Below are positions 1 to 64,000 of a DNA stretch of 64,000 nt, piece after piece. Numbering within the stretch: the stretch's first letter is position 1; every line of letters starts with the position of its first letter. Under the pieces are notes generated by a model, which saw only the letters and a list, made by a program, of their open reading frames with translations, made no database searches and was not told the origin of the DNA. The stretch is from the NCBI GenBank assembly GCA_016214895.1, contig JACRMR010000002.1, forward strand, positions 250,001 to 314,000, in the 5' to 3' direction. The DNA comes from a candidate division KSB1 bacterium (lineage in GTDB: Bacteria > Electryoneota > RPQS01). The position numbers and the translations under genes are program-made.

Positions 1-96
1 CTCAACGCACTCGGCGTCAGCCCGCGCGACATGATCGCAATCTTCCAGGGGCTGAAAGAGTCCGGCTCGCTGCAAGCCGAGCTGGTGATCATCTGA
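1..96 (+). CDS. flgI: Flagellar P-ring protein FlgI, C-terminal end (partial)
   Basis: The window opens inside this gene, and only the last 31 codons are present. The visible sequence reads ALGVSPRDMIAIFQGLKESG and ends AELVII. This matches the conserved C-terminus of FlgI, where an ALG-(V/T)-xPRD-(M/L)-IAIFQ segment precedes the end. FlgI forms the periplasmic P-ring around the flagellar rod. The stop codon overlaps the ATG of the next gene by one base (TGATG), so the two are probably translationally coupled. The start and most of the protein lie outside the window. Confidence 0.85.
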   Translation, partial: LNALGVSPRDMIAIFQGLKESGSLQAELVII

Positions 97-431
97 TGAA
101 CCCACTTCGTCCCGTACCGCAAGCCTTGAATCCGGCGGCCGCGACGGCCGCGCTGACACTCAAGAGTGATTCCGCCGCGGCGCGCAAGACCGAGCAGGCG
201 GCGGCCCAGTTCGAGTCTATGATGACCCTGCAGCTCGTGCGCGCCATGACCACGACCATGGACGGCAAATCCCTGCTCGGAAACGGCGTCGAGAGCGAAA
301 TGTTCAATAGCCTCGCTGAATGGCAACTCGCGGAGCACGTCGCCAAGTCCGCGCACTTTGGCATCGCCAAATCGATTCTCAGTCAAATCGCTCCCCCGGA
401 GCCCATTCGCCATGAAACCAACTCGCGCTGA
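96..431 (+). CDS. flgJ: FlgJ-type flagellar rod-binding protein (no muramidase domain)
   Basis: This 111-residue protein corresponds to the N-terminal rod-binding domain of FlgJ. Residues about 30-95 carry the family pattern: an AAAQFESMMTLQLVRAM helix, then GxGVESEMFNSLAEWQLAEHVAKS. In enterobacterial FlgJ this domain caps the growing rod and is followed by a peptidoglycan hydrolase. Here the protein ends after the rod-binding part, as in many non-enterobacterial lineages, so a wall-hydrolysing partner should be encoded elsewhere. The position directly after flgI supports the call. Its last 20 bases overlap the next gene. Confidence 0.85.
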   Translation: MNPLRPVPQALNPAAATAALTLKSDSAAARKTEQAAAQFESMMTLQLVRAMTTTMDGKSLLGNGVESEMFNSLAEWQLAEHVAKSAHFGIAKSILSQIAPPEPIRHETNSR

Positions 432-771
432 TTTCGTCCGCAATCTCGGCACCCTGCGAATCCACGTTCAGTACCTGAACCGCGGGCTGCGTGAAAATGA
501 CGTCGATGTGATGGAGCGGGAATCGAAGGTCATTCAAGAGGTGCTGCTCGACCTGATCAAAAATCAACGCAAATTGCCGCGCGAACAACAGCAAGCCGTG
601 CGCCCGCATTTCACCGCGATTCGCAAAGACGCCCTGCGCTGCCTCGAACTCGCGCGCAAAATCATGGATGACAGCTTGCAGGCCATGCTCGGACTGATCA
701 AGGCGTGCGAAGAAGCCGGTAACTACGGCCCTGGCGGCGGCTCCTCCATTATGGTGGACCGTCAAGCCTGA
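412..771 (+). CDS. FlgN-like flagellar export chaperone
   Basis: This 119-residue, largely helical protein lies between flgJ and flgK, the usual place of FlgN, the chaperone that escorts FlgK and FlgL to the export apparatus. The start ATG at 412 has a GGAG at 398-401, which fits better than upstream non-ATG starts that would run deeper into flgJ. The central region (about residues 30-100) looks like two amphipathic helices with many charged residues. The tail is glycine-rich and disordered-looking (GPGGGSS). Sequence similarity to FlgN is weak, so the call rests mainly on size, helicity and context. Confidence 0.6.
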   Translation: MKPTRADFVRNLGTLRIHVQYLNRGLRENDVDVMERESKVIQEVLLDLIKNQRKLPREQQQAVRPHFTAIRKDALRCLELARKIMDDSLQAMLGLIKACEEAGNYGPGGGSSIMVDRQA

Positions 772-773
772 CC

Positions 774-2162
774 ATGAGCACACTCTCAGACATCCTCCAA
801 ACCGGGCGCTCTGCGATGGCCATCAACCAGTTGGCCATGCAGGTGATCGGCAACAATGCCGCCAACGTCAACACCGAAGGCTACAGCCGACGCCGGCTTG
901 ACCTGGCCGCCATGGCTCCCAGTTCCCTCGGCGATCGCTGGCAGGTTGGCAACGGCGTCGACATCCAGTACCTTGGCCGCGTGCGCGATCGCCTCATTGA
1001 TCAGCAGATTCGCCAGGGGACCTCGGAAGAGTCTTATTGGACGCGCAAAGATGATATGCTGGGCCGAGTTGAAGAAGTCTTCAACGAACTCGGCGGAGCG
1101 GCGATCAGCGACCAGTTGCAGCAATTCTGGTCCGCCTGGCAGGATCTCGCCAATGACCCCGAGAGCGAGTCCTCGCGAATTGCACTGCGCGAAAAGTCTG
1201 AGACGCTCGCGGCAAATGTACGACGGGTGTACGGCAATCTTCGCGGGCGGCAGAATGACGTCGATCAAGAGATCGAATCCTCCGTGGCCCGCATCAACAA
1301 CTTGACGAGCCGCGTGGCCGCGCTGAATATCCAAATCCTGCACGCCGAAAACAGCGGGGTGGAGGCCTCCGATCTGCGCGACTCGCGGGATATCGCTTTG
1401 GAGGAACTGTCCGGCTTGATCAGCATCAGGTCGGAAGAAGGCGCGGATGGCATCGTCAACGTTTACACCAACGGCCGCATCATCGTGCAGCGCGATACCA
1501 GCATCGATCTCGTGTCCACCCGGGTGGACTCGGCCTCCGGGTCGCGCACCGTCATCTCGGCCGGTATTCACGCGCGCCCCTTTGTTCCGGAAGGTGGAGA
1601 GCTGAAGGCCCTGATTGATCTCCGCGATGAAGACATCGAAGGAACGATCCGGGCGCTGAATGACTTCGCGCGCGAACTGACGAGCCAAGTCAATGCCATT
1701 CACACCACAGGCTACGGACTCGACGGCAGCAGCGGACAGGAGTACTTCAGCCCGCACGCCGACAACGCCGGAGAATTTACCCTCTCGGCGATGATCCAGG
1801 CGGACGTTAGCTACATCGCAGCGGCGTCAGCCCTCGATTCGCCTGGCGATAATTCGCTTGCCTTGCGGATCGCCGGCTTGCAGACGCAGAAACTACTGAA
1901 CAACGGCCGCTCTACGCTGGACGAATACTTCACCAGCAGTGTCCTGGCCGTCGGCTCCAAACGTGAGTTCGCGGCCGGTCAGCTCGCAGCGCAGCAAGGC
2001 GCCATGGAAAGCCTGCGGAATCGCCGCCAACAGGTCTCAGGCGTCTCGCTGGACGAAGAAATGACGCATCTCATTGAAGTTCAAAATGCCTACGAAGCAG
2101 CCGCGAAGATCGTCAAGACCGTTGACGAGATGCTGCAAACCGTACTGGATATCGGTGCCTAA
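774..2162 (+). CDS. flgK: Flagellar hook-associated protein 1, FlgK
   Basis: This 462-residue protein forms the hook-filament junction. The N-terminus shows the axial-protein motif with NNAANVNTEGYSRR at about residues 27-40, the canonical FlgK sequence. The region near residues 90-125 (ELGGAAISDQLQQFWSAWQDL) is also typical. The C-terminal D0 helix contains SGVSLDEEMTHLIEVQNAYEAAAK. It follows the FlgN-like gene by two bases and precedes flgL by two bases, so this is an operonic arrangement. The length is near the short end of the family, which suggests a reduced central variable region. Confidence 0.95.
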   Translation: MSTLSDILQTGRSAMAINQLAMQVIGNNAANVNTEGYSRRRLDLAAMAPSSLGDRWQVGNGVDIQYLGRVRDRLIDQQIRQGTSEESYWTRKDDMLGRVEEVFNELGGAAISDQLQQFWSAWQDLANDPESESSRIALREKSETLAANVRRVYGNLRGRQNDVDQEIESSVARINNLTSRVAALNIQILHAENSGVEASDLRDSRDIALEELSGLISIRSEEGADGIVNVYTNGRIIVQRDTSIDLVSTRVDSASGSRTVISAGIHARPFVPEGGELKALIDLRDEDIEGTIRALNDFARELTSQVNAIHTTGYGLDGSSGQEYFSPHADNAGEFTLSAMIQADVSYIAAASALDSPGDNSLALRIAGLQTQKLLNNGRSTLDEYFTSSVLAVGSKREFAAGQLAAQQGAMESLRNRRQQVSGVSLDEEMTHLIEVQNAYEAAAKIVKTVDEMLQTVLDIGA

Positions 2163-2164
2163 GA

Positions 2165-4202
<2,038 letters not shown>

Positions 4203-4227
4203 CCCGTAATTCCGTCGGCGACCAGAG

Positions 4228-6948
4228 ATGCGAAAGCTCAGAGTTCTGATTCAGAATCGCGCCGCCGCCTTCATCGTCCCGGGCGGGGACACCGTGGTGA
4301 TGCACCAACTGCACGAGGAGCTGTCAAAGCTCGACGTGGATGTCAAACTCTGTGCCGGCGAACGGGACGTCTCCGAATTCGACCTCGTGCATATCGTCAA
4401 CTTAACCATCGGCGATGAAGCGCGACGCTTTCGCGAAAACTGTAATCAGGCCGGCAAGCCCTACGTGCTCACTGCGCTCTATGAGGACTGGCCGCGCTAC
4501 GTGCGCAAGTCGATCGCGACAATTCCGCTCTTCCGCGACTATCTGCGCGCGGGCCGGAATCAGATGCGCTTCGACGCGGAGCTAAAAGCAATTCGAAACA
4601 CGAGTGATGGCCCCGTCGTCGAAAACCGCGAGGTGCTTCGCGATGCAGCCGCCGTGTTTGCTTGCGGTGCTACCGAGGCCGCCCGCCTGGTTCGCGACTA
4701 TGACATCCGGGCGGATCTCGTGCACACCGTGCATTTCGGAGCGGACAGTATCCGACCGGCGAGCGTCTCGGCGATCGAGCGCGTTGCAAAGGAGCTCGGA
4801 CTTGACCGCTTCGTCCTCTGCTGCGGACGGCTGGAGACGCGCAAGAACCAACTGATGCTGCTCAAAGCGCTGGAACACACTGGCATTCCCATTGTTTTCG
4901 CGATCGGCACGGCCAGTGTGCAAGCCCCGTACGTGGAGCTCGTACACCAATACGCAGCCGGCCTCCCCGTGCGCTTCGTTCGCAAACTCGAATCCGAGGC
5001 ATTCGCCGCGCTCATGAGCGCCGCGGCTGTTCACGTGCTCCCAAGCTGGTTCGAGTTGCCCGGTCTCGTGTCGCTGGAAGCCGCGCTGCTCGGGACGCCG
5101 GTCGTAGCGTCTTCGTGGGGTGCAATTACGGATTACCTGACACCCCATAGCATCGAGCTCTGCGAGCCCGATGATCCGGCCTCGATCCACGACGCCGTAC
5201 GGCGCGCACTGGCGCGCGGCGACGGTTCGAGCGCCGCCACGGAAGCGCGTAAGTTTACCTGGCGTGAATTCGGCTTGCGCACACGCGTGATCTATGAACG
5301 CGTGCTCTGCCCCGGCGACCGGAAATCGGCGCGGCAGATTCCCTCTGAAACTTCAATCTCAGCTCAAAATAACGTTCGGGAGAACGCCATGAATTCTGCG
5401 ACAGCCGACTCTTTTCGATTCGATGCGTCCATCATTATTCCCTGCTACAATCGCGTGGAACTCACCCGCGAGTGCATCGAGTCGATCTGCGCCAACGATC
5501 CCGCCGCAAACTTCGAGGTCATCTTCGTCGACAACGGATCCGCGGACGACACCGTCGCCATGCTGAAAGCCATCGAGGGCGACGTCAAATTGCTGCGCTT
5601 CTCCAGCAATCTGGGCTTCGCCGCCGCCTGCAACGCCGCCGCCCGCCTGGCCGAAGGACGCTTTCTCGTGTTCCTCAACAATGACACGCGACCGCAATCG
5701 GGCTGGCTTGATGCGCTGATGTCCTGCGCGAAGCGGCACGAGCACGTGGGCGCGGTCGGCGGCCTGCTTACCTATCCGGACGGAACGGTGCAGCATGCCG
5801 GGCTCGCGTTCAACGATCGCAAGATCCCCTACCATGTCTTTCAGAATTTCCGGCCGGATCACCCCGCGGTTAATACCGAGCGCCGGATGAACGCGGTTAC
5901 CGCCGCCTGCATGCTGGTGCCAAATTCGGTGTTCGCGCAACTCGACGGCCTGGACCAGGGATATGTCAACGGATTCGAGGACGTGGATTTCTGCCTGCGA
6001 CTTCAGGAGGCCGGGCTGGCTTGCTACTACACGCCGGAATGTAAAGTCGTGCATCACGAAGAGTCCTCGCCCGGTCGCAAGGATCACGATCGCGAAAATC
6101 TCGAGCGCTTTACCCAAAAGTGGGCGAACAAGGTCCAGAGCGACGAGCAGGAACTGCTCGCGCAATACGGGATGACGATTACCTGGGGCGAACACGGCGG
6201 TACCTATGGACAGCTGGCCACGAACTCGGTGACCGTTCCCGCCGCGACCGCGAACCCGGTTAACTCCGACTCACTCTTCGATCAGGCGCAGTCGCTCTAT
6301 TCCGACGGAAACTTCCGCGGCGCGGCGGACCTGTTGCAGCGGATCGTCGAAAGTCGCTTGACGCTCGCTAACGAGGACGGCTTTGAAACCTGGCAAACGC
6401 TCGGCAACTGCTTGACGCGTTTGAATGAGACCGCGAGCGCGGAACAGGCGTACTACGAGGCCATTCGCCTGAATGGCGAATCCGAGCGTCCGTACCTCGG
6501 CTTGGGTACAATTGCTATGTTGGAGGAAAACTGGCTCGCGGCGCAATACAGTTTCATGACGGCCCTGGCAAAAAATCCAAATGCCCTCAAAGGCGAATTC
6601 GGAGTCGGACTCTCGCTGGCGGCGCGCAACCGTCATGATGCGGCCATCGCGCGCTTCGAGCGCGTGCTCGAGAATGATCCGGACAATGCCGAGGCGCTGT
6701 TCTACCTGTACCGCTCGGCGATGGAGGCCAACAAGCCGGAGGCCGCGCTGCCGCACCTCGAAAACTACGTTGCCCAGAACCCCGACGATACGAACTTCCT
6801 CTTCAACTTGTGCGGAGCCTATTGGAAAGCCGGCCTGCTCACGCGCGCCGTCGAGACCTGCCGCCGGGTGCTCGAACTCGACGCTAATCACGCCGCCGCA
6901 CATGAGATCATGGCCCACTTCGAAAAATCTCTGATGGTGGATGCCTGA
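4228..6948 (+). CDS. Fused GT4-like and GT2 glycosyltransferase with C-terminal TPR repeats
   Basis: The 906-residue protein has three parts. Residues 1 to about 370 are a GT-B (GT4-type) transferase, with a CCGRLETRKNQ segment near 195-205 and LPSWFELPGLVSLEAALLGTPVV near 271-293. Residues about 390-640 are a GT2 (GT-A) domain with IIIPCYNR, FVDNGSADDT, a FLNND metal site near 482-486, and GFEDVDFCLRL. Residues about 680-895 are TPR repeats (for example LGLGTIAMLEENWLAAQYSF). An in-frame ATG at 5389 (residue 388), preceded by GGGAGA at 5378-5383, could also start the GT2-TPR half separately. TPR-linked transferases often glycosylate proteins; the flagellin target is inferred from context. 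Confidence 0.82.
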   Translation: MRKLRVLIQNRAAAFIVPGGDTVVMHQLHEELSKLDVDVKLCAGERDVSEFDLVHIVNLTIGDEARRFRENCNQAGKPYVLTALYEDWPRYVRKSIATIPLFRDYLRAGRNQMRFDAELKAIRNTSDGPVVENREVLRDAAAVFACGATEAARLVRDYDIRADLVHTVHFGADSIRPASVSAIERVAKELGLDRFVLCCGRLETRKNQLMLLKALEHTGIPIVFAIGTASVQAPYVELVHQYAAGLPVRFVRKLESEAFAALMSAAAVHVLPSWFELPGLVSLEAALLGTPVVASSWGAITDYLTPHSIELCEPDDPASIHDAVRRALARGDGSSAATEARKFTWREFGLRTRVIYERVLCPGDRKSARQIPSETSISAQNNVRENAMNSATADSFRFDASIIIPCYNRVELTRECIESICANDPAANFEVIFVDNGSADDTVAMLKAIEGDVKLLRFSSNLGFAAACNAAARLAEGRFLVFLNNDTRPQSGWLDALMSCAKRHEHVGAVGGLLTYPDGTVQHAGLAFNDRKIPYHVFQNFRPDHPAVNTERRMNAVTAACMLVPNSVFAQLDGLDQGYVNGFEDVDFCLRLQEAGLACYYTPECKVVHHEESSPGRKDHDRENLERFTQKWANKVQSDEQELLAQYGMTITWGEHGGTYGQLATNSVTVPAATANPVNSDSLFDQAQSLYSDGNFRGAADLLQRIVESRLTLANEDGFETWQTLGNCLTRLNETASAEQAYYEAIRLNGESERPYLGLGTIAMLEENWLAAQYSFMTALAKNPNALKGEFGVGLSLAARNRHDAAIARFERVLENDPDNAEALFYLYRSAMEANKPEAALPHLENYVAQNPDDTNFLFNLCGAYWKAGLLTRAVETCRRVLELDANHAAAHEIMAHFEKSLMVDA

Positions 6949-9907
6949 CGCACTTGTCATTCAGTGGTCGCGCCTCGGCGATATTCTGCACACGCGACCC
7001 CTGCTGGCCGAATTGCGACGACACGATTGGCGCGTCACGCTAAGCTGTGACGAGCGATACCTGCCGGTGGCCCGGTTGCTGCCGGAAGTCAATAACTTCT
7101 TGCCCGTTCCGCTCGCGGAGTGGAGCGGGTTGGCGCGGCATGCAGGTTCGCAGCCTGTTCTGCTAAGCCAAATCTGTGCTTTCGCGACATCGGATGAAGG
7201 AATGTGCGACTCGGCCATCGTCCTTTCTCGCTCGCTCGCTGCGGTCCGATTCGCGGAAAGCGCGCAGCCGCGGTCGCTGCTCGGCTATCGACGAGAAGAC
7301 TCAAGAATGGTCACGCCGGATCCGATCGCCTGGATCGAACAGCGCGTCCTTGAACAACGTCCCGCGGCCGTTCACCTTGCGGATGCATGGCGTAGAATGG
7401 CGGGTTGCCAGGACGCAGCCGCCGCAGAGCTGCCCCCCGTGGGGGAGCGCCGTTCGCGCTCACCCGGACAACGAACCGTAGCGATCCTCTGCGACTCCGG
7501 CGATCCGGTGCGCTCAATGCCGCCGACGTGGGTGGCAAACCTTGCGCATGATCTCGGGTCGCAGGGCAACGTCGCGATTGTCTTGCTGGGGTTGGCGCCT
7601 CCGGCTGAGTGTGATGTGCTGGCTGATGCTGGTCGCAACCGGCGCGGACTGTCGGATCGCCGTGGTGCAACCGACTTGGCGGAGCTGATCGCGACGCTTG
7701 GTGCGACCGACGTCGTAATCGGAGCGGATACCGGCGCGCTGCATCTCGCCGCCGAGCTTGGCTGTCGCTGCATCGGGCTCTACCACCATACCGCCGTTCC
7801 GCACTATACGGCACCATACCGCAAGAACATGTACGTCGGGCAAGTGATCCGGTTTGATGATCGACTGATCAACAGCGTGCTCGACCTTGCGCTGATGGAC
7901 ATTCCGCCCGCGGAAACCACCAACCTTTCCGACAACGGATGCGAGTGGTGGCGCACCGGACTTGACACACACGGTCTGATTCTGGAGCGGCTCGGAGCCG
8001 CCGATTCCTACGCGACTTTGCGCAGCGCCGAGCGCCAGCAGTTCTTTGACAATCCCGCGCCGCAGCCCGCAGTTTATCCCGATCTGGACGGCGCTGCCGC
8101 CGAACGGCTTACGATCGTGATCCCCGAATGCGGATCTGTTCATTACACGGACGGCCTATTGCGCAGCTTGCTTCGCCTGCCCGCGCAATGCGTGTCGCAG
8201 ATCGTCGTGGTCTCCAGCGGCCCCGCAGCGCGAAGCCGGCTGCCGGTCACCGATCCGCGAATCACCCTGTTGACAAGTAACAATTCGCTGACCTTCGCAC
8301 AGGCCTGCAACACTGGCGCAGCCAGCGCGGTCGGCGACTGGCTGCTGTTTCTGAATAACGACGTCGAGCTCACCGCCGGTTCCATTTCGCACCTGTTTGC
8401 GGCACGGCGGCGCGGCTCAATCACGACACCTACAATCCTGTACCCGGACGGTACTGTGCAGAATTGCGGTTTGCGCCTGACGTCGCAGGCCATCACGGAG
8501 ATTTGCCACGGCGAAGCCGTCCCGGTCCCGCAGGATGCTACCGTCGCCGCGGTGTCGGGCATCGCCATGCTCATCGAGGGGCAGCTCTATCGCGAGCTGG
8601 GTGGATTCGATGAGGCCTATGTGAATGGCTACGAGGACATCGACCTCTGCTTACGTGCCGCTCAGCTCGGTGCGAACTGTCGCTGTGCCGCCGGTGCCGT
8701 CGTGACTCACTGCCGCGGCTCAACCCCCGGTAGATTTCAGGCGGAAGCAGCAAACAAACTGCGATTCGATGATCGATGGGCAGCCACCTTACCGTCCGCA
8801 TCCGCCTGTCAACGAAGCTCCCGAACGGTGCGGCAATTCGATCTCCTGTTCATCTCGGATGAGCCCGCCGTTTCGGCCGGAGCGATGACGCGTTGGATCC
8901 TGCCGCTCGCTCAACTCGATTTACGGCCCGATCGCGATTTCGCATGGATTCAAGCCAACGATTGTGATCACTCAACGATCACTCGTCTGCTTGACAACGC
9001 CGCTACCGTGATCATCTTCCGTCCGCTGTCCGACGCACGACTGATCGATTCATTAGTCCAGCGTCGAAACGACCCGGTTCGCAGGCTGGTCGTTGATAGC
9101 GATGACCTCATGCTGGACCGCTTTCGACAGGAATCCCGGCGCGGTCAACGGCGCGCGGAATGGGAGCGCGCCTTCTGGAAACTGATGAACGCGGCTGACG
9201 TCGTTACCGCAAGCTCAGTGCCGCTCCATCTGCAACTCGCCGCGCACGGCATCGACTCCGTCGTCCTGCATAGTGCGCCGCCGGTCGCCCTCGTCGAAGC
9301 CAAATCGAAGCGCCTCGAACATCGTCACGACCTCCGCATCGGATTGATCTCGGGCCCCGCGCATGCGACGGATGTCGGCATGCTGCTGCCGGCCCTGGAG
9401 ACGGTTCTGGAGCGGAATCCGCGTACCATGCTGTACTACTGGGGAGCTCGACCGGGCGATCTGTGCTACCATCCGCAAGTTCGGATGGGAGGACCACTAC
9501 TGAGCGACTATGCGCAGCACCTGCAGCGATTAGCAGACTTCGATCTTGACCTGATCTGCGTTCCGCTGATCGATTCCCCGGCAAATCGCGCGCGTACGCC
9601 GCTGAAATTCTATGAATGCGCGTTACTGGGAGTCCCCGGCATCTTCTCTCGTGCACAGCCATACAGCGACGTCGTTCAACACGGCCTAACCGGGCTGCTT
9701 GCGGATGACCAGCGGAACCACTGGGCTGATGCGTTGGAACAACTGATCGTCAGCGAGCACTTGCGCTCTGCGATTGTGACCCGGGCGCGCGACAAAGTGG
9801 CCGCAATCGCAAAGGACCTATGGCTGCACAACGCCTACAATTTGCTGCTCGAGCGGGTTCGGCCTCCAAGGTCATCAAGTCAAGTAGAGCATCTCGAAAC
9901 CATATGA
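6941..9907 (+). CDS. Triple glycosyltransferase fusion: GT9, GT2 and GT-B domains
   Basis: This 988-residue protein overlaps the previous gene by 8 bases. Residues 1 to about 310 resemble ADP-heptose:LPS heptosyltransferases (GT9), with SRLGDILHTRPLLAEL near 10-25 and IGADTGALHLAAELG near 260-275. Residues about 388-630 are a GT2 domain with LTIVIPE, LLFLNND near 468 and YVNGYEDIDLCLRA near 560-573. Residues about 633-980 look like a GT-B transferase; the segment TPLKFYECALLGVPGIFS near 885-902 is the usual donor-binding helix. Three transferase folds in one chain suggest sequential sugar additions. No membrane segment is seen. Acceptor and donors are unknown. Confidence 0.8.
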   Translation: MPDALVIQWSRLGDILHTRPLLAELRRHDWRVTLSCDERYLPVARLLPEVNNFLPVPLAEWSGLARHAGSQPVLLSQICAFATSDEGMCDSAIVLSRSLAAVRFAESAQPRSLLGYRREDSRMVTPDPIAWIEQRVLEQRPAAVHLADAWRRMAGCQDAAAAELPPVGERRSRSPGQRTVAILCDSGDPVRSMPPTWVANLAHDLGSQGNVAIVLLGLAPPAECDVLADAGRNRRGLSDRRGATDLAELIATLGATDVVIGADTGALHLAAELGCRCIGLYHHTAVPHYTAPYRKNMYVGQVIRFDDRLINSVLDLALMDIPPAETTNLSDNGCEWWRTGLDTHGLILERLGAADSYATLRSAERQQFFDNPAPQPAVYPDLDGAAAERLTIVIPECGSVHYTDGLLRSLLRLPAQCVSQIVVVSSGPAARSRLPVTDPRITLLTSNNSLTFAQACNTGAASAVGDWLLFLNNDVELTAGSISHLFAARRRGSITTPTILYPDGTVQNCGLRLTSQAITEICHGEAVPVPQDATVAAVSGIAMLIEGQLYRELGGFDEAYVNGYEDIDLCLRAAQLGANCRCAAGAVVTHCRGSTPGRFQAEAANKLRFDDRWAATLPSASACQRSSRTVRQFDLLFISDEPAVSAGAMTRWILPLAQLDLRPDRDFAWIQANDCDHSTITRLLDNAATVIIFRPLSDARLIDSLVQRRNDPVRRLVVDSDDLMLDRFRQESRRGQRRAEWERAFWKLMNAADVVTASSVPLHLQLAAHGIDSVVLHSAPPVALVEAKSKRLEHRHDLRIGLISGPAHATDVGMLLPALETVLERNPRTMLYYWGARPGDLCYHPQVRMGGPLLSDYAQHLQRLADFDLDLICVPLIDSPANRARTPLKFYECALLGVPGIFSRAQPYSDVVQHGLTGLLADDQRNHWADALEQLIVSEHLRSAIVTRARDKVAAIAKDLWLHNAYNLLLERVRPPRSSSQVEHLETI

Positions 9908-11133
9908 TGCCGGGTACATCCTATCGCCGTTTTGCCAGCTACGAATTGCAGGCGGCCCGGTCCGGTGCCCTCACCGCCGTGCATATTCCGAGTGGCTTGC
10001 ACATTCACAGCGGGGTGGACCCGGTGGCCGAAGCCGCCGACATCGCCGACTCGCTGGTCACGGAGACTTCCGGCTCGACATTGTTGATCGGGTTTGGATT
10101 GGGCTATCTTGCGCAAGCCATCGCGAAATTGTTGATCCCGCCCGCGTCGCTGACGGTGATCGAGCCGGATCCGGCGCTCGCGGCCCTGGCTGACTTGGCT
10201 GCCCGCCGCGAGCCCGCGCTCGCTGCCCGGACCTTTCACCTGCTCACGAGCGCCAATCCTGTTGCGCTCGCCGAAGCACTCGCGGATCTGGTGCCTGAAT
10301 CCAGGGTGATGATCGCGCCCTACTGCGCCGCACTGGCACGAGTCGAGGCGACACCGTTTTCGGAACTCATGATCGCGCTGCAAAGCGAGCGTGCAAGCGC
10401 GACGGTTTACAATCCGCTCTTGAAGTCGGTTTCGATCGATGCGCGACATTTGCTGGATGCACTTCCAGCGTGGACAGACTTGAGAATCGACCGTCACAAA
10501 ACCATGTGTGTCGTGGGAGCGGGTCCTTCACTCGATGCGAGTGTGAGCGCGCTCCGGGAACATCGAGCGCAACTGTCGATTATCGCGGTTAGCGGCGCCT
10601 GTCCCGCCCTCGCGGCTGCCGGATTGAACCCGGATGCCGTCGTGGTGCTGGAGCGGCTTCCGGCGGCGGCGCGCGACTTAGCCGATGTGACCGAAGGCAC
10701 TCCGCTGATCGTGTTCATGTCAACAAATGAGTCCGTGTTGAGCGCACACCACCGTCATTGCTTTCGCGGCGATTCCAATGTTGAGCCACTGCAAGCCCGC
10801 GGCGGCACTTCTGTCGTTCCCGCGCTCGACTTCGCGATCGCCGCGAATCCGCCGCGCATCGTGTTGATCGGCGTCGATCTCGGCCAGGGTACCCGCCCAT
10901 ACGCTGCCCACTGCAAGCGGTCCGCCAGCGGCAATACCGGCCTCGCACTGGCGCCTAGATATCGCGCCATGCGCTTTGCGCTCGAGTCGTTGCTCGACAG
11001 TCGAGCGGCCGCTCCCCGGGTCTTCCACGTCTTGCCGCAGGGCAGAGAACTGCGCGGAACTTGCCGCGTCGCTCCCTTAGACCTCCATGCGCTGCTGAGT
11101 CAGAGCACTTTACTGGTTTCCGCACATGCCTGA
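9904..11133 (+). CDS. Maf-type motility accessory factor (DUF115/6-HMPK-like)
   Basis: This 409-residue protein resembles the Maf family, which transfers nonulosonic acid-type sugars to flagellin. The N-terminal module has IHSGVDPVAEA near residues 34-44 and LLIGFGLGYLAQAI near 61-74. The central domain has CVVGAGPSLDASVSAL near 202-217 and GLNPDAVVVLERLP, the hallmark of DUF115. The ATG at 9904 overlaps the previous stop (ATGA), and a second ATG follows at once. At least two flagellin genes lie downstream, which fits flagellin modification. No pseudaminic or legionaminic acid synthesis genes are visible here, so the donor sugar is unknown. Confidence 0.8.
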   Translation: MMPGTSYRRFASYELQAARSGALTAVHIPSGLHIHSGVDPVAEAADIADSLVTETSGSTLLIGFGLGYLAQAIAKLLIPPASLTVIEPDPALAALADLAARREPALAARTFHLLTSANPVALAEALADLVPESRVMIAPYCAALARVEATPFSELMIALQSERASATVYNPLLKSVSIDARHLLDALPAWTDLRIDRHKTMCVVGAGPSLDASVSALREHRAQLSIIAVSGACPALAAAGLNPDAVVVLERLPAAARDLADVTEGTPLIVFMSTNESVLSAHHRHCFRGDSNVEPLQARGGTSVVPALDFAIAANPPRIVLIGVDLGQGTRPYAAHCKRSASGNTGLALAPRYRAMRFALESLLDSRAAAPRVFHVLPQGRELRGTCRVAPLDLHALLSQSTLLVSAHA

Positions 11134-12949
11134 AATCGCCGAACTCGAAAAATACGTTCCGTGGGCGACGGACCGCAACGCGATCTCGTCTGCCGGTGAC
11201 CTGCCCACGACCTACGCGCGCGACAACTCGCCGATCTTGCAGTATGGCGGCGTGCGCTTGCACTCCGCCGTAAATCCGCTGGCTGAGGCAACGGCTTTGA
11301 TCGCCGCCTTCGAATCGCAGATTGTGGCCGCTGCAACCGGCGGTCGCGTCCGAATTGTGATCCTCGGACCCGGACTTGGCTATCTCATCCAGGCCGCGCA
11401 GGAGTTCCTCGCTTGCAAGTGTCCGAACACCGTCGCCGAACTGATCTGCGTCGAAACCGAACCTGCCATCGCGCGTAAAGCGTTGCAACTTCGCGTCTGG
11501 GAACCGACGAAGCTTATCTGTCGCTGGACCGTCGTCGGCGCCGGGTTGCTCGAACTTGAGCGGTCCGCCGCGCCGACCGTGGTCCTGCGCGGAACTCCCG
11601 GCTACCGAGCGGCGAAAGATCGTTATGAGGCGGCCCTCGGCACCTCCGCGCCGCCATCATCAACCGGCACTCTGCGCATACTCGTTCCTACACCCATGTA
11701 CGGCGGCTCCTATCCGATTGCCCGCTATTGCGCCGCTGCCCTGAGCAGACTCGGCCATGACGTCGAGTTGTTCGATCTCGCGGAATATCACGGGCCTCAC
11801 CGCGCACTGGAAAGTCTGACCTCCAGCCCCACGCATCGTCGCGCACTGCAAGGCCTCCATGCCACGCTGCTCAGTGAGATGATCGCCGCACGTGCGATCG
11901 AGTTCCGTGCCGATCTGGTGTGGGCGGTGGCGCAGACTCCGCTCGTTCCGGCCACCCTTGCGGAGTTAAAACAGGCCGGAGTGCGAACCGCTTTCTGGTT
12001 CGTGGAGGATTTCCGCCTGTTCGACTATTGGCGGGAAATCGGCCCGCATTATGACGCGTTCTTCACGATCCAGCGCGGCCAATTCGTGCAGGCCCTGGCC
12101 GATGCCGGAATTCGCAATTCCGCCTACCTGCCGCTGGCTGCCGATCCCCGCGTGCATCGTCCGTTGAATCTCGATCCGGAAGTCCGCACGCGCTTCGGCA
12201 GCCGTACGTCCTTCGTCGGCGCCGGCTATCCCAATCGCCGCGCCGCCTTCAGCGAACTGCGGCTCCCGGACTTCAAAATCTGGGGCAACGACTGGCCGGA
12301 TCATGGACCGCTCGCCACGATCGTGCAGGAGCACGGGCGGCGACTCGAGAGCGCGGAGTGTGTCAACGTCTTCAACGCCACCGAGGTTAATCTGAATCTC
12401 CATAGCTCGATGCGCTCGTCGTCCGTCGATCCCGCCGGAGACTTCGTCAATCCGCGGACCTTCGAGCTCGCGGCCTGCGGAGCTTTTCAGCTCGTGGATC
12501 GCCGAACGGAGCTCGCCGAGTTGTTCGCGGAAGGTACGGAACAAGTCGTCTTCGACAGCATCGACGAGTTGCCCGGATTGGTGTCCTATTACCTTGACCA
12601 TCCCGCGCCACGCCAAGTCATCGCCGGCGCCGCGCGCGAGCGCGTCCTGCGTGAGCACACCTACGAGCATCGCCTGGCGACCGCCCTCGATCTGCTGAGC
12701 GGCTGGTGGCCGGAGTTAAAGGTTCGCCGTCGCAATCCCAACTACCTCGCGAGTCTGCTCGCGGCCGCTGCGGGGGACGACGAGCTGACCGCCTTTCTCT
12801 CCACCTTCGATGGCGAACGTGCCTTGACTCTGGATGATATCGTCGGGCGAATTCAGGACGGCAGCGGGACGCTCAGCCGGCCCGAAGCAATGTTCCTGCT
12901 GATGAAAGAATTCCGCGATTGGGGTGTGGAACGGGGGGTTATCGCCTGA
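11126..12949 (+). CDS. Maf-N-like module fused to a CgeB-like GT-B glycosyltransferase
   Basis: The 607-residue protein overlaps the Maf gene by 8 bases. Its first 170 residues repeat the N-terminal pattern of the upstream Maf protein (LHSAVNPLAEA near 45-55, VILGPGLGYLIQAA near 77-90) but lack the GAGPSLD domain. From about residue 183 it becomes a GT-B transferase of the CgeB type: ILVPTPMYGGSYPIARYCAAAL, AFWFVEDFRLFDYW, NLNLHSSM, and NPRTFELAACGAFQLVDRR near 441-459. The shared module suggests both proteins bind the same partner or substrate. It is probably cytoplasmic, as no signal peptide or membrane segment is seen. Confidence 0.78.
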   Translation: MPEIAELEKYVPWATDRNAISSAGDLPTTYARDNSPILQYGGVRLHSAVNPLAEATALIAAFESQIVAAATGGRVRIVILGPGLGYLIQAAQEFLACKCPNTVAELICVETEPAIARKALQLRVWEPTKLICRWTVVGAGLLELERSAAPTVVLRGTPGYRAAKDRYEAALGTSAPPSSTGTLRILVPTPMYGGSYPIARYCAAALSRLGHDVELFDLAEYHGPHRALESLTSSPTHRRALQGLHATLLSEMIAARAIEFRADLVWAVAQTPLVPATLAELKQAGVRTAFWFVEDFRLFDYWREIGPHYDAFFTIQRGQFVQALADAGIRNSAYLPLAADPRVHRPLNLDPEVRTRFGSRTSFVGAGYPNRRAAFSELRLPDFKIWGNDWPDHGPLATIVQEHGRRLESAECVNVFNATEVNLNLHSSMRSSSVDPAGDFVNPRTFELAACGAFQLVDRRTELAELFAEGTEQVVFDSIDELPGLVSYYLDHPAPRQVIAGAARERVLREHTYEHRLATALDLLSGWWPELKVRRRNPNYLASLLAAAAGDDELTAFLSTFDGERALTLDDIVGRIQDGSGTLSRPEAMFLLMKEFRDWGVERGVIA

Positions 12950-14511
12950 TGGCGCCCACCGCCGTCATCGTAAATTTCACGCGCCTCGGTGACCTGCTGC
13001 AGAGCGGCCCGCTGATTCTCGCGTTGCGCCGCAGACACCCGGAGCGGCAAATCACGCTGATCGTGCTGGATGCCTTTACGGAAGTCGCCCGCCGGTTGCC
13101 CGGCGTTGATCACGTGATCGGCTTCGAGCTTGACCGGTTCGTCGGCGAACTCGATTCGCGACACGGCCGTCAGGCCACTGCGCTGCGACTCGCGAAGCAA
13201 CTGCTGGACGACCATTCGCTCGGCGCGCCGGAGACCCTGGTGAATCTTTCGCACACGCCGCACTCTGCATTGCTCTGCGGCGCGATGCGTCCGCAAAACG
13301 CCTACGGCATGGTCCGGCGGGATCGCTCCGGTCCGGAATGCGCGGACCCCTGGCTGCTCTATACCCTGAGCGTCATTCGCGAGCGCAGCCTGAACCCCTT
13401 TCATCTCGTCGATATTTATCGCCACGTGTTTGCTCCGCAAAACGCTCCCGCCCGCTTGAGCTTCATGGTGACGGAATCCGATCGCAAGTGCGCGCAGGAA
13501 CTTCTGACGTCCGTGACGCGTGCGCCTGCGACAGGGCGATTCGTGGTGATGATTCCCGGAGCGAGCACCCCGGAGCGCCGCTGGCCGTCCACGTCCTTTG
13601 CAGCGCTTGCGCGCAAGTTGCGCGCAAGCGGCATCGCGAGCGTTGTTGTCGGGTCCCGGAGCGAGGCCGATGTCGGCTCGGAAATCGAACGGGCATCCCA
13701 CGGCGATGCAACCGCGATCTGCGGACGTACTGATCTGGGCACGCTCGCCGCCATTCTGGAGCGCGCCGACTGCGCCGTCGGCAACGACACCGGCCCGCTG
13801 CATCTCGCTACGGCCGTAGGGACTCGCGTCGTGGGACTCTACATCGGCCCGGCCGCCGTGAAAGACACCGGTCCCTACCTCGGCGGAGCGCTTGCCCTTG
13901 AGCCTGACTTGTCTTATGCACCCTGCAACTATCGCTCAACCTGCGGCAATTGCGGCTGTGCGCAGGCCATAACGGTCGAGACGGTCGAGTCCGCATTGCT
14001 GCACCCGGAACTGCTGCGATCCCTGCCGGGCGTTCGAGTGTGGCGAACCAGTCTGTCCGATCACCACGGCTTCCGGCCGCGGTTGCTGAATCGACCGCAC
14101 ACCGGAGCGTCGCAAGCGGAGTTGGAATTCCTGCGCGCGTTCTGGTTGCGACTCTTTCGCGTTCCGGCGCCCGCTGCGGACCTGACACTCCTGCCGCACG
14201 ATATTCGCAGGCAGGCCGGCGATACCGCCCGTGCACTGACGGAAATCGCGGCTTGCGCCGTTACCGCCGTCGCGCGCGGAGATTCGTCATGGTCAAACCA
14301 GCTGCCCACGCTCGAACAATCCAGTCGCCTGGCCAAACCCATTGCATCATACCTGCAAGTGGCCTGGAGCTGTCTGCCCCGCGACGACGCCCGCCGCTAT
14401 CTGGCGGCTTTCGAGTCCTTTGTGGAGCTCATGGCGAGAGCGGTTCAATTGCTGAGCGAAGTGAATCGTCCGCTGCCGGTGCGTCGCGGTTCGGGAGTCG
14501 TGAATGCATAA
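12949..14511 (+). CDS. GT9-family (heptosyltransferase-like) glycosyltransferase
   Basis: This 520-residue protein starts at the ATG at 12949, overlapping the previous stop by one base (TGATG). GT9 motifs are FTRLGDLLQSGPLILALRRR near residues 9-28, MIPGASTPERRWP near 201-213, and AVGNDTGPLHLATAVGTRVVGLY near 276-298. GT9 enzymes usually move heptose from an ADP-activated donor to the LPS core. In flagellar islands related enzymes may act on protein glycans. A cysteine-rich stretch (CNYRSTCGNCGC) near residue 325 and about 160 extra C-terminal helical residues go beyond the usual length of about 350. Confidence 0.85.
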   Translation: MAPTAVIVNFTRLGDLLQSGPLILALRRRHPERQITLIVLDAFTEVARRLPGVDHVIGFELDRFVGELDSRHGRQATALRLAKQLLDDHSLGAPETLVNLSHTPHSALLCGAMRPQNAYGMVRRDRSGPECADPWLLYTLSVIRERSLNPFHLVDIYRHVFAPQNAPARLSFMVTESDRKCAQELLTSVTRAPATGRFVVMIPGASTPERRWPSTSFAALARKLRASGIASVVVGSRSEADVGSEIERASHGDATAICGRTDLGTLAAILERADCAVGNDTGPLHLATAVGTRVVGLYIGPAAVKDTGPYLGGALALEPDLSYAPCNYRSTCGNCGCAQAITVETVESALLHPELLRSLPGVRVWRTSLSDHHGFRPRLLNRPHTGASQAELEFLRAFWLRLFRVPAPAADLTLLPHDIRRQAGDTARALTEIAACAVTAVARGDSSWSNQLPTLEQSSRLAKPIASYLQVAWSCLPRDDARRYLAAFESFVELMARAVQLLSEVNRPLPVRRGSGVVNA

Positions 14512-16135
14512 AACCCTCGTACTGGCAATCAGTCGCATGGGCGATCTCGTTCAATCCGGCCCGTTCCTGCGACGATTGAAGCGGCGCGATCCGGATGGCG
14601 AACTCCATCTGCTCGTCGAGGAGTGCTTCCGCGATGTGGCGGCCATGCTCCCGGCGGTGGATCAGATTCACACCGTTCGCCTCGAGCATTTGCTCCCGGC
14701 GCTCGCCTCAGGCGCGAATCATGATCTGCCCTCCGCCATCAGTCATTACCGCGACTACCTGCGCGAACTCCGGGGCGAGGCGTTCGATTCGGTCTGGAAT
14801 CTGACTCACACACGCCCGGCGACGCTCCTGAACTACTTGCTGGTCGGGGAGCATGGGATGGGCGTCACGCTGGACCGCGGCGGACTCCAACGCGTGAACG
14901 CACCGTGGCTGCGCTACTTCTTCGCGACGAATCTCGCGCGCCCCTGGTGTCAATTCAATCTCGTGGATATCTATGCGAACTGCGTGCGTGATGTCGATTG
15001 GCGGGCTGAACGATTTCTGCGACTGAACGTTCCGCAGGTAGAGCAAGTCGCCGGCCTCGCGGTAACGAAGTCAACCCGGCCGCCACGCCTTGCGATTCAT
15101 CCCGGCGCTTCCCATCGCTCCAAGTGCTGGCCGGTCGCGTCCTACGTCAGGCTGGCCCGTGAACTGCGCGCGCGGTGGGGGGCCGAGCTGATCATCATCG
15201 GTGGACCGCGCGATTCCGACCTCGCGGAGGCGTTCGCCGGTAGCCCCGGGGTTGTGTCACTGATCGGCCGAACGAATATTCCTGAACTGACGACCGTCCT
15301 CGAGTCATGCGACCTGCTGATCACCAATGATTCCGGCCCCATGCACCTCGCCGCTGCCGTCCGAACGCAAGTGATTGCAATCACCGTCGGAACGGCTCTG
15401 GCCTCAGAAACCGCGCCCTATGGGTCCGGCCACTACGTCGTCGAACCGACTTCTGAGTGCTTCCCCTGCCTGCCGCAGCGACCGTGCGCGATCTCCGAGT
15501 GCGCCAGAACCGTTTCCGTCGAGACGATTTCCGCGCTGGCACAGGCAGCCCTGTCGTCGGTCGCACCGGCGGCCGATGATCTGAGTGCTGCGCGCGTGTT
15601 CCGGACCGTTGTCAATCCAACCGATGCGCTGCTTGACCTCGAACCGCTCAATCGCGAAGCGCGCGACCGGCGCTGGGAGCTAAACCACGAACTGCGGCCC
15701 ATGTGGATCTACGCCATGGAATCAGCAATGGGTCCGGCTACGCCCGATCCGGTTACCACGACCGCGTTGATCGAGGCGGCCCGTAAGGCTCTGGCGGCGG
15801 CCTCCGCCGCGCGAAGTTCCGCCGTCGAGCTCGTGCACATCTCGCGCCGGCAACCCCTCCAGGTCCGCCGCTGCTCCGAACTCGGAGGCCGGATCGAACG
15901 CGCCGAACGAACGATCGCCGCGACACTCAAGAACGGCGGCCCGCTCGAAGCGCTATGGAACTTCCACCAACTTGGCAGGTCCAGCCTGGCGGGAGTCACG
16001 CTCGCTGAACAGAGCACCGAAACCCTGGCGCTTTACGAATGGCTGTGCGCGATCCTCGCTGTCATCGCAGGCACACCGAAATCACCTCAACGACATTTGA
16101 GTCTTCCTAACCCCTTGCTTGGAGTGCAGCCATGA
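14504..16135 (+). CDS. GT9-family (heptosyltransferase-like) glycosyltransferase, second copy
   Basis: The 543-residue protein is a paralogue of the preceding gene and overlaps it by 8 bases. Motifs are ISRMGDLVQSGPFLRRL near residues 9-25, LAIHPGASHRSKCWP near 194-208, and ITNDSGPMHLAAAVRTQVIAI near 272-292. A cysteine cluster (ECFPCLPQRPCAISEC) near 320-336 and a long helical C-terminal extension match the layout of the upstream copy, so tandem duplication followed by divergence is likely. Its substrate is not known; the context suggests a role in the same glycan. Confidence 0.85.
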   Translation: MHKTLVLAISRMGDLVQSGPFLRRLKRRDPDGELHLLVEECFRDVAAMLPAVDQIHTVRLEHLLPALASGANHDLPSAISHYRDYLRELRGEAFDSVWNLTHTRPATLLNYLLVGEHGMGVTLDRGGLQRVNAPWLRYFFATNLARPWCQFNLVDIYANCVRDVDWRAERFLRLNVPQVEQVAGLAVTKSTRPPRLAIHPGASHRSKCWPVASYVRLARELRARWGAELIIIGGPRDSDLAEAFAGSPGVVSLIGRTNIPELTTVLESCDLLITNDSGPMHLAAAVRTQVIAITVGTALASETAPYGSGHYVVEPTSECFPCLPQRPCAISECARTVSVETISALAQAALSSVAPAADDLSAARVFRTVVNPTDALLDLEPLNREARDRRWELNHELRPMWIYAMESAMGPATPDPVTTTALIEAARKALAAASAARSSAVELVHISRRQPLQVRRCSELGGRIERAERTIAATLKNGGPLEALWNFHQLGRSSLAGVTLAEQSTETLALYEWLCAILAVIAGTPKSPQRHLSLPNPLLGVQP

Positions 16136-16755
16136 AAATCACCCTCAATGGCTTCTTGTTGAATCGCGTCGCCGATGGCGATACCACGGTCGGCCAGGTC
16201 CTCGCCGAATTGAAAGACGAAATCCGCTCCGCCGGCAAGGTCGTCAGCGGTGTGGCCCTCGACGGTCACCCGCTCCCGGACGGCTGGCAGCGCCGCCAAC
16301 GATTGTCCCGCTCCGTCCAAAGCTGCCAGCAACTCGATCTGCTAATTACCGAGCCGGCCGCCCTCCGGCAGCAGACCATCGATCACACGGTCCAGATGAT
16401 CGGCCACATGCGGACCCAAACTAAACCCATTGCCCGGAAGTTCAGAATCGGCGACGAATTCACCGCCAACAACGAGCTGGCGACTTTCCTCGACGATCTG
16501 AAGCTCGTCATGGCGGGTCTCGACCATGTTACACGGGCAACCAAGGAGGCCTCCACGGGTGCCGCGCGAGCCGCCCTCAATACGGCCGTCGGTGAATTGC
16601 TCCCGACCCTCGATCGAATCTATAAAGCACAGGCTGCCGGTGACTACGTGACCATCGCTGATGAGTTCGAATACGAACTCCCCTCCTTCATGGCCGGCTG
16701 GGATCGAATCCTCGAAGCCATGGCCGCGGACGAGGCCGCCGGGTCCGTCCACTGA
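16132..16755 (+). CDS. Unknown protein, beta-grasp-like N-terminus and helical C-terminus, flagellin locus
   Basis: I do not recognise this 207-residue protein. It starts four bases inside the previous gene (ATGA overlap), with GGAG at 16121-16124. Residues 1-75 look like a ThiS/MoaD-type beta-grasp: MKITLNG, a TTVGQVLAEL helix, GVALDGHPL, then a basic segment and LDLLIT. Unlike ThiS, the domain does not end in GG and continues into a second part. Residues about 80-205 are mainly helical, with several predicted amphipathic helices (NELATFLDDLKLVMAGL, VGELLPTLDRIYKAQ, FMAGWDRILEAMA). It has no signal peptide. Being last in the GT operon and just before flagellin suggests a role in flagellin handling or modification. 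Confidence 0.55.
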   Translation: MKITLNGFLLNRVADGDTTVGQVLAELKDEIRSAGKVVSGVALDGHPLPDGWQRRQRLSRSVQSCQQLDLLITEPAALRQQTIDHTVQMIGHMRTQTKPIARKFRIGDEFTANNELATFLDDLKLVMAGLDHVTRATKEASTGAARAALNTAVGELLPTLDRIYKAQAAGDYVTIADEFEYELPSFMAGWDRILEAMAADEAAGSVH

Positions 16756-16804
16756 GCCGCAAGCCAAACCGAAAAGAAAATCGCACCGCCGCCCGCAAAA
16801 ATGC

Positions 16805-16832
16805 TAAAGTTCTGCTCAGGTCTTTCCGATAT
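16805..16832 (+). promoter_or_regulatory. Sigma-28-type flagellar promoter upstream of merR/flagellin 1
   Basis: TAAAGTTC (16805-16812) and TCCGATAT (16825-16832) are separated by 12 bases. The enterobacterial sigma-28 consensus is TAAAGTTT-N11-GCCGATAA, so the -35 matches at seven of eight positions and the -10 at six of eight, with one extra spacer base. Transcription would start near 16840 and read through the merR-type gene into flagellin 1. A start site there also argues against translation from the TTG at 16838. Confidence 0.6.
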
Positions 16833-16894
16833 CTCTATTGAGCCAACCGTTTGCACCGGCTCCCGGATTATCGAAACTACAGGAGCGTGAAGCC

Positions 16895-17245
16895 ATGACA
16901 CGAGGACGGGGATTCGCAAAACCCAAGCTGTTTTCCATCGGGCAAGTCCATGCCATCACCGGCATTCCCAAGCCGACCATTCGCTACTGGGAAAAGGAGT
17001 TCGAACACTTCCTCGATCCACAGCGAACGACCGGCAATCAGCGACGATACGACGATCAGGCCATCGCCGATCTCGAAAAGATCAACTATCTGGTCAAGGT
17101 CCAGGGCTATACGATCGACGGGGCCAGACGAAAGCTCGATCTCCTGAAGAAGATCGACAAAAACGAGATTCCGCCCTCCGATCCCGTGGCTGAACTCGCG
17201 CGCGCCATGTCCGAGTATCTGCTGAAAAAGCTGGTCAAAGAGTGA
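16895..17245 (+). CDS. MerR-type helix-turn-helix transcriptional regulator
   Basis: This 116-residue protein starts at the ATG at 16895, with AGGAG at 16881-16885. Residues about 10-80 form a winged MerR domain: FSIGQVHAITGIPKPTIRYWEKEF, then RTTGNQRRYDDQAIADLEKINYLVKVQGYTIDGARR. The rest is a short helical tail without the long coiled coil or cysteines of metal-sensing MerR proteins, so it resembles the small MerR-like proteins of unknown signal. It lies 37 bases before flagellin 1, downstream of a sigma-28-like promoter, so it may be a flagellar-class regulator expressed together with flagellin. Confidence 0.85.
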   Translation: MTRGRGFAKPKLFSIGQVHAITGIPKPTIRYWEKEFEHFLDPQRTTGNQRRYDDQAIADLEKINYLVKVQGYTIDGARRKLDLLKKIDKNEIPPSDPVAELARAMSEYLLKKLVKE

Positions 17246-17282
17246 AATTTTCAACCATCAAAGGTTAGGAGATAGACGACAA

Positions 17283-18182
17283 ATGTCTACACGTATCAAT
17301 CACAATCTGCTGTCCCTTGGCGGACAGCGTGCGATCTGGACTACCCAGCGCGAGTTGGATACGGCGGTCCAGCGACTGTCGTCGGGGTTGCGAATCAACT
17401 ACGCTTGGGACGACCCAACCGGACTCGGAATCTCCGAACGCCTCCGCTCCTCGATCGCTGGCATGGGTGAGGCCGAACGCAATGCCAGCTATGACGTCAA
17501 CATGCTCCAAACCGCCGAAGGCGCGTTGGCCGTGATCGACGAAAAACTGGTCCGCATGCGCGCCATCGCCGTGCAGGCCGCCAACGGCGTGCTCACCACG
17601 CTCGATCGCCAGGTGGCCAATGTGGAATTCCAGCAGCTCAAAAGCGAAGTGGACCGCATCGCCCGCACGACCAATTACAACGGCTTCTACCTGCTCGACG
17701 GCAGCCGCGCGTCGGCGACGGCTAACACCGACACCACGCTCGCCCTTGGCTTCAATGCCGTGACCACCGCCTCCTCCGGCACGGGAATCAAATTCCACAT
17801 CGGCGAAAACAATGTCGTGGGTCAAGACTACTACTACATTAATGTCGCCGCCATGACGGCGTCCGCGCTCGCCCTCGAGACCCTTGACGTCTCCAATACC
17901 GCCAGTGCGCAGGCCGCCATCGATTCCCTGATCGATGCGATCAATTCCAAGGATGTCACCCGGACCTTCCTCGGGTCCATGGTCAATCGGTTGCAGAACA
18001 CGATTCTCAACCTCAAGATCTCGCAAGAATCGGCTACCGCGTCCGAATCCACGATTCGCGATGCCGACTTCGCTGCGGAGATGTCCAACTTCACGCGCGC
18101 ACAAATCCTCATGCAGACCGGCGTCAGCATGTTGTCCCAGGCCAACCAGATTCCGCAGATCGTCGCCCAATTGGTCGGCTAA
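17283..18182 (+). CDS. fliC: Flagellin (copy 1)
   Basis: This 299-residue flagellin has the conserved N-terminal D0/D1 helix (STRINHNLLSLGGQRAIWTT, LSSGLRINYAWDDPTGLGIS, NMLQTAEGALAVIDEKLVRM) and the C-terminal ATASESTIRDADFAAEMSNFTRAQILMQTG segment. The centre is short, so the filament surface domain is small. An AGGAG at 17266-17270 precedes the ATG. It is nearly co-linear with the second flagellin at 20640, differing mainly in the central residues and scattered positions. The central region is rich in Ser/Thr, as expected for O-glycosylated flagellins, but no site can be assigned from sequence alone. Confidence 0.96.
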   Translation: MSTRINHNLLSLGGQRAIWTTQRELDTAVQRLSSGLRINYAWDDPTGLGISERLRSSIAGMGEAERNASYDVNMLQTAEGALAVIDEKLVRMRAIAVQAANGVLTTLDRQVANVEFQQLKSEVDRIARTTNYNGFYLLDGSRASATANTDTTLALGFNAVTTASSGTGIKFHIGENNVVGQDYYYINVAAMTASALALETLDVSNTASAQAAIDSLIDAINSKDVTRTFLGSMVNRLQNTILNLKISQESATASESTIRDADFAAEMSNFTRAQILMQTGVSMLSQANQIPQIVAQLVG

Positions 18183-18212
18183 CGCAACTCGCCTCGCTAA
18201 CTACTTGATGCA

Positions 18213-18671
18213 ATGACGATTCAACGACGCGAATTGGCAGGCAATGGACGGACTCCCCTGGAGTCCGTCCTGCATGAGTTCAAATTGCACTGCGACCGCC
18301 TGTTCCAGCTGTCACGACTGCAATCTGATGCCCTGCAGGATGACAATTATGACCATCTGCTGGAGCTGACCGAGCGGAAAGATGCCGTCTGGAGTCGGGC
18401 GGCGGTCCTGGCGGATCAGCTTCAGGAACTCGGAGTCTCCTTTGGCCAGCCCAATTCCTGGGCCGGACCCGAAACTCTGCGCGACGAAATCGCCGGCTGC
18501 GCATCGCTGCTCACGCGCGTGCAGGCGGTCGAGCGCTTCAATCTCCGCACCGCCATCCAACATGAGCAAGTCGTCGGTCATCGACTCGGAGAGCTCGTGG
18601 TGAAGCGCAGTGTAATGAAGCGCTACGGCGGTGCCCCGCACTCGCAGCACCGCGTCAATTTTCAGCGGTAG
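18213..18671 (+). CDS. FlgN/FliT-like helical flagellar chaperone
   Basis: This 152-residue, mostly helical protein starts 30 bases after flagellin 1. The pattern of a long N-terminal helix (LHEFKLHCDRLFQLSRLQSDAL), then YDHLLELTERKDAVWSRAAVL, then a second helical hairpin, resembles FlgN/FliT-type export chaperones, in which a LLxLTxRKDxxW-like stretch is common. Its role would be to hold an axial or cap protein before export. The tail (GGAPHSQHRVNFQR) looks disordered. The call rests on size, helix pattern and position between flagellin and the other filament genes. Confidence 0.6.
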   Translation: MTIQRRELAGNGRTPLESVLHEFKLHCDRLFQLSRLQSDALQDDNYDHLLELTERKDAVWSRAAVLADQLQELGVSFGQPNSWAGPETLRDEIAGCASLLTRVQAVERFNLRTAIQHEQVVGHRLGELVVKRSVMKRYGGAPHSQHRVNFQR

Positions 18672-18676
18672 CGAAC

Positions 18677-20488
18677 ATGTGCGGAATTAACGGTCAGTAC
18701 GTGCTCACGGAAAACCAGACGCTCGATCACGCGGACGCCGAACGCGTGTCCGCGCGTCTGATCCATCGCGGTCCGGAACAATCCGGACGCTGGAGCGATG
18801 AGCGGGCGTTCCTCGGCCACCGCCGGCTGGTCCTCGTGGACGAATGCGGCGGCACGCAGCCCATGGCGGGCGAGCGCGTGGTGCTGGCGTACAACGGCGA
18901 GATCTACAATCACCATGAGCTGCGTTCCGAACTGACCGTGCGCGGCCACCGCTTCAAGGGTCGCAGTGACACCGAGGTCGTGCTCGCCGCTTTTCAAATA
19001 TTCGGAGACGCCGCCTGGAGTCGCCTCAACGGCATGTACTCCGCGGCGGTCTATGACCGCGCGGACCACTCCCTGAGACTCACCCGCGACCCCTTCGGCA
19101 TTAAGCCGATGTATTACGCCGCCGCCGCGGGGCGTGTCCACTTCGCATCCGAACCCGGATCCCTGGCGGCCGCGACTGACATCGACCGCGCCGGACTGCT
19201 GCACTTTCTGCGCTTTGCCCAGCCGGCCTACGCGACGCGCACGATCTTCGACGGAGTCAAGGCCGTTCAGCCCGGCGAGCTGATCAAGCTCCGGCCCGGC
19301 CAGATGTCCGCCGAGGAGGTCAATCCGGTTCGCTTCCCCGCGCCTGCCGCCCCCCTGAGCGAGAACACCACCAAGGCCACACTGCGTCACCTCCTGCGGC
19401 AGGCCGTCGAGCGACAGGTAGTCGCCGATGCTCCGGTCGGCTTGTTCCTCTCCGGCGGCGTGGATAGTGCAGTGCTCGCTTGTTTGCTGAAGCAAGTTCA
19501 GCAGGCCGCGCCTCGCACATTCACCGTGGCCTTAGCCGATGACGAATCCGAATTGCCGCCCGCACGCCTCATGGCCGATAGCATCGGCTGCGATCACACC
19601 GAACTGCGGGTCACGGTGCCCGAGTACTTCGCCGCCTGGCGTGAACTCACGCGTCTCCGCGGCCTGCCCGTCTGCTATCCCAACGAAGTGCTGATCTTCG
19701 CGCTGGCCCGCGAAGCAAGCAAGTCCGTCAAGCTCGCGCTGACCGGCGAAGGCGCCGATGAGCTGTTCGGCGGGTATTCACATATCGTCGCGTCGCTCAC
19801 GGCCTTCCTCGCCGGAACTGAAGCCGCGAATCTGCACCGACCCTTGCTTCTGAAGTCGCTCGCCGCCGAATTTCGCGGCGCCGACCTCACGTCACCGTCA
19901 CGATTCTTCGCCTCCATCACCGCCTGGTGGCCGCTGCACCACTTACTGCCGCTCTTGCGCCCTGCCTATCGCGATACCGTACTGCGGGCGGAGGACGAAG
20001 ATCCGTACGCCGCCGCTTTCGCGCAGGCCCGTGCACTGCCGCCGGATGCCGCTGCGCGCTATGTGCTAATGCACGTGCACCTGCCCAACCTCCTCGGAAG
20101 GCTCGACGGCGCGACCATGGCGGCTTCACTCGAGGGTCGCGTCCCTTATACCGACCGCGACCTCGTCGATTTCGTCAGCGCGCTGCCGCCGCTGCGGAAC
20201 GGTAGGGTGAACAACAAGGAAATCCTGCGCTCCACCTTCGCGGACTTGATCCCCGATTCGATCCGGCGCCGTCCCAAACGCCCCTTTGATGCCTCTCTTC
20301 ATACCCTCTTTGCATCCACTGAGGGACAACAAGCGCTGCAGCACTTGAGCCAAAGTGAAAGCTTAGCTGAAATCTTTGAGATGGATCAACTGCGCGTGTG
20401 GTTGGATCGCAACCCGGCAAATGTCAATCTGCAACAAATCTGGCTGCTTGTCAGCCTCAATCAGTGGCTAACTCGCAACATCAACTGA
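18677..20488 (+). CDS. asnB: Asparagine synthase-type glutamine amidotransferase
   Basis: The 603-residue enzyme has a class II glutaminase domain (Cys2 nucleophile in MCGINGQ; RLIHRGPEQSG; YNGEIYNH) at residues 1 to about 190. A synthetase domain follows from about 210-570, with the PP-loop LSGGVDSAV near 259-267 and LTGEGADELFGGY near 355-367. It could make asparagine from aspartate, but family members in polysaccharide and glycosylation clusters amidate other substrates. It lies between the two flagellin genes, six bases after the chaperone, which makes a role in flagellin or glycan amidation plausible but unproven. Confidence 0.88.
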   Translation: MCGINGQYVLTENQTLDHADAERVSARLIHRGPEQSGRWSDERAFLGHRRLVLVDECGGTQPMAGERVVLAYNGEIYNHHELRSELTVRGHRFKGRSDTEVVLAAFQIFGDAAWSRLNGMYSAAVYDRADHSLRLTRDPFGIKPMYYAAAAGRVHFASEPGSLAAATDIDRAGLLHFLRFAQPAYATRTIFDGVKAVQPGELIKLRPGQMSAEEVNPVRFPAPAAPLSENTTKATLRHLLRQAVERQVVADAPVGLFLSGGVDSAVLACLLKQVQQAAPRTFTVALADDESELPPARLMADSIGCDHTELRVTVPEYFAAWRELTRLRGLPVCYPNEVLIFALAREASKSVKLALTGEGADELFGGYSHIVASLTAFLAGTEAANLHRPLLLKSLAAEFRGADLTSPSRFFASITAWWPLHHLLPLLRPAYRDTVLRAEDEDPYAAAFAQARALPPDAAARYVLMHVHLPNLLGRLDGATMAASLEGRVPYTDRDLVDFVSALPPLRNGRVNNKEILRSTFADLIPDSIRRRPKRPFDASLHTLFASTEGQQALQHLSQSESLAEIFEMDQLRVWLDRNPANVNLQQIWLLVSLNQWLTRNIN

Positions 20489-20525
20489 ATTCGTTAGATA
20501 CGCAAAACCAATAGGCCTAAATCGC

Positions 20526-20552
20526 TCAAGTCCCCCTCCGGCGCGCCGATAA
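20526..20552 (+). promoter_or_regulatory. Sigma-28 promoter of flagellin 2
   Basis: A perfect GCCGATAA -10 (20545-20552) lies exactly 11 bases after TCAAGTCC (20526-20533), which matches the TAAAGTTT -35 at five of eight positions. This is the canonical sigma-28 (FliA) spacing. The predicted start is near 20560, giving an 80-base leader before the flagellin ATG at 20640. The FlgM-like anti-sigma gene at 24052 in the same locus supports sigma-28 control. Confidence 0.8.
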
Positions 20553-20562
20553 TTTGAAGGAA

Positions 20563-20581
20563 TCCGCGGCATTTCCGCGGA
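20563..20581 (+). promoter_or_regulatory. Hairpin at the 5' end of the flagellin 2 leader
   Basis: TCCGCGG (20563-20569) pairs perfectly with CCGCGGA (20575-20581) around a 5-base loop. It starts within a few bases of the predicted sigma-28 transcription start. A 5'-terminal stem of this kind can stabilise an abundant mRNA. It has no following U-run and lies about 60 bases before the start codon, so it is not a terminator and does not cover the ribosome binding site. Confidence 0.45.
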
Positions 20582-20639
20582 AGCAAGTTCCGGTTCGCAC
20601 GATGAAACACCCTGACACGCTCTTCGGAGGAGGACATTC

Positions 20640-21539
20640 ATGAGCACTCGGATTAATCACAACCTGCTGTCGCTTTCTGGGCAGCGCGCGGTTTGGACGA
20701 CGCAACGGGACCTCGATACCGCGGTCCAAAGACTGTCGAGCGGTCTGCGCATCAACTATGCGTGGGACGATCCGACCGGTCTCGGTGTCTCCGAACGCCT
20801 GCGCGCGAATATCGTCGGCATGCAGGAGGCGGAAAAAAACGCGAACTACAACGTCAACATGCTGCAAACCGCCGAAGGCGCGCTCGCGGTCGTTGATGAA
20901 AAACTCGTTCGCATGCGCGCCATCGCCGTGCAGGCCGCCAACGGCGTCCTGACGACCCTCGACCGCCAGGTGGCCAACGTCGAATTCCAGCAGCTCAAAA
21001 GCGAAGTGGACCGCATCACCAAGACGGTCAACTACAACGGCTACTACTTGCTGGACGGCAGCCACGCCGCCGCCACCGCCAACAGCGACACGACGATGGC
21101 GCTCGGTTTCAACGCCGTGACGACCGCCGCCAACACCGGAGGAATCAAGTTCCACATCGGTGAAAACAACGTCGCGGGCCAGGATTTCTACTACGTCAAT
21201 CTCGGCGGCATGACCGCCTCCGCGCTCGGCATCGCATCCCTCGATGTCTCCAACACCGCCAGCGCTCAGGCTGCCATCGATACCCTGATTGACGCCATCA
21301 ACTCGAAAGACACCGAGCGGACGTTTATCGGCTCGATGGTCGAGCGCCTGCAGAACACGATCCTGAACCTGAAGATCACGACGGAGAACGCCGTTGCTTC
21401 CGAATCCACGATTCGCGACACCGACTTCGCCGCCGAAATGTCGAACTTCACGCGCGCTCAGATCCTGATGCAGACCGGCGTCTCGATGCTCTCGACCGCG
21501 AACGGACTGCCAAATCTCGTCGCACAGCTGGTCGGATAA
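20640..21539 (+). CDS. fliC: Flagellin (copy 2)
   Basis: This second 299-residue flagellin has the same length and the same motifs as copy 1 (STRINHNLLSLSGQRAVWTT at the start, ASESTIRDTDFAAEMSNFTRAQ near the end). The two differ mainly at residues about 150-190 and near the C-terminus (TANGLPNLVAQLVG against QANQIPQIVAQLVG). A GGAGGAGG-type ribosome binding site lies just before the ATG. It has its own strong sigma-28 promoter, so it may be the main filament subunit, while copy 1 shares a transcript with a regulator. Two similar flagellins can form distinct filament segments. Confidence 0.96.
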   Translation: MSTRINHNLLSLSGQRAVWTTQRDLDTAVQRLSSGLRINYAWDDPTGLGVSERLRANIVGMQEAEKNANYNVNMLQTAEGALAVVDEKLVRMRAIAVQAANGVLTTLDRQVANVEFQQLKSEVDRITKTVNYNGYYLLDGSHAAATANSDTTMALGFNAVTTAANTGGIKFHIGENNVAGQDFYYVNLGGMTASALGIASLDVSNTASAQAAIDTLIDAINSKDTERTFIGSMVERLQNTILNLKITTENAVASESTIRDTDFAAEMSNFTRAQILMQTGVSMLSTANGLPNLVAQLVG

Positions 21540-21635
21540 GCCCGACGTGACCCTCCCGTAACGGGTCGCTCGCGTCTGCTCCGACCGATCGGAACCTGCG
21601 CGATTGTCCGATTAACCGACCAAGCGGGAGGTCTT

Positions 21636-23549
21636 ATGCCCAGTGGAACCACTACCGTTACCGGAATCTCTACCGGTATCGACTGGGAAACCACCATTCA
21701 GCAACTCATGGCCATCGAACGGCGCAAAACCGTGCTGCTCGAAGACCGCAAGAGCGAGAACTCCACCAAGCTCAATCTGTGGGCACAGATCCAGAGCAAA
21801 GTGATGTCGCTGCAAAGCGCCGCGGAGAAGATCGACCGTCGATCCGAATTCGCGGTAAAGTCGGCGTCCTCCTCCGACTCTACCACCGTGGGAGTCTCGG
21901 TTGATGCCTCTGCAGCGCCCGGCGCGCACTCCGTGGAAGTTCTGCGACTCGCCCGCGCCCATCGCCTCGCCGCGCAGGGCTGGGCCGACAAAAATAGCAC
22001 CGGCGTCGGTGACAGCGGAGGGGACTTCGTGATCTCGATCAACGGAGAAACCATCACTGTCGCCGACGCCGATCTCTCTTCCGCCACCACGCTCGAACAA
22101 CTCGTTAACCTGATCAACAACGACGCCGAAAATGCGGGCAAAGTAACCGCCTCGATGCTCGATGACGGGTCCGGATCAAACCGCTACCGGCTCGTGCTCT
22201 CCGCTGCCGAGACCGGGGCGGACAACGCAATTTCCGTTACCAGCAACCCCACGGCGCTCGATTTCAGCGCCAATCGCATCGATACCGCCGAAACCGAAAC
22301 CGGCTGGACCGGTACCTCCGCGATCACCACCGCCGGTACCTACTCCGGCACGACCAACAAGACCTTCACGTTCACGGTCGCGGGCAGTGGAACTCAGACC
22401 CTCGGCGCCGCCGATATTACGCTCGACTGGGTGGACAGCACCGGCGCCACCGGCTCCATCGTCGTGCCCAATGGCTACTCCGGCTCCAACATCACCGTCG
22501 CCGAGGGTGTGCAGCTCAGCTTCGCCGCCGGAAACCTCGTGGCCGGCCAATCCTTTGACGTCGATGTCTTCTCGCCCGAGTTGACCGCCGCACAAGACGC
22601 CATGGTGCGAATCGACGGCGTCTATATGAACAAAGCGTCCAACACCGTCGATGATGTCTTTACCGGGGTCACGTTCAATCTGCTCGCCGCCGACGCCGGA
22701 AATCCCGTGGATGTCACCATCGCCAACGATAACGCCGGTGTCCGCGCCCAAATCGAGGACTTCGTGAACGCCTACAATTCCGTCGTCGGCGATCTCGCGA
22801 CGTTCTCCAGGTACGATGACAAGAACGAAGTCGCCGCGCCGCTGCTCGGAGACGGATTCCTCAGCAGCATTCGCCAAATGCTCGGCTCTGTCGCCGCGTC
22901 CGCCGTCACCGGTCTGCCCGATGACTCGCTGTATGACAGTCTCGCCGTGGCCGGAATCAAGACCAGCACGAATGGTCTGCTCACCATCGACTCGAGCAAG
23001 CTCGACGATGCCCTCAGCGATCATTTCGAAGACGTCGCCGACCTCTTCACCAAATCCTTTACCACCAGCGACAGCCGTCTGTTCTTTGTCAGCGATTCGG
23101 AACGGTCACTTTCCGGTGACTACGCCATTGTCGCCAACTACGATGCCTCCGGCAATCTGACCTCCGCTACCATCAACGGACAAGCCGCGACCGTGGACGG
23201 TAATCTCATTACCGGAGTCGAGGGTACCGCGCACGAAGGTCTCGTCATCGGCTGGAATCGCGTCAGCGGCGCCCCCGGTTCGGCCTCGACTACCGTGCGC
23301 TTCGGCAAGGGAATCGCCGGAGAGTTCGCCGCCCACGCCATCCAGATCCTCGATTCCGAGTCCGGCCAGATCCACTTCGCTCAGGAGAACCTGAACGATA
23401 ACATCGAGTCCCTCGACCGGCAGATCGAGGCTTGGGACTTGCGACTCGCCGCCGTCGAACAACGACTCCGCGATCAATTCTCGCGGCTCGAAACCGCCAT
23501 GTCGAAAATGCAAAATCAAAGCAGCTACATCTCAAGCGTACTGGGTTAA
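21636..23549 (+). CDS. fliD: Flagellar filament cap protein FliD
   Basis: The 637-residue cap protein (HAP2) assists flagellin folding at the filament tip. The N-terminal FliD domain (residues 1 to about 115) has TGISTGIDWETTIQQLMAIERR and a coiled region. The C-terminal FliD domain (about 330-620) has NDNAGVRAQIEDFVNAYNSVVGDL and AGIKTSTNGLLTIDSSKLDDAL. The end is a helix (LRDQFSRLETAMSKMQNQSSYISSVLG). A central threonine/serine/glycine-rich insertion at about 200-320 looks like an Ig-like beta domain and makes the protein longer than the typical 450-500 residues. GGGAGG at 21626-21631 sets the start. Confidence 0.94.
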   Translation: MPSGTTTVTGISTGIDWETTIQQLMAIERRKTVLLEDRKSENSTKLNLWAQIQSKVMSLQSAAEKIDRRSEFAVKSASSSDSTTVGVSVDASAAPGAHSVEVLRLARAHRLAAQGWADKNSTGVGDSGGDFVISINGETITVADADLSSATTLEQLVNLINNDAENAGKVTASMLDDGSGSNRYRLVLSAAETGADNAISVTSNPTALDFSANRIDTAETETGWTGTSAITTAGTYSGTTNKTFTFTVAGSGTQTLGAADITLDWVDSTGATGSIVVPNGYSGSNITVAEGVQLSFAAGNLVAGQSFDVDVFSPELTAAQDAMVRIDGVYMNKASNTVDDVFTGVTFNLLAADAGNPVDVTIANDNAGVRAQIEDFVNAYNSVVGDLATFSRYDDKNEVAAPLLGDGFLSSIRQMLGSVAASAVTGLPDDSLYDSLAVAGIKTSTNGLLTIDSSKLDDALSDHFEDVADLFTKSFTTSDSRLFFVSDSERSLSGDYAIVANYDASGNLTSATINGQAATVDGNLITGVEGTAHEGLVIGWNRVSGAPGSASTTVRFGKGIAGEFAAHAIQILDSESGQIHFAQENLNDNIESLDRQIEAWDLRLAAVEQRLRDQFSRLETAMSKMQNQSSYISSVLG

Positions 23550-23551
23550 CC

Positions 23552-23950
23552 ATGAAGATCGCCTCGACCATCTCCACCTACAAGCTGCAGGATGTGTCCT
23601 GCGGGACCACGCAACTCGTGGTCATGCTGTTCGATTCCGCCATCCGCTACACCAAAGATGCCGCCGGTCACCTCCGCGCCGGTCGCTGGAACGAAAAGGG
23701 CCAGGCCGTGGATGCCGCGCTTTCCTGTATCGGCGAACTTCGCAAAGGACTGAACCACGAAGCCGGCGGAGCTGTCGTTGCCCATCTCGACCGGATGTAT
23801 GACTTCCTTTGCACAAAGCTCACCATGGGTAATGTCGCCAAGGATCCGGTCCAATTCGATCAAGTGGTCGCCTCGCTCGAAGACCTGCGCGCCGCGTGGA
23901 ATGACCTCTTCAACCGCCTCAAAGCGAGCGGCGCCCTCGTCGAGGCCTGA
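23552..23950 (+). CDS. fliS: Flagellin export chaperone FliS
   Basis: This 132-residue protein starts at the ATG at 23552, two bases after fliD. The family pattern is present: TISTYKLQDV, then LVVMLFDSAIRYTKDAAGHL, GQAVDAALSCIGELRKGLN, and the helix LDRMYDFLCTKLTMGNVAKD. FliS binds the C-terminus of flagellin in the cytoplasm and prevents early polymerisation. The order fliD-fliS is standard. No separate fliT follows, but the helical protein at 18213 may take that role. Confidence 0.93.
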   Translation: MKIASTISTYKLQDVSCGTTQLVVMLFDSAIRYTKDAAGHLRAGRWNEKGQAVDAALSCIGELRKGLNHEAGGAVVAHLDRMYDFLCTKLTMGNVAKDPVQFDQVVASLEDLRAAWNDLFNRLKASGALVEA

Positions 23951-24051
23951 CCCGGCCTTCCGCCCATGTACCGCTGCCGCCCCGGAGTTTGGCCCGTCAA
24001 TTGCTTCGTATTCGGCTATAACACTATGTATCATCCCTCGACAATTCGGCT

Positions 24052-24363
24052 ATGAAGATCCAGGACATCCGTTCAACACTTCGCGGGATCGATACCCGAC
24101 CAGAACCCGAACCGGCCAAGACTGCCCACCACCGGGCACCCGAGGCCCCCGGCACGAGCATCCATGGGGATGTTATCGACCTGTCCGCCGCCGCGCAACT
24201 CGCTGCGGGAGCGCCGGACGTGTATGCGGACAACGCCAGCGCCGCTACCCTGTCGCCTGAACGTACCGCTGAAATCCGGGCACAAATTCAATCCGGCTTC
24301 TACTCCTCCACGTCAACTCTTGCGCAGGCCGCCGCCAAGTTGCGGGAGTTCTACCGGGTCTGA
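24052..24363 (+). CDS. flgM: FlgM-like anti-sigma-28 factor
   Basis: The 103-residue protein has a disordered, proline-rich first half and a C-terminal FlgM pattern: GDVIDLSAAAQLAAG near residues 39-53, then LSPERTAEIRAQIQSGFYSSTSTLAQAAAKLREF near 68-101. In FlgM these elements correspond to the segment that binds sigma-28 and holds it inactive until the hook is complete and FlgM is exported. This fits the sigma-28-type promoters at 16805 and 20526. It is the last gene of the filament locus and is followed by a clear terminator. Confidence 0.8.
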   Translation: MKIQDIRSTLRGIDTRPEPEPAKTAHHRAPEAPGTSIHGDVIDLSAAAQLAAGAPDVYADNASAATLSPERTAEIRAQIQSGFYSSTSTLAQAAAKLREFYRV

Positions 24364-24414
24364 TCAACCTACGCCTCGGCCTCACCCGGTTTCCAGTCCA
24401 ATCTTGCCGCCCTC

Positions 24415-24437
24415 AGGCCCTTTCGGGCCTTTTTCTT
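24415..24437 (+). terminator. Rho-independent terminator after flgM
   Basis: AGGCCC (24415-24420) pairs with GGGCCT (24425-24430) around a TTTC loop and runs directly into TTTTCTT. This marks the end of the flagellar transcript and separates it from the two-component genes. Confidence 0.85.
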
Positions 24438-24552
24438 CCTCTGAACCACGGCCAGCCTCCCGCCCGCCAACCGCTCCAAATTCTCACCCGGCAAGGCACG
24501 AATATTGCCCAAAATCTGCCATTATCAGTCGGCTGACTCGATCCCTGTGTTG

Positions 24553-25398
24553 ATGCTTAAAGACACCCGCGATTCCCACACTGAACAGACCCGGATCCTG
24601 TTGGTCGATGATGACCGGCAGGTGCTCAATGTGCTCGTCGCCGCACTCACCGATTGGGATGTCGTCACCACCTGTGCCCTGACGGCGACCGATGCGATCG
24701 CCGACTTCGAGGCCTGCACGCCGCACATTACATTGATCGACCAGATGCTCCCCGGAGCGCGCGGTACCGATCTGATCGCCCGGTTCGCGCAAGGCGATCC
24801 CGCGCCGTTGCAATTCCTCGCGACCGGGGCCGCCGATGACCAGACTCTGAAACTGGCCCTGGCATCCGGCGCGTGGTCCGTGCTCTCAAAACCGTATCGA
24901 CTGTCCGACGTCTTTGAAATCATCGAACTCCAACGCGTGCTCGCTGCGGCCCTGCCCCTTGATGCCGCCCTGAGCGACGAGCACCGCCACGACAACGCAC
25001 TTACCGTGGCGGTCTCCGAAACTCAGTTCCCGAGTTCCCCCGAAATCGCGCGCATGCTTGCCTTCGTCGGTGGCTTCACCGAACACCGAACCGAGATCAG
25101 GCGTGTCGCCGAAATCGTCACCGAACTGACCTGTGCGCTGCGAAACTTGAAACTCAATCACCCGGACATGGCGTCCGCAATCGAACTCCATGCGCTCCCC
25201 GATGCCGCAGGCTTCCGCGTTACTTTGCGCTGCGATCAAGCCCGATTCGACTGGCGACGGGAACTGGCCCGGGCACGCAATGACAGCCAATCTTCACGCA
25301 TCGGCGGTCTCTACCTGGCCTCCTGTCTGGCCTCGTCCGTGGACCTCGATGACGACGGCGCGCTCGCGTTCGTCTGCCGCGCCGGAGCAAATCCGTGA
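24553..25398 (+). CDS. Response regulator receiver fused to a degenerate RsbW-like ATPase domain
   Basis: This 281-residue protein starts at the ATG at 24553; an upstream TTG at 24505 would add 16 residues. Residues about 14-130 are a receiver domain with acidic VDDD near 18-21, the phosphoacceptor Asp63 in LIDQML, and LSKPYR with the conserved lysine. The C-terminal half (about 175-280) resembles an anti-sigma-factor-type HATPase by length and pattern (RRVAEIVTELTCALRNL, RFDW, SRIGGLYLASCLA), but the N-box asparagine and the DxGxG glycines are not evident. It may be a partner-binding output rather than an active kinase. It is the first gene of a seven-gene two-component run. Confidence 0.7.
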   Translation: MLKDTRDSHTEQTRILLVDDDRQVLNVLVAALTDWDVVTTCALTATDAIADFEACTPHITLIDQMLPGARGTDLIARFAQGDPAPLQFLATGAADDQTLKLALASGAWSVLSKPYRLSDVFEIIELQRVLAAALPLDAALSDEHRHDNALTVAVSETQFPSSPEIARMLAFVGGFTEHRTEIRRVAEIVTELTCALRNLKLNHPDMASAIELHALPDAAGFRVTLRCDQARFDWRRELARARNDSQSSRIGGLYLASCLASSVDLDDDGALAFVCRAGANP

Positions 25399-26648
25399 TG
25401 GAAGCTCTGCAGTCCGCGGCCGCCCATCACGCGACCGGCAGCATGAACGCGCACGCGGCGTTCGATTTCGCCGCGCTCGGAGCGCTGCTGCCGATCGCTT
25501 TCCGCGTCGTGACCCACGACCTCAACGTCGTGTACACCTCCGGCGCGTACGAACGGGAGTTCAATGTGGCCGTCCACGGCTGTTGTGAACAGCTCGGACT
25601 CCGGCACCACGACGCCGACTGTCCGTCGCTGGCCACCATCCGCAACAGCGAGCCGCAGACCCGCGACCGCTGGCTCGGCCGGATCTACGCCCGGATCACC
25701 ACCGTGCCCCTGCGGGATGCCGCGGGCCGCGCGATCGCCAGCATCGAGTGGATTAGCGACAATTCGATCGCGAAAAAACTCGAAGCCGCCTTCGCCCGCC
25801 AGGCCGATCTCCTCGAGACGATCAACAAAGCCATGATCGACTCCAATCACAATCTGGAGTCCGCGCAAGCCGAGCTCGAAGTCAAGAATCAATCGCTGGA
25901 AGAGGTCAACAACAAGCTGATCGAACTCGACCGCCAAAAAGACGACTTCGTCAGCATCGTCTCCCACGAACTGAAGGCGCCGCTGACCTCCATTAAAGGC
26001 TCCGTCGATCTGATCCTGCAGCAGCCCGGCGACGCCCTGCCGCCGCAAACCAGAGAACTGCTGACCATCTGCCAGCGAAATACCGGGCGGCTGCATCGCC
26101 TGATCATGGATATGCTTGATATCGCCCGGATCGAATCCGGCATGATGAGCTTTCAGATGGCCCCCTTCGAGGTCGGGTCCTGGCTCGAAGAGTGCGCCGG
26201 CAACGTCCGCGCGCTCGCGGGTGCAAAAGGCCTGGAGCTCTCCTGCCGGACCAGCGGCGCCGCGACGATCGTGGGTGACCGCGATCGACTGCTGCAGGTG
26301 ATCGTCAACCTCGCGAACAATGCGGTCAAATTCACCGAGTCCGGTCGGATCGAGATCGAAATGGACGCGAGTCCCGAACGCTTTATTTGCACCGTACGGG
26401 ACACCGGCGTCGGAATTCCCGAGCATGCGCTGCAAAATATCTTCGACAAATTCTCGCAGGTCAAAGTCGGCGCGCGCCGCGACACGATGGGCACCGGGTT
26501 GGGCCTCGCCATCGCCCGCGCGATTATTGCCGAACACGGCGGGGCCATCCATGTCGCAAGCCGCCCCGGTGCCGGCAGCACATTTACCTGCTCGGTTCCG
26601 CAACCGCCAACTTGCTCACTCAAACATGCTGCCGGTTCTATTAGTTGA
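25398..26648 (+). CDS. PAS-containing sensor histidine kinase
   Basis: The 416-residue soluble kinase overlaps the previous stop by one base; a GTG at 25395 is an alternative start. Residues about 25-125 look like a PAS sensor, followed by a coiled coil (LEVKNQSLEEVNNKLIELDRQ). The HisKA H-box is IVSHELKAPLTSIKG with His190. The catalytic domain has VNLANNAVKFTESG (N-box), DTGVGIPEHALQNIFDKF (G1/F), and GTGLGLAIARAIIAEHGG (G2). No transmembrane helix is seen, so the signal is cytoplasmic. It can phosphorylate neighbouring receivers; the gene overlaps the next response regulator by 23 bases. Confidence 0.9.
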   Translation: MEALQSAAAHHATGSMNAHAAFDFAALGALLPIAFRVVTHDLNVVYTSGAYEREFNVAVHGCCEQLGLRHHDADCPSLATIRNSEPQTRDRWLGRIYARITTVPLRDAAGRAIASIEWISDNSIAKKLEAAFARQADLLETINKAMIDSNHNLESAQAELEVKNQSLEEVNNKLIELDRQKDDFVSIVSHELKAPLTSIKGSVDLILQQPGDALPPQTRELLTICQRNTGRLHRLIMDMLDIARIESGMMSFQMAPFEVGSWLEECAGNVRALAGAKGLELSCRTSGAATIVGDRDRLLQVIVNLANNAVKFTESGRIEIEMDASPERFICTVRDTGVGIPEHALQNIFDKFSQVKVGARRDTMGTGLGLAIARAIIAEHGGAIHVASRPGAGSTFTCSVPQPPTCSLKHAAGSIS

Positions 26649-26997
26649 AGATGATGAAGATATTCGGACGCTCGCCGAGTGGAGCCTCCGCTCAACCGGC
26701 CTCGCTGTCGTCGCCTGCCAGAGCGGCCGGCAGGCGCTGCAGGAACTCGAACTACGCGCGTTCGCGCTGGTTATTCTCGACATGATGATGCCCGATATGT
26801 CTGGTTGCGACGTCATGCGCGAAATGCACTCCCGCTTTGACGGCGACGCCCCGCCCGTCGCGATCTTCTCGGCCCGACCCCGGGACGTCATCATGCGTGA
26901 TTGCGCCGGCCTGCACGTCGCCGCCATCTTGTCCAAACCGTTTGAACCGGTGGAATTCTCGAACCAAGTCCATCGCTTAGTTGAGCAACAGCCGTGA
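26626..26997 (+). CDS. Single-domain response regulator
   Basis: The 123-residue receiver starts at the ATG at 26626 inside the end of the kinase gene. Features are LLVEDDEDIR (acidic pocket), Asp52 in LVILDMMMPDMSG, a serine in IFSARP in the usual Thr/Ser position, and LSKPFEP with the conserved lysine. It has no output domain, so it probably acts as a phosphate shuttle or binds a target protein, as CheY or Spo0F do. The HPt gene directly after it is a likely phosphotransfer partner. Confidence 0.9.
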   Translation: MLPVLLVEDDEDIRTLAEWSLRSTGLAVVACQSGRQALQELELRAFALVILDMMMPDMSGCDVMREMHSRFDGDAPPVAIFSARPRDVIMRDCAGLHVAAILSKPFEPVEFSNQVHRLVEQQP

Positions 26998-27290
26998 ATA
27001 ACTGCAGCCCAACCATCGAACAACTTCGCGCCAGCTACCTTAAACGGCTGCCCGACCGCGTCGCCGCGTTGCACCGCGCCCTGGAGCAGCGTGACTTCAA
27101 CCAGATTCAGCGAATCGCCCACCAACTCCGCGGCTCGGGATTGTCCTACGGCTTTGCGCGAATCTCGGAATCCGCAACCGCGATCGAGTCCGCCTGTCTG
27201 GAAGGACAAGTGACCATTATCCGCGCGTGTATCACGGAATTCGATGGCCAAGTCCGTGACCTGCTCGCCTCCCTAGCGGGGGTGGAATGA
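26994..27290 (+). CDS. Histidine phosphotransfer (HPt) protein
   Basis: The 98-residue helical protein starts at GTG at 26994, overlapping the previous stop (GTGA). The HPt signature IQRIAHQLRGSGLSYGFARIS near residues 38-58 carries the phospho-accepting histidine followed by the LRGSG turn. Such proteins pass phosphate between receivers. A free-standing HPt between response regulator genes is strong evidence for a multistep phosphorelay. It overlaps the next gene by four bases. Confidence 0.85.
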   Translation: MNNCSPTIEQLRASYLKRLPDRVAALHRALEQRDFNQIQRIAHQLRGSGLSYGFARISESATAIESACLEGQVTIIRACITEFDGQVRDLLASLAGVE

Positions 27291-28780
27291 CCGAGGACCG
27301 CCCCATGATTCTCGTCGTCAACGATGATCCGGACATGCTGGCGCTGACCCTCTCGCAACTGCGCGAGGCCGGCTACACCGACCTGCGAGCCGCGTCCGAC
27401 GGCGACGAAGCTCTGCTCAGTGCGCGAACCGAACGCCCCGACTTGATCGTGTCGGATGTCTCCATGCCGCGCGTGGACGGATTCCAGCTCTGTCGAATCC
27501 TCCACGCACCGCTATTCGCCGGAAGCGACGCGATCCCCGTCATCCTGACCTCGGCCACCTATCGAGATGTAATCGCCGAAGAAATCGCCCGCAATGTACA
27601 CGCCTTCGCGTACCTGCAGGAGCCCCATGTCCCCGGTACGCTGATCCGGCTGATCGAAATTGCGTGCGGCCGCGCCACCGCGCAACCCGACGACACCGCC
27701 CTGCTGCGCTACCTCGGGCAAATCCTGATCATCGACGATGATCCGGACATGATCGCCCTGCTCGAGAGTCTGCTCACCAGTGACGGCTGGAACGTGACGT
27801 CCGCAGCCACCTCCGAGCAAGGTCTCCAATGCCTGAGCCGGCCCGGAATTCAACTCGTGCTGCTCGACTACCATATCCCCGACGGCGACGGACTCACGCT
27901 GCTCAAACGAATCAAGTCCGAACAGCCCGGAACGGTCGTCATCATGATGACCGCCGATACCGACGAACAAAAGGTGATCGACCTGATCACCAACGGCGCG
28001 GACGACTACCTCCGCAAACCATTCGAATTGGCCAGCGTCAGTGAGGCGTGCAAATCCGCCCTCAACAAGTATAACTTCCTGCGTATTCACGAGCAATTCC
28101 AGGAAAAAATGCAGCACCTGCGCTCCGTCAGCGAGTATCTCGATCTCGTGATTAACCTGAGCCAGGAGGCCATCTTCTCCTGCGATCTCGACGGACACGT
28201 CAAAATCTGGAACAAGGGCGCCGAACGAATGTACGGCTATGCCGCCGCGGAAATCACCGGCCAGGTCGTGGATGATTTTCTCGATCCGCCCGATTTCAAG
28301 CGCAAGTCACCGGACCTGATCAAAATCCTCCTGCAGCGCGGCGGCTCGATGGTCGAGCCTGAAGTGATCCGCCGCAAAAAAAATGGCGACGATGTCCACG
28401 TCTATTCCACCTACTCCGTGATTCATAACGCGCAGGGTGAGTATATCGGGTTCTCCGTCATCGAACGCGATGTGACACCGGTGCTGGCGCTCGAAGCCGA
28501 ACGTATCAAATCCGCTCGACTCCGCGCCATCACTCAAACCGCCGTCACCGCCAACGATCAGATCAACACCCCGCTGGGCGTGATCCTCGGCTACGCGCAG
28601 TTCCTGCAACGCAAAACCGCCGCCCTCAGCCCCGATGATGAACAGGCGCTCGCGGTGATCCAGCAACAGGTACTCAAGATCAAGGCGATCATGAACAAAC
28701 TGAAACTGATGAGCGATCCGATCGTGAAGAACTACTCCATCGAAGGCGTCACCATGTTCGATCTCTCAAAGTCCCTCTGA
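27287..28780 (+). CDS. Double-receiver PAS protein with degenerate kinase dimerisation domain
   Basis: The 497-residue protein has two receivers: REC1 (about 6-125, Asp57 in LIVSDVSMP) and REC2 (about 145-260, Asp194 in LVLLDYHIP). A PAS domain follows at about 285-400 (YLDLVINLSQEAIFSCDLDG; WNKGAERMYGY), then a HisKA-like helix pair to residue 497. In the H-box the sequence is TANDQINTPLGVI, with Asp424 in place of the phospho-accepting histidine. The chain then ends without an ATPase domain. It therefore cannot be a normal kinase and probably works as a phosphate-sensing scaffold or decoy dimer. ATGA overlap with the HPt gene. Confidence 0.85.
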   Translation: MTEDRPMILVVNDDPDMLALTLSQLREAGYTDLRAASDGDEALLSARTERPDLIVSDVSMPRVDGFQLCRILHAPLFAGSDAIPVILTSATYRDVIAEEIARNVHAFAYLQEPHVPGTLIRLIEIACGRATAQPDDTALLRYLGQILIIDDDPDMIALLESLLTSDGWNVTSAATSEQGLQCLSRPGIQLVLLDYHIPDGDGLTLLKRIKSEQPGTVVIMMTADTDEQKVIDLITNGADDYLRKPFELASVSEACKSALNKYNFLRIHEQFQEKMQHLRSVSEYLDLVINLSQEAIFSCDLDGHVKIWNKGAERMYGYAAAEITGQVVDDFLDPPDFKRKSPDLIKILLQRGGSMVEPEVIRRKKNGDDVHVYSTYSVIHNAQGEYIGFSVIERDVTPVLALEAERIKSARLRAITQTAVTANDQINTPLGVILGYAQFLQRKTAALSPDDEQALAVIQQQVLKIKAIMNKLKLMSDPIVKNYSIEGVTMFDLSKSL

Positions 28781-28826
28781 CATCGATGCAATTCTACTTC
28801 CTGCATAAACCGGCCGCAAGGTGAAC

Positions 28827-29192
28827 ATGGAAACACTGAAAAAGAAAGTCCTGGTCGTCGATGACGACGAAGTAATCCGCGACCTCCTGATTAACTTCCT
28901 CAAGTTCTCAGGATACGAGGGCATCGGAGCGGGAAACGGGCAGGCCGCCCTCGATCTGGTCATGGTCGAACCCCCCGACATGATCATCACGGACATCCAC
29001 ATGCCGTTCATGAATGGATTCCAGCTCTTGCGGGCCGTGAAACGGCTGAACCCGGAACTCCCCGTCGTTTTTATTACCGGGTTCGCCCACTTCCGCCGCT
29101 TCTTCGCCGACAAGACCGCGCGCGCCGACGGCTTCCTCGAAAAACCGTTCTCGCTCGAAGCGATCGACAGCCTCGTGAAGAAGTTCCTCTAA
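28827..29192 (+). CDS. Single-domain response regulator
   Basis: The 121-residue receiver starts at the ATG at 28827, with AAGGTG just before it; a GTG two codons upstream is less likely. Features are VLVVDDDEVIRD, Asp56 in MIITDIHMPFMNG, a Thr in FITGFAHF, and LEKPFSLE with the conserved lysine. It has no output domain. A 46-base gap separates it from the upstream gene and two hairpins separate it from the downstream kinase, so it may be the end of one transcription unit. Confidence 0.9.
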   Translation: METLKKKVLVVDDDEVIRDLLINFLKFSGYEGIGAGNGQAALDLVMVEPPDMIITDIHMPFMNGFQLLRAVKRLNPELPVVFITGFAHFRRFFADKTARADGFLEKPFSLEAIDSLVKKFL

Positions 29193-29261
29193 CTCCGCGT
29201 GGAATACCCGCGGAGCGACCCGTGAACTGGTGCGCAGCCGGAGGACTTGCTTCTCCGGCTG
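29193..29261 (+). terminator. Two hairpins between response regulator and hybrid kinase
   Basis: CTCCGCG (29193-29199) pairs with CGCGGAG (29209-29215). CAGCCGGAG (29235-29243) pairs with CTCCGGCTG (29253-29261) and is followed by TTGTG. Neither has a long U-run, so termination may be partial. The second hairpin lies 18 bases before the kinase ATG at 29280 and could instead attenuate its expression. Confidence 0.4.
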
Positions 29262-29279
29262 TTGTGCCATATATTGCTG

Positions 29280-31241
29280 ATGATGGAACGACCAGAACTC
29301 CTGATTATCGACGACGAAGAACCTATCCATCAGGTGCTGCAAGCCTACCTGACCGAGATCGGATTCGCCGCGCACTCCGCGCATGACGGAAGCTCGGGAC
29401 TCAAAATGCTCGAGCGAAACCCCGGCATCCAAATCGTCCTCACCGATATCCGAATCCCCGGAATCGATGGACTCGATGTCTTGCGTGAAGTAAAACTGCG
29501 CGATCCGAAAACTCGCGTCATTTTGATGACGGCGTTCAGCGACAAGAACCTCGCGATTCAGGCCCTGCGACTCGGCGCCGATGACTTCCTCGAAAAACCG
29601 CTGCGGCTGGAGGACCTCGGGCGCGTCCTGCAACGGGCGCGCACCACCGAGCGCCTGGAATCGATCTCCGAACGCTGGCGAACGATCCTCGATCACCTCC
29701 CCTTCGGCTTCGTCTGGTGCCGGCCAAACGGCGTCGTCGAAGGCGTGACGCCCACCGCGCAGGTGCTGCTGGGGCGCGGCGCCGTTCACCTGATCGGACA
29801 CGAACTTTGGTCGGGACGCGGGCTGGCGGAGGCCAAACGGCTGTTCGCGGACCACGACGGCGCCGAGCAGGGCCGCGAATTCGAGATCAATGGCCGCTGG
29901 ATTGCCATGCAGCGCGTCGATGCCACCGACGAAACCGGCGTGCCGTCCCAATTGATCGTTCTGACCGACGCCAGCGAACAGCGCTCCCTCACCCAGGAAA
30001 TCAATCAGCTTACGCGCGAATTCGAAGCGCGTGTCGAAGAACGCACGCGAAGCCTGAGCGCCGAATTGGACTTCTCCCAGCGCCTGCTGGATGCGGCCGG
30101 CGTGCTGGTAGCGTACCTGGATCCCGATGGCAGGCTCGTGCGCTTCAATAAATTCGGGCAGGAACTGCTCGGCATGAACCGGGCCCAAGCCGAACGCTTC
30201 TTTCTGGCCTATGAAAACGCCCCGGACTCGCCGCTCAGCGCCGTCTTTGATCCGCGCCGCGAAGATGAACTGTCCGGCATCATCGCCGAATTGCCCGTGG
30301 CCGGCGGCAAACAGCGACTCGTCGCCTGGACTACCCGACAACTGCCCAGTCTCGCCGGCATGGGCGGCAGACTCGTGGTCGGCATTGATGTCACCGAACA
30401 AAAGCAACTCGAGTCGCAATTGCAAAATTACAACTCGCTGCTGCAAAATATGGTCGAATCGCGCGCCAAGGAACTGCGGCTCAAAGATGCGCAGCTCATC
30501 CATACCGCGCGGCTCGCCTCGCTCGGAGAAATCGCCGCCGGGATTGCCCACGAAATGAAACAGCCGCTGAATGTGATTTCAATCACCGCGGACCTGATCA
30601 AACTGCTCCAGAAAAACGGCACGCTGAACGACCAGCTGCTCGTCTCCAATCTGGAAAAAATCCGCCGCACGGTGGACCGCATGGCTACCACCATCAATCA
30701 CCTGCGCGGGTTTACCCGCATCGATGCGGCGAACTTCAAACTCATCCGGCCTGTCGAAGCCTTCGACGGCGCGCTCTCCATCGTTGGCGAGCAGATTAAA
30801 CTCGATGCCATCGATATCCTGAAGTCGATCCCCGACGACTTGCCGGCGTTCCCCGGCGAACTCAACCAGATCGAGCAGGTGCTCGTTAATTTCTTGCAGA
30901 ATGCCCGCGACGCCATCGAAGATCGCGCACGCGGCGAAGATTCGCCCGCGGCCGCCGCGGCCTCGCCCCGCACCATCACCCTCGGCGGCGGCGCGTCCTC
31001 CGATCGCTCCGAAGTCTATCTCGAAGTCACCGACACCGGGACCGGGATGAGCGAAGAAGTGCAGCAACGATTATTTGAACCGTTCTTCACAACCAAGGAC
31101 ACCGAACGCGGGACCGGCTTGGGACTCTCCATCAGCATGAATATCGTCCAGTCCCACGGCGGCGTAATTGAAGTCGAAAGCGAATCGGGCAAGGGCAGCA
31201 CATTCCGGGTGGTATTGCCGGCGGCGAAACCGATGGATTAA
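29280..31241 (+). CDS. Hybrid sensor kinase: receiver, PAS and histidine kinase domains
   Basis: This 653-residue soluble protein starts at the tandem ATGs at 29280/29283. The receiver (1 to about 120) has LLIIDDEEPIHQV, Asp56 in IVLTDIRIPG, and LEKPLR. Two PAS-like regions follow (about 130-240 and 270-375), separated by the coiled segment LTQEINQLTREFEARVEERTRSL. The HisKA box is GIAAGIAHEMKQPLNVIS with His424. The ATPase part has NFLQNARDAIED, DTGTGMSEEVQQRLFEPFFTTK and GTGLGLSISMNIVQSHGG. This kinase class resembles NtrB-type family members. The receiver precedes the kinase, so the kinase is probably controlled by phosphate from the other genes of the run. Confidence 0.88.
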   Translation: MMERPELLIIDDEEPIHQVLQAYLTEIGFAAHSAHDGSSGLKMLERNPGIQIVLTDIRIPGIDGLDVLREVKLRDPKTRVILMTAFSDKNLAIQALRLGADDFLEKPLRLEDLGRVLQRARTTERLESISERWRTILDHLPFGFVWCRPNGVVEGVTPTAQVLLGRGAVHLIGHELWSGRGLAEAKRLFADHDGAEQGREFEINGRWIAMQRVDATDETGVPSQLIVLTDASEQRSLTQEINQLTREFEARVEERTRSLSAELDFSQRLLDAAGVLVAYLDPDGRLVRFNKFGQELLGMNRAQAERFFLAYENAPDSPLSAVFDPRREDELSGIIAELPVAGGKQRLVAWTTRQLPSLAGMGGRLVVGIDVTEQKQLESQLQNYNSLLQNMVESRAKELRLKDAQLIHTARLASLGEIAAGIAHEMKQPLNVISITADLIKLLQKNGTLNDQLLVSNLEKIRRTVDRMATTINHLRGFTRIDAANFKLIRPVEAFDGALSIVGEQIKLDAIDILKSIPDDLPAFPGELNQIEQVLVNFLQNARDAIEDRARGEDSPAAAAASPRTITLGGGASSDRSEVYLEVTDTGTGMSEEVQQRLFEPFFTTKDTERGTGLGLSISMNIVQSHGGVIEVESESGKGSTFRVVLPAAKPMD

Positions 31242-31258
31242 GCAAGGCGAGGTGCCCT

Positions 31259-31852
31259 GTGAACGGTGAAGTGTCCGGGTTCCTGCAATGGGACCGCAGT
31301 ACGTTTGAAGCCCTGAACCAGTGGTTCTCCGGCTCGTTCTTCGACGCGCTGATGCCGCTGCTCTCTGATTTCTATATCTGGGCCATCCCGGTGGCCATCG
31401 TCTGGCTCTGGTTTTTCGTGCGCGCGGATCGCCGCGGCCGGATCATCGCGTTGTGCGCCTTTCTCGTTATCGCGGCGACGGATCAACTCGCCGCTTCCGT
31501 GATCAAACCGTACGTGCAGCGCCAGCGTCCATGCAACGTCATTCCGGCCACCCGGCTCTATCTCGACGGCAACTGGCAAACCACGGACAAGTTCGGACTT
31601 ACAACCTACAAGACTTCGTATAGCTTTCCCTCGAACCACGCCGCGAACATCGCGGGGCAGGCGATGTACTGGAGCTATTTCTATCCGCATCTGACCCCCG
31701 TATTCATGTTTGCCGCCGCGGTCGTCGGCTGGAGTCGAATCTACATGGGGCTGCACTACCCCAGTGACGTGCTGGTGGGATATCTGCTCGGAGCCATCAT
31801 TGCACTCATCTTCGCCTACCCGTTGCGAGTCTGGGTCCTGCCCGACGAGTGA
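31259..31852 (+). CDS. PAP2-family membrane phosphatase
   Basis: The 197-residue integral membrane protein has the three lipid-phosphatase motifs: KPYVQRQRP near residues 84-92, PSNHA near 125-129, and SRIYMGLHYPSDVLVG near 159-174. At least four hydrophobic segments are visible. Family members dephosphorylate undecaprenyl pyrophosphate, phosphatidate or lipid A-type substrates at the outer face of the inner membrane. The GTG at 31259 follows the kinase gene closely. The exact substrate cannot be told from sequence. Confidence 0.9.
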   Translation: MNGEVSGFLQWDRSTFEALNQWFSGSFFDALMPLLSDFYIWAIPVAIVWLWFFVRADRRGRIIALCAFLVIAATDQLAASVIKPYVQRQRPCNVIPATRLYLDGNWQTTDKFGLTTYKTSYSFPSNHAANIAGQAMYWSYFYPHLTPVFMFAAAVVGWSRIYMGLHYPSDVLVGYLLGAIIALIFAYPLRVWVLPDE

Positions 31853-31880
31853 ACCCGCCGGCAATTCCTCAAAATACCAA

Positions 31881-31904
31881 AGCGGCGACCCGAAGGTCGC
31901 CGCT
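31881..31904. terminator. Bidirectional terminator between convergent genes
   Basis: AGCGGCGACC (31881-31890) pairs perfectly with GGTCGCCGCT (31895-31904) around CGAA. Towards the minus strand it runs into TTTGGTATTTT, a usable U-rich tail for the secreted-protein gene; on the plus strand it follows the PAP2 gene with only GCTGCATTTC. Confidence 0.75.
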
Positions 31905-31933
31905 GCTGCATTTCCTGATAACCGTGAGCTCGA

Positions 31934-32335
31934 TCAGCGGAACATGGCCTTGATCGATCCCCAGGTGTGCTGGACCGTGTTAAACGTCAGAGACACATCG
32001 CGCGTCTCGCTGTAACGCACCGTGCCGTCCTGATCGACCATCTTCAGCCGATAGAAGAACGTGCGCTCTACATCGGCGGCCAGCGGCACCGTATCCGTGA
32101 ACTGATATTCCGAATACGAACCTTTGGCCTCCACGCGTCCCACTGGAGTGAAATTGCGATCTTCGGCCGCCCGCTCGATCACGAACGTCGAGAGGTTGGT
32201 CTCGACTCCCGTGTTCCACTCGAGCTGGCAGTGGTCAATCACCGGGAACGCGTTGAACGTGTAGATCTCCGCGCCCGCGAGGCCGATACCCGCCGTCACC
32301 AATAGCGATAGAATTAGAACTTTGAGCATTTTCAT
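31934..32335 (-). CDS. Small secreted protein with fibronectin-III-like domain
   Basis: The 133-residue protein has a clear signal peptide (MKMLKVLILSLLVTAGIGLAGA, cleavage near residue 22). The mature part reads like a single beta-sandwich: LEWNTGVETNLSTFVIERAAEDRNFTPVGRVEAKG, then YQFTDT and FFYRLKMVDQDGTVRYSE. This pattern is common as one repeat in long secreted FCB proteins, just before the C-terminal sorting domain. Here it stands alone and no sorting domain follows, so the protein is probably periplasmic or a remnant of a longer gene. Confidence 0.7.
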   Translation of the reverse strand: MKMLKVLILSLLVTAGIGLAGAEIYTFNAFPVIDHCQLEWNTGVETNLSTFVIERAAEDRNFTPVGRVEAKGSYSEYQFTDTVPLAADVERTFFYRLKMVDQDGTVRYSETRDVSLTFNTVQHTWGSIKAMFR

Positions 32336-32356
32336 GAACTTGATCCCCGGACTACC

Positions 32357-32385
32357 TTGACAGTCCCTATTCTATGCAATATCTT
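32357..32385 (+). promoter_or_regulatory. Housekeeping-type promoter of the beta-CASP nuclease gene
   Basis: A perfect TTGACA (32357-32362) is followed after 17 bases by TATCTT (32380-32385), four of six matches to TATAAT. The predicted start near 32392 lies about 25 bases before the ATG at 32417. The region is AT-rich compared with its surroundings and divergent from the secreted protein gene. Confidence 0.65.
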
Positions 32386-32416
32386 TCAAAATGTCAAGTA
32401 CTTTGAAACCATCCCT

Positions 32417-33820
32417 ATGAAGATCACTTTCCATGGCGCCGCCGGTGAGGTCACCGGATCACAGCATCTCCTTGAAAACAAATCACATAAGGTGCTCTTC
32501 GACTGCGGACTCTTTCAGGGGCGCAGGCAGGAGGCCTATGACAAGAATCGCCACCCCAGCTATCTCCCCGCCGATCTGGACGCCGTCGTCCTCAGCCATG
32601 CCCACCTCGACCACACCGGGAAGCTGCCGAGGCTCGCGGCCCTGGGCTTCAGCGGAATCGTGCATTCCACGCCGGTGACCGCCGAGTTGTGCGATCCGCT
32701 CCTGAGAGATTCAGCCCATATTCAGGAGAAGGATATCGAGTTCGTCAACAAGCTGCACCGGAAAAAGGGATTGCCGCCCTTCAAGATCCTCTATGAAACC
32801 GCCGATGCCGAGGCCATTCTCGACAAGTTCACCACGCACGAGCTGCATGTGCCGTTTGAACCTGTCCCGGGGATCAAGGTGACGTACATCGAGGCGGGAC
32901 ACCTGCTCGGATCGGCGCAGGTCCAGATCGACGTCAAGACTAGCGCGGGAAACCACCGAATCGGCTTTACGGGCGATCTTGGCCGCGTAAGACTGCCGAT
33001 CCTGAATGACCCTGAGCAACTATCAGACCTCGACACACTGATCTGCGAGTCAACATACGGAAATCGAGATCACGAGTCGGCGGACAACCTGCTACCTGAG
33101 CTATGTGAAGTGATAACATCCACCTGCGACAAAGGTGGTAAAGTCATAATCCCGGCTTTTGCACTCGAGCGCACGCAGGACTTGCTGCTACACCTTGCAC
33201 AGCTGCGCAAATCTGGCACACTCAGAGGAGACATCCCGGTTGTCGTCGATAGCCCCCTGGCCGTGAAAGCGACCGAGATCTTCGCCGCGCATCCGGAGGT
33301 CTATGACAAGGAGACTCAGGCCGTGATCGCCTCTGGGATCAACCCGTTCCATTTCCCCGGCCTGACCTTCACGCATAACGTCGAGGAATCGAAGGCCCTG
33401 AACGATAGACCCGGTCCGATGATCATCATATCGGCCTCGGGCATGATGGAAGCGGGACGAATTCTGCACCATCTGAAGAACAATATCGAGGAGGCGCGGA
33501 ACACGGTGCTGGTGGTCTCGTTTCAGGCGGAGCACACCCTGGGAAGGAGAATTGCGGATCGGGTGAAGCAGGTGAATATCTTCGGTGAACCGTATCAATT
33601 GCGGGCGCGGGTGAAGATCCTGAATGCGTTCTCCGGCCATGCGGGACGTACCGAGTTGATCGACTATATCCGCAGGGTCGTGAAGAATTCACCGCGCCTG
33701 AAGCGCATCTTGTTCGTCCACGGAGAGCCTGAAGCGGCGAAGTCTCTAATGGAGGCAGTGTCGGCCTTTACGCGGGTGCCGCTCCATTATCCGGAATTGG
33801 GGGAGGGGGTTGAGATCTGA
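32417..33820 (+). CDS. Metallo-beta-lactamase/beta-CASP RNA-processing nuclease
   Basis: The 467-residue protein starts at the ATG at 32417. The MBL core has SHAHLDHTGKLP near residues 59-70 (zinc-binding HxHxDH), GHLLGSAQ near 160, and FTGDLGR. The beta-CASP domain has LICESTYGNRDH and VIIPAFALERTQDLL, and the C-terminal region has IIISASGMMEAGRILHHL and NAFSGHAGRTELIDYI. These are typical of prokaryotic CPSF-like ribonucleases such as TTHA0252, and not of RNase J. It probably processes or degrades RNA in the cytoplasm. Transcribed alone from its own promoter. Confidence 0.92.
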   Translation: MKITFHGAAGEVTGSQHLLENKSHKVLFDCGLFQGRRQEAYDKNRHPSYLPADLDAVVLSHAHLDHTGKLPRLAALGFSGIVHSTPVTAELCDPLLRDSAHIQEKDIEFVNKLHRKKGLPPFKILYETADAEAILDKFTTHELHVPFEPVPGIKVTYIEAGHLLGSAQVQIDVKTSAGNHRIGFTGDLGRVRLPILNDPEQLSDLDTLICESTYGNRDHESADNLLPELCEVITSTCDKGGKVIIPAFALERTQDLLLHLAQLRKSGTLRGDIPVVVDSPLAVKATEIFAAHPEVYDKETQAVIASGINPFHFPGLTFTHNVEESKALNDRPGPMIIISASGMMEAGRILHHLKNNIEEARNTVLVVSFQAEHTLGRRIADRVKQVNIFGEPYQLRARVKILNAFSGHAGRTELIDYIRRVVKNSPRLKRILFVHGEPEAAKSLMEAVSAFTRVPLHYPELGEGVEI

Positions 33821-33986
33821 GGGATGAAGGATGAAGGATGAAGATCGCGTGCGCGGGGCGAAAACATTTTCTGCCCGAACGAACTGGTTTACTCTTTGAA
33901 AACTTGAAACTTGTACGGTTTTTGTAGGGGCGGCTTGCATCGACGGGACGGGCGATAGATGAACGATGATAGATGATAGATGAGGA
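33821..33986. repeat. Low-complexity GATGA-rich repeat tracts
   Basis: Directly after the nuclease stop, a heptamer of the form GGATGAA is repeated three times (33821-33845). A related GATAGATGA-type tract lies at 33954-33986. Similar tracts occur at 51353-51388, where one is read as coding in front of the LptF gene. They have no open reading frame of their own and look like a mobile or slippage-prone intergenic sequence. Confidence 0.6.
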
Positions 33987-34021
33987 TTTTGGAGTAGATC
34001 CTGACCCACTCGGACGCTCAT

Positions 34022-34050
34022 AATATACGAAACTTTGGTCAAAAAGTCAA
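34022..34050 (-). promoter_or_regulatory. Strong orphan promoter on the minus strand
   Basis: Read on the minus strand, TTGACT (34050-34045) and TATATT (34027-34022) are separated by exactly 17 bases, a near-consensus housekeeping promoter. Transcription would start near 34014 and run towards the 3' end of the nuclease gene. No convincing minus-strand gene lies there, so it may drive an antisense or small RNA. The rest of the 445-base gap (33821-34265) contains only the repeat tracts and nothing else I recognise. Confidence 0.45.
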
Positions 34051-34265
34051 TAGCTGTGGCTTAAAATGTACAAACACCTGTTCATCCTGATGTTGGGGCG
34101 GCGGTGGCTGCTGGCGCTGAAGACCATGTCGGCGATGGTCGTGTGCCGCGAGCGGGGCGGGGCCACGATCAACAGCCAAGGGGGTAATCGACGCTGAGAC
34201 TATCTTCCCGGCGGCCCAACCGCAAACTCGATTCAAGCGAACTCACCCCGCACCTGTGGCTCTGG

Positions 34266-35465
34266 GTGCGCTTTGTCGTGTTCGTCGCGCTCGCCTGGGC
34301 TCGACCGACGCTCGCCTGTGGTCCAATTTGGACGTTTCTCGGCGGGCCGCCAGAGTATACTATTTGTGCGACAAAGAGCGTCGGACCGAGTGGGGCTGTT
34401 CTCGCGGGCACTGAGAATGGCGTGTATCGATACGACGAGTCGAGCGAAGAGTGGGAACTGGTTGGACTTCTTGGCGCGGCTATCTGGCAGTTTGCTGGAA
34501 CGCAGCCTTCATCAGATTCGATCTTTGCGGCGACATCGTTTGGGCTATTCTTGTCCGCTGACAACGGTTTGCATTGGGCGTTAGTCCACGGGAATCCTCC
34601 ATGGGGCGGCGAGATGCACGGGTTCTCTGTCTCGCCGCACAATCCCAATCAGATGGTGGGCAGTTGGCACGATGACAATGACTCCGGGTTTCTCTACTTC
34701 AGTGCGGACGGAGGTGAGAACTGGGGATTTGTGAGGACGGGCATTCAAGGATATGCAGGGTTGATATATTCTTCAATGCAGCCTGAGATCATCTACTGGT
34801 CGGAAAGTCCGTGGTTCGCCAGCATCGATATGACGGATTCTTCGCGTCGCTACATCCATGAGTATTGGGGTGGGGTGCTCCGGATCGTCCACCACCCATC
34901 GAACCCTTGGTTATACATACTGTCGACTGACTCTCTTTCTCTGTACCACGAAACTCAGGACACGCTCATCGGCTACCCACTGCCCGCCAGCGTCGGCGAT
35001 CCGTTCGACATGCATATCGACTCGCAGGGGAACCTATTGGTCGGAGGTTGGAATGGAGTCGCGATCGTCGACGAATCGCTCACGAATTGGACTGATGTCT
35101 CCGACACGCTTTCTCACGGACATCCGATGTATGTGGACGATTCCACTTGGCTTGTCTTTCGATTGGAGGGTCTCTACTGCCGCACGCCGACGACAGGCGT
35201 GACACGGGACGAGCGGCCCGCGCGCCGTGTTCAGATCTTGACCTATCCGAATCCGGCGAGTACGGAACTCACGATTCGTGCCGATGTGTCCGCCGAATTC
35301 AAGCTCTACAATGTGTTGGGGCAATTGGTCGCTCGTGCTTCTACGGCCCGCTCTACCTATGTGACTCGACTTGCCGTCGCTTCCTTGCCTGCGGGTGTCT
35401 ACTATCTAAGCGCTGCCGGTATCGACGGACCTGTTCGCATCCAATCCGTTGTGATCAACCGTTAG
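34266..35465 (+). CDS. Secreted BNR-repeat protein with C-terminal sorting domain
   Basis: The 399-residue protein begins (GTG at 34266) with a hydrophobic signal region (RFVVFVALAWARPTLAC). Asp-box repeats typical of beta-propellers follow: LFLSADNGLHWALV near 98-111 and LYFSADGGENWGFV near 146-159. The last 80 residues form a Por-secretion-tail-type domain: ILTYPNPASTELTIRAD, FKLYNVLGQLVARAS, LPAGVYYLSA. In Bacteroidota such tails direct export through the type IX system and attachment to the surface. No ligand can be inferred. The start is uncertain, as the reading frame is open further upstream. Confidence 0.75.
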   Translation: MRFVVFVALAWARPTLACGPIWTFLGGPPEYTICATKSVGPSGAVLAGTENGVYRYDESSEEWELVGLLGAAIWQFAGTQPSSDSIFAATSFGLFLSADNGLHWALVHGNPPWGGEMHGFSVSPHNPNQMVGSWHDDNDSGFLYFSADGGENWGFVRTGIQGYAGLIYSSMQPEIIYWSESPWFASIDMTDSSRRYIHEYWGGVLRIVHHPSNPWLYILSTDSLSLYHETQDTLIGYPLPASVGDPFDMHIDSQGNLLVGGWNGVAIVDESLTNWTDVSDTLSHGHPMYVDDSTWLVFRLEGLYCRTPTTGVTRDERPARRVQILTYPNPASTELTIRADVSAEFKLYNVLGQLVARASTARSTYVTRLAVASLPAGVYYLSAAGIDGPVRIQSVVINR

Positions 35466-35660
35466 AGGAAACTGTACGCGGCGGCATGCGTCGGCATGTG
35501 CCCCGCTCGGGAGGGTTTGCTGACGGCTCGATTCGCAGCATGCGGTGCGGTTCAGAGGGCCGGTCGCGGACCCGCCCCTACGGGAGATACGGCCCGTGAT
35601 GTGCAGGAATTGACGCACCTGCCGTGTGGCGGTATCTGGTCCGGTTGACGACCGGAGCGA

Positions 35661-35693
35661 GATTCCGGCAGGGACACAGTCCCTGCTCGGCGA
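35661..35693. repeat. 33-bp perfect repeat with internal hairpin, copy 1
   Basis: This sequence is identical over 33 bases to 36826-36858. It contains the perfect inverted repeat GCAGGGAC/GTCCCTGC around a 3-base loop. It opens the repeat-rich stretch after the sorting-domain gene; its core GATTCCGG recurs several times in the following 350 bases. Confidence 0.8.
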
Positions 35694-35700
35694 GGAGTTC

Positions 35701-36128
35701 CCGATGCGCGAAGACGCGCACCCCCCGGCCCCCCACGGGATGTGGGGGGAGGGCCGACTCGCCGATTCCGGCCGGGCGAAGAAGAGCGGGGCACGTCAAT
35801 GCTCAGGAGACGTGCCGCCGCAGGGAGTGCCGACGCTCCGATTCCGGCCGCGCGGGGACGCACGGCTCGGCGAAGAGTTTCCCCCCCGGCCCCCCACAGG
35901 ATGTGGGGGGAGGGTTGACTCGCCGATTCCGGCGGGGCGAAGAAGAGCGGGGCACGTCCAGTCTCAAGAGTCGTGCCGCCGCAGGGAGTGCTGACGCTCC
36001 GATTCCGGCCGGGAGCCCCCGATGCGCGAAGACGCGCACCTCCCCGGCCCCCCATAGGATATGGGGGGAGGGGAGAACCGACGCTCCCGAGACCCCCCCT
36101 GCCCCCCCAAATCGGAATTTGGGGGGGG
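35701..36128. repeat. Palindromic repeat cluster 1 (three A-type, one B-type hairpin)
   Basis: The 733-base gap 35466-36198 has no convincing gene. It holds GC-rich imperfect repeats with two hairpin types. Type A has six C, then ACA, a short loop, and TGT plus six G; copies are at 35729-35749, 35890-35910 and 36048-36068. Type B has C-runs and AAAT pairing with ATTT and G-runs (36102-36127). The third A copy has ATA and TAT instead of ACA and TGT, a paired change that keeps the stem. Spacer sequence between A copies is also repeated (about 160 bp period). Confidence 0.85.
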
Positions 36129-36144
36129 ATACGAGGCGCAAAGA

Positions 36145-36178
36145 AAAGCGGCCGCTCCATCGCTGGGGCGGCCGCTTT
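36145..36178 (-). terminator. Terminator of the RRM-protein gene
   Basis: AAAGCGGCCGC (36145-36155) pairs perfectly with GCGGCCGCTTT (36168-36178) around a 12-base loop. On the minus strand the stem is followed by TTTTCTTTG. It lies 21 bases after the end of the RNA-binding-protein gene. Confidence 0.75.
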
Positions 36179-36198
36179 CGACTTACCGTACTAATGAC

Positions 36199-36474
36199 TT
36201 AGTAGCGGTCGCGACGGGCGGGGCGGTCTTCCTTCGGACGAGCTTCGTTCACCATGATCTTGCGACCCTGAACTTCGGTCTCGTTCAACGCCGAAATCGC
36301 CGCCTTCGCCTCGTTGGCGTTGGGCATTTCGACAAAACCAAAACCCTTGCTGCGACCGGACATGCGATCCATCACGAGGCTCACGCGGTCCACCTGACCA
36401 TGGGCTTCGAAAATGTTACGCAGATCGTCTTCGCCGGTGTTGTAGGACAGATTGCCTACGTAAATGTTCACCAT
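36199..36474 (-). CDS. RRM-family RNA-binding protein (Rbp type)
   Basis: The 91-residue protein starts at the ATG at 36474 with an AAAGGA site 8 bases before it. It is a single RNA-recognition motif: RNP2 is IYVGNL at residues 4-9 and RNP1 is KGFGFVEM near 43-50. A short arginine-rich tail (RPARRDRY) follows. Small RRM proteins of this type are often cold- or stress-induced and bind single-stranded RNA. A longer reading with 32 extra N-terminal residues exists but lacks family similarity. Confidence 0.92.
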   Translation of the reverse strand: MVNIYVGNLSYNTGEDDLRNIFEAHGQVDRVSLVMDRMSGRSKGFGFVEMPNANEAKAAISALNETEVQGRKIMVNEARPKEDRPARRDRY

Positions 36475-36785
36475 CGTTGAATCCTTTTTCAACTTGTGGG
36501 AATGGTGCTCCCAGATTGCCACCTGACTCACTATCGACAAGCCGCAAAAGGACAGATGAACCCTGACCAATCCGTGACACAGGCCTGCGAAGAGCTCCTC
36601 CTGGAGCGCTTATGTTCGCACGTGGTCCAAACCGCAAGCGGCTCAAATCCACATGCGGCACCAATATACGGAATTATACCCGAATATGCAATGGGGACAC
36701 TTATGACGCAGGCGGGCGCTACCGAGAAATCGCTATTTCTTTTGTAAACAAAGGAATAGCACAGATATTGGCGCCCTACATGCAA
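36475..36785. other. Intergenic region upstream of the RRM gene
   Basis: There is no credible gene here. Short open frames on both strands lack composition or motifs of real genes. On the minus strand a perfect TATAAT lies at 36678-36673, which would give a leader of nearly 200 bases for the RRM gene, but the matching -35 is poor. Long leaders are known for cold-shock genes, so this remains a weak promoter candidate. Confidence 0.35.
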
Positions 36786-36813
36786 GCGGGCGACCCGCGA
36801 AAGGGCCGCCCGC
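36786..36813 (-). terminator. Terminator-like hairpin after the large secreted protein gene
   Basis: GCGGGCGACCC (36786-36796) pairs with GGGCCGCCCGC (36803-36813) at ten of eleven positions around GCGAAA. It lies about 47 bases past the stop of the minus-strand gene. The following sequence has only a weak T tract. Confidence 0.5.
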
Positions 36814-36825
36814 TGTTGGTTCTCC

Positions 36826-36858
36826 GATTCCGGCAGGGACACAGTCCCTGCTCGGCGA
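36826..36858. repeat. 33-bp perfect repeat with internal hairpin, copy 2
   Basis: Identical to 35661-35693, including the GCAGGGAC/GTCCCTGC stem (36833-36851). It ends one base before the stop codon of the 808-residue secreted protein gene. Two identical copies 1.2 kb apart bracket the repeat cluster and the RRM gene. Confidence 0.8.
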
Positions 36859-36859
36859 A

Positions 36860-39286
36860 TTATTTCATCAACACCATCTTGTGCGCGGCGGAGAAGGTCG
36901 CGGTCTCGAGCCGATACACATAGACGCCGCTGGCGAAGTTCGCACCCTCGAAGGAGATCGTATGCGTGCCCACCGTGGCCGTGCCGTCAAAGAGGGTAGC
37001 CACCTGTTCGCCCAGCACGTTGTAAACCGTCAGGGTCATCGGTTCGCTGCGCGGAACGCTGTAGGTGATTTCCGTCGTGGGATTGAACGGATTCGGGTAG
37101 TTCTGAGCCAAGCTCCATTGAGCCGGGACCAACACGTCGGCCTCGTCGCCCGCCGCGCTTACGGCGCGAATGACGGCGTGGACCTGATAGAAGAACTCCA
37201 CCTGCGTGGGAGTACCGGTGCCGGTGTAACGATAGAAATGGCGGTCGGACCACGGCTGCTCATCGTCACCGAGCATTTCCGGATAACGATCCACGGCGGT
37301 CGAAGTGACTTCCCACCAGACCCAGAAGTTGCCGTTCAGATTGGCCATATCGGGATCGGCGGACACATCGACAATCTTCCAGACTTCGGTGCCGGTCTCG
37401 GTCGTCAACACTGTGATGAGTTCGTTGTAGATCTCCGCGCCGACCGCGCCGGCGTTGTCACGGTAAACGTGCAGACGAATCGGCAGATCGGACGGCTGAC
37501 CCGCGTCAAACTGCGCGCGGATTTCGCGCACGCTGAACGTCGTGGCTACCGTATCCGCGACGGGCGTAAAGCGCGTGATCGCGCCGTCACCCGTGGGGAA
37601 ATTGAAGCGGAACTGAACCGTGCGGTTGTCGTAGCCGAGGTCCCAATCGATGTCCGCCGATGGCTGAACGGTGACGCCTTCCACGGTGGAGGTGTCGTTA
37701 TCGAGATTCTCGTCGGCACCGAGCGCCGAGTAGGCGCGCACGGTGAAGACCGAGGCACTCGGGAACGTGATATTCGCCTGCCGGGAATCCGTCGCCCCTG
37801 GATCCAGCGTCAGGTTCGGCAGCAAGCGGGTGGCGCCGGCCGTGCCGTAACGGTACCACGACTGGACCTGAGCCTGCGGCTCCTGGCCGGGATTCGAGAA
37901 GTAGGCCTTGATGCGCGTCGGACGACCCTGCACGTTCGGGTAGCGAACTTGCAGCGTGTAACAGCTGACGTCGTTCGGGAAACCGGCATTGTAAACCACG
38001 GTCACGGAGTCAAACTTCGGACCGATATCGCGCGTGCCGTCCGCGTTGGATTCGAACGTGAATTTGATGCGGAGCGTGTTGCCCACGAGCGCCGACAGAT
38101 CGATGGGAGTCGAGTACGAAGCGTTGAACGACGTGAACGTGGGCGGAGTGTCCACATAGACGAAGTTCTGTCCGTTCGGGTCGCACAGCGGATTCGACGC
38201 GTAGCACCAGGAGAATCCGGAGTCGGTCGAGATCTGGCAGCCCCAGTAGTCGCAATTCGGAAAGGCCGCGCACTCCGGAATGGAACCCGTCACGACGAAG
38301 TCGGCAATCAACTGACCGTTTTCGAGTTCGGTGCAATCGATGATGGGTGACCAGGCCTCGTCGTTCATGTTGTCATTGTACAGACTCGACGCCTGACTGT
38401 TGCAGACGAGCACATGCGGGCCGGAGGGGGAAGACGCATCGTTGTCGAGGCGCCAGAGGTTGCCACCGGTCGGGACATTGGAGGTGGAACTCCACCCGGT
38501 CGCGCTGTTGCAATCGTCCGAGAACACCGTGTCAGACGCACCGGTCTGGAAGACGCGGATATTGTCGATCTGCCAGCCGAAGAGATTCGGATCATCCGGC
38601 GTGGCAAAACCCGGATCGGACGCAAACGCCCAGCGCAGACGCACGGTCTGGCCCGCCCAGGTCGTCAAGTTCGCCTGCTGCAGCGTCCAGTTCGGATGCG
38701 AGCCGCACCAGCCGGGAATGTTGAGACCTTCACCGTGCTCCTCGCCGAAGCTGTAGAGGCTGGTGCGGTCGTAGGCCGGAGTCAGGGCCGTGCTCGGGAC
38801 CACGGTCCAGGTTTGACCGTTATTGATGGAGATGCGCAGATTGCAGCCGTCCCAGCCGTTATAACCGGCAGGCTCGCCACCGGGAGTCTCCACGCGATAG
38901 CGATGCATGAAATTCAGGCCCGGAGTCGCCGGCAGCACAATCGGCGGCGAGTCGAGGACCATGTACCAGCCGTTCTGATAACCGCCGTTGGGGCCGACCG
39001 TGGAATCGCCACTCCACCAGCTCGTACCGGCGAAGGCGTTCCAATCATTGATGTGCCACGTGCCGGGTACGGCCGTGTTGTCAACCGTGGTCCAGTCCGC
39101 CATCCCGTCCTCGAAGTCCTCGTAGTAGATTACCTCATCGAGGCCGTTCCGATCTCCACGAACCTGAGTCGGCGTGCCGGTCAACCGTTCCGCGAGCGGA
39201 ACTGAGATGTTGCGCTCGCCAGCGTAGGCCGAAAGCGCCAGCAACGCGATCAGACCACCCACCGTCAAAATTTTGACCCGTCCCAT
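36860..39286 (-). CDS. Large secreted protein with C-terminal FlgD-Ig/sorting-type domain
   Basis: The 808-residue protein starts at the ATG at 39286, preceded by GGAGGAA; a GTG at 39304 is less likely. A signal peptide (MGRVKILTVGGLIALLALSAYAG) is followed by beta-rich modules. These include EDFEDGMADWTTVDN and an Asp-box-like RISINNGQTWTVV, with a SWWSGD/RLRWAF pattern like MAM- or laminin-G-type domains of secreted enzymes. The last 80 residues have QNYPNPFNPTTEITYSVP, LTVYNVLGEQVATL and FASGVYVYRLET, the classical FCB C-terminal signal. It may be a surface adhesin or an inactive peptidase-like protein; no catalytic motif was found. Confidence 0.8.
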   Translation of the reverse strand: MGRVKILTVGGLIALLALSAYAGERNISVPLAERLTGTPTQVRGDRNGLDEVIYYEDFEDGMADWTTVDNTAVPGTWHINDWNAFAGTSWWSGDSTVGPNGGYQNGWYMVLDSPPIVLPATPGLNFMHRYRVETPGGEPAGYNGWDGCNLRISINNGQTWTVVPSTALTPAYDRTSLYSFGEEHGEGLNIPGWCGSHPNWTLQQANLTTWAGQTVRLRWAFASDPGFATPDDPNLFGWQIDNIRVFQTGASDTVFSDDCNSATGWSSTSNVPTGGNLWRLDNDASSPSGPHVLVCNSQASSLYNDNMNDEAWSPIIDCTELENGQLIADFVVTGSIPECAAFPNCDYWGCQISTDSGFSWCYASNPLCDPNGQNFVYVDTPPTFTSFNASYSTPIDLSALVGNTLRIKFTFESNADGTRDIGPKFDSVTVVYNAGFPNDVSCYTLQVRYPNVQGRPTRIKAYFSNPGQEPQAQVQSWYRYGTAGATRLLPNLTLDPGATDSRQANITFPSASVFTVRAYSALGADENLDNDTSTVEGVTVQPSADIDWDLGYDNRTVQFRFNFPTGDGAITRFTPVADTVATTFSVREIRAQFDAGQPSDLPIRLHVYRDNAGAVGAEIYNELITVLTTETGTEVWKIVDVSADPDMANLNGNFWVWWEVTSTAVDRYPEMLGDDEQPWSDRHFYRYTGTGTPTQVEFFYQVHAVIRAVSAAGDEADVLVPAQWSLAQNYPNPFNPTTEITYSVPRSEPMTLTVYNVLGEQVATLFDGTATVGTHTISFEGANFASGVYVYRLETATFSAAHKMVLMK

Positions 39287-39377
39287 CGTTGTGTGTTCCT
39301 CCACTGTTCGGTCCCGTTCGAGAAACTCGCCCGCGGGACCCTGCGGGCGGCCTCATCCCATCTATCTGATTTTACCT

Positions 39378-39406
39378 ATAATAAACAATTCCGCCGCCAT
39401 AGTCAA
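39378..39406 (-). promoter_or_regulatory. Promoter of the large secreted protein gene
   Basis: On the minus strand, TTGACT (39406-39401) and TATTAT (39383-39378) are separated by 17 bases, a good housekeeping-type match. The predicted start near 39371 gives a leader of about 85 bases before the ATG at 39286. Confidence 0.65.
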
Positions 39407-39456
39407 GCCAGTTTATAGGCTTACGTAAACGAAAAGACAATTCCCTCGCGAATATA

Positions 39457-39840
39457 TCATATTATTTTTCCAATAATATAGCCGATGATTATGCCGACCA
39501 GCAGAGTAATGGTCAGAATGCGCGAGTCCACGACCGACTTCGCGTGGCCGCGCCGAGCGAGGAAGATCGAGGTGAAATATCCAGCGCCGTTAAGCAGCCA
39601 AACGACAGGCAAAGACAGTGCCTTTACGATCAAGGGGCCGGCCCACGGGATGAGGGCGATGAGCGCGGCCACACCGGAAAACGCCGAGGTCACGATACCG
39701 ACCAGAGCTGCGACGGCGGCAATCATCTTGCCTTCCACCCGTAAGACCAGGCCCAGCGCCACGATGCAGATCACGAGGGCAAGCGCCACGATCGCCCGGC
39801 GGTACTGTGCCCAGAAGATAGCGAATTGCGGTGTGTACAT
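39457..39840 (-). CDS. Small membrane protein, unknown
   Basis: The 127-residue protein starts at the ATG at 39840 with AGAGGAA in front. It shows hydrophobic segments near residues 16-34 (AIVALALVICIVALGLVLR), 38-75 and 108-126 (ILTITLLVGIIIGYIIGKII), so three or four membrane spans are likely. No family motif is recognised. It stands alone upstream of the large secreted-protein gene, on the same strand, and next to the second repeat array. Confidence 0.65.
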   Translation of the reverse strand: MYTPQFAIFWAQYRRAIVALALVICIVALGLVLRVEGKMIAAVAALVGIVTSAFSGVAALIALIPWAGPLIVKALSLPVVWLLNGAGYFTSIFLARRGHAKSVVDSRILTITLLVGIIIGYIIGKII

Positions 39841-39958
39841 GGGTTCCTCTGGACAGAAAATACGGCTTCGCCGGGCGAGATTCAAGGGGCAGTGTGCAGG
39901 TTTTGGGCGGATCGGAGGGAGAATGCACGGGAAAAGGCGGAAGATCGGAAGAGCGGTG

Positions 39959-40440
39959 GGTACCCCGAGACCCCCCCTGCCCCCCCAAATCGGAATTTGG
40001 GGGGGGAGCGGCTACGGCGGAAGATGCGCGCAGACGCGCACCCCCCCGGCCCCCCACAGGATGTGGGGGGAGGTCCGACTCCGCGAGACCCCCCCTGCCC
40101 CCCCAAATCGGAATTTGGGGGGGGGAGCGGCTACGGCGGAAGATGCGCGTAGACGCGCACCCCCCCGGCCCCCCACAGGATGTGGGGGGAAGTCCGACTC
40201 CCCGAGCCCCCCCCCTGCCCCCCCGAATCGGCATTTGGGGGGGAGCGGCTGCGGCGGAAGATGCGCGCAGACGCGCACCCCCCCGGCCCCCCACAGGATG
40301 TGGGGGGAAGTCCGACTCCCCGAGACCCCCCCTGCCCCCCCAAATCGGAATTTGGGGGGGGAGCGGCTACGGCGGAAGATGCGCGCAGACGCGCACCCCC
40401 CCGGCCCCCCACAGGATGTGGGGGGAGGTCCGACTCGCCC
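39959..40440. repeat. Palindromic repeat array 2: four tandem composite units of about 118 bp
   Basis: Each unit has a B hairpin (starts 39980, 40098, 40218, 40335) followed about 70 bases later by an A hairpin (40050, 40169, 40287, 40405). Connecting sequence with ATGCGCGCAGACGCGCAC-like content is also conserved. B pairs seven C plus AAAT with ATTT plus seven G around CGGA; A pairs CCCCCCACA with TGTGGGGGG around GGA. B4 has small changes in the arm and loop. The units are nearly identical, so the array expanded recently. It runs directly into the lpxH-like gene. Long open frames through it code only for Pro/Gly/Arg-rich sequence and are not genes. Confidence 0.9.
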
Positions 40441-41147
40441 ATTTGGGGGCGGTTCAGGGCGAGGCGGGACAGGTGCAACGGCGAAACCTCTTTGAGCTGC
40501 TCGAGCGGGCCGAAGCGGAGGCCAAGTCGCTGTTCGTGGTCGGCGATCTGTTCGACTTCTGGTATGAGTGGGCGACCGTGATCCCGAAGCAGCATTTCGC
40601 GCTCCTGCACCGGTTTCGGGCGCTCGTAGAGCGGGGCATCGCCATCCACCAACTTTCCGGCAATCATGATTTCCGGCTCCATGGATTCCTCGAAACGGAG
40701 GTCGGCCTCACGACCCACCTCGACGGCGTGCATGCGCGGATCCACGAGCAATCGGTGTTCATCTTTCACGGCGACGGGATCTTGCAACGCGATACGGGCT
40801 ATCGATTCGTGAAACGTGTGCTGCGCAGCCCGGTGTCGCAACGAGTGTTTTCGTGGATTCACCCCGACCTGGGCATGCGGTTGGCGCGGGGCACGAGCAT
40901 GACCAGTCGTAAGGTCATCAAGGAGAACCCGCACGATGACGTGGAGTTCCTGGCGTTCGCGCAGGAGCGCTTTCGCGACGGATACGACGGTGTGATCATG
41001 GGGCACACGCACCGCCCGGTGGAGCATCGTGAAGGGCAGCGGACTTACGTGAACCTCGGCGATTGGATCCAGCACTACAGCTACGCGGTGCACGACGGGA
41101 CTGAACTCAAGTTGCACCGCCTGCACGAAGATCGAGCGCGGCCATGA
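40416..41147 (+). CDS. LpxH-like UDP-2,3-diacylglucosamine hydrolase, N-terminus replaced by repeat
   Basis: From about residue 8 the protein matches LpxH-type metallophosphoesterases: HLGA, GDLFDFWYEW, SGNHDF, FHGDG and GHTHRP are the metal-binding motifs. The enzyme removes UMP to make lipid X for lipid A. Normally the chain begins with a strand ending in (S)DxHLG. Here the sequence before HLG is repeat array 2 (RLAHLG), so the Asp of the DxH motif is Leu. The only nearby in-frame ATG (40416) lies in the loop of the last A hairpin and has no good ribosome binding site. It may be a damaged gene, or active with altered metal binding. ATGA overlap with the PBP gene. Confidence 0.7.
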   Translation: MWGEVRLAHLGAVQGEAGQVQRRNLFELLERAEAEAKSLFVVGDLFDFWYEWATVIPKQHFALLHRFRALVERGIAIHQLSGNHDFRLHGFLETEVGLTTHLDGVHARIHEQSVFIFHGDGILQRDTGYRFVKRVLRSPVSQRVFSWIHPDLGMRLARGTSMTSRKVIKENPHDDVEFLAFAQERFRDGYDGVIMGHTHRPVEHREGQRTYVNLGDWIQHYSYAVHDGTELKLHRLHEDRARP

Positions 41148-43327
41148 GCGATGCCGCGACCCGGGCGGAGACCGCGAGCAGCCGACGAGTCCGGCGCACG
41201 CTGTGGATCATCGCCGCGATGGCCGGCTTCGTGCTCGTGCTGTTTCTGGCCGGCTGGCGGTTCTATATCCAGCTGCGCGGCGGCATGCCGGCCGTCGAAC
41301 AATTAGAGAATTTCGATCCGCTGCTCAGTACCAAGCTGCTCGACCGGCAAGGCGAGGTGCTCAAGGAGATCTATACGCAGCGGCGGTTCTACACGAGCCT
41401 GAGCGAGACGTCGCCGCGAGTGGTGCAGGCGATCCTCGCGACCGAAGACCACAAGTTCTACGAGCACTGGGGAATTCGCCCGCTGGCGTTGTTCGGCGCC
41501 GTCGCCAAAGGGGTGCTCCGGCTTGATTTTCATTTCCGCGGCGCGTCAACACTGACGCAGCAGCTGTCGCGCAACCTGCATTACACTTCCCAGCGGTCGA
41601 TGATGCGCAAGCTGCGCGAAGCCTTGACGGCGGTGGAGATCGAACGGTACTATTCGAAGGACGAGATCCTCGAGATGTACCTCACGCAAACGTATTTCGG
41701 AGCCGGAGCGTACGGGGTCGAAGCGGCGGCGAATACTTACTTCAGCAAGAAGGCGGCGGACCTCTCCACCGAGGAGGCGGCGCTGATCGCCGCGATTCCG
41801 AAGTCGCCGACGCGCTACAATCCAATCAACAATCCGGAAAACGCGTTCGCCCGGCGCAATCTGGTGTTGGGCCGCATGGCCGCGGTGGGATACCTCAGCC
41901 CGCAGGGCGCGGACAGCCTGAGCAAGCTTCCGATCGCGCTGGAGACCGCGACCGCGCAGGGTTCGCTCGGCATCGCCCCGTACTTCACCGAACAGGTACG
42001 GCAGCAGCTCAACGGCATCGGGAAGCAATTCGGATTCGATCCGTATCACGACGGCGTTACGGTGCGGACCACGATCGACGCGCGGCTGCAAGCCTGCGCG
42101 GAAGCCGCCGTGGCGCGGCAACTCCCGCTCGTGCAGAAGAAGGTGCGCGTCGTGTTCGGCGAGAAGGAGCTGGGCGAGATTCTGGCGCGGAATTATCCCG
42201 ATTCGTCGCTCAAGGCGCGCCGGAAGCTGGCCTCGGACAAGAAGTTCGTGGATTCGCTCGCGCGGCAGGTGATGCCCGTCCAGGTCGCCTTCGTCGCGCT
42301 CGATCCGCAGACCGGTGCGATTCTGGCCATGATCGGCGGCCGCGATTTCGAGGAGTCCAAATTCAATCGCGCCGTACAGGCGATCCGCCAGCCGGGTTCC
42401 GCCTTCAAGCCGTTTGTGTACGCCAGCGCGCTGGACAAGGGAGTGCCGATCTCGCAACATGTTTCCAACGAGGAGATTACGATTCACCTCGACAACGGAG
42501 ACGTGTGGTCGCCGGGAAACTACGATCTGGATTACGGCGGCGAGGTGGACCTGCGAACCGGACTCAAAAAGTCGCTGAATGTGGTCTGCGTGCGGCTGAT
42601 TCGCGAGTTCACGACGCCCAAGGATGTCGCCGAGCTCGCGCGACGATTGGGAATCACGACGCCGATCGATCCGTACGATGCACTGGCCCTGGGGTCGTCC
42701 GGGGTGATTCCGCTGGACCTCGTGGCCGCGTATCAGGCGTTCCAGTCGGGCGGCATCTGGTCGAAGCCGATGTACATGACCGGCATCGACGACGCCGCGG
42801 GACAGGAGATTGTCTCGTACCGGCCGGAGCGCAAGGCCGTGCTCTCCGAGGAAACCGCGTTCCTGACGCAAAGCCTGTTGCGCACCGTGTGCGATCATGG
42901 CACCGCCGCGGGGCTGCGCTCCGAGTTCAAGTTCTACGAGCCGGCGGGCGGCAAGACGGGGACCACCAACGATTACACGGACGCGTGGTTCGTCGGGTTC
43001 ACGCCGCAGCTCATCGCGGGCGTGTGGGTGGGACTCGATGACCCGGCCAAGCCGCTCGGTCGCGGCATGCAGGGCGCGCGCGCCGCGCTGCCGATCTGGG
43101 CGGAGTTTGTCCGCGCGGCGTACGACAGTCTGGATTACCGGCATCAGGATTTTCCGGTGCCGCGGGGAATCGGCACGGTCGATGTGTGCGACGATTCGGG
43201 TGAATTGGCCACGACGAATTGCCCGTACACGCATGCCGAATTTGTCAATACGAAACTCGCTCAACTCGAGTCGTGCCGGATTCACGGCAGCTCGGGTCCG
43301 CGCAAACGAAAGCCAAGTCTCTTTTAA
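41144..43327 (+). CDS. mrcA: Class A penicillin-binding protein (PBP1A type)
   Basis: The 727-residue bifunctional enzyme has an N-terminal membrane anchor (residues about 20-42) and a GT51 transglycosylase domain, with ATEDHKFYEHWGIRP near 105-119 and GASTLTQQLSRNL near 133-145. A transpeptidase domain follows, with Ser419 in PGSAFKPF (SxxK), SLN in KKSLNVV (SxN) and KTGTTNDYTDAW (KTG). It polymerises and cross-links peptidoglycan in the periplasm. It overlaps the lpxH-like gene by four bases, so its expression may depend on translation from that gene. Confidence 0.94.
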   Translation: MSDAATRAETASSRRVRRTLWIIAAMAGFVLVLFLAGWRFYIQLRGGMPAVEQLENFDPLLSTKLLDRQGEVLKEIYTQRRFYTSLSETSPRVVQAILATEDHKFYEHWGIRPLALFGAVAKGVLRLDFHFRGASTLTQQLSRNLHYTSQRSMMRKLREALTAVEIERYYSKDEILEMYLTQTYFGAGAYGVEAAANTYFSKKAADLSTEEAALIAAIPKSPTRYNPINNPENAFARRNLVLGRMAAVGYLSPQGADSLSKLPIALETATAQGSLGIAPYFTEQVRQQLNGIGKQFGFDPYHDGVTVRTTIDARLQACAEAAVARQLPLVQKKVRVVFGEKELGEILARNYPDSSLKARRKLASDKKFVDSLARQVMPVQVAFVALDPQTGAILAMIGGRDFEESKFNRAVQAIRQPGSAFKPFVYASALDKGVPISQHVSNEEITIHLDNGDVWSPGNYDLDYGGEVDLRTGLKKSLNVVCVRLIREFTTPKDVAELARRLGITTPIDPYDALALGSSGVIPLDLVAAYQAFQSGGIWSKPMYMTGIDDAAGQEIVSYRPERKAVLSEETAFLTQSLLRTVCDHGTAAGLRSEFKFYEPAGGKTGTTNDYTDAWFVGFTPQLIAGVWVGLDDPAKPLGRGMQGARAALPIWAEFVRAAYDSLDYRHQDFPVPRGIGTVDVCDDSGELATTNCPYTHAEFVNTKLAQLESCRIHGSSGPRKRKPSLF

Positions 43328-43344
43328 TCGAAGGATTCCTTCCC

Positions 43345-44517
43345 ATGTCCGATTTACGTCGTCGTCTTGACCGCGGCGGAGTCGCTCTCATCGTCAGCAT
43401 CGTCGTCGTCGTGCTCGTCGCGATCGTGCTGATCTTTCGCTTCACGTCCCAGCGTAAACCCGAGGAGATCAAGAATTTCCAGGAGCTGGTGATGAAGGTG
43501 GACAAGCTCAATACGCAGATATCCGATCGCGAAGGCCAGATCATGGATTACGTGCGCAAATATAACACGGCGCATCCCGAGCAGGCCTTTGATACCGCCG
43601 GCATCGCCAGTCTCGGGCTGTCGCCCGAGCAGGCGGAGATCCTGCAGAAGCGCGTCGCGCAGGAAAAGGATGTTTCCTATCGCGGCATGCTGCAAGAGGT
43701 GCTGACGCTGAACCGGCAGATCGATGAACTGAATGCCGAAGTGCTCGACATTCGCTCGAAGCTGCCCGCGCCGCTGGAAGTGAAGCACGGAGACTCGCAC
43801 TTCCAGCTCTGTTTGACGTTTCTGCAGGGCAAGGGAGTGGCGGAAGACGAAGCCATGAAACTGATCGAATCGACCGCGCTCACGACCGAGCTGCTGCCGG
43901 GTTTTGAAGTCTGGAACTACTATAATGACGGAGTGTTCGGTACGTTCGTGACGCAGGGCGCGGCCAAGATGTCGCCGAATGCGCTGACGCGCTCGACCAA
44001 GCGCAAGATCGAAACCGAGCGGCAGACGCTGATTCAGGCGCGCAATGCCAAAGAAGAAGAAGTCAAGGACCTGGAATCGCGGAAGTCTGAATTGCTCGGT
44101 CAGATCAAGGGCCTTGAAGAAGAGCGGAATGCCATGCTCAACCAGATGGAAGAGATGGCGAGCAAAAATGAAGCGCTGGCCAAACAACTGAATTCGCTCC
44201 ACTACGGCGTGAACACGTTTAAGGAGTTCAGCCGGATCGGCGTGATCCGCAAGCCGGGGCTGGGCAAGTGGGAGACGGGCGACCTTGACGCGATCGCGAA
44301 TCCGAGCAGCATCGACCTGCGCGCGGACAATCGCATTGTGTTTACGGCAGCCAGCGTGGGATTGAACAAGATCTCCAAAGTGCTTGTGTTCCCGCGCTCG
44401 TATGACGAAAACGCTGACTACAAGCTCGTCATCAGCGACGATCGGCAGAGCGCGACGTTAATCATGCAGAAGCCGGATAAGTTCCACTTCGGCAAGATCG
44501 CGATTGCGGTGGACTGA
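43345..44517 (+). CDS. Membrane-anchored coiled-coil protein, unknown
   Basis: The 390-residue protein starts at the ATG at 43345 with AAGGA at 43331-43335. Residues about 12-32 are a single transmembrane helix (GVALIVSIVVVVLVAIVLIF). Two coiled coils follow, at about 45-75 and especially 215-290 (KEEEVKDLESRKSELLGQIKGLEEERNAML). The last 90 residues look like a beta domain (IDLRADNRIVFTAAS, YKLVISDDRQSATLIMQ). No family is recognised. It follows the PBP gene by 17 bases, so it may help organise cell-wall synthesis, but that is inference. Confidence 0.75.
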   Translation: MSDLRRRLDRGGVALIVSIVVVVLVAIVLIFRFTSQRKPEEIKNFQELVMKVDKLNTQISDREGQIMDYVRKYNTAHPEQAFDTAGIASLGLSPEQAEILQKRVAQEKDVSYRGMLQEVLTLNRQIDELNAEVLDIRSKLPAPLEVKHGDSHFQLCLTFLQGKGVAEDEAMKLIESTALTTELLPGFEVWNYYNDGVFGTFVTQGAAKMSPNALTRSTKRKIETERQTLIQARNAKEEEVKDLESRKSELLGQIKGLEEERNAMLNQMEEMASKNEALAKQLNSLHYGVNTFKEFSRIGVIRKPGLGKWETGDLDAIANPSSIDLRADNRIVFTAASVGLNKISKVLVFPRSYDENADYKLVISDDRQSATLIMQKPDKFHFGKIAIAVD

Positions 44518-44696
44518 GAGCTTTACGGTTTCCCCGATGAATCGAGACCTCATCGCTGCCGGCCTGTATCTATCTATCCAGGCTTAACTTAGTCTGAGTT
44601 TTCCACCACGGGAACCTGAGCTCGCATGGTGCGTTAAAATCCTGAAACGAACCGAAGAGAACAACCCTGACCCAGATTCAGGAAGGAGGGCGATTG
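44518..44696. other. Short intergenic gap
   Basis: I see no gene, terminator or promoter of note in these 179 bases, except the strong ribosome binding site GGAAGGAGGG (44681-44690) belonging to the next small gene. Confidence 0.4.
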
Positions 44697-44879
44697 GTGA
44701 AATCGACGGAATCGTTGAAAAAACAAACACGTACGGAAAGGCCAAAGGTGGTGGCCGCCGCACGGAAACTGGTAACCACCTCCGCTGAACCGCGAACCCA
44801 GACCGTAGCCTCGGTCGCCGACACCATCGAAAAGGAATGGGAAAAGACCCTGCATGAGGGCTGGCATCGCGGCAAGTGA
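44697..44879 (+). CDS. Small hypothetical protein
   Basis: This 60-residue, highly charged protein has a GTG start at 44697 only seven bases after the near-perfect ribosome binding site GGAAGGAGGG; a TTG at 44694 is an alternative. The sequence is rich in Lys, Arg, Thr and Glu (KSTESLKKQTRTERP at the start, EKEWEKTLHEGWHRGK at the end), with one likely helix and no membrane segment. A strong terminator follows. I recognise no family. The ribosome binding site and terminator make it more credible than its length alone would suggest. Confidence 0.5.
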   Translation: MKSTESLKKQTRTERPKVVAAARKLVTTSAEPRTQTVASVADTIEKEWEKTLHEGWHRGK

Positions 44880-44933
44880 CCCGTCACTGAACGCCTCGAC
44901 TCAATAAGTCTGCAACACGCAGCATTCGAATAA

Positions 44934-44969
44934 CACAAAACCGCCGCGACTCTTCGCGGCGGTTTTGTG
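44934..44969. terminator. Strong bidirectional terminator
   Basis: Sixteen bases (44934-44949) pair perfectly with 44954-44969 around CTCT. The stem carries AAAA on one side and TTTT on the other, so it can end transcription of the small plus-strand gene and of the minus-strand cytochrome gene. Confidence 0.88.
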
Positions 44970-44999
44970 CGTGTGTGTGGGTAGAACTTGGCCAATGCG

Positions 45000-47198
45000 T
45001 TATGGCCGAACCGCTGTCACTTGATAGAAGTGGAACGTCATCGGCGAGTTCAGCACGTCGAGATCCGTGAATGTTGTGTCGCTCACGATGCCTCTGAGAT
45101 CGCCGATGCCCGGCGCAATGTCCGCCGAAGTGACGCGATAGATGCGATACTCCGTCGCCTGCGGAACCGGTGACCAATTGAGCAGCATGTCTGCACCGGA
45201 AGAACTCGCAACCAAATGCTCGGGCGGCAACAGCTCGCCTGCGGTGGTAAAGCTCCACGTCGTGCCCGCGGTCGTGCCGCCGCCATTCAATTCGTCAACC
45301 CGCCAGTAATAGGTCGTGGCGGGCGCGAGATCGCCGCCGGGATCAAGAGTGGTCGTCAATTGGTTGCCGATAAAGGGTGGGGGAGAAGTTGTCCCGAAGT
45401 AAACGTTGTGCGAAGCGGCGCGAGCGCCCGCCGCCCACGAAAGCAGCGTGGTGACCGGCACATCGACCGCATCGTTCACCGGCTGTGGCACGGTTGCCGC
45501 TTCCGGCGGCGGAATCATGATAGTCTGCGTGGCGCTGCGCATCAATTCCGGGGTGGACTTCCCATGCGCCGCCCAGAGATCATACGCGGTCTGCCCGGAC
45601 GTATTCGTCACGTTTGCGTCGCGTAGAAACTCGATGTATTCCTTGCTCGTCGTCTGATAGTACAGCCGAGCCTCCACTCGCGCGGCATTCCACGGCAGCA
45701 GGTAGTCCGTATCGTCCCAGTATTGACCCTCGGCATAGAAGTGTCCGACGGGAGGCGACTGGATCGTCGTGAAATTCGCCAGTGTGAACCCCCGGGGAGG
45801 AATTCGGTTGTCGTGGTAGACCGTGTCGTTCTGCACGAAATGGAAACTCGGACCGGCCGGCTGGTTCACCACGGGGGCCAACCCGGGAGATATTCCCAAC
45901 TCAATCTGGTAGATCTTGGCGTTCGCATCATGTGTGAGTACGGCGGTCGCGGTGTCGTAATGGCACGACTCGTACACTAACGCATTTGCCGTGTCGAAGG
46001 CCTGCACGTTGATCCAAATGCGGCGACCTTCGGGGTAGCCTGAGGGCAGCTTGTGCCCGGTTTCATTGGTGACTCGCACGCGCGCAACCGGTAACCCCGT
46101 GCTCACGTCCACCGTGACTTGCAGCGACGCGGCATTTTGCAGCATGTAGCGCGCCCGCGCGATCCCGGAATCCAGCGCGGCGAGGTTCACTTCGCCGGGA
46201 TATTGCGCGGCCACCCAGCGCGGAATCACCGTGTTTCCCCCGGTCATGTCATGCTTCGGCAAGTTCGTCCGCAATGGGGCGTCGTTCTGACGACAACCGT
46301 GCCCCGTGACATCGCGCATGTGGCAGTCCTGGCAGGTGCGTACGGTATCGCGATTCCCGCCGAACTGGGGTGCATAGACGCCCGCGGCCGTGTTATACGC
46401 GCTGACGGACCATTCGCTGAACGTACGCTCGACGGGAAACATAGTCCGCAAGTCAAACGAAGGAGCAGCCTGATTGAAGTCGTTAGGAACATATTGGCCG
46501 CTCGCATTTTGTGTGAACACCGGATTGCTCACATCATGGCAGGTGCCGCAGTGATTCGACATCGTGTGCAGCGGCGAATAAAAGAAGGAGTGTCGCGCCG
46601 CCGGATCGCTGAAGGGACCACGCCGCGCGTTGTCCGAATCCGCGATATACATGCCGTTGGCAGACGTCGGCGGAATGGTCGCCAGCGTCGCCAAGTAGGT
46701 CTGATCCCGCGGGTACGTGTCGGTCGTGTAAAACGAATTCGCCGGATGCGGATTCACACCGAGCGAAGTGGGGAAGACCAGCTTGTGGCAGAAATCGCAA
46801 CTGACGCCTTCGCGATCGGCGGCTGTGAGCGCGGAACCATCGGTGGGTACCGAGCGCCCCTCCAACCAGCCCTTCGGAGTGTGGCAGCGAATGCACAGAT
46901 CTCCAACCTGCGGCGCATCCTGATTGGCAACGGTCATGCACGCCACAAAGAGCGGATCACGCATCGCTTGCGCCATCATCGATCCGCGCCAATTGAAGGC
47001 CGGCTCCGCCTGTAATTCGTCGTATCCCCCGTGGCAATTGTCACACTGCGAGGGATCTACCAGTGTCCCCGACTGGTTGGGCTGCGAACCAGGCAGGAAC
47101 ATGTCATTAATGGTCGTGGGGACTGGTGAGGCCAGCAATGTGAACGCGGCAGTGGCAAACACGACAACCACGGAACAAGCGAATAGAAACGTGCGCAT
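45000..47198 (-). CDS. Secreted pentaheme c-type cytochrome with fibronectin-III-like C-terminus
   Basis: The 732-residue protein has a signal peptide (about 1-24) and five CxxCH heme sites: CDNCH (52-56), CIRCH (102-106), CDFCH (134-138), CGTCH (217-221) and CQDCH (289-293). Residues about 355-480 are a beta-rich region (VRVTNETGHKLPSGYPEGRRIW) like that of multiheme proteins related to cytochrome c554 or nitrite/hydroxylamine enzymes. The last 150 residues read as fibronectin-III modules (YYWRVDELNGGG, LLNWSPVPQATEYRIYRV). It probably transfers electrons in the periplasm or at the cell surface. GGAG precedes the ATG. A Crp/Fnr-type operator overlaps its promoter. Confidence 0.85.
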   Translation of the reverse strand: MRTFLFACSVVVVFATAAFTLLASPVPTTINDMFLPGSQPNQSGTLVDPSQCDNCHGGYDELQAEPAFNWRGSMMAQAMRDPLFVACMTVANQDAPQVGDLCIRCHTPKGWLEGRSVPTDGSALTAADREGVSCDFCHKLVFPTSLGVNPHPANSFYTTDTYPRDQTYLATLATIPPTSANGMYIADSDNARRGPFSDPAARHSFFYSPLHTMSNHCGTCHDVSNPVFTQNASGQYVPNDFNQAAPSFDLRTMFPVERTFSEWSVSAYNTAAGVYAPQFGGNRDTVRTCQDCHMRDVTGHGCRQNDAPLRTNLPKHDMTGGNTVIPRWVAAQYPGEVNLAALDSGIARARYMLQNAASLQVTVDVSTGLPVARVRVTNETGHKLPSGYPEGRRIWINVQAFDTANALVYESCHYDTATAVLTHDANAKIYQIELGISPGLAPVVNQPAGPSFHFVQNDTVYHDNRIPPRGFTLANFTTIQSPPVGHFYAEGQYWDDTDYLLPWNAARVEARLYYQTTSKEYIEFLRDANVTNTSGQTAYDLWAAHGKSTPELMRSATQTIMIPPPEAATVPQPVNDAVDVPVTTLLSWAAGARAASHNVYFGTTSPPPFIGNQLTTTLDPGGDLAPATTYYWRVDELNGGGTTAGTTWSFTTAGELLPPEHLVASSSGADMLLNWSPVPQATEYRIYRVTSADIAPGIGDLRGIVSDTTFTDLDVLNSPMTFHFYQVTAVRP

Positions 47199-47230
47199 GA
47201 GTCGGTCTCCGCTTCAGTATGCATATGTAC

Positions 47231-47250
47231 TTTGTGAATATTATAACAAA
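47231..47250. promoter_or_regulatory. Crp/Fnr-type palindromic operator
   Basis: TTTGTGA (47231-47237) and TAACAAA (47244-47250) are separated by six bases, matching the CRP-type TGTGA-N6-TCACA layout with a single deviation. The site overlaps the -10 of the cytochrome promoter and lies 74 bases from the end of an adjacent Crp/Fnr-family regulator gene. Overlap with -10 would suggest repression if the promoter call is right. Confidence 0.5.
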
Positions 47251-47267
47251 GTTGCATACAATAACAA
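47240..47267 (-). promoter_or_regulatory. Promoter of the pentaheme cytochrome gene
   Basis: On the minus strand a perfect TATAAT (47245-47240) is preceded after 16 bases by TTGTTA (47267-47262), four of six matches to TTGACA. A perfect 10-base direct repeat, ATAACAAAGT on the plus strand, occurs at 47243-47252 and 47261-47270, covering both hexamers and adding a possible second half-site. Confidence 0.65.
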
Positions 47268-47274
47268 AGTAAAA

Positions 47275-47296
47275 AGAGCAAGTAAATACTTGCTCT
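47275..47296 (-). terminator. Terminator of the Crp/Fnr regulator gene
   Basis: AGAGCAAGTA (47275-47284) pairs perfectly with TACTTGCTCT (47287-47296). On the minus strand the stem runs into TTTTT. It lies 28 bases after the regulator stop codon and separates it from the cytochrome promoter. Confidence 0.85.
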
Positions 47297-47323
47297 TGAT
47301 CAAATCGGACATTCCCGGACGAT

Positions 47324-48010
47324 TTACAAGCTGCTGAAATACTTTGGATTGACGACCGTGAAGTGCCGCGACGACAACTTGATGATGCCTCTCTCTGCCA
47401 AGGCACTCAGCAGACGCGACAGGGTCGATGGTGTTACCCCCACCGCACGGGCGATCTCTCCCTTCGGAAAGTCAATCCGTGGCATGACCTCATGTTGCTC
47501 GATGGCGGATCGCCCCGGAAGCAACTGGCGAATGAACCGAGCCAGTCTGATTTCTGCCGGTTCATTCGCGCGCGACAGCCATCGATCCTCCGATTCGCGC
47601 AGTTCACGCGCCAGCTTGTGGATCATCCGCATCGACAGCTCGTGCGACTCCTCGATCCAGCGCAAGAAGAGCGATCGTGGAATCAGACAGAGCCATGACA
47701 GTACGGCGCATTCAGCCGTCACGGCAGCGGGCTCGTTGGCTAACAACGGACGGTAGCCCGCGATCTCGCCTGGTCCCAGCACCCGGATTACCAACTCATC
47801 GCCGTGATTGCCCAGCTTTGAGAGCTTTACATAGCCGCTGTGGATACAAAAGAGATAACCGAGATCGTCACCGGTCGAAAAGATGACCTGACCCCTGCGA
47901 TACTCACGTTCCAGTTTGTGGACCGCAAGTTCCTGTTGCTGAGCTGCGGAGAGGCTACTCAGAACTCCATTGCTGCCCACCTCGCAAGCCGCGCAGTGTG
48001 GCTGATTCAT
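47324..48010 (-). CDS. Crp/Fnr-family transcriptional regulator
   Basis: The 228-residue regulator is started at the ATG at 48010, which has GGAG in front; an ATG at 48058 would add 16 residues without a good site. A CxxC (HCAAC, Cys6 and Cys9) precedes a cyclic-nucleotide-like barrel (about 20-135: YRRGQVIFSTGDDLGYLFCIHSGYVKL). A helix-turn-helix follows near 182-210 (FPKGEIARAVGVTPSTLSRLLSAL). FNR-type iron-sulfur binding would need more cysteines at the usual spacing, which are missing, so the signal is unclear. It is probably linked to the neighbouring cytochrome gene. Confidence 0.9.
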   Translation of the reverse strand: MNQPHCAACEVGSNGVLSSLSAAQQQELAVHKLEREYRRGQVIFSTGDDLGYLFCIHSGYVKLSKLGNHGDELVIRVLGPGEIAGYRPLLANEPAAVTAECAVLSWLCLIPRSLFLRWIEESHELSMRMIHKLARELRESEDRWLSRANEPAEIRLARFIRQLLPGRSAIEQHEVMPRIDFPKGEIARAVGVTPSTLSRLLSALAERGIIKLSSRHFTVVNPKYFSSL

Positions 48011-48149
48011 CGATCGCTCCGGTGTGTCTGCAAATTCGCCAAATGCTTCGCCACTCATCGCCTTACATCAGGAGCGGATTGCGTGGGGCGAAATCAAAGC
48101 TGCGCGACAGGAGCGGGTGCGATGAAGCAGTCCGTCCTGCGAGCCTTAC

Positions 48150-48740
48150 TCAACGCAAGCTCCCCAGTGGCATCACCCTCGTACCGTACACCTCGTTCAG
48201 GACTTGCGCGAGTCCCGTGTAGATCGCGGACAGGCCACAGACGAGTCCCTCGTAGCCGGCGATGGTCAGGATCGTTTGATTCTCCAGAACGTCACCCGCG
48301 GCCAGCAGCCAGAACAGAATCGTCAGTGAACCGAACACGAATTGCAGCGCGCGACTAATCCGCAGCGTGCCGAGGAACATCACGAACGTGAACAGCCCCC
48401 ACATGAACAAATATGCGGCCTTCGCCACCGCCGTGGGAGCTTGACCGTATCCCATTTGCGGAAGGAGGATCATCGCGACCAGCGTGAGCCAGAAAAAGCC
48501 GTAGGAACAGAATGCCGTCGCCGCGAAGGTGTTTCGCTTCTTCCATTCCATGGCCCCGGCGATAACCTGGGCGATTCCGCCGTAGAAAATCCCCATTCCG
48601 AGAATCATGCTGTCGAGCGGATACAGACCCGCGTTGTGCAGGTTCAGGAGTACCGTCGTCATGCCAAAACCGAGCAGCCCGAGCGGGGCGGGATTCGCCG
48701 TCGTGTCCCGCAGTTCGCGAATCGTCAAATTGCTTTCCAT
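48150..48740 (-). CDS. GPR1/FUN34/YaaH-family acetate/succinate transporter
   Basis: The 196-residue protein has the family signature [14 protein letters not shown] near residues 16-29 and six hydrophobic segments, including [27 protein letters not shown] and [17 protein letters not shown]. SatP (YaaH) in E. coli is a proton-coupled acetate/succinate channel. The protein would allow uptake of short-chain acids. It lies on the minus strand between ribF and the Crp/Fnr regulator, which may control it. Confidence 0.9.
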
Positions 48741-48797
48741 GAAGTGTGCCGCCGTCTTTCCGTCCGGCGTGGACGAGGTGCTTAAGGTACGTGAACA

Positions 48798-48814
48798 CCC
48801 TCCCGACGGGAGGG
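48798..48814. other. Small inverted repeat upstream of the transporter gene
   Basis: CCCTCCC (48798-48804) pairs with GGGAGGG (48808-48814) around GAC. It has no U-run in the direction of the upstream ribF gene. It lies about 58 bases before the transporter ATG, so it may be a leader element. Confidence 0.3.
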
Positions 48815-48840
48815 AAAAGAGTTCGAGAATTGTGCCGCGA

Positions 48841-49788
48841 CTACCGAAGGTCCGCGCGCCGACTCCGGTCTAATCGGAGTGCTTCCGTAATCCGGCCGCG
48901 CAGCTCCGTTGTCAACACCGCCTGAGCATGCGTGCTACGGGCGCCGTCGAGATCGCCGACGCGCTCCACGAATTGAAGTCGCGCGCGGCTGCTCGGCTCC
49001 TGCGGGGCGTCGCCGAGCGCCATGATGGTCACCGCGGGATTCCCCGGCGACGGGACCAAGTGGCTTTGAATCAGAATTCCAACCGGCAGGATGGGCTCAC
49101 TCTGGAGATAGCCGGCGTAAACGCCGTCGCCGATGACGACGCGGTCCGTGGGCCAGTCCGCCGTGAGCTGTGCCAGGCCTGTCACCGCATCGACTGCCCA
49201 GTGCCGCCACTGTCGCAAGGTCGTTTCAAACGGCCGGCCTAACATCGCGGCGGCGGCGGCAACGTCTCCGGCGCGCAGTTTGGCCCGGATCGCCGTCGAG
49301 CAGACGATTTCGCCGCCCAACATCACCGGAGGAACGACGCGCACCGTAAATCCCGCGCCTGCTCCAAGCGCCGACGCCACGTCGCGAGTTCCCGCCCGGT
49401 CCCGCCCGAACGCATGGTCGAATCCCATCACCAGCGCCTTCGCGTGAAACTCGCGTTGGAGCACGTCGGTCACGAATTCCGCGGGAGACATCGCGGCCAG
49501 TTCCCGCGTGAACGCGCGCAGGCAAACCGTCGGTGCGTCGATCCGCGCGAACGCTCGCAATCGGTCCGCCACGGACTGGATCAAACGAAGTTCCGTTCCA
49601 TTGCTAATTACTGTGCGCGGATGCGGCTGAAACGAGACCACGAGCGGATACAGTTGCTCGCTTTTGGACAGATCGAGCAGAGCGGAAATGATGGCGCGAT
49701 GGCCCAAATGCACGCCGTCGAACGTGCCGATCGTAACCACTGATCGTTGGATCTCGTGCCAGTGGACGTGGTGCCGTGCGACGTACAT
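48841..49788 (-). CDS. ribF: RibF-like FAD synthetase, riboflavin-kinase domain degenerate
   Basis: The 315-residue protein has an intact FAD-synthetase half: [11 protein letters not shown] at residues 21-31, [22 protein letters not shown] and [25 protein letters not shown]. It adenylates FMN. The C-terminal half should be riboflavin kinase, but the GxPTAN motif that binds Mg-ATP is not visible; the matching place reads [16 protein letters not shown]. Only the GVYAGYL strand and the end of the fold can be recognised. It may have lost kinase activity, or the motif may have diverged beyond recognition. Confidence 0.82.
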
Positions 49789-49816
49789 TAGATGAAATTG
49801 CGGGCGTGATCGGAAA

Positions 49817-50119
49817 TCAAAGCTCGTAGTCCACGACCGCGCGCTCGGACCGGACTTTTTGCAGAAGACTCACGGCCTCAATGTGCAGCGGATGAATTCT
49901 GTAGGCTTCGAGGGCGGGCCAGTTTACGAACTCCGTGTAGAGCACGAAATCCCACGCTTGCGCGTCCGGCGGGACGTTAATCCCGACGTCGAGCCGGGTC
50001 AGCCCCGCGATCTGACCGCGCAATGGGATTAGCACCGCCTTCACGCGCTGCGCGTTGGCGGCCTTGTCCGCGCCGTCGGCGAACTCGTGCAGCTTCCACA
50101 TGACGATGTGAACGATCAT
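49817..50119 (-). CDS. Dabb-domain (stress-responsive alpha/beta barrel) protein
   Basis: The 100-residue protein matches the small dimeric Dabb family: VHIVMWKLHE at the start, a helix (ANAQRVKAVLIPLRGQIAGL), RLDVGINV, WDFVLYTEFVNWPALEAYRIHPLHIEAV near the end. The family is found in stress and polyketide-cyclising proteins; the substrate is unknown. It lies between ribF and the LptF/G gene on the same strand with short gaps. Confidence 0.85.
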   Translation of the reverse strand: MIVHIVMWKLHEFADGADKAANAQRVKAVLIPLRGQIAGLTRLDVGINVPPDAQAWDFVLYTEFVNWPALEAYRIHPLHIEAVSLLQKVRSERAVVDYEL

Positions 50120-50186
50120 GATTGAACTAGGGATGAGGGAGGACGCCGAAGACGTGAACCTTGAAACGTGAAAACCGAAGCCGCCG

Positions 50187-51350
50187 CTATCGGCCGAACC
50201 ATCGCGGGAGCCAGGCGAAGGAGATCAACGGACGGCCCCGACGCTCCTGCCAGAAGAGCACGAGCGCAAGGCCGAAGAACAAGATGTTCGGCGCCCACAT
50301 CGCCAGCCACGGATCGAGGCGGTCGCGATCCGCAAGATCCTCGCCGCCGATCAAGAACACCCAGTAGATCAGAAAGAAGAAGATGCTGTAGCCGGCGGAG
50401 ACGCCCAACCCCGACTTGCGTACCCATTGGCCGATGATCATGCCCAGAAACGCGAAGACAATACACGCCGCGGGAATCGAGAACTTCTTGTGCAGTTCGA
50501 CCTTGAGCTTGTCGATGTCGCGGTGCAGATTGACCGGATCGCGAAGCTCATACTCGACAATTCGCCCGCGCAACTGGCCGACATTCATTTCGCGGTCGCC
50601 GCGCCAATTGGACTCCGTGCGCTTGAGCGACATCTCGGGCGCCGATATCCGGAAGATCGCGCGCTCAAAATCCGTCTGCTGGTACTCCGCAGGCTTCTTC
50701 TTCGATTGCCGTTCAATTTGCCCGTCGGTGAGCGCGAACTCAAAGCCCTCCGCCGCCTCACTGTACCGCAGCCGGCCCTGCTTCGCGGTAATCGTGGTCG
50801 CGTAGTCGGGGTCGTTCTCCTGATAGACCACCAGGTCGCCGAGTTCGGAGCTATCCTGATTCACTTCGCGCGCGATCAGCACGTGGCCGGGAATATCGGA
50901 GAGGAACACGCCCGGTTCGAGCACCATGGTCGGCTTCTTCCGCTTGATGTCGGCCTGCAGCTGTCGTGAGCGGCGGTTCATGTCCGGGAGAAAGCGATCA
51001 TTAAAGATCACCAGCACGGCAGCCACGGTCAGACCCATGACGAGAGCGGGGAGGAGCAAGCGGACCGGCCCGACGCCGGAGGCTTTCAGGGCCGTAATCT
51101 CGCCATCCGCTCCCAACCGGCCATAGGTCGTCAGCGTCGCCACGAGCACGGCCATCGGCACCGCCAGCGCCACCATCCAGGCCAGATTCAGGACAAAGAA
51201 CTCCGCCACGGTGTTCCACGGCAGCCCCTTCCCGGCGATTCTGCCTAGCATTTGGAACAGCAGGTTCAGCACAAACAAGAAGATAATCAGGCTGAGGCTG
51301 AACACGAAGGGAGGAATGAACTCCCGGGAGATGTAACGGAAGAGGACCAA
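50187..51350 (-). CDS. LptF/LptG-family LPS export permease
   Basis: The 387-residue permease starts best at the TTG at 51350 (VLFRYISREFIPPF, which aligns with the LDRYILREFL start of the family). An ATG at 51407 would add 19 residues made of the GATGA-type repeat (SLILHPSSL), unlikely to be part of the protein. Neither has a strong ribosome binding site. Three N-terminal and three C-terminal membrane helices flank a periplasmic jellyroll-like region (about 150-290). It forms part of the LptBFG transporter that lifts lipopolysaccharide to the outer membrane. The second family member is at 57293, not adjacent. Confidence 0.85.
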   Translation of the reverse strand: MVLFRYISREFIPPFVFSLSLIIFLFVLNLLFQMLGRIAGKGLPWNTVAEFFVLNLAWMVALAVPMAVLVATLTTYGRLGADGEITALKASGVGPVRLLLPALVMGLTVAAVLVIFNDRFLPDMNRRSRQLQADIKRKKPTMVLEPGVFLSDIPGHVLIAREVNQDSSELGDLVVYQENDPDYATTITAKQGRLRYSEAAEGFEFALTDGQIERQSKKKPAEYQQTDFERAIFRISAPEMSLKRTESNWRGDREMNVGQLRGRIVEYELRDPVNLHRDIDKLKVELHKKFSIPAACIVFAFLGMIIGQWVRKSGLGVSAGYSIFFFLIYWVFLIGGEDLADRDRLDPWLAMWAPNILFFGLALVLFWQERRGRPLISFAWLPRWFGR

Positions 51351-51352
51351 TG

Positions 51353-51388
51353 AAGATAGGGATGAGGGATGAAGGATGAGGGATGAAA
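51353..51388. repeat. GGATGA-type low-complexity repeat before LptF
   Basis: Four degenerate copies of GGATGAR occur in a row, the same motif as at 33821-33845. It lies just upstream of the LptF/G start and is read as SLILHPSSL if translated, so a longer gene start is probably an artefact. Confidence 0.6.
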
Positions 51389-51486
51389 CGGAAGCGGTGC
51401 GCTCCATACCAATGAAGGCGCACGGGTTGACTCATTAGCCCGAAATTCCTATATTGCTACGCTTAGGACCCTGACTCTTGGGGCTG

Positions 51487-51571
51487 GGAGGACTAGACCT
51501 AATGGTAAGGCAGCGGTCTTGAAAACCGCCGGGCTTTGCGGCCCTTGGGAGTTCGAGTCTCCCGTCCTCCG
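51487..51571 (+). tRNA. tRNA-Ser (UGA anticodon)
   Basis: Acceptor stem GGAGGAC (51487-51493) pairs with GTCCTCC (51564-51570), with discriminator G at 51571. The anticodon stem GCGGT/ACCGC encloses CTTGAAA with TGA at 51520-51522. A long variable arm (about 17 bases) and GTTCGAGTC T-loop are typical of serine tRNAs. CCA is not encoded. It decodes UCN codons, mainly UCA. Confidence 0.95.
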
Positions 51572-51613
51572 CCGTGCGGACTCCGGCCGCAACGCAAGAT
51601 ACGAGGTACAAAC

Positions 51614-51805
51614 ATGAACCGCAAGACTATCTCGCTGGGGGTGGCGGCGGCGTCGCTGTTGTTTCTCTCGCTGGCACTGTATGATATCATCAAGGGCGAA
51701 CCTGACACCACGGCGGAGTGGATCGTGGTGGCGCTCTGCACCAGCAGCCTGATCGGAGCCATCTGGAGTTGGCGCAGGGCGACACCGCATCGAGGGAGAA
51801 TCTGA
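51614..51805 (+). CDS. Small membrane protein, unknown
   Basis: The 63-residue protein starts at the ATG at 51614 (GAGG at 51603-51606). Residues 6-24 (ISLGVAAASLLFLSLALYDII) and 36-52 (WIVVALCTSSLIGAIWSW) are hydrophobic, giving two membrane spans with a short loop and a basic tail. No family is recognised. It lies between the two serine tRNA genes and overlaps the next gene by one base. Confidence 0.6.
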   Translation: MNRKTISLGVAAASLLFLSLALYDIIKGEPDTTAEWIVVALCTSSLIGAIWSWRRATPHRGRI

Positions 51806-52074
51806 TGGAACCAATTCCCGAGAAAGTCCGTTGCCAGAGTTGCGGGATGCCGCTGACCGAGCCGTCCGGCTTCGGCACCAATGCCGACGGAACGCAGGCC
51901 GGTGAATATTGCCGGTTTTGCTTTCAGCACGGCCAGTTCACGCAACCGGAGCTTACGGTGGAGGGGATGATCCAATCCTCGATCGACTTCATGACCGCGA
52001 AGCTCGGATTCCCGCGGACACAGGCCGAGGAAATGTCCCGCAATCTAATTCCCACACTCAAGCGTTGGCAATGA
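51805..52074 (+). CDS. Putative zinc-ribbon domain protein
   Basis: The 89-residue protein starts at the ATG at 51805, sharing a base with the previous stop. Two CxxC pairs (CQSCGMPL and CRFCFQHG) enclose EPSGFGTNADGTQAGEY, matching the putative zinc-ribbon family PF12674. A helical tail (MIQSSIDFMTAKLGFPRTQAEEMSRN) follows. Such proteins are common, short and of unknown role, possibly nucleic-acid binding. It sits just before the second serine tRNA gene. Confidence 0.82.
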   Translation: MEPIPEKVRCQSCGMPLTEPSGFGTNADGTQAGEYCRFCFQHGQFTQPELTVEGMIQSSIDFMTAKLGFPRTQAEEMSRNLIPTLKRWQ

Positions 52075-52111
52075 GCGGTAGCGGAATTCCGATTTTCGAC
52101 TTTGGATTTTT

Positions 52112-52202
<91 letters not shown>

Positions 52203-52266
52203 AAGGGCAGAAGCTTGAAGCCTGCAGCGACGATGCAGAAGATTGGAGTGCATGGATCTGATTCCG

Positions 52267-52294
52267 GCCGGGTTGCGGAAGACCTTAACCCGGC
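52267..52294. other. Inverted repeat downstream of tRNA-Ser
   Basis: GCCGGGTT (52267-52274) pairs with AACCCGGC (52287-52294) around 12 bases. There is no U-run, so termination is doubtful. The rest of the gap 52202-52361 contains nothing else I recognise. Confidence 0.3.
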
Positions 52295-52361
52295 TCGGCG
52301 GCGTTGGGTGCGAAGCCTGACGTCATCGATTGTTTGACCCCATAGGTATTTGAAAGCCCCC

Positions 52362-52838
52362 ATGCAGAAGATCACCACCTGTCTCTGGTTCGACGGCAAT
52401 GCTGAAGCGGCCGTCAATTTCTACCTCTCCGTGTTCAAGAACTCGAAGATCGGAACGACCGCTCGTTACAGTGAAGAGGTGTCCAAGGTCGCCGGACTGC
52501 CCGCGAATTCCGTGATGACGATGACCTTCACACTCAACGATCACGAGTTCCTGGCCTTAAATGGCGGGCCGATGTTCAAGTTCTCCCCGGCCGTTTCATT
52601 CATGGTTCATTGCGAGACGCAGGAAGAAATCGATTACTACTGGGACAAGCTGTCCGCGGGCGGAAAACCCAGTCAGTGCGGCTGGCTGGACGACCAGTTC
52701 GGGGTGTCGTGGCAAATCATGCCGTCGATGCTGGGCCAGCTGATGTCGGATCCCGTAAAGGGAAAGCGCGTCATGGCGGCGCTGATGCCGATGACGAAGC
52801 TGGACATCGCGACACTGAAGCAGGCCGCGGAGAGCTGA
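52362..52838 (+). CDS. VOC-family protein, PhnB-like
   Basis: The 158-residue protein starts at the ATG at 52362. It belongs to the PhnB-like glyoxalase-fold family: QKITTCLWFDGNAEAAVNFYLSVFKNSKIG at the start, LNDHEFLALNGGP, and WDKLSAGGKPSQCGWLDDQFGVSWQIMP. The family is named after 3-demethylubiquinone methyltransferase but has no methyltransferase fold, and its function is mostly unknown. It is the first of three small enzymes-like genes in a row. Confidence 0.87.
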   Translation: MQKITTCLWFDGNAEAAVNFYLSVFKNSKIGTTARYSEEVSKVAGLPANSVMTMTFTLNDHEFLALNGGPMFKFSPAVSFMVHCETQEEIDYYWDKLSAGGKPSQCGWLDDQFGVSWQIMPSMLGQLMSDPVKGKRVMAALMPMTKLDIATLKQAAES

Positions 52839-52845
52839 TTCGTTC

Positions 52846-53292
52846 GTGGCGACCAGCGGCGCAGCCACCGTTGCCGACTACCTCACCGAACTTCCGGAGG
52901 AGCGGCGCACAGCGATCAGCGCGGTACGAACAGTGATCCGCACGAATCTTCCGGCGGGTTACCAGGAGGTAATGCAGCACGGGATGATCGCTTACGTCGT
53001 GCCGTTGGCCACCTGTCCCGATACCTATAACGGTTTGCCGCTGGTCTATGCCGCGCTCGCTTCGCAGAAGAACTACATGTCCGTCTATCTGACGAACGTG
53101 TACGGCAACCCGAAGATCGAAACGTGGTTTCTCCAACAATGGGCCAAGAGCGGTAAGCCGCTGAATATGGGAAAGTCGTGCGTGCGCTTCAAGCAACTCG
53201 CCGACCTGCCACTGGACCTCATCGGCGAGACGATCGCCCGAACGCCGCTCGCCGAATTTCTGAAAATCGTCGCGGCCGCGCACCAAAAGTAA
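52846..53292 (+). CDS. DUF1801-family (YdhG-like) protein
   Basis: The 148-residue protein has a GTG start at 52846, eight bases after the previous stop. The pattern VADYLTELPEERRTAISAVRTVIRTNLPAGYQE, YGMIAY-like HGMIAYVVP, LASQKNYMSVYL and KSCVRFKQLADLPLDLI matches DUF1801, a family with a frataxin-like/YjbR-like fold. A role in iron handling has been proposed for some members, but the function here is not known. Confidence 0.85.
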   Translation: MATSGAATVADYLTELPEERRTAISAVRTVIRTNLPAGYQEVMQHGMIAYVVPLATCPDTYNGLPLVYAALASQKNYMSVYLTNVYGNPKIETWFLQQWAKSGKPLNMGKSCVRFKQLADLPLDLIGETIARTPLAEFLKIVAAAHQK

Positions 53293-53300
53293 CTCCGCCT

Positions 53301-53801
53301 ATGCCAGCGGTTACGATTCATCACACGAGTGTCTCCGGCCGCCAGCCGTGGGCCGTGAAGATGCAGAATCCGGCGAAGCCGAGGATTGTCGATGTTCCCT
53401 TAAAATGGCGCAAGCAATACGGCAACGGGACGATGCTGATCGCCACCCCGCGACTGGTCGAAGCCAAGATTCGCGAGGTCCGAAAGGGCCGACTGACCAC
53501 GCTGTCCCGGATCCGTCGGGAACTGGCTGCGGAGCAGGGAGCCGATTCGACGTGTCCGCTCACGACGGGAATCTTTCTTAGAATCGTTGCCGAGTTCGCC
53601 GAGGAAGAGCGCGCCCAGGGCATGACGCGCGTCACGCCATATTGGCGGGTCGTGAAGGACGACGGCAGTCTGAATCCGAAATTCCCGGGCGGGATCGACG
53701 CGCACGCGAATATGCTGCGGGCCGAAGGTGTCGAGATCATCCTCCGCCGGGGCGTGCTCCGTGTGACGGATGTCGAAGCCTATCTGTCGGACCCACGCTG
53801 A
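53301..53801 (+). CDS. Alkyltransferase-like DNA-binding domain protein
   Basis: The 166-residue protein starts at the ATG at 53301. A helix-turn-helix-like centre is followed by TPYWRVVKDDGSLNPKFPGGIDAHANMLRAEGVEI near residues 112-146, resembling the C-terminal domain of O6-alkylguanine-DNA alkyltransferases. The reactive PCHR motif is absent; TPYWR is in its place, as in alkyltransferase-like proteins that bind damaged DNA without repair. A stretch CPLTTGIFLRIVAEFAEEE is also conserved-looking. Similarity is moderate, so the call is tentative. Confidence 0.5.
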   Translation: MPAVTIHHTSVSGRQPWAVKMQNPAKPRIVDVPLKWRKQYGNGTMLIATPRLVEAKIREVRKGRLTTLSRIRRELAAEQGADSTCPLTTGIFLRIVAEFAEEERAQGMTRVTPYWRVVKDDGSLNPKFPGGIDAHANMLRAEGVEIILRRGVLRVTDVEAYLSDPR

Positions 53802-53854
53802 CGGTTGACACCGGGTGCGCGGCACCGGTCCCCCACCGCTTGACTGACCCTGTC

Positions 53855-53885
53855 ACCCCTAAGTCGCCGCGTGTCGCTTAGGGGT
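53855..53885 (+). terminator. Terminator-like inverted repeat
   Basis: ACCCCTAAG (53855-53863) pairs with CTTAGGGGT (53877-53885) around a 13-base loop and is followed by TATGTTTATCC. It lies about 50 bases after the alkyltransferase-like gene. The loop is large and the U-run is broken, so strength is uncertain. Confidence 0.5.
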
Positions 53886-53956
53886 TATGTTTATCCTGAA
53901 CATCCGAAATTCAAAACTCGAAATCCAAGTTCCAGGTGCCGACTTACCGACCTTGC

Positions 53957-54850
53957 ATGCGTGACGTCTGTCTGCCGATGATGTGGTCAATGATGGCGTT
54001 GTTCCTGATCGTGAATCCCGGGCTCGCCGCGCCGTTGCGCATCGTCGCGTCCACGAATGATTTGGCCGCCGTGGCGCGCGAAATTGCCGGGGAGTCCGCC
54101 ACGGTGAAGTCCGTGTGCGCCGCCGCGCAGGATCCGCACGCCGTCGAGCTGCAACCCGCGCACGTGCTCGCCGTCAAGGACGCCGCCGTGTATCTGAAGG
54201 TCGGAATGGAGTTGGACGGCTGGGCCGACGACTTGATCAGCGCGTCCGGAAACCGTTCGATCCGTGTGATTGATTGCTCCAACGGGATCGTTCCGCTCGA
54301 CGGCGGAGCGCGCGACGTGCACGGGCACGGCGATCATCCGGCCGGCAATCCGCACTACTGGCTGGGACCCACGAATCTGGTGGCCGTGGCGCGCAATATC
54401 GCGGACGGACTGTCACAGGTGAATCGGTACGGCGCGTCCACGTACGGAGCTAATCTGGAACGGTTCGAGCGGCGGCTGACGGATTCGCTGGCCGTCTGGA
54501 AACTGGACCTGAGCGCTTGCGGCGCGCCCGCCGTGCTGGTGTATCACGCGACGTGGGACTATCTGGCGCGGGATTTCGGCTGGACCATCGCGGCCGCCGT
54601 AGAGCCGCGGCCGGGTGTGGAACCCTCGCCGGCTGAGATCGCGGCGATCCAGAATGTGATCCGGGATCAACAGGTGAGGTGGTGTCTGGTTGAACCGTAC
54701 ACACACAGCGCCATCCTCGACATGTTGCGGCAGGACAGCGGCGTCAAGACCATTGCACTGCCCGCGAGTGTCGGAGATTACGCCGCGATGGACAACAACT
54801 TCGGGCTGTTCCGCTCCATTGTGAATTTGCTTTCCGCCAACTGCCGATAG
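53957..54850 (+). CDS. ZnuA-like metal-binding periplasmic protein
   Basis: About 297 residues from the ATG at 53957; a GTG at 53936 and an ATG at 53978 are other possible starts. A signal peptide (MMWSMMALFLIVNPGLAA) is followed by the cluster A-1 fold: RIVASTNDLAAVAREIAGES, DPHAVELQPAHVLAVKDAAVYLKVGMELDGW, NPHYWLGPTN and LVYHATWDYLARDFGW. A HGHGDH segment near 120-126 replaces the long His-rich loop. This binding protein delivers Zn or Mn to an ABC permease. No permease or ATPase gene lies beside it, so its partner must be elsewhere. Confidence 0.85.
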   Translation: MRDVCLPMMWSMMALFLIVNPGLAAPLRIVASTNDLAAVAREIAGESATVKSVCAAAQDPHAVELQPAHVLAVKDAAVYLKVGMELDGWADDLISASGNRSIRVIDCSNGIVPLDGGARDVHGHGDHPAGNPHYWLGPTNLVAVARNIADGLSQVNRYGASTYGANLERFERRLTDSLAVWKLDLSACGAPAVLVYHATWDYLARDFGWTIAAAVEPRPGVEPSPAEIAAIQNVIRDQQVRWCLVEPYTHSAILDMLRQDSGVKTIALPASVGDYAAMDNNFGLFRSIVNLLSANCR

Positions 54851-54860
54851 CGAGCACCTT

Positions 54861-55511
54861 ATGCCGGTGATTCAACCCATCTCCCCCGCGCACCGCCGCC
54901 GCGCCCTGTCCGGATTGCTGGTCTCCGCGGCGCTGATCGTGCTTGCGATCCTGTGGGGCGTCTGGGCGCTGCTGCGGAATCAAACGGGAGTGCTGATCGT
55001 CACGTCGCGGCCATCGGGCGCCGAAGTCGTGCTGAACAAACGGCCGACCGATCTGCTCACGACCGCGTTCCTTTCCGATCTGCCCGCCGATTCATTCATC
55101 GTGTCGTTGCGACTTGACGGCCACCGGCCGGTCCCGCCCGTGCAAGGCGTGCGGATTCAACCCAATGATACGACGCGCGTGACCTTCATCATGGCGCAGA
55201 TCGCGCGTGGCGACGATCGCAAGCTGCCGCCCGTGACCGGTTCGGCGCCTAACTGGAAGTGGAAGACCGTGCGCATCGACAGCGATCCACCGGGTTCGGC
55301 GCTGGTGGTCGATGATCGCGAGCTCGGCGTGATCACGCCCGCGACCGTGTTACTCGGCCAGGGGCTGCACCATCTCGAAGCGCGTTGGCCGGACGGCACC
55401 AAGGCGTTCAAGAATGTCACGATCAGTCCGGCGGAATCACAGCCGGAGCTGATGTTGCGGCCACAAACTTACGAACGACCCGGAGCGGTCCGGCAGGATA
55501 CCCTGAAATGA
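54861..55511 (+). CDS. Membrane-anchored PEGA-domain protein
   Basis: The 216-residue protein has one N-terminal transmembrane helix (about 18-38, LLVSAALIVLAILWGVWALL). Two PEGA-type beta modules follow: GVLIVTSRPSGAEVVLNKRPTDLL near 43-66 and RIDSDPPGSALVVDDRELGVITPATV near 137-162. PEGA domains often occur on extracytoplasmic parts of kinases and cell-wall proteins. The gene follows the ZnuA-like gene by ten bases and overlaps the next by four. Confidence 0.8.
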   Translation: MPVIQPISPAHRRRALSGLLVSAALIVLAILWGVWALLRNQTGVLIVTSRPSGAEVVLNKRPTDLLTTAFLSDLPADSFIVSLRLDGHRPVPPVQGVRIQPNDTTRVTFIMAQIARGDDRKLPPVTGSAPNWKWKTVRIDSDPPGSALVVDDRELGVITPATVLLGQGLHHLEARWPDGTKAFKNVTISPAESQPELMLRPQTYERPGAVRQDTLK

Positions 55512-55888
55512 CTCGCGAAATTCGCCGCATACAACCCTTCAGCGCGGTGCGCGTCGGGTTTTTTTTCGGACTGGCCTTCGGTTTTGTCTTCGGCCTCTTC
55601 AATGGAATGATCGTCAGTTTTATCGCCCAAACCTACGGGCCGTCGTTCCTGCCGCCGGGCAGCGAAAGTGTCGGCGAATTGGGCGGTGGGGCGTTGATCG
55701 TGCTCGCGATTTTCGCCGCGCTGATGTTCTCGCTGCTCTGGGCGTTCACTGGATTGATCTTCGCACTCTTGTACAATTTGATTGCCGGCTGGTTCGGCGG
55801 GATTGAGTTCAGCGTGATCGATCACCCGGACGCCACCCCGGTTCCGACCACCGATTCGACCGACGATGAGGATGATCCGCATGAGTGA
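55508..55888 (+). CDS. Small two-span membrane protein (DUF3566-like)
   Basis: The 126-residue protein starts at the ATG at 55508, overlapping the previous stop (ATGA). After FSAVRVGFFFGLAFGFVFGLFNGMIVSF, a second hydrophobic stretch (ALIVLAIFAALMFSLLWAFTGLIFALLYNLIAGW) gives two to three membrane spans. The layout resembles DUF3566 proteins, but I cannot assign it firmly. An acidic tail (DSTDDEDDPHE) ends the protein. It overlaps gltX by eight bases. Confidence 0.65.
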   Translation: MTREIRRIQPFSAVRVGFFFGLAFGFVFGLFNGMIVSFIAQTYGPSFLPPGSESVGELGGGALIVLAIFAALMFSLLWAFTGLIFALLYNLIAGWFGGIEFSVIDHPDATPVPTTDSTDDEDDPHE

Positions 55889-57296
55889 TGTTCGCGTCCG
55901 CTTCGCGCCCAGTCCGACCGGCTATCTGCACGTCGGCGGCGCCCGCACGGCGATCTTTAATTGGCTCTACGCGCGCGCGACCGGCGGCACGTTCCTGCTG
56001 CGCATCGAGGATACCGATCCCGTGCGGTCGCGCGGCGAACTTGCCCAGGTTATTCTGGACGGCTTGAAATGGCTGGGAATCGAGTCGGATGAACCAGTCG
56101 TCTATCAATCGGATCGCAAGGACCGGTTTGTCGAGGTTGCGCACGAACTGGTGAAACGCGGCCGCGCCTACTACGATTTTACGACCCCGGAAGAGCTGGA
56201 AGAGCTGCGGCGGCAATCGCAGGCGCGCAAAGAGCCGGCGTTCCGGTTCCGCGCGGATCTGGAGCACGCGCTCGCCGCGGCGCCCGCGCGACGGGCAAAG
56301 GGCGAACCGTACGCCGTGCGGTTTTCCGCACCGCGCGAAGGACTGGGCTGGGATGACCTGGTGCACGGGCCGATTCACTTCGAAGGAGCGGAGTTGGAAG
56401 ATTTCGTGCTGCTTCGGAGCGATGGTTCGCCGACCTACCACCTCTCGGTGGTGTGCGACGACGCGGACATGCGCGTGTCGCACGTGCTGCGCGGCGATGA
56501 CCATATCTCGAATACGCCAAAGCAGATCGGAATCTACCGCGCCATGGGCTGGCCGGTCCCGCGCTTCGGCCATGTCCCGCTGATTCTCGGACCGGACAAG
56601 CAGCGGCTTTCCAAGCGCACGGGGGCCACCGCCGTCGGGGAGTTTCAGACGCGCGGCTTTCTGCCGCAGGCCATGTTCAACTTTCTGACTCTGCTCGGCT
56701 GGTCGCCGGGAAGCGGAGACCGCGAGATCTTCCTGCGTGATGAACTCGTCCGCGTGTTTTCACTGGATGGAATTCAGACCAAGAGCGCGGTGTTCGACTT
56801 CGCGAAGCTGGAGTGGATGAACGGTGAGCATTTGCGGTTGCTGGGCGACGCCGACGCCGTGCAGTATCTTGCCGATCATGCCGACGGCCAGTCGCTGGAG
56901 ATGGATTATCTCGCCAAACTGCTGCCGATGATTCGCACGCGCATCCGGCTGCCGAAGGACCTGTTCGAGGAGTCGCCGTACTTCTTCAGCGACCCGCTGA
57001 GTTATGATCCGGCGGGTGTGGCCAAACATTTCGGCGACGCTGCGATCGTCGCGCAGTTCCGAACGTACCGCGCTGAACTCAGCGCCACGGCGGCGTTCGA
57101 TCCGACCGCACTCGAAGCACACCTGCGATCCTTCTGCGAGGCCGCCGGAATCAGCGCGGGGAAATTGATTCATCCCTTGCGGCTGGCGCTGACCGGCAAG
57201 ACCGTCAGTCCGGGGATTTTCGATGTGATGGATGCGCTGGGCCGCGAAACCGTGCTGCGGCGCATCGACCGCGCGCTGGCGACAATCGAAGCGTGA
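55881..57296 (+). CDS. gltX: Glutamyl-tRNA synthetase
   Basis: This 471-residue class I enzyme charges tRNA-Glu (and tRNA-Gln in bacteria lacking GlnRS). The start at 55881 gives MSDVRVRFAPSPTGYLHVGGARTA, including the HIGH-type motif (LHVGG). The KMSKS motif is KQRLSKRTG near 245. LLRIEDTD and YHLSVVCDDADMRVSHVLRGDDH are also diagnostic. The C-terminal anticodon-binding region is complete (LAALTGKTVSPG-like end). It overlaps the upstream membrane gene by eight bases and the LptG-like gene by four. Confidence 0.96.
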   Translation: MSDVRVRFAPSPTGYLHVGGARTAIFNWLYARATGGTFLLRIEDTDPVRSRGELAQVILDGLKWLGIESDEPVVYQSDRKDRFVEVAHELVKRGRAYYDFTTPEELEELRRQSQARKEPAFRFRADLEHALAAAPARRAKGEPYAVRFSAPREGLGWDDLVHGPIHFEGAELEDFVLLRSDGSPTYHLSVVCDDADMRVSHVLRGDDHISNTPKQIGIYRAMGWPVPRFGHVPLILGPDKQRLSKRTGATAVGEFQTRGFLPQAMFNFLTLLGWSPGSGDREIFLRDELVRVFSLDGIQTKSAVFDFAKLEWMNGEHLRLLGDADAVQYLADHADGQSLEMDYLAKLLPMIRTRIRLPKDLFEESPYFFSDPLSYDPAGVAKHFGDAAIVAQFRTYRAELSATAAFDPTALEAHLRSFCEAAGISAGKLIHPLRLALTGKTVSPGIFDVMDALGRETVLRRIDRALATIEA

Positions 57297-58369
57297 AACT
57301 GCTCGATCGCTATATCCTCGGTCGGTTTCTGACCTTTCTCGGATTCGCGATCATCGCCAGCCTCGTGATCTTCGTCACGGTCGATGCCACCGAGCAGCTC
57401 GACAAGTTCATCGACGCCAAGCTCGGTTGGGCGCTGATCCTGCGCTACTACTATCTGTATCTGCCGTTCATTCTCTATCTTACGTTGCCGGTGTCCGTGT
57501 TGCTCGCGACGCTGTTCACGGTGGGCGGACTGGTTTATCGCAATGAGTTGACGGCGATGCAGTCGGCCGGGTATAGCTTGTGGCGCGTGCTCACGATGCT
57601 CTTGCTCCTCGCGCTGCCGTTGTCGGGCGGCGCGCTGGCCATCGGCGAGACCATTGTACCGGCGGCGAATCACGAGCGGAAGGAAATCTACCGCACGCAG
57701 ATCAGAAAGAACGCCGGCTCGACCGCCACGCGGCAGGGCAAGCTGTACATGCAGGCCGGGCGCGGCACGTACTTGCGAATGGACATGTACGATCCCGCGG
57801 CCCTGAGCGGGCGACAGGTCCGGTTGCACACCGTGGAAGACGGACGCATCGTGCGGCGGGTTGACGCCGATCAGATACGCTATCATGGTTCGGGCTGGAT
57901 GCTCTATCACGTTTACACGCGCGACTACCTTGACCATGAGGTCGTGAAATCCTACGTAGATTCGTTGCAGCGCGACGATCTCGGGATCCTGCCGATCGAT
58001 TTGGAGCGCGTGAACATCGAGCCGGAGGAGATGAACTACTTCGATCTGCGCAGCCTCGTGGGGCGGTTGCAGGCCTCCGGCATTCGCGCGGCGAAATGGG
58101 TGGTTGATCTCGCGTTCAAGATCTCGCAGCCGTTCGCCACCTTCATCATCGTGCTGTTCGGCGTGCCATTCGCCGCGTTTCGCCGGCGCGGGGGACTCGT
58201 ACTCGGATTCGGACTCTCGCTGCTCGTATGCTTCGTTTACTTCGGGTTCATTCAGGTCGGCAAAATTCTCGGGTATCACGGGACCATTTCACCCTACATC
58301 GCCGCCTGGAGCGGCAATGTGCTGTTCGGCGCAATCGGATTGTATCTCGTGGTCAAAGTGCCGAAGTGA
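57293..58369 (+). CDS. LptF/LptG-family LPS export permease, second copy
   Basis: The 358-residue permease starts at GTG 57293 (GTGA overlap with gltX). The start KLLDRYILGRFLTFLGFAII is typical of the family. Three N-terminal and three C-terminal hydrophobic helices flank a periplasmic domain (about 135-275). With the permease at 50187 it could form the heterodimer LptFG. A terminator follows. Confidence 0.88.
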   Translation: MKLLDRYILGRFLTFLGFAIIASLVIFVTVDATEQLDKFIDAKLGWALILRYYYLYLPFILYLTLPVSVLLATLFTVGGLVYRNELTAMQSAGYSLWRVLTMLLLLALPLSGGALAIGETIVPAANHERKEIYRTQIRKNAGSTATRQGKLYMQAGRGTYLRMDMYDPAALSGRQVRLHTVEDGRIVRRVDADQIRYHGSGWMLYHVYTRDYLDHEVVKSYVDSLQRDDLGILPIDLERVNIEPEEMNYFDLRSLVGRLQASGIRAAKWVVDLAFKISQPFATFIIVLFGVPFAAFRRRGGLVLGFGLSLLVCFVYFGFIQVGKILGYHGTISPYIAAWSGNVLFGAIGLYLVVKVPK

Positions 58370-58394
58370 GACCAGCGGGAGATCCTGAACATGC

Positions 58395-58426
58395 AAGCCG
58401 CCGCGCTGAATCAGCGCGGCGGCTTT
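58395..58426. terminator. Bidirectional terminator after lptG-like gene
   Basis: AAGCCGCCGCGCTGA (58395-58409) pairs with TCAGCGCGGCGGCTT (58411-58425), making a long GC-rich stem with AA/TTT ends. It separates the plus-strand LptG-like gene from the minus-strand beta-barrel gene. Confidence 0.82.
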
Positions 58427-58452
58427 GCTCATCACGCCGAGGCGCGGCGCGC

Positions 58453-59700
58453 TCAGAATTTCAAACGGTGTACGATGCCGAAGTCAACGCCCTTCGCGCC
58501 ATTGAAAAGCCCGCCCAACCAGGAGCCGGCGAGATCGAACTCGTAGTAGTTAAAGCGCAGACCGATCCCAGCGCCCGAGCGAATGCCGTAGGGACTGCCC
58601 ACCGATACCCCGCCCTGCAACAGCAGCCAGGGCCGGGCCTGCCACGCCGCCGCGCCACCGACGTTCACCGCGGCTGTTTGCGTCGGCGTGCCTTTCGACG
58701 CGAAGCCGAACTCGCCGAGCAGCGCGAGCGTCGGAGCGGCGGCATACCGCGCGTTCGCCTGCAGGATTACCGGGAGCTTGGTTTCGATGGCGCCGCCCTT
58801 GTAAGTGGTGTCCGTGGTTTGCAGCGCGCGGTCCAGATAGTCCTCGTCGTCCAGGGAGTCGATCGCGATGCGCACACTGTCGGCGTAAAACGAAATGAAG
58901 CTGTTTTCGTCCACCTGCCAACTCATGCGCACGCCGATCTCGCGCAAGGCGAGCCCGACCTGCCAGCGGTCATTCAGCTCCGCGACGGCGCCGAGGTCGA
59001 ACCCCACACCGTCGCCGGTATGGGAGGTCACGCCCTGCAACGACGCACCGCCGTCGATGATCGAATCCGAGAGCACGAGCTCGCCGCTCACCTGCGCGAC
59101 CTTGCCGAGTTCGAGACCCTGATAGAAATGAAAGCCCGCGCCGGCGGAAAACCGCTTGACATACTCCTGCTCGAAGGTGTGGCCGAAACCCAGCGCGTAA
59201 TTCATGTACAGCAATCCTTCGCCGCGCAGCGACCCGACCGTGTAGGGCTGATTGAGCAGATTGCCTTCAAAACCCAGCCGGGCCAAATCACGCGGCAGCC
59301 GGGCACTGCCCGCGGACTCGAGAGAAACGCGCCCCGCGACGTTGTTGTAGGTCAGGCCGAACACCGGAACACTTACCGCTCCGTCCAAGCGCAGGCCCTG
59401 GTCGGGAATGCGATCCAGTATGCGTTGTTCCGCGGCAGCATCGAGGTAGTGATCGCCGGCAATCTCCCGATTCCAGAATCCCGTGCTGAAACTGTTGTTC
59501 CAACCCGATGCCGAAAGCGAGAGCAATTCAAGCGAGAAGCGGTACGGTTTCTCCTGCGCCAGTTGCGCGGGATTCGACAGCAACGCGCTGCCGAACTTCA
59601 ACCCCAGGTCGTGAACCCCGGCGCGGGCGGTGGTGTTGGGATCGACCGGCTGCGCCAGCGTGGTCGCGGCCAGCAAGAGCAACGAGATGAGAACTCTCAT
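58453..59700 (-). CDS. Outer-membrane beta-barrel protein
   Basis: The 415-residue protein has a signal peptide (MRVLISLLLLAATTLAQ) and alternating-hydrophobic strands throughout, such as GLLYMNYALGFGHTF, RWQVGLALREIGVRMSW and GIGLRFNYYEFDLAGSWLGG. It ends in HRLKF; a terminal Phe is typical of proteins inserted by the BAM complex. It resembles the PorV/FadL-like or DUF5723-type barrels of FCB bacteria. A good ribosome binding site (GGAGGACGGAG) precedes it, and it overlaps the lipoprotein gene by four bases, so the two may act together. Its cargo is unknown. Confidence 0.78.
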   Translation of the reverse strand: MRVLISLLLLAATTLAQPVDPNTTARAGVHDLGLKFGSALLSNPAQLAQEKPYRFSLELLSLSASGWNNSFSTGFWNREIAGDHYLDAAAEQRILDRIPDQGLRLDGAVSVPVFGLTYNNVAGRVSLESAGSARLPRDLARLGFEGNLLNQPYTVGSLRGEGLLYMNYALGFGHTFEQEYVKRFSAGAGFHFYQGLELGKVAQVSGELVLSDSIIDGGASLQGVTSHTGDGVGFDLGAVAELNDRWQVGLALREIGVRMSWQVDENSFISFYADSVRIAIDSLDDEDYLDRALQTTDTTYKGGAIETKLPVILQANARYAAAPTLALLGEFGFASKGTPTQTAAVNVGGAAAWQARPWLLLQGGVSVGSPYGIRSGAGIGLRFNYYEFDLAGSWLGGLFNGAKGVDFGIVHRLKF

Positions 59701-61724
59701 TCTCCGTCCTCCGTGTCAATCGTGTGGACGATTTGCGCCGTCACTTGAACCGTCACGTAGTCGGTGCCGTGCGCAAGCCGTTCCGCGCCGCCGGAAGACG
59801 GCAAGTGAATGTTCGCGCGGAAATAGAACGGCGGATGCTCGAGCAGGGCAAGAATCGGCTGGGTCAACGCGACTTGGTACTCGGCGAAGGCTTCGGCCGT
59901 AGCGCGACCGCCGGAAATCGGCGGGGTCGGGATCACCGCGACATAGATCGTGTCCACATCCTGTCCCGATTCGGGCAGCAGCGCCGTGCTGTCGTGTCCG
60001 GCGATGATATAGGCGTCGCCGCCGGCCGGAAGGCGATTCCAGATCTTGATGTGCGCCGAGCCCTCCTGCAAATTGTCGATCGCGTCCATTTCCACGATCT
60101 CGACATCGCCGGGGGCATTCACCTCACCCAACGTGAACCGCAGCGGAGCAACGATCGAAATATCGGCGCTGATCTGATCCGTCGCATAGACGGCCACCGC
60201 GCCGCGAGTGGAGAGGTAGCCGCTGTACGCGAACGAATCCGGAAAGGTCGAAGTCAGCGCGGCCAGATTGGGCAGCGGCAGCGTGCTGTCCGCTCCGAGA
60301 TAGATGTCGGGAAAATACACATGCACGCTGTCAACCAAGGCGCCCAAATAGAAGGAAGAAATCTCGAGCGTTAGGTCCGCCGCCAAGGCGATCGCCGAAT
60401 GCAGCGCGAGTTCCCCGTCCACTTGCAGCGGATGCACGGCGTCCCAGCCTTCGGGCGGGCGCTCAACGGCTTGACCTTCGGCGGGAATATCTACGGTGAG
60501 GTTGTTCAGCTCGCCGTCAAAAAACAGGAAGGAAACCGTACTTACGCTGAACTCGCCCTCGACGCGCTCATCGCCGGTGCCGGTGAAAACCCGGTGATTC
60601 GCCGTCGGGAACGAACGCGAGCGCAGCGTGCCGTGTATGAGCTGCGGATCACTGTAGGAGAGCCGGACATAGTAGCCCGCGAGGTCGGTTTGGACGAAAC
60701 GCTGTTCGCGCGCCGGAACCAGCTCCCGTGTGATCAAGGTGTCGCCGGCAGGAGATGTGATCTCGGGGAAGACAATCCACACCGAGTCGTCGAGCTGCGT
60801 GTCGTTGTAGAGCGTGACGTCGATTGTGCCCCGCTGGACGATGCCATCGTAAAGTCGGTGCTGCTGCGTCAGCGTGAAGGACGAATCGCGCGTGAGATCC
60901 TGCTCGCGGATCACGCCGTAGAACGGTACGCATTGCAGAGTCGTCAGCGCGGCGCTGACCGCCAGCCCCTGCGTCGAATCCACCAGAATCTGGCTGCCGC
61001 CGCGACCCGTGGCGTTGAACTCGAAATTCGCCAAACTCCCGATCAGCTCATCGTCGAGCCGAACCGTGACTTGAGCCGAATCGCCGGACGAAAGCGAGGC
61101 AATTTCGGTCAGGCGTTGGCGGTGATTATGCAAATCCCGCAGTAAGATCTCGAGGTTGTCCACACTGTACGGCAAGTCATTGCGAACGGTCAGTGTCACC
61201 GACCCGGTGTCCACACGCAGACTGTCCACGTCATCGCCGAGCGAAAACGCGCAGGCGCCGGTGAGCGCGTGTTGCGGCAAATTCTCGATCTGACCATGGT
61301 AGATCGCCATCTGCGGATTCAGACCACCGAGCGAGCGATACCAGCTCTGCCGGCTATCCACGGGCAGCATGATCGCCTGCAAGGGTCGGCTGATCCGGTA
61401 GGCGAACGGATCGAGCCGGAGGGAGTCCTCGAAATCGCCGCTGACGGAATCGTACGCGGCGAAGTAGAGCAGGCTGTCGCCGTTCATCCCCACACCGTAG
61501 CCGCGCTCGCGAATCGCCGAATCCGGATCGACCATTTCATTCAACCGGTACGTGCGCGAGCCGAACGGCACGGTCAGCAGCACATCCCATTGCAGGCGGC
61601 CCGGCGCCTGCGGCAACGAGCAACCTTGAATTAACCCAACCACGAGCAAAAAGCGGAACAGGACCGAAATCCTGTTCCGCCGATTTTCGCTCGAGAACCC
61701 GACCCATCGAAGCGCGCTGTTCAT
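59697..61724 (-). CDS. Large lipoprotein, unknown
   Basis: The 675-residue protein starts at the ATG at 61724. After a long basic N-region, a hydrophobic stretch and lipobox LIQGC (near residues 31-35) mark it as a lipoprotein. The mature part is beta-rich with repeated Ig-like patterns (VTLTVRNDLPYSVDNLEILLRDL, GTIDVTLYNDTQLDDSVWIVF) and no known domain. It is followed directly by the beta-barrel gene, so it may be an outer-membrane-linked partner. Longer starts upstream lack support. Confidence 0.75.
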   Translation of the reverse strand: MNSALRWVGFSSENRRNRISVLFRFLLVVGLIQGCSLPQAPGRLQWDVLLTVPFGSRTYRLNEMVDPDSAIRERGYGVGMNGDSLLYFAAYDSVSGDFEDSLRLDPFAYRISRPLQAIMLPVDSRQSWYRSLGGLNPQMAIYHGQIENLPQHALTGACAFSLGDDVDSLRVDTGSVTLTVRNDLPYSVDNLEILLRDLHNHRQRLTEIASLSSGDSAQVTVRLDDELIGSLANFEFNATGRGGSQILVDSTQGLAVSAALTTLQCVPFYGVIREQDLTRDSSFTLTQQHRLYDGIVQRGTIDVTLYNDTQLDDSVWIVFPEITSPAGDTLITRELVPAREQRFVQTDLAGYYVRLSYSDPQLIHGTLRSRSFPTANHRVFTGTGDERVEGEFSVSTVSFLFFDGELNNLTVDIPAEGQAVERPPEGWDAVHPLQVDGELALHSAIALAADLTLEISSFYLGALVDSVHVYFPDIYLGADSTLPLPNLAALTSTFPDSFAYSGYLSTRGAVAVYATDQISADISIVAPLRFTLGEVNAPGDVEIVEMDAIDNLQEGSAHIKIWNRLPAGGDAYIIAGHDSTALLPESGQDVDTIYVAVIPTPPISGGRATAEAFAEYQVALTQPILALLEHPPFYFRANIHLPSSGGAERLAHGTDYVTVQVTAQIVHTIDTEDGE

Positions 61725-61810
61725 AAGATTCTCTTGAATAGTTCTCGCGGGTAACCAACCAGACCCGCCGGCGTCAGACTCCCGGCACGACCGCGGACCG
61801 CGGACCGCAG

Positions 61811-63130
61811 TTAGGTGCCCATCTCCCACGAACTCAGGTATTGCTTCTGCTCGGCCGTCAGCTTATCGATCTTGCTGGACATCGTCGCGAGCTTCGTCGT
61901 CGCGATCCAGTTTTCGATGGACAGCGGGACTTCATGCACGGCCACCGAAAGCTTGCTGGCGTGCTTGAGGGCATGTTCGGTCGTCAGCGCCTGCGTCGCG
62001 AAACTCATGTCCATGACGGAAGCCGGGTGGCCGTGCGCCGCGGCCAGATTCACGAGCCGGCCTTCACCGATAATCATGATCTTGTTGCCACCGGGCAGCG
62101 TGTAACGATCCACGAACTGTACGACGTTGCGATCCACTTTCTTCGCCAGCTTGGCCAGACCGGGAAGGTCCAGCTCGACGTCGAAGTGGCCGCTGTTGCA
62201 AACCACCGCGCCGTCTTTCATCTTGGAAAAATGCTCGGGACGAATCACATGGATGTTGCCCGTCACCGTGCAGAACACATCGCCGACTGTCGCCGCTTGC
62301 GCCATCGGCATCACGCGGTAGCCGTCCATCTTCGCTTCGAGCGCGCGAATCGGGTTGATCTCGGTGATGACGACGTCCGCGCCGTGACCCTTCGCGCGTG
62401 AGGCCAACCCTTTGCCGCACATCCCATAACCGGCCACCACCACGGTGCAGCCCGCGATCAGCATGTCCGTCGCGCGAATGATGCCGTCCAGCGTGGACTG
62501 GCCGGTACCGTAACGGTTATCGAACAGATGCTTCGTCTGTGAGTCGTTCACGGCGAACACCGGAAACTGCAATTTGCCTTCCTTGTCCAGCGCGCGCAGG
62601 CGGATCACGCCCGTCGTCGTCTCTTCCAGCGAGGCGACAATCCCCTCGGCAAAACCGCGATGCGTTGTGTGCAAACCGTGAACGAGGTCGGCGCCGTCGT
62701 CCATCGTGATCGTCGGCTGCCAGCGCATCGCCACGTCGAGATGATCGTAGTAGGTATCGCGGTCCTCGCCCTTGATGGCATAGGTCCGGATGCCGAAGTC
62801 CTGCACGAGCGAGGCGGCGACGTCGTCCTGTGTCGAGAGCGGATTCGACGCGCACAGCACCACATCCGCCCCGCCCGCCTTGAGCGTGCGCATCAGATTC
62901 GCGGTCTCGGCGGTGACATGCAGGCAGGCCGACATGCGCTTGCCCTTCAGCGGCTTGTCTTTCTCAAAACGCGCGCGAATCTCCTGCAGTACCGGCATAT
63001 CATGATCCGCCCACAGAATGCGGTTCTTGCCGGCGGGGGCCAGACTCAAATCGGCGACATGGTAGTCGCGCTTCACTTTCTCCGCCTTGGCTTTCGCCTT
63101 CGGTCGCGCGGCGGCCGTTCCATTGCTCAT
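61811..63130 (-). CDS. ahcY: Adenosylhomocysteinase
   Basis: The 439-residue enzyme hydrolyses S-adenosylhomocysteine to adenosine and homocysteine. Motifs are [15 protein letters not shown] near 69-83, [36 protein letters not shown] near 214-234 and the NAD-binding [14 protein letters not shown] near 251-264. A basic N-terminal extension (about 20 residues) precedes the core. It shares four bases with metK (ATGA), which forms a methyl-cycle operon. Confidence 0.96.
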
Positions 63131-64000
63131 GCGAGTTCCTTCACTTTATCGGTTAATTCCCACGTAAATCCGTCGCCCGTGCGGCCAAAATGCCCGTAGC
63201 TCGCGGTCTCGCGATAGACCGGGCGACGCAGCTTCAGCGCGCTGATAATCCCCTTCGGAGTCAGATCAAATACCTTGCGAATCTTCTTTTCGAGTTCCGC
63301 CTCCGACAACTTGCCGGTGCCCTTGGTATCGACCAGCAGCGACACCGGTTCGGCCACGCCGATGGCATACGCGAGTTGAAGCTCGCATTCATCCGCCAGC
63401 CCCGCCGCCACGATGTTCTTCGCGACCCAGCGCGCCGCGTAGGCCGCGCTGCGGTCAACCTTCGTCGGATCCTTGCCGGAGAACGCGCCGCCGCCGTGCG
63501 GTACCCACCCGCCGTAGGTATCCACGATGATCTTACGGCCCGTCAAGCCGGCGTCGCCCTGCGGTCCGCCCACCACGAAGCGACCCGTCGGATTCACGAA
63601 AATGCGCACGTCTTTCGTCAGCAGCGCCGCCGGTATGCTGGGAATGATGACCAGTCGCTTGATGTCGGCGATGATCTCTTCGTGCGTGATCTTCTCATCG
63701 TGCTGCGTCGAAACCACGATGGTCTCGACTGCCTTCGGCTGGCCGTTTTCGAAACGAACGGAGACTTGTGATTTGCCGTCCGGCCGCAAATAAGGCAGTG
63801 CGCCGTTCTTGCGAATCTCCGACAGCCGCTTGGTCAGCCGATGCGCCAGCACAATCGGCAGCGGCATCATTTCCGGAGTGTGATTGCAGGCGTAGCCGAA
63901 CATCATGCCCTGATCACCCGCACCGTCACGGTCCACGCCCATCGCGATATCCGGACTCTGACGGTCGATCGTCGTAATCACCGCGCAGGTCTCGTAATCA
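63127..64000 (-). CDS. metK: S-adenosylmethionine synthetase (partial)
   Basis: The gene continues past the window end, so the N-terminus is missing. The visible 290 residues have [21 protein letters not shown], the ATP/methionine-binding region, then [24 protein letters not shown] and [23 protein letters not shown], all typical of MetK. It makes SAM from methionine and ATP; with ahcY it serves the methyl cycle. Any SAM-responsive leader would lie beyond position 64000. Confidence 0.95.

Follow-up and report, generated by a model that had tools for sequence, protein, structure and literature searches.

LpxH, the UDP-2,3-diacylglucosamine pyrophosphatase (PDB 5b49, 5k8k), relies on a set of Mn ligands that begins with Asp8 (numbered as in Pseudomonas aeruginosa LpxH, PMC6286764). 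In the Haemophilus influenzae enzyme, alanine changes of several individual Mn ligands cost three to five orders of magnitude of activity (PMC6286764). A second residue, the phosphate contact Arg80, is particular to LpxH, and its position is usually occupied by His in other phosphoesterases of the superfamily (PMC6286764). The same study describes LpxH2, an LpxH-like protein of unknown role in which the LpxH cap sequence is absent.

Two other kinds of described system bear on the locus reported here. Intergenic palindromic repeats of the REP/BIME kind are short GC-rich hairpins that are present in many copies, mainly between genes, and arranged in arrays. Local misassembly at repeats has been described for metagenome-assembled genomes (PMC7111523, PMC10914622). 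Contigs produced by MEGAHIT share ends of length maxK, where the list of k values is 21, 29, 39, 59, 79, 99, 119 and 141 (COBRA, PMC10914622), and local assembly errors that are left unmended put wrong gene sequences into databases (PMC7111523).

The window analyzed here is a stretch of 64,000 nucleotides (contig C2, positions 250001-314000) from a metagenome-assembled genome of 3.21 Mb in 26 contigs that is 97.9% complete. Within it, a hairpin-repeat array directly precedes an lpxH-like gene that lacks its start. As judged from the assembled sequence, this absence very probably reflects a local error that arose in the short-read assembly or in the underlying library. The only lesion is the junction itself; elsewhere the gene is undamaged. 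The order of the DUF gene, lpxH and pbp1A is identical in relatives, indicating that both flanks belong together and that the damage is local; the DUF gene keeps its place and orientation in six of them (G001, G003, G006, G009, G010 and G011).

Features surrounding the junction between the repeat array and the lpxH-like gene (window positions)
Feature	Position	Strand	Remarks
DUF gene, conserved ~127-aa membrane-like protein (MYTPQFAIFWA...)	39457..39840	-	divergent neighbour of lpxH
Adapter-like word AGATCGGAAGAGCGGT	39942..39957	+	5 bp left of array
Four-unit 118-bp hairpin-repeat array	39963..40436	+	units head-to-tail, 118-119 bp each
In-frame ATG within last hairpin of array	40416..40418	+	upstream sequence CCCCCCCGGCCCCCCACAGG, no ribosome-binding site
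Array/gene junction, GCC	40437..40439	+	fits repeat consensus (CGACTCGCCGA) and Ala codon of SDAHLG alike
lpxH-like gene minus first ~20 codons	40440..41147	+	235 codons, HLG to stop
Penicillin-binding protein 1A-like gene (pbp1A; Transgly + Transpeptidase)	41144..43327	+	next gene in relatives too

The initial annotation had placed the loss of similarity where the fourth repeat unit ends, and this holds: the array ends at 40436 and homology begins at the His of the HLG motif (40440), or at 40437 if the preceding Ala codon is included. All 12 of the closest relatives, which belong to the same family and order, carry PxVYF(L/V)SD(A/I) followed by HLG or HIG, whereas the in-frame residues before HLG in the window read ...MWGEVRLA. 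The lpxH start codon, the VYFxSD segment and the first Mn ligand are thus missing from the window, with Leu in place of Asp8, and the earlier observation that only HLG remains of this motif is confirmed by comparison with the 12 relatives. An intact DxH is present in every relative compared, a family-level comparison with genomes that lack the array. The 13 bases preceding HLG, GGTCCGACTCGCC, fit the repeat consensus, other copies reading GGGCCGACTCGCCGAT; the GCC at the junction could instead be an Ala codon.

The loss is larger than first described. With the array subtracted, ~126 bp separate HLG from the start codon of the DUF gene (39840, minus strand), compared with 232-316 bp in six relatives, and therefore the promoter region is missing together with the first ~20 codons. 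The missing gene start noted by the initial annotation is real as a feature of the assembly, to which we add that the spacer and promoter region are short too, the window falling ~106 bp short of the ancestral spacer plus gene start. A search of the genome with the degenerate pattern VYFxxDxH gave no match for the lost 5′ piece. Simple insertion of the array, which would leave the 5′ half of the gene to its left, was rejected on inspection by eye of positions 39841-39962, where no VYFxSD is encoded. Among 60 relatives there was no genome of the same genus, and no independent assembly of the species was found; the nearest relatives are only ~60% identical.

Several features of the assembly point to its method and to its weak spots. 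Six pairs of contig ends (C13e/C7e, C13s/C23s, C17e/C23e, C17s/C7s, C21e/C9e and C2e/C8e) are identical for exactly 141 bp, read inward from the ends, and then differ. Matches of 400 among C6, C15, C16, C18, C19, C24 and C26 were set aside because they stem from withheld stretches that appear as N, as a check of C15 showed. Because this length equals the largest k of MEGAHIT, a short-read de Bruijn assembly of the MEGAHIT type is indicated. The ends of C2 and C8 and the starts of C13 and C23 run through a composite repeat containing the hairpin family of the array, demonstrating that the assembler broke at such repeats. Within the array, unit 1 (39963-40081) and unit 4 (40318-40436) are identical over 119 bp, which is the next-lower MEGAHIT k and is bounded by the array's own edges, although this match to k is weak because the array has a period of 118. 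The locus resembles published local misassemblies in its maxK shared ends, its repeat-associated join and the resulting wrong protein-coding sequence (PMC7111523, PMC10914622). It differs from them in that the error is deduced from the finished assembly rather than from reads, and in that an adapter-like word marks the edge.

This word, AGATCGGAAGAGC, is a 13-nt Illumina adapter core at 39942-39954 that ends 8 bp left of the array. It occurs nowhere else in the 3.2-Mb genome and was found 0 times in 100 dinucleotide shuffles of the window, odds that should be discounted somewhat since the word was noticed after the fact. The adapter match extends over 13 nt for the core and 16 nt for one older adapter before it diverges; all 16 nt of AGATCGGAAGAGCGGT match what we take to be an older Illumina paired-end adapter. 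A blastn search of the genome with the 77-bp left flank returned no real second copy, which argues that AGATCGGAAGAGCGGT is not a word of the repeat family; a decayed repeat copy as the source of the flank was rejected on the same result. The word is either residual adapter sequence or a natural word at which read trimming opened a gap in coverage, and with either origin the join is suspect. Our literature search found no paper on adapter-driven misassembly of this kind.

The array itself, which separates lpxH from the divergent DUF gene, is probably a genuine intergenic member of a genome-wide repeat family. In each unit, folding gives a short hairpin and two long GC-rich ones (z -4.4 versus shuffles), and a real array at this locus is plausible because the family is real and multi-copy. 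The repeats share with REP/BIME elements their GC-rich hairpins, copy number, mainly intergenic location and arrayed arrangement, a likeness of appearance; the unit here differs in combining two long hairpins with a short one. More copies of the hairpin repeats lie at window positions 35721-36130, between two genes, and include a tandem of 161 bp (1.8 copies). At C20:305548-306067 another array of the ~118-bp unit begins immediately downstream of a gene's stop codon.

Downstream of the junction the gene is well preserved. Its 235 codons are open, with no stop or frameshift, and alignment shows that the metal-site His, Asp, Asn, His, His and His are kept as the equivalents of H10, D41, N79, H114, H195 and H197. 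Of the Mn ligand set only D8, which the relatives have, is absent from the window. Identity to seven relatives is 50-61%, compared with 49-71% among the intact relatives over the same columns; the corresponding values for the neighbouring penicillin-binding protein are 54-65% and 52-79%. Since the identity falls within the range of intact relatives, there is neither lasting decay nor faster divergence.

The genome also retains other parts of the lipid A pathway. LpxC is intact in a gene run that, by sequence and position, looks like bamA, ompH/skp, lpxD, lpxC/fabZ and lpxA, and LpxK is present. The initial annotation had proposed that another isozyme might compensate for a lost LpxH, a proposal that gained no support from the searches for LpxI, which is absent from this genome and from 12 relatives, or for a second LpxH-like gene, where the protein search gave a single match in this genome. 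With LpxC, LpxD, LpxA and LpxK present and LpxI absent, the organism presumably needs the LpxH step. Six other Metallophos matches exist in the genome, one of which, on C7, starts like a YmdB-type protein. LpxB is absent from this assembly and present in all 12 relatives. A large PHP/glycosyltransferase gene situated near lpxB in relatives likewise has no good match in this assembly, and with this neighbour absent as well, a contig missing from the assembly seems a better explanation than the loss of a single gene. The two genes are kept together in several relatives.

Of the three explanations offered by the initial annotation (a new N-terminus, a damaged gene or an assembly error), the last is best supported, by the 141-bp ends, the break at repeats, the adapter-like word and the intact relatives. 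We infer that the start of the gene is intact in the cell and that the reads would not support the junction. GC-rich hairpins, ~118-bp units that are nearly identical and the adapter-like word at the left edge would make the site hard to sequence and assemble. The assembler probably fused a repeat unit, at its end, directly to the Ala-His-Leu-Gly codons of the gene, a join that would have lost the tail of the repeat, the promoter and ~20 codons. A variant of this artefact, in which a natural AGATCGGAAGAGC was trimmed as adapter and the resulting cut in coverage to its right led to the faulty join beside a genuine left flank, seems very improbable. Adapter trimming removes everything 3′ of the adapter word and the flank is otherwise unique sequence, as this variant would have it, but a natural 13-mer so near the array is improbable when ~0.1 are expected genome-wide by base count. 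Still harder to credit is a functional protein with a working N-terminus supplied by the array, whether from ATG 40416 or from another start. The reading frame is indeed uninterrupted across the full array, as far upstream as GTG 39831, and the His of DxH survives along with every later ligand. The ATG at 40416 is the nearest in frame and, as had been described, is embedded in a repeat hairpin, with its A in the 3-nt loop of CCCCCCACA/TGTGGGGGG and its TG in the stem of this stable structure. Other possible starts are TTG 40443, with GGGAGG at least 14 bases upstream, and GTG 40473. A well-placed ribosome-binding site was found at none of these three candidates, and each product would lack both Asp8 and the first beta strand (VYFxSD), which is kept in 12 of the 12 nearest relatives. 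The change of this Mn ligand to Leu weighs against function given the cost of ligand-to-Ala changes in H. influenzae LpxH (PMC6286764). The DNA thus appears to give no sign of a working new start, and the proposed replacement of the gene start by the array, with an ATG of repeat origin, is not upheld: this ATG has no ribosome-binding site, any resulting protein is one metal ligand short and the signs point to assembly error.

A genuine, very recent deletion or rearrangement of the array, affecting the cell or a fraction of the population, would have removed the promoter and start and left a non-functional fragment. This is unlikely, although the repeats form an active or abundant family (65 blast matches in the genome) and lost codons of GAC GCC would make CGCC a possible 4-nt microhomology at the join. 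The absence of LpxB and of its PHP/glycosyltransferase neighbour would also fit decay of lipid A synthesis, but absence of the lpxB neighbourhood as a block fits a missing contig in a genome of this completeness. Also opposed to a true truncation are the remaining codons without decay, the intact LpxC, the presence of LpxK and of the LpxD-LpxC-LpxA run, and the adapter-like word at the array edge. In a broader form, the junction is real, the array has very recently cut the promoter and start from the only LpxH-like gene, and the lineage has also lost LpxB, its lipid A synthesis either decaying or being completed by an unknown enzyme; we regard this as quite improbable.

With local misassembly most probably the cause, we judge that the feature is probably not real biology and that a new N-terminus is unsupported. 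Taken at face value, the locus would suggest a phylum in which lipid A synthesis is being lost and intergenic repeats able to rewrite where an essential enzyme begins. Being a probable assembly error, the locus instead calls for caution before truncated genes in such genomes are interpreted. Two signs give a quick warning: contig ends that share exactly 141 bp, and an adapter word next to a repeat.

The identity of the protein is a separate matter from its truncation. Against the NCBIfam LpxH models NF003743 and TIGR01854 it scores 91.4 bits (cut-off 134) and 80.7 bits (cut-off 190.35). Intact relatives, at 73-102 bits, are also below both cut-offs (134 and 190), showing that the low scores characterize an LpxH-like clade and are not due to truncation alone. 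Similarities to LpxH include a calcineurin-like fold by homology, partly alike cap-region residues, and a host genome with LpxA, LpxC, LpxD and LpxK and no LpxI; apart from the loss of D8 at the junction, the proteins differ from LpxH in that Arg80 is replaced by His throughout the clade, as seen in the window sequence and in each of the five relatives aligned. An LpxH-like phosphoesterase sequence is shared with LpxH2, and His at the Arg80 position is the residue usual for other phosphoesterases of the superfamily (PMC6286764). By context the protein would act like LpxH, but we refrain from assigning it formally to that family; together with its counterparts in this clade it may constitute a separate LpxH-type family. 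Across the clade, GNHDF (window 40683-40697) is found where LpxH has GNRDF.
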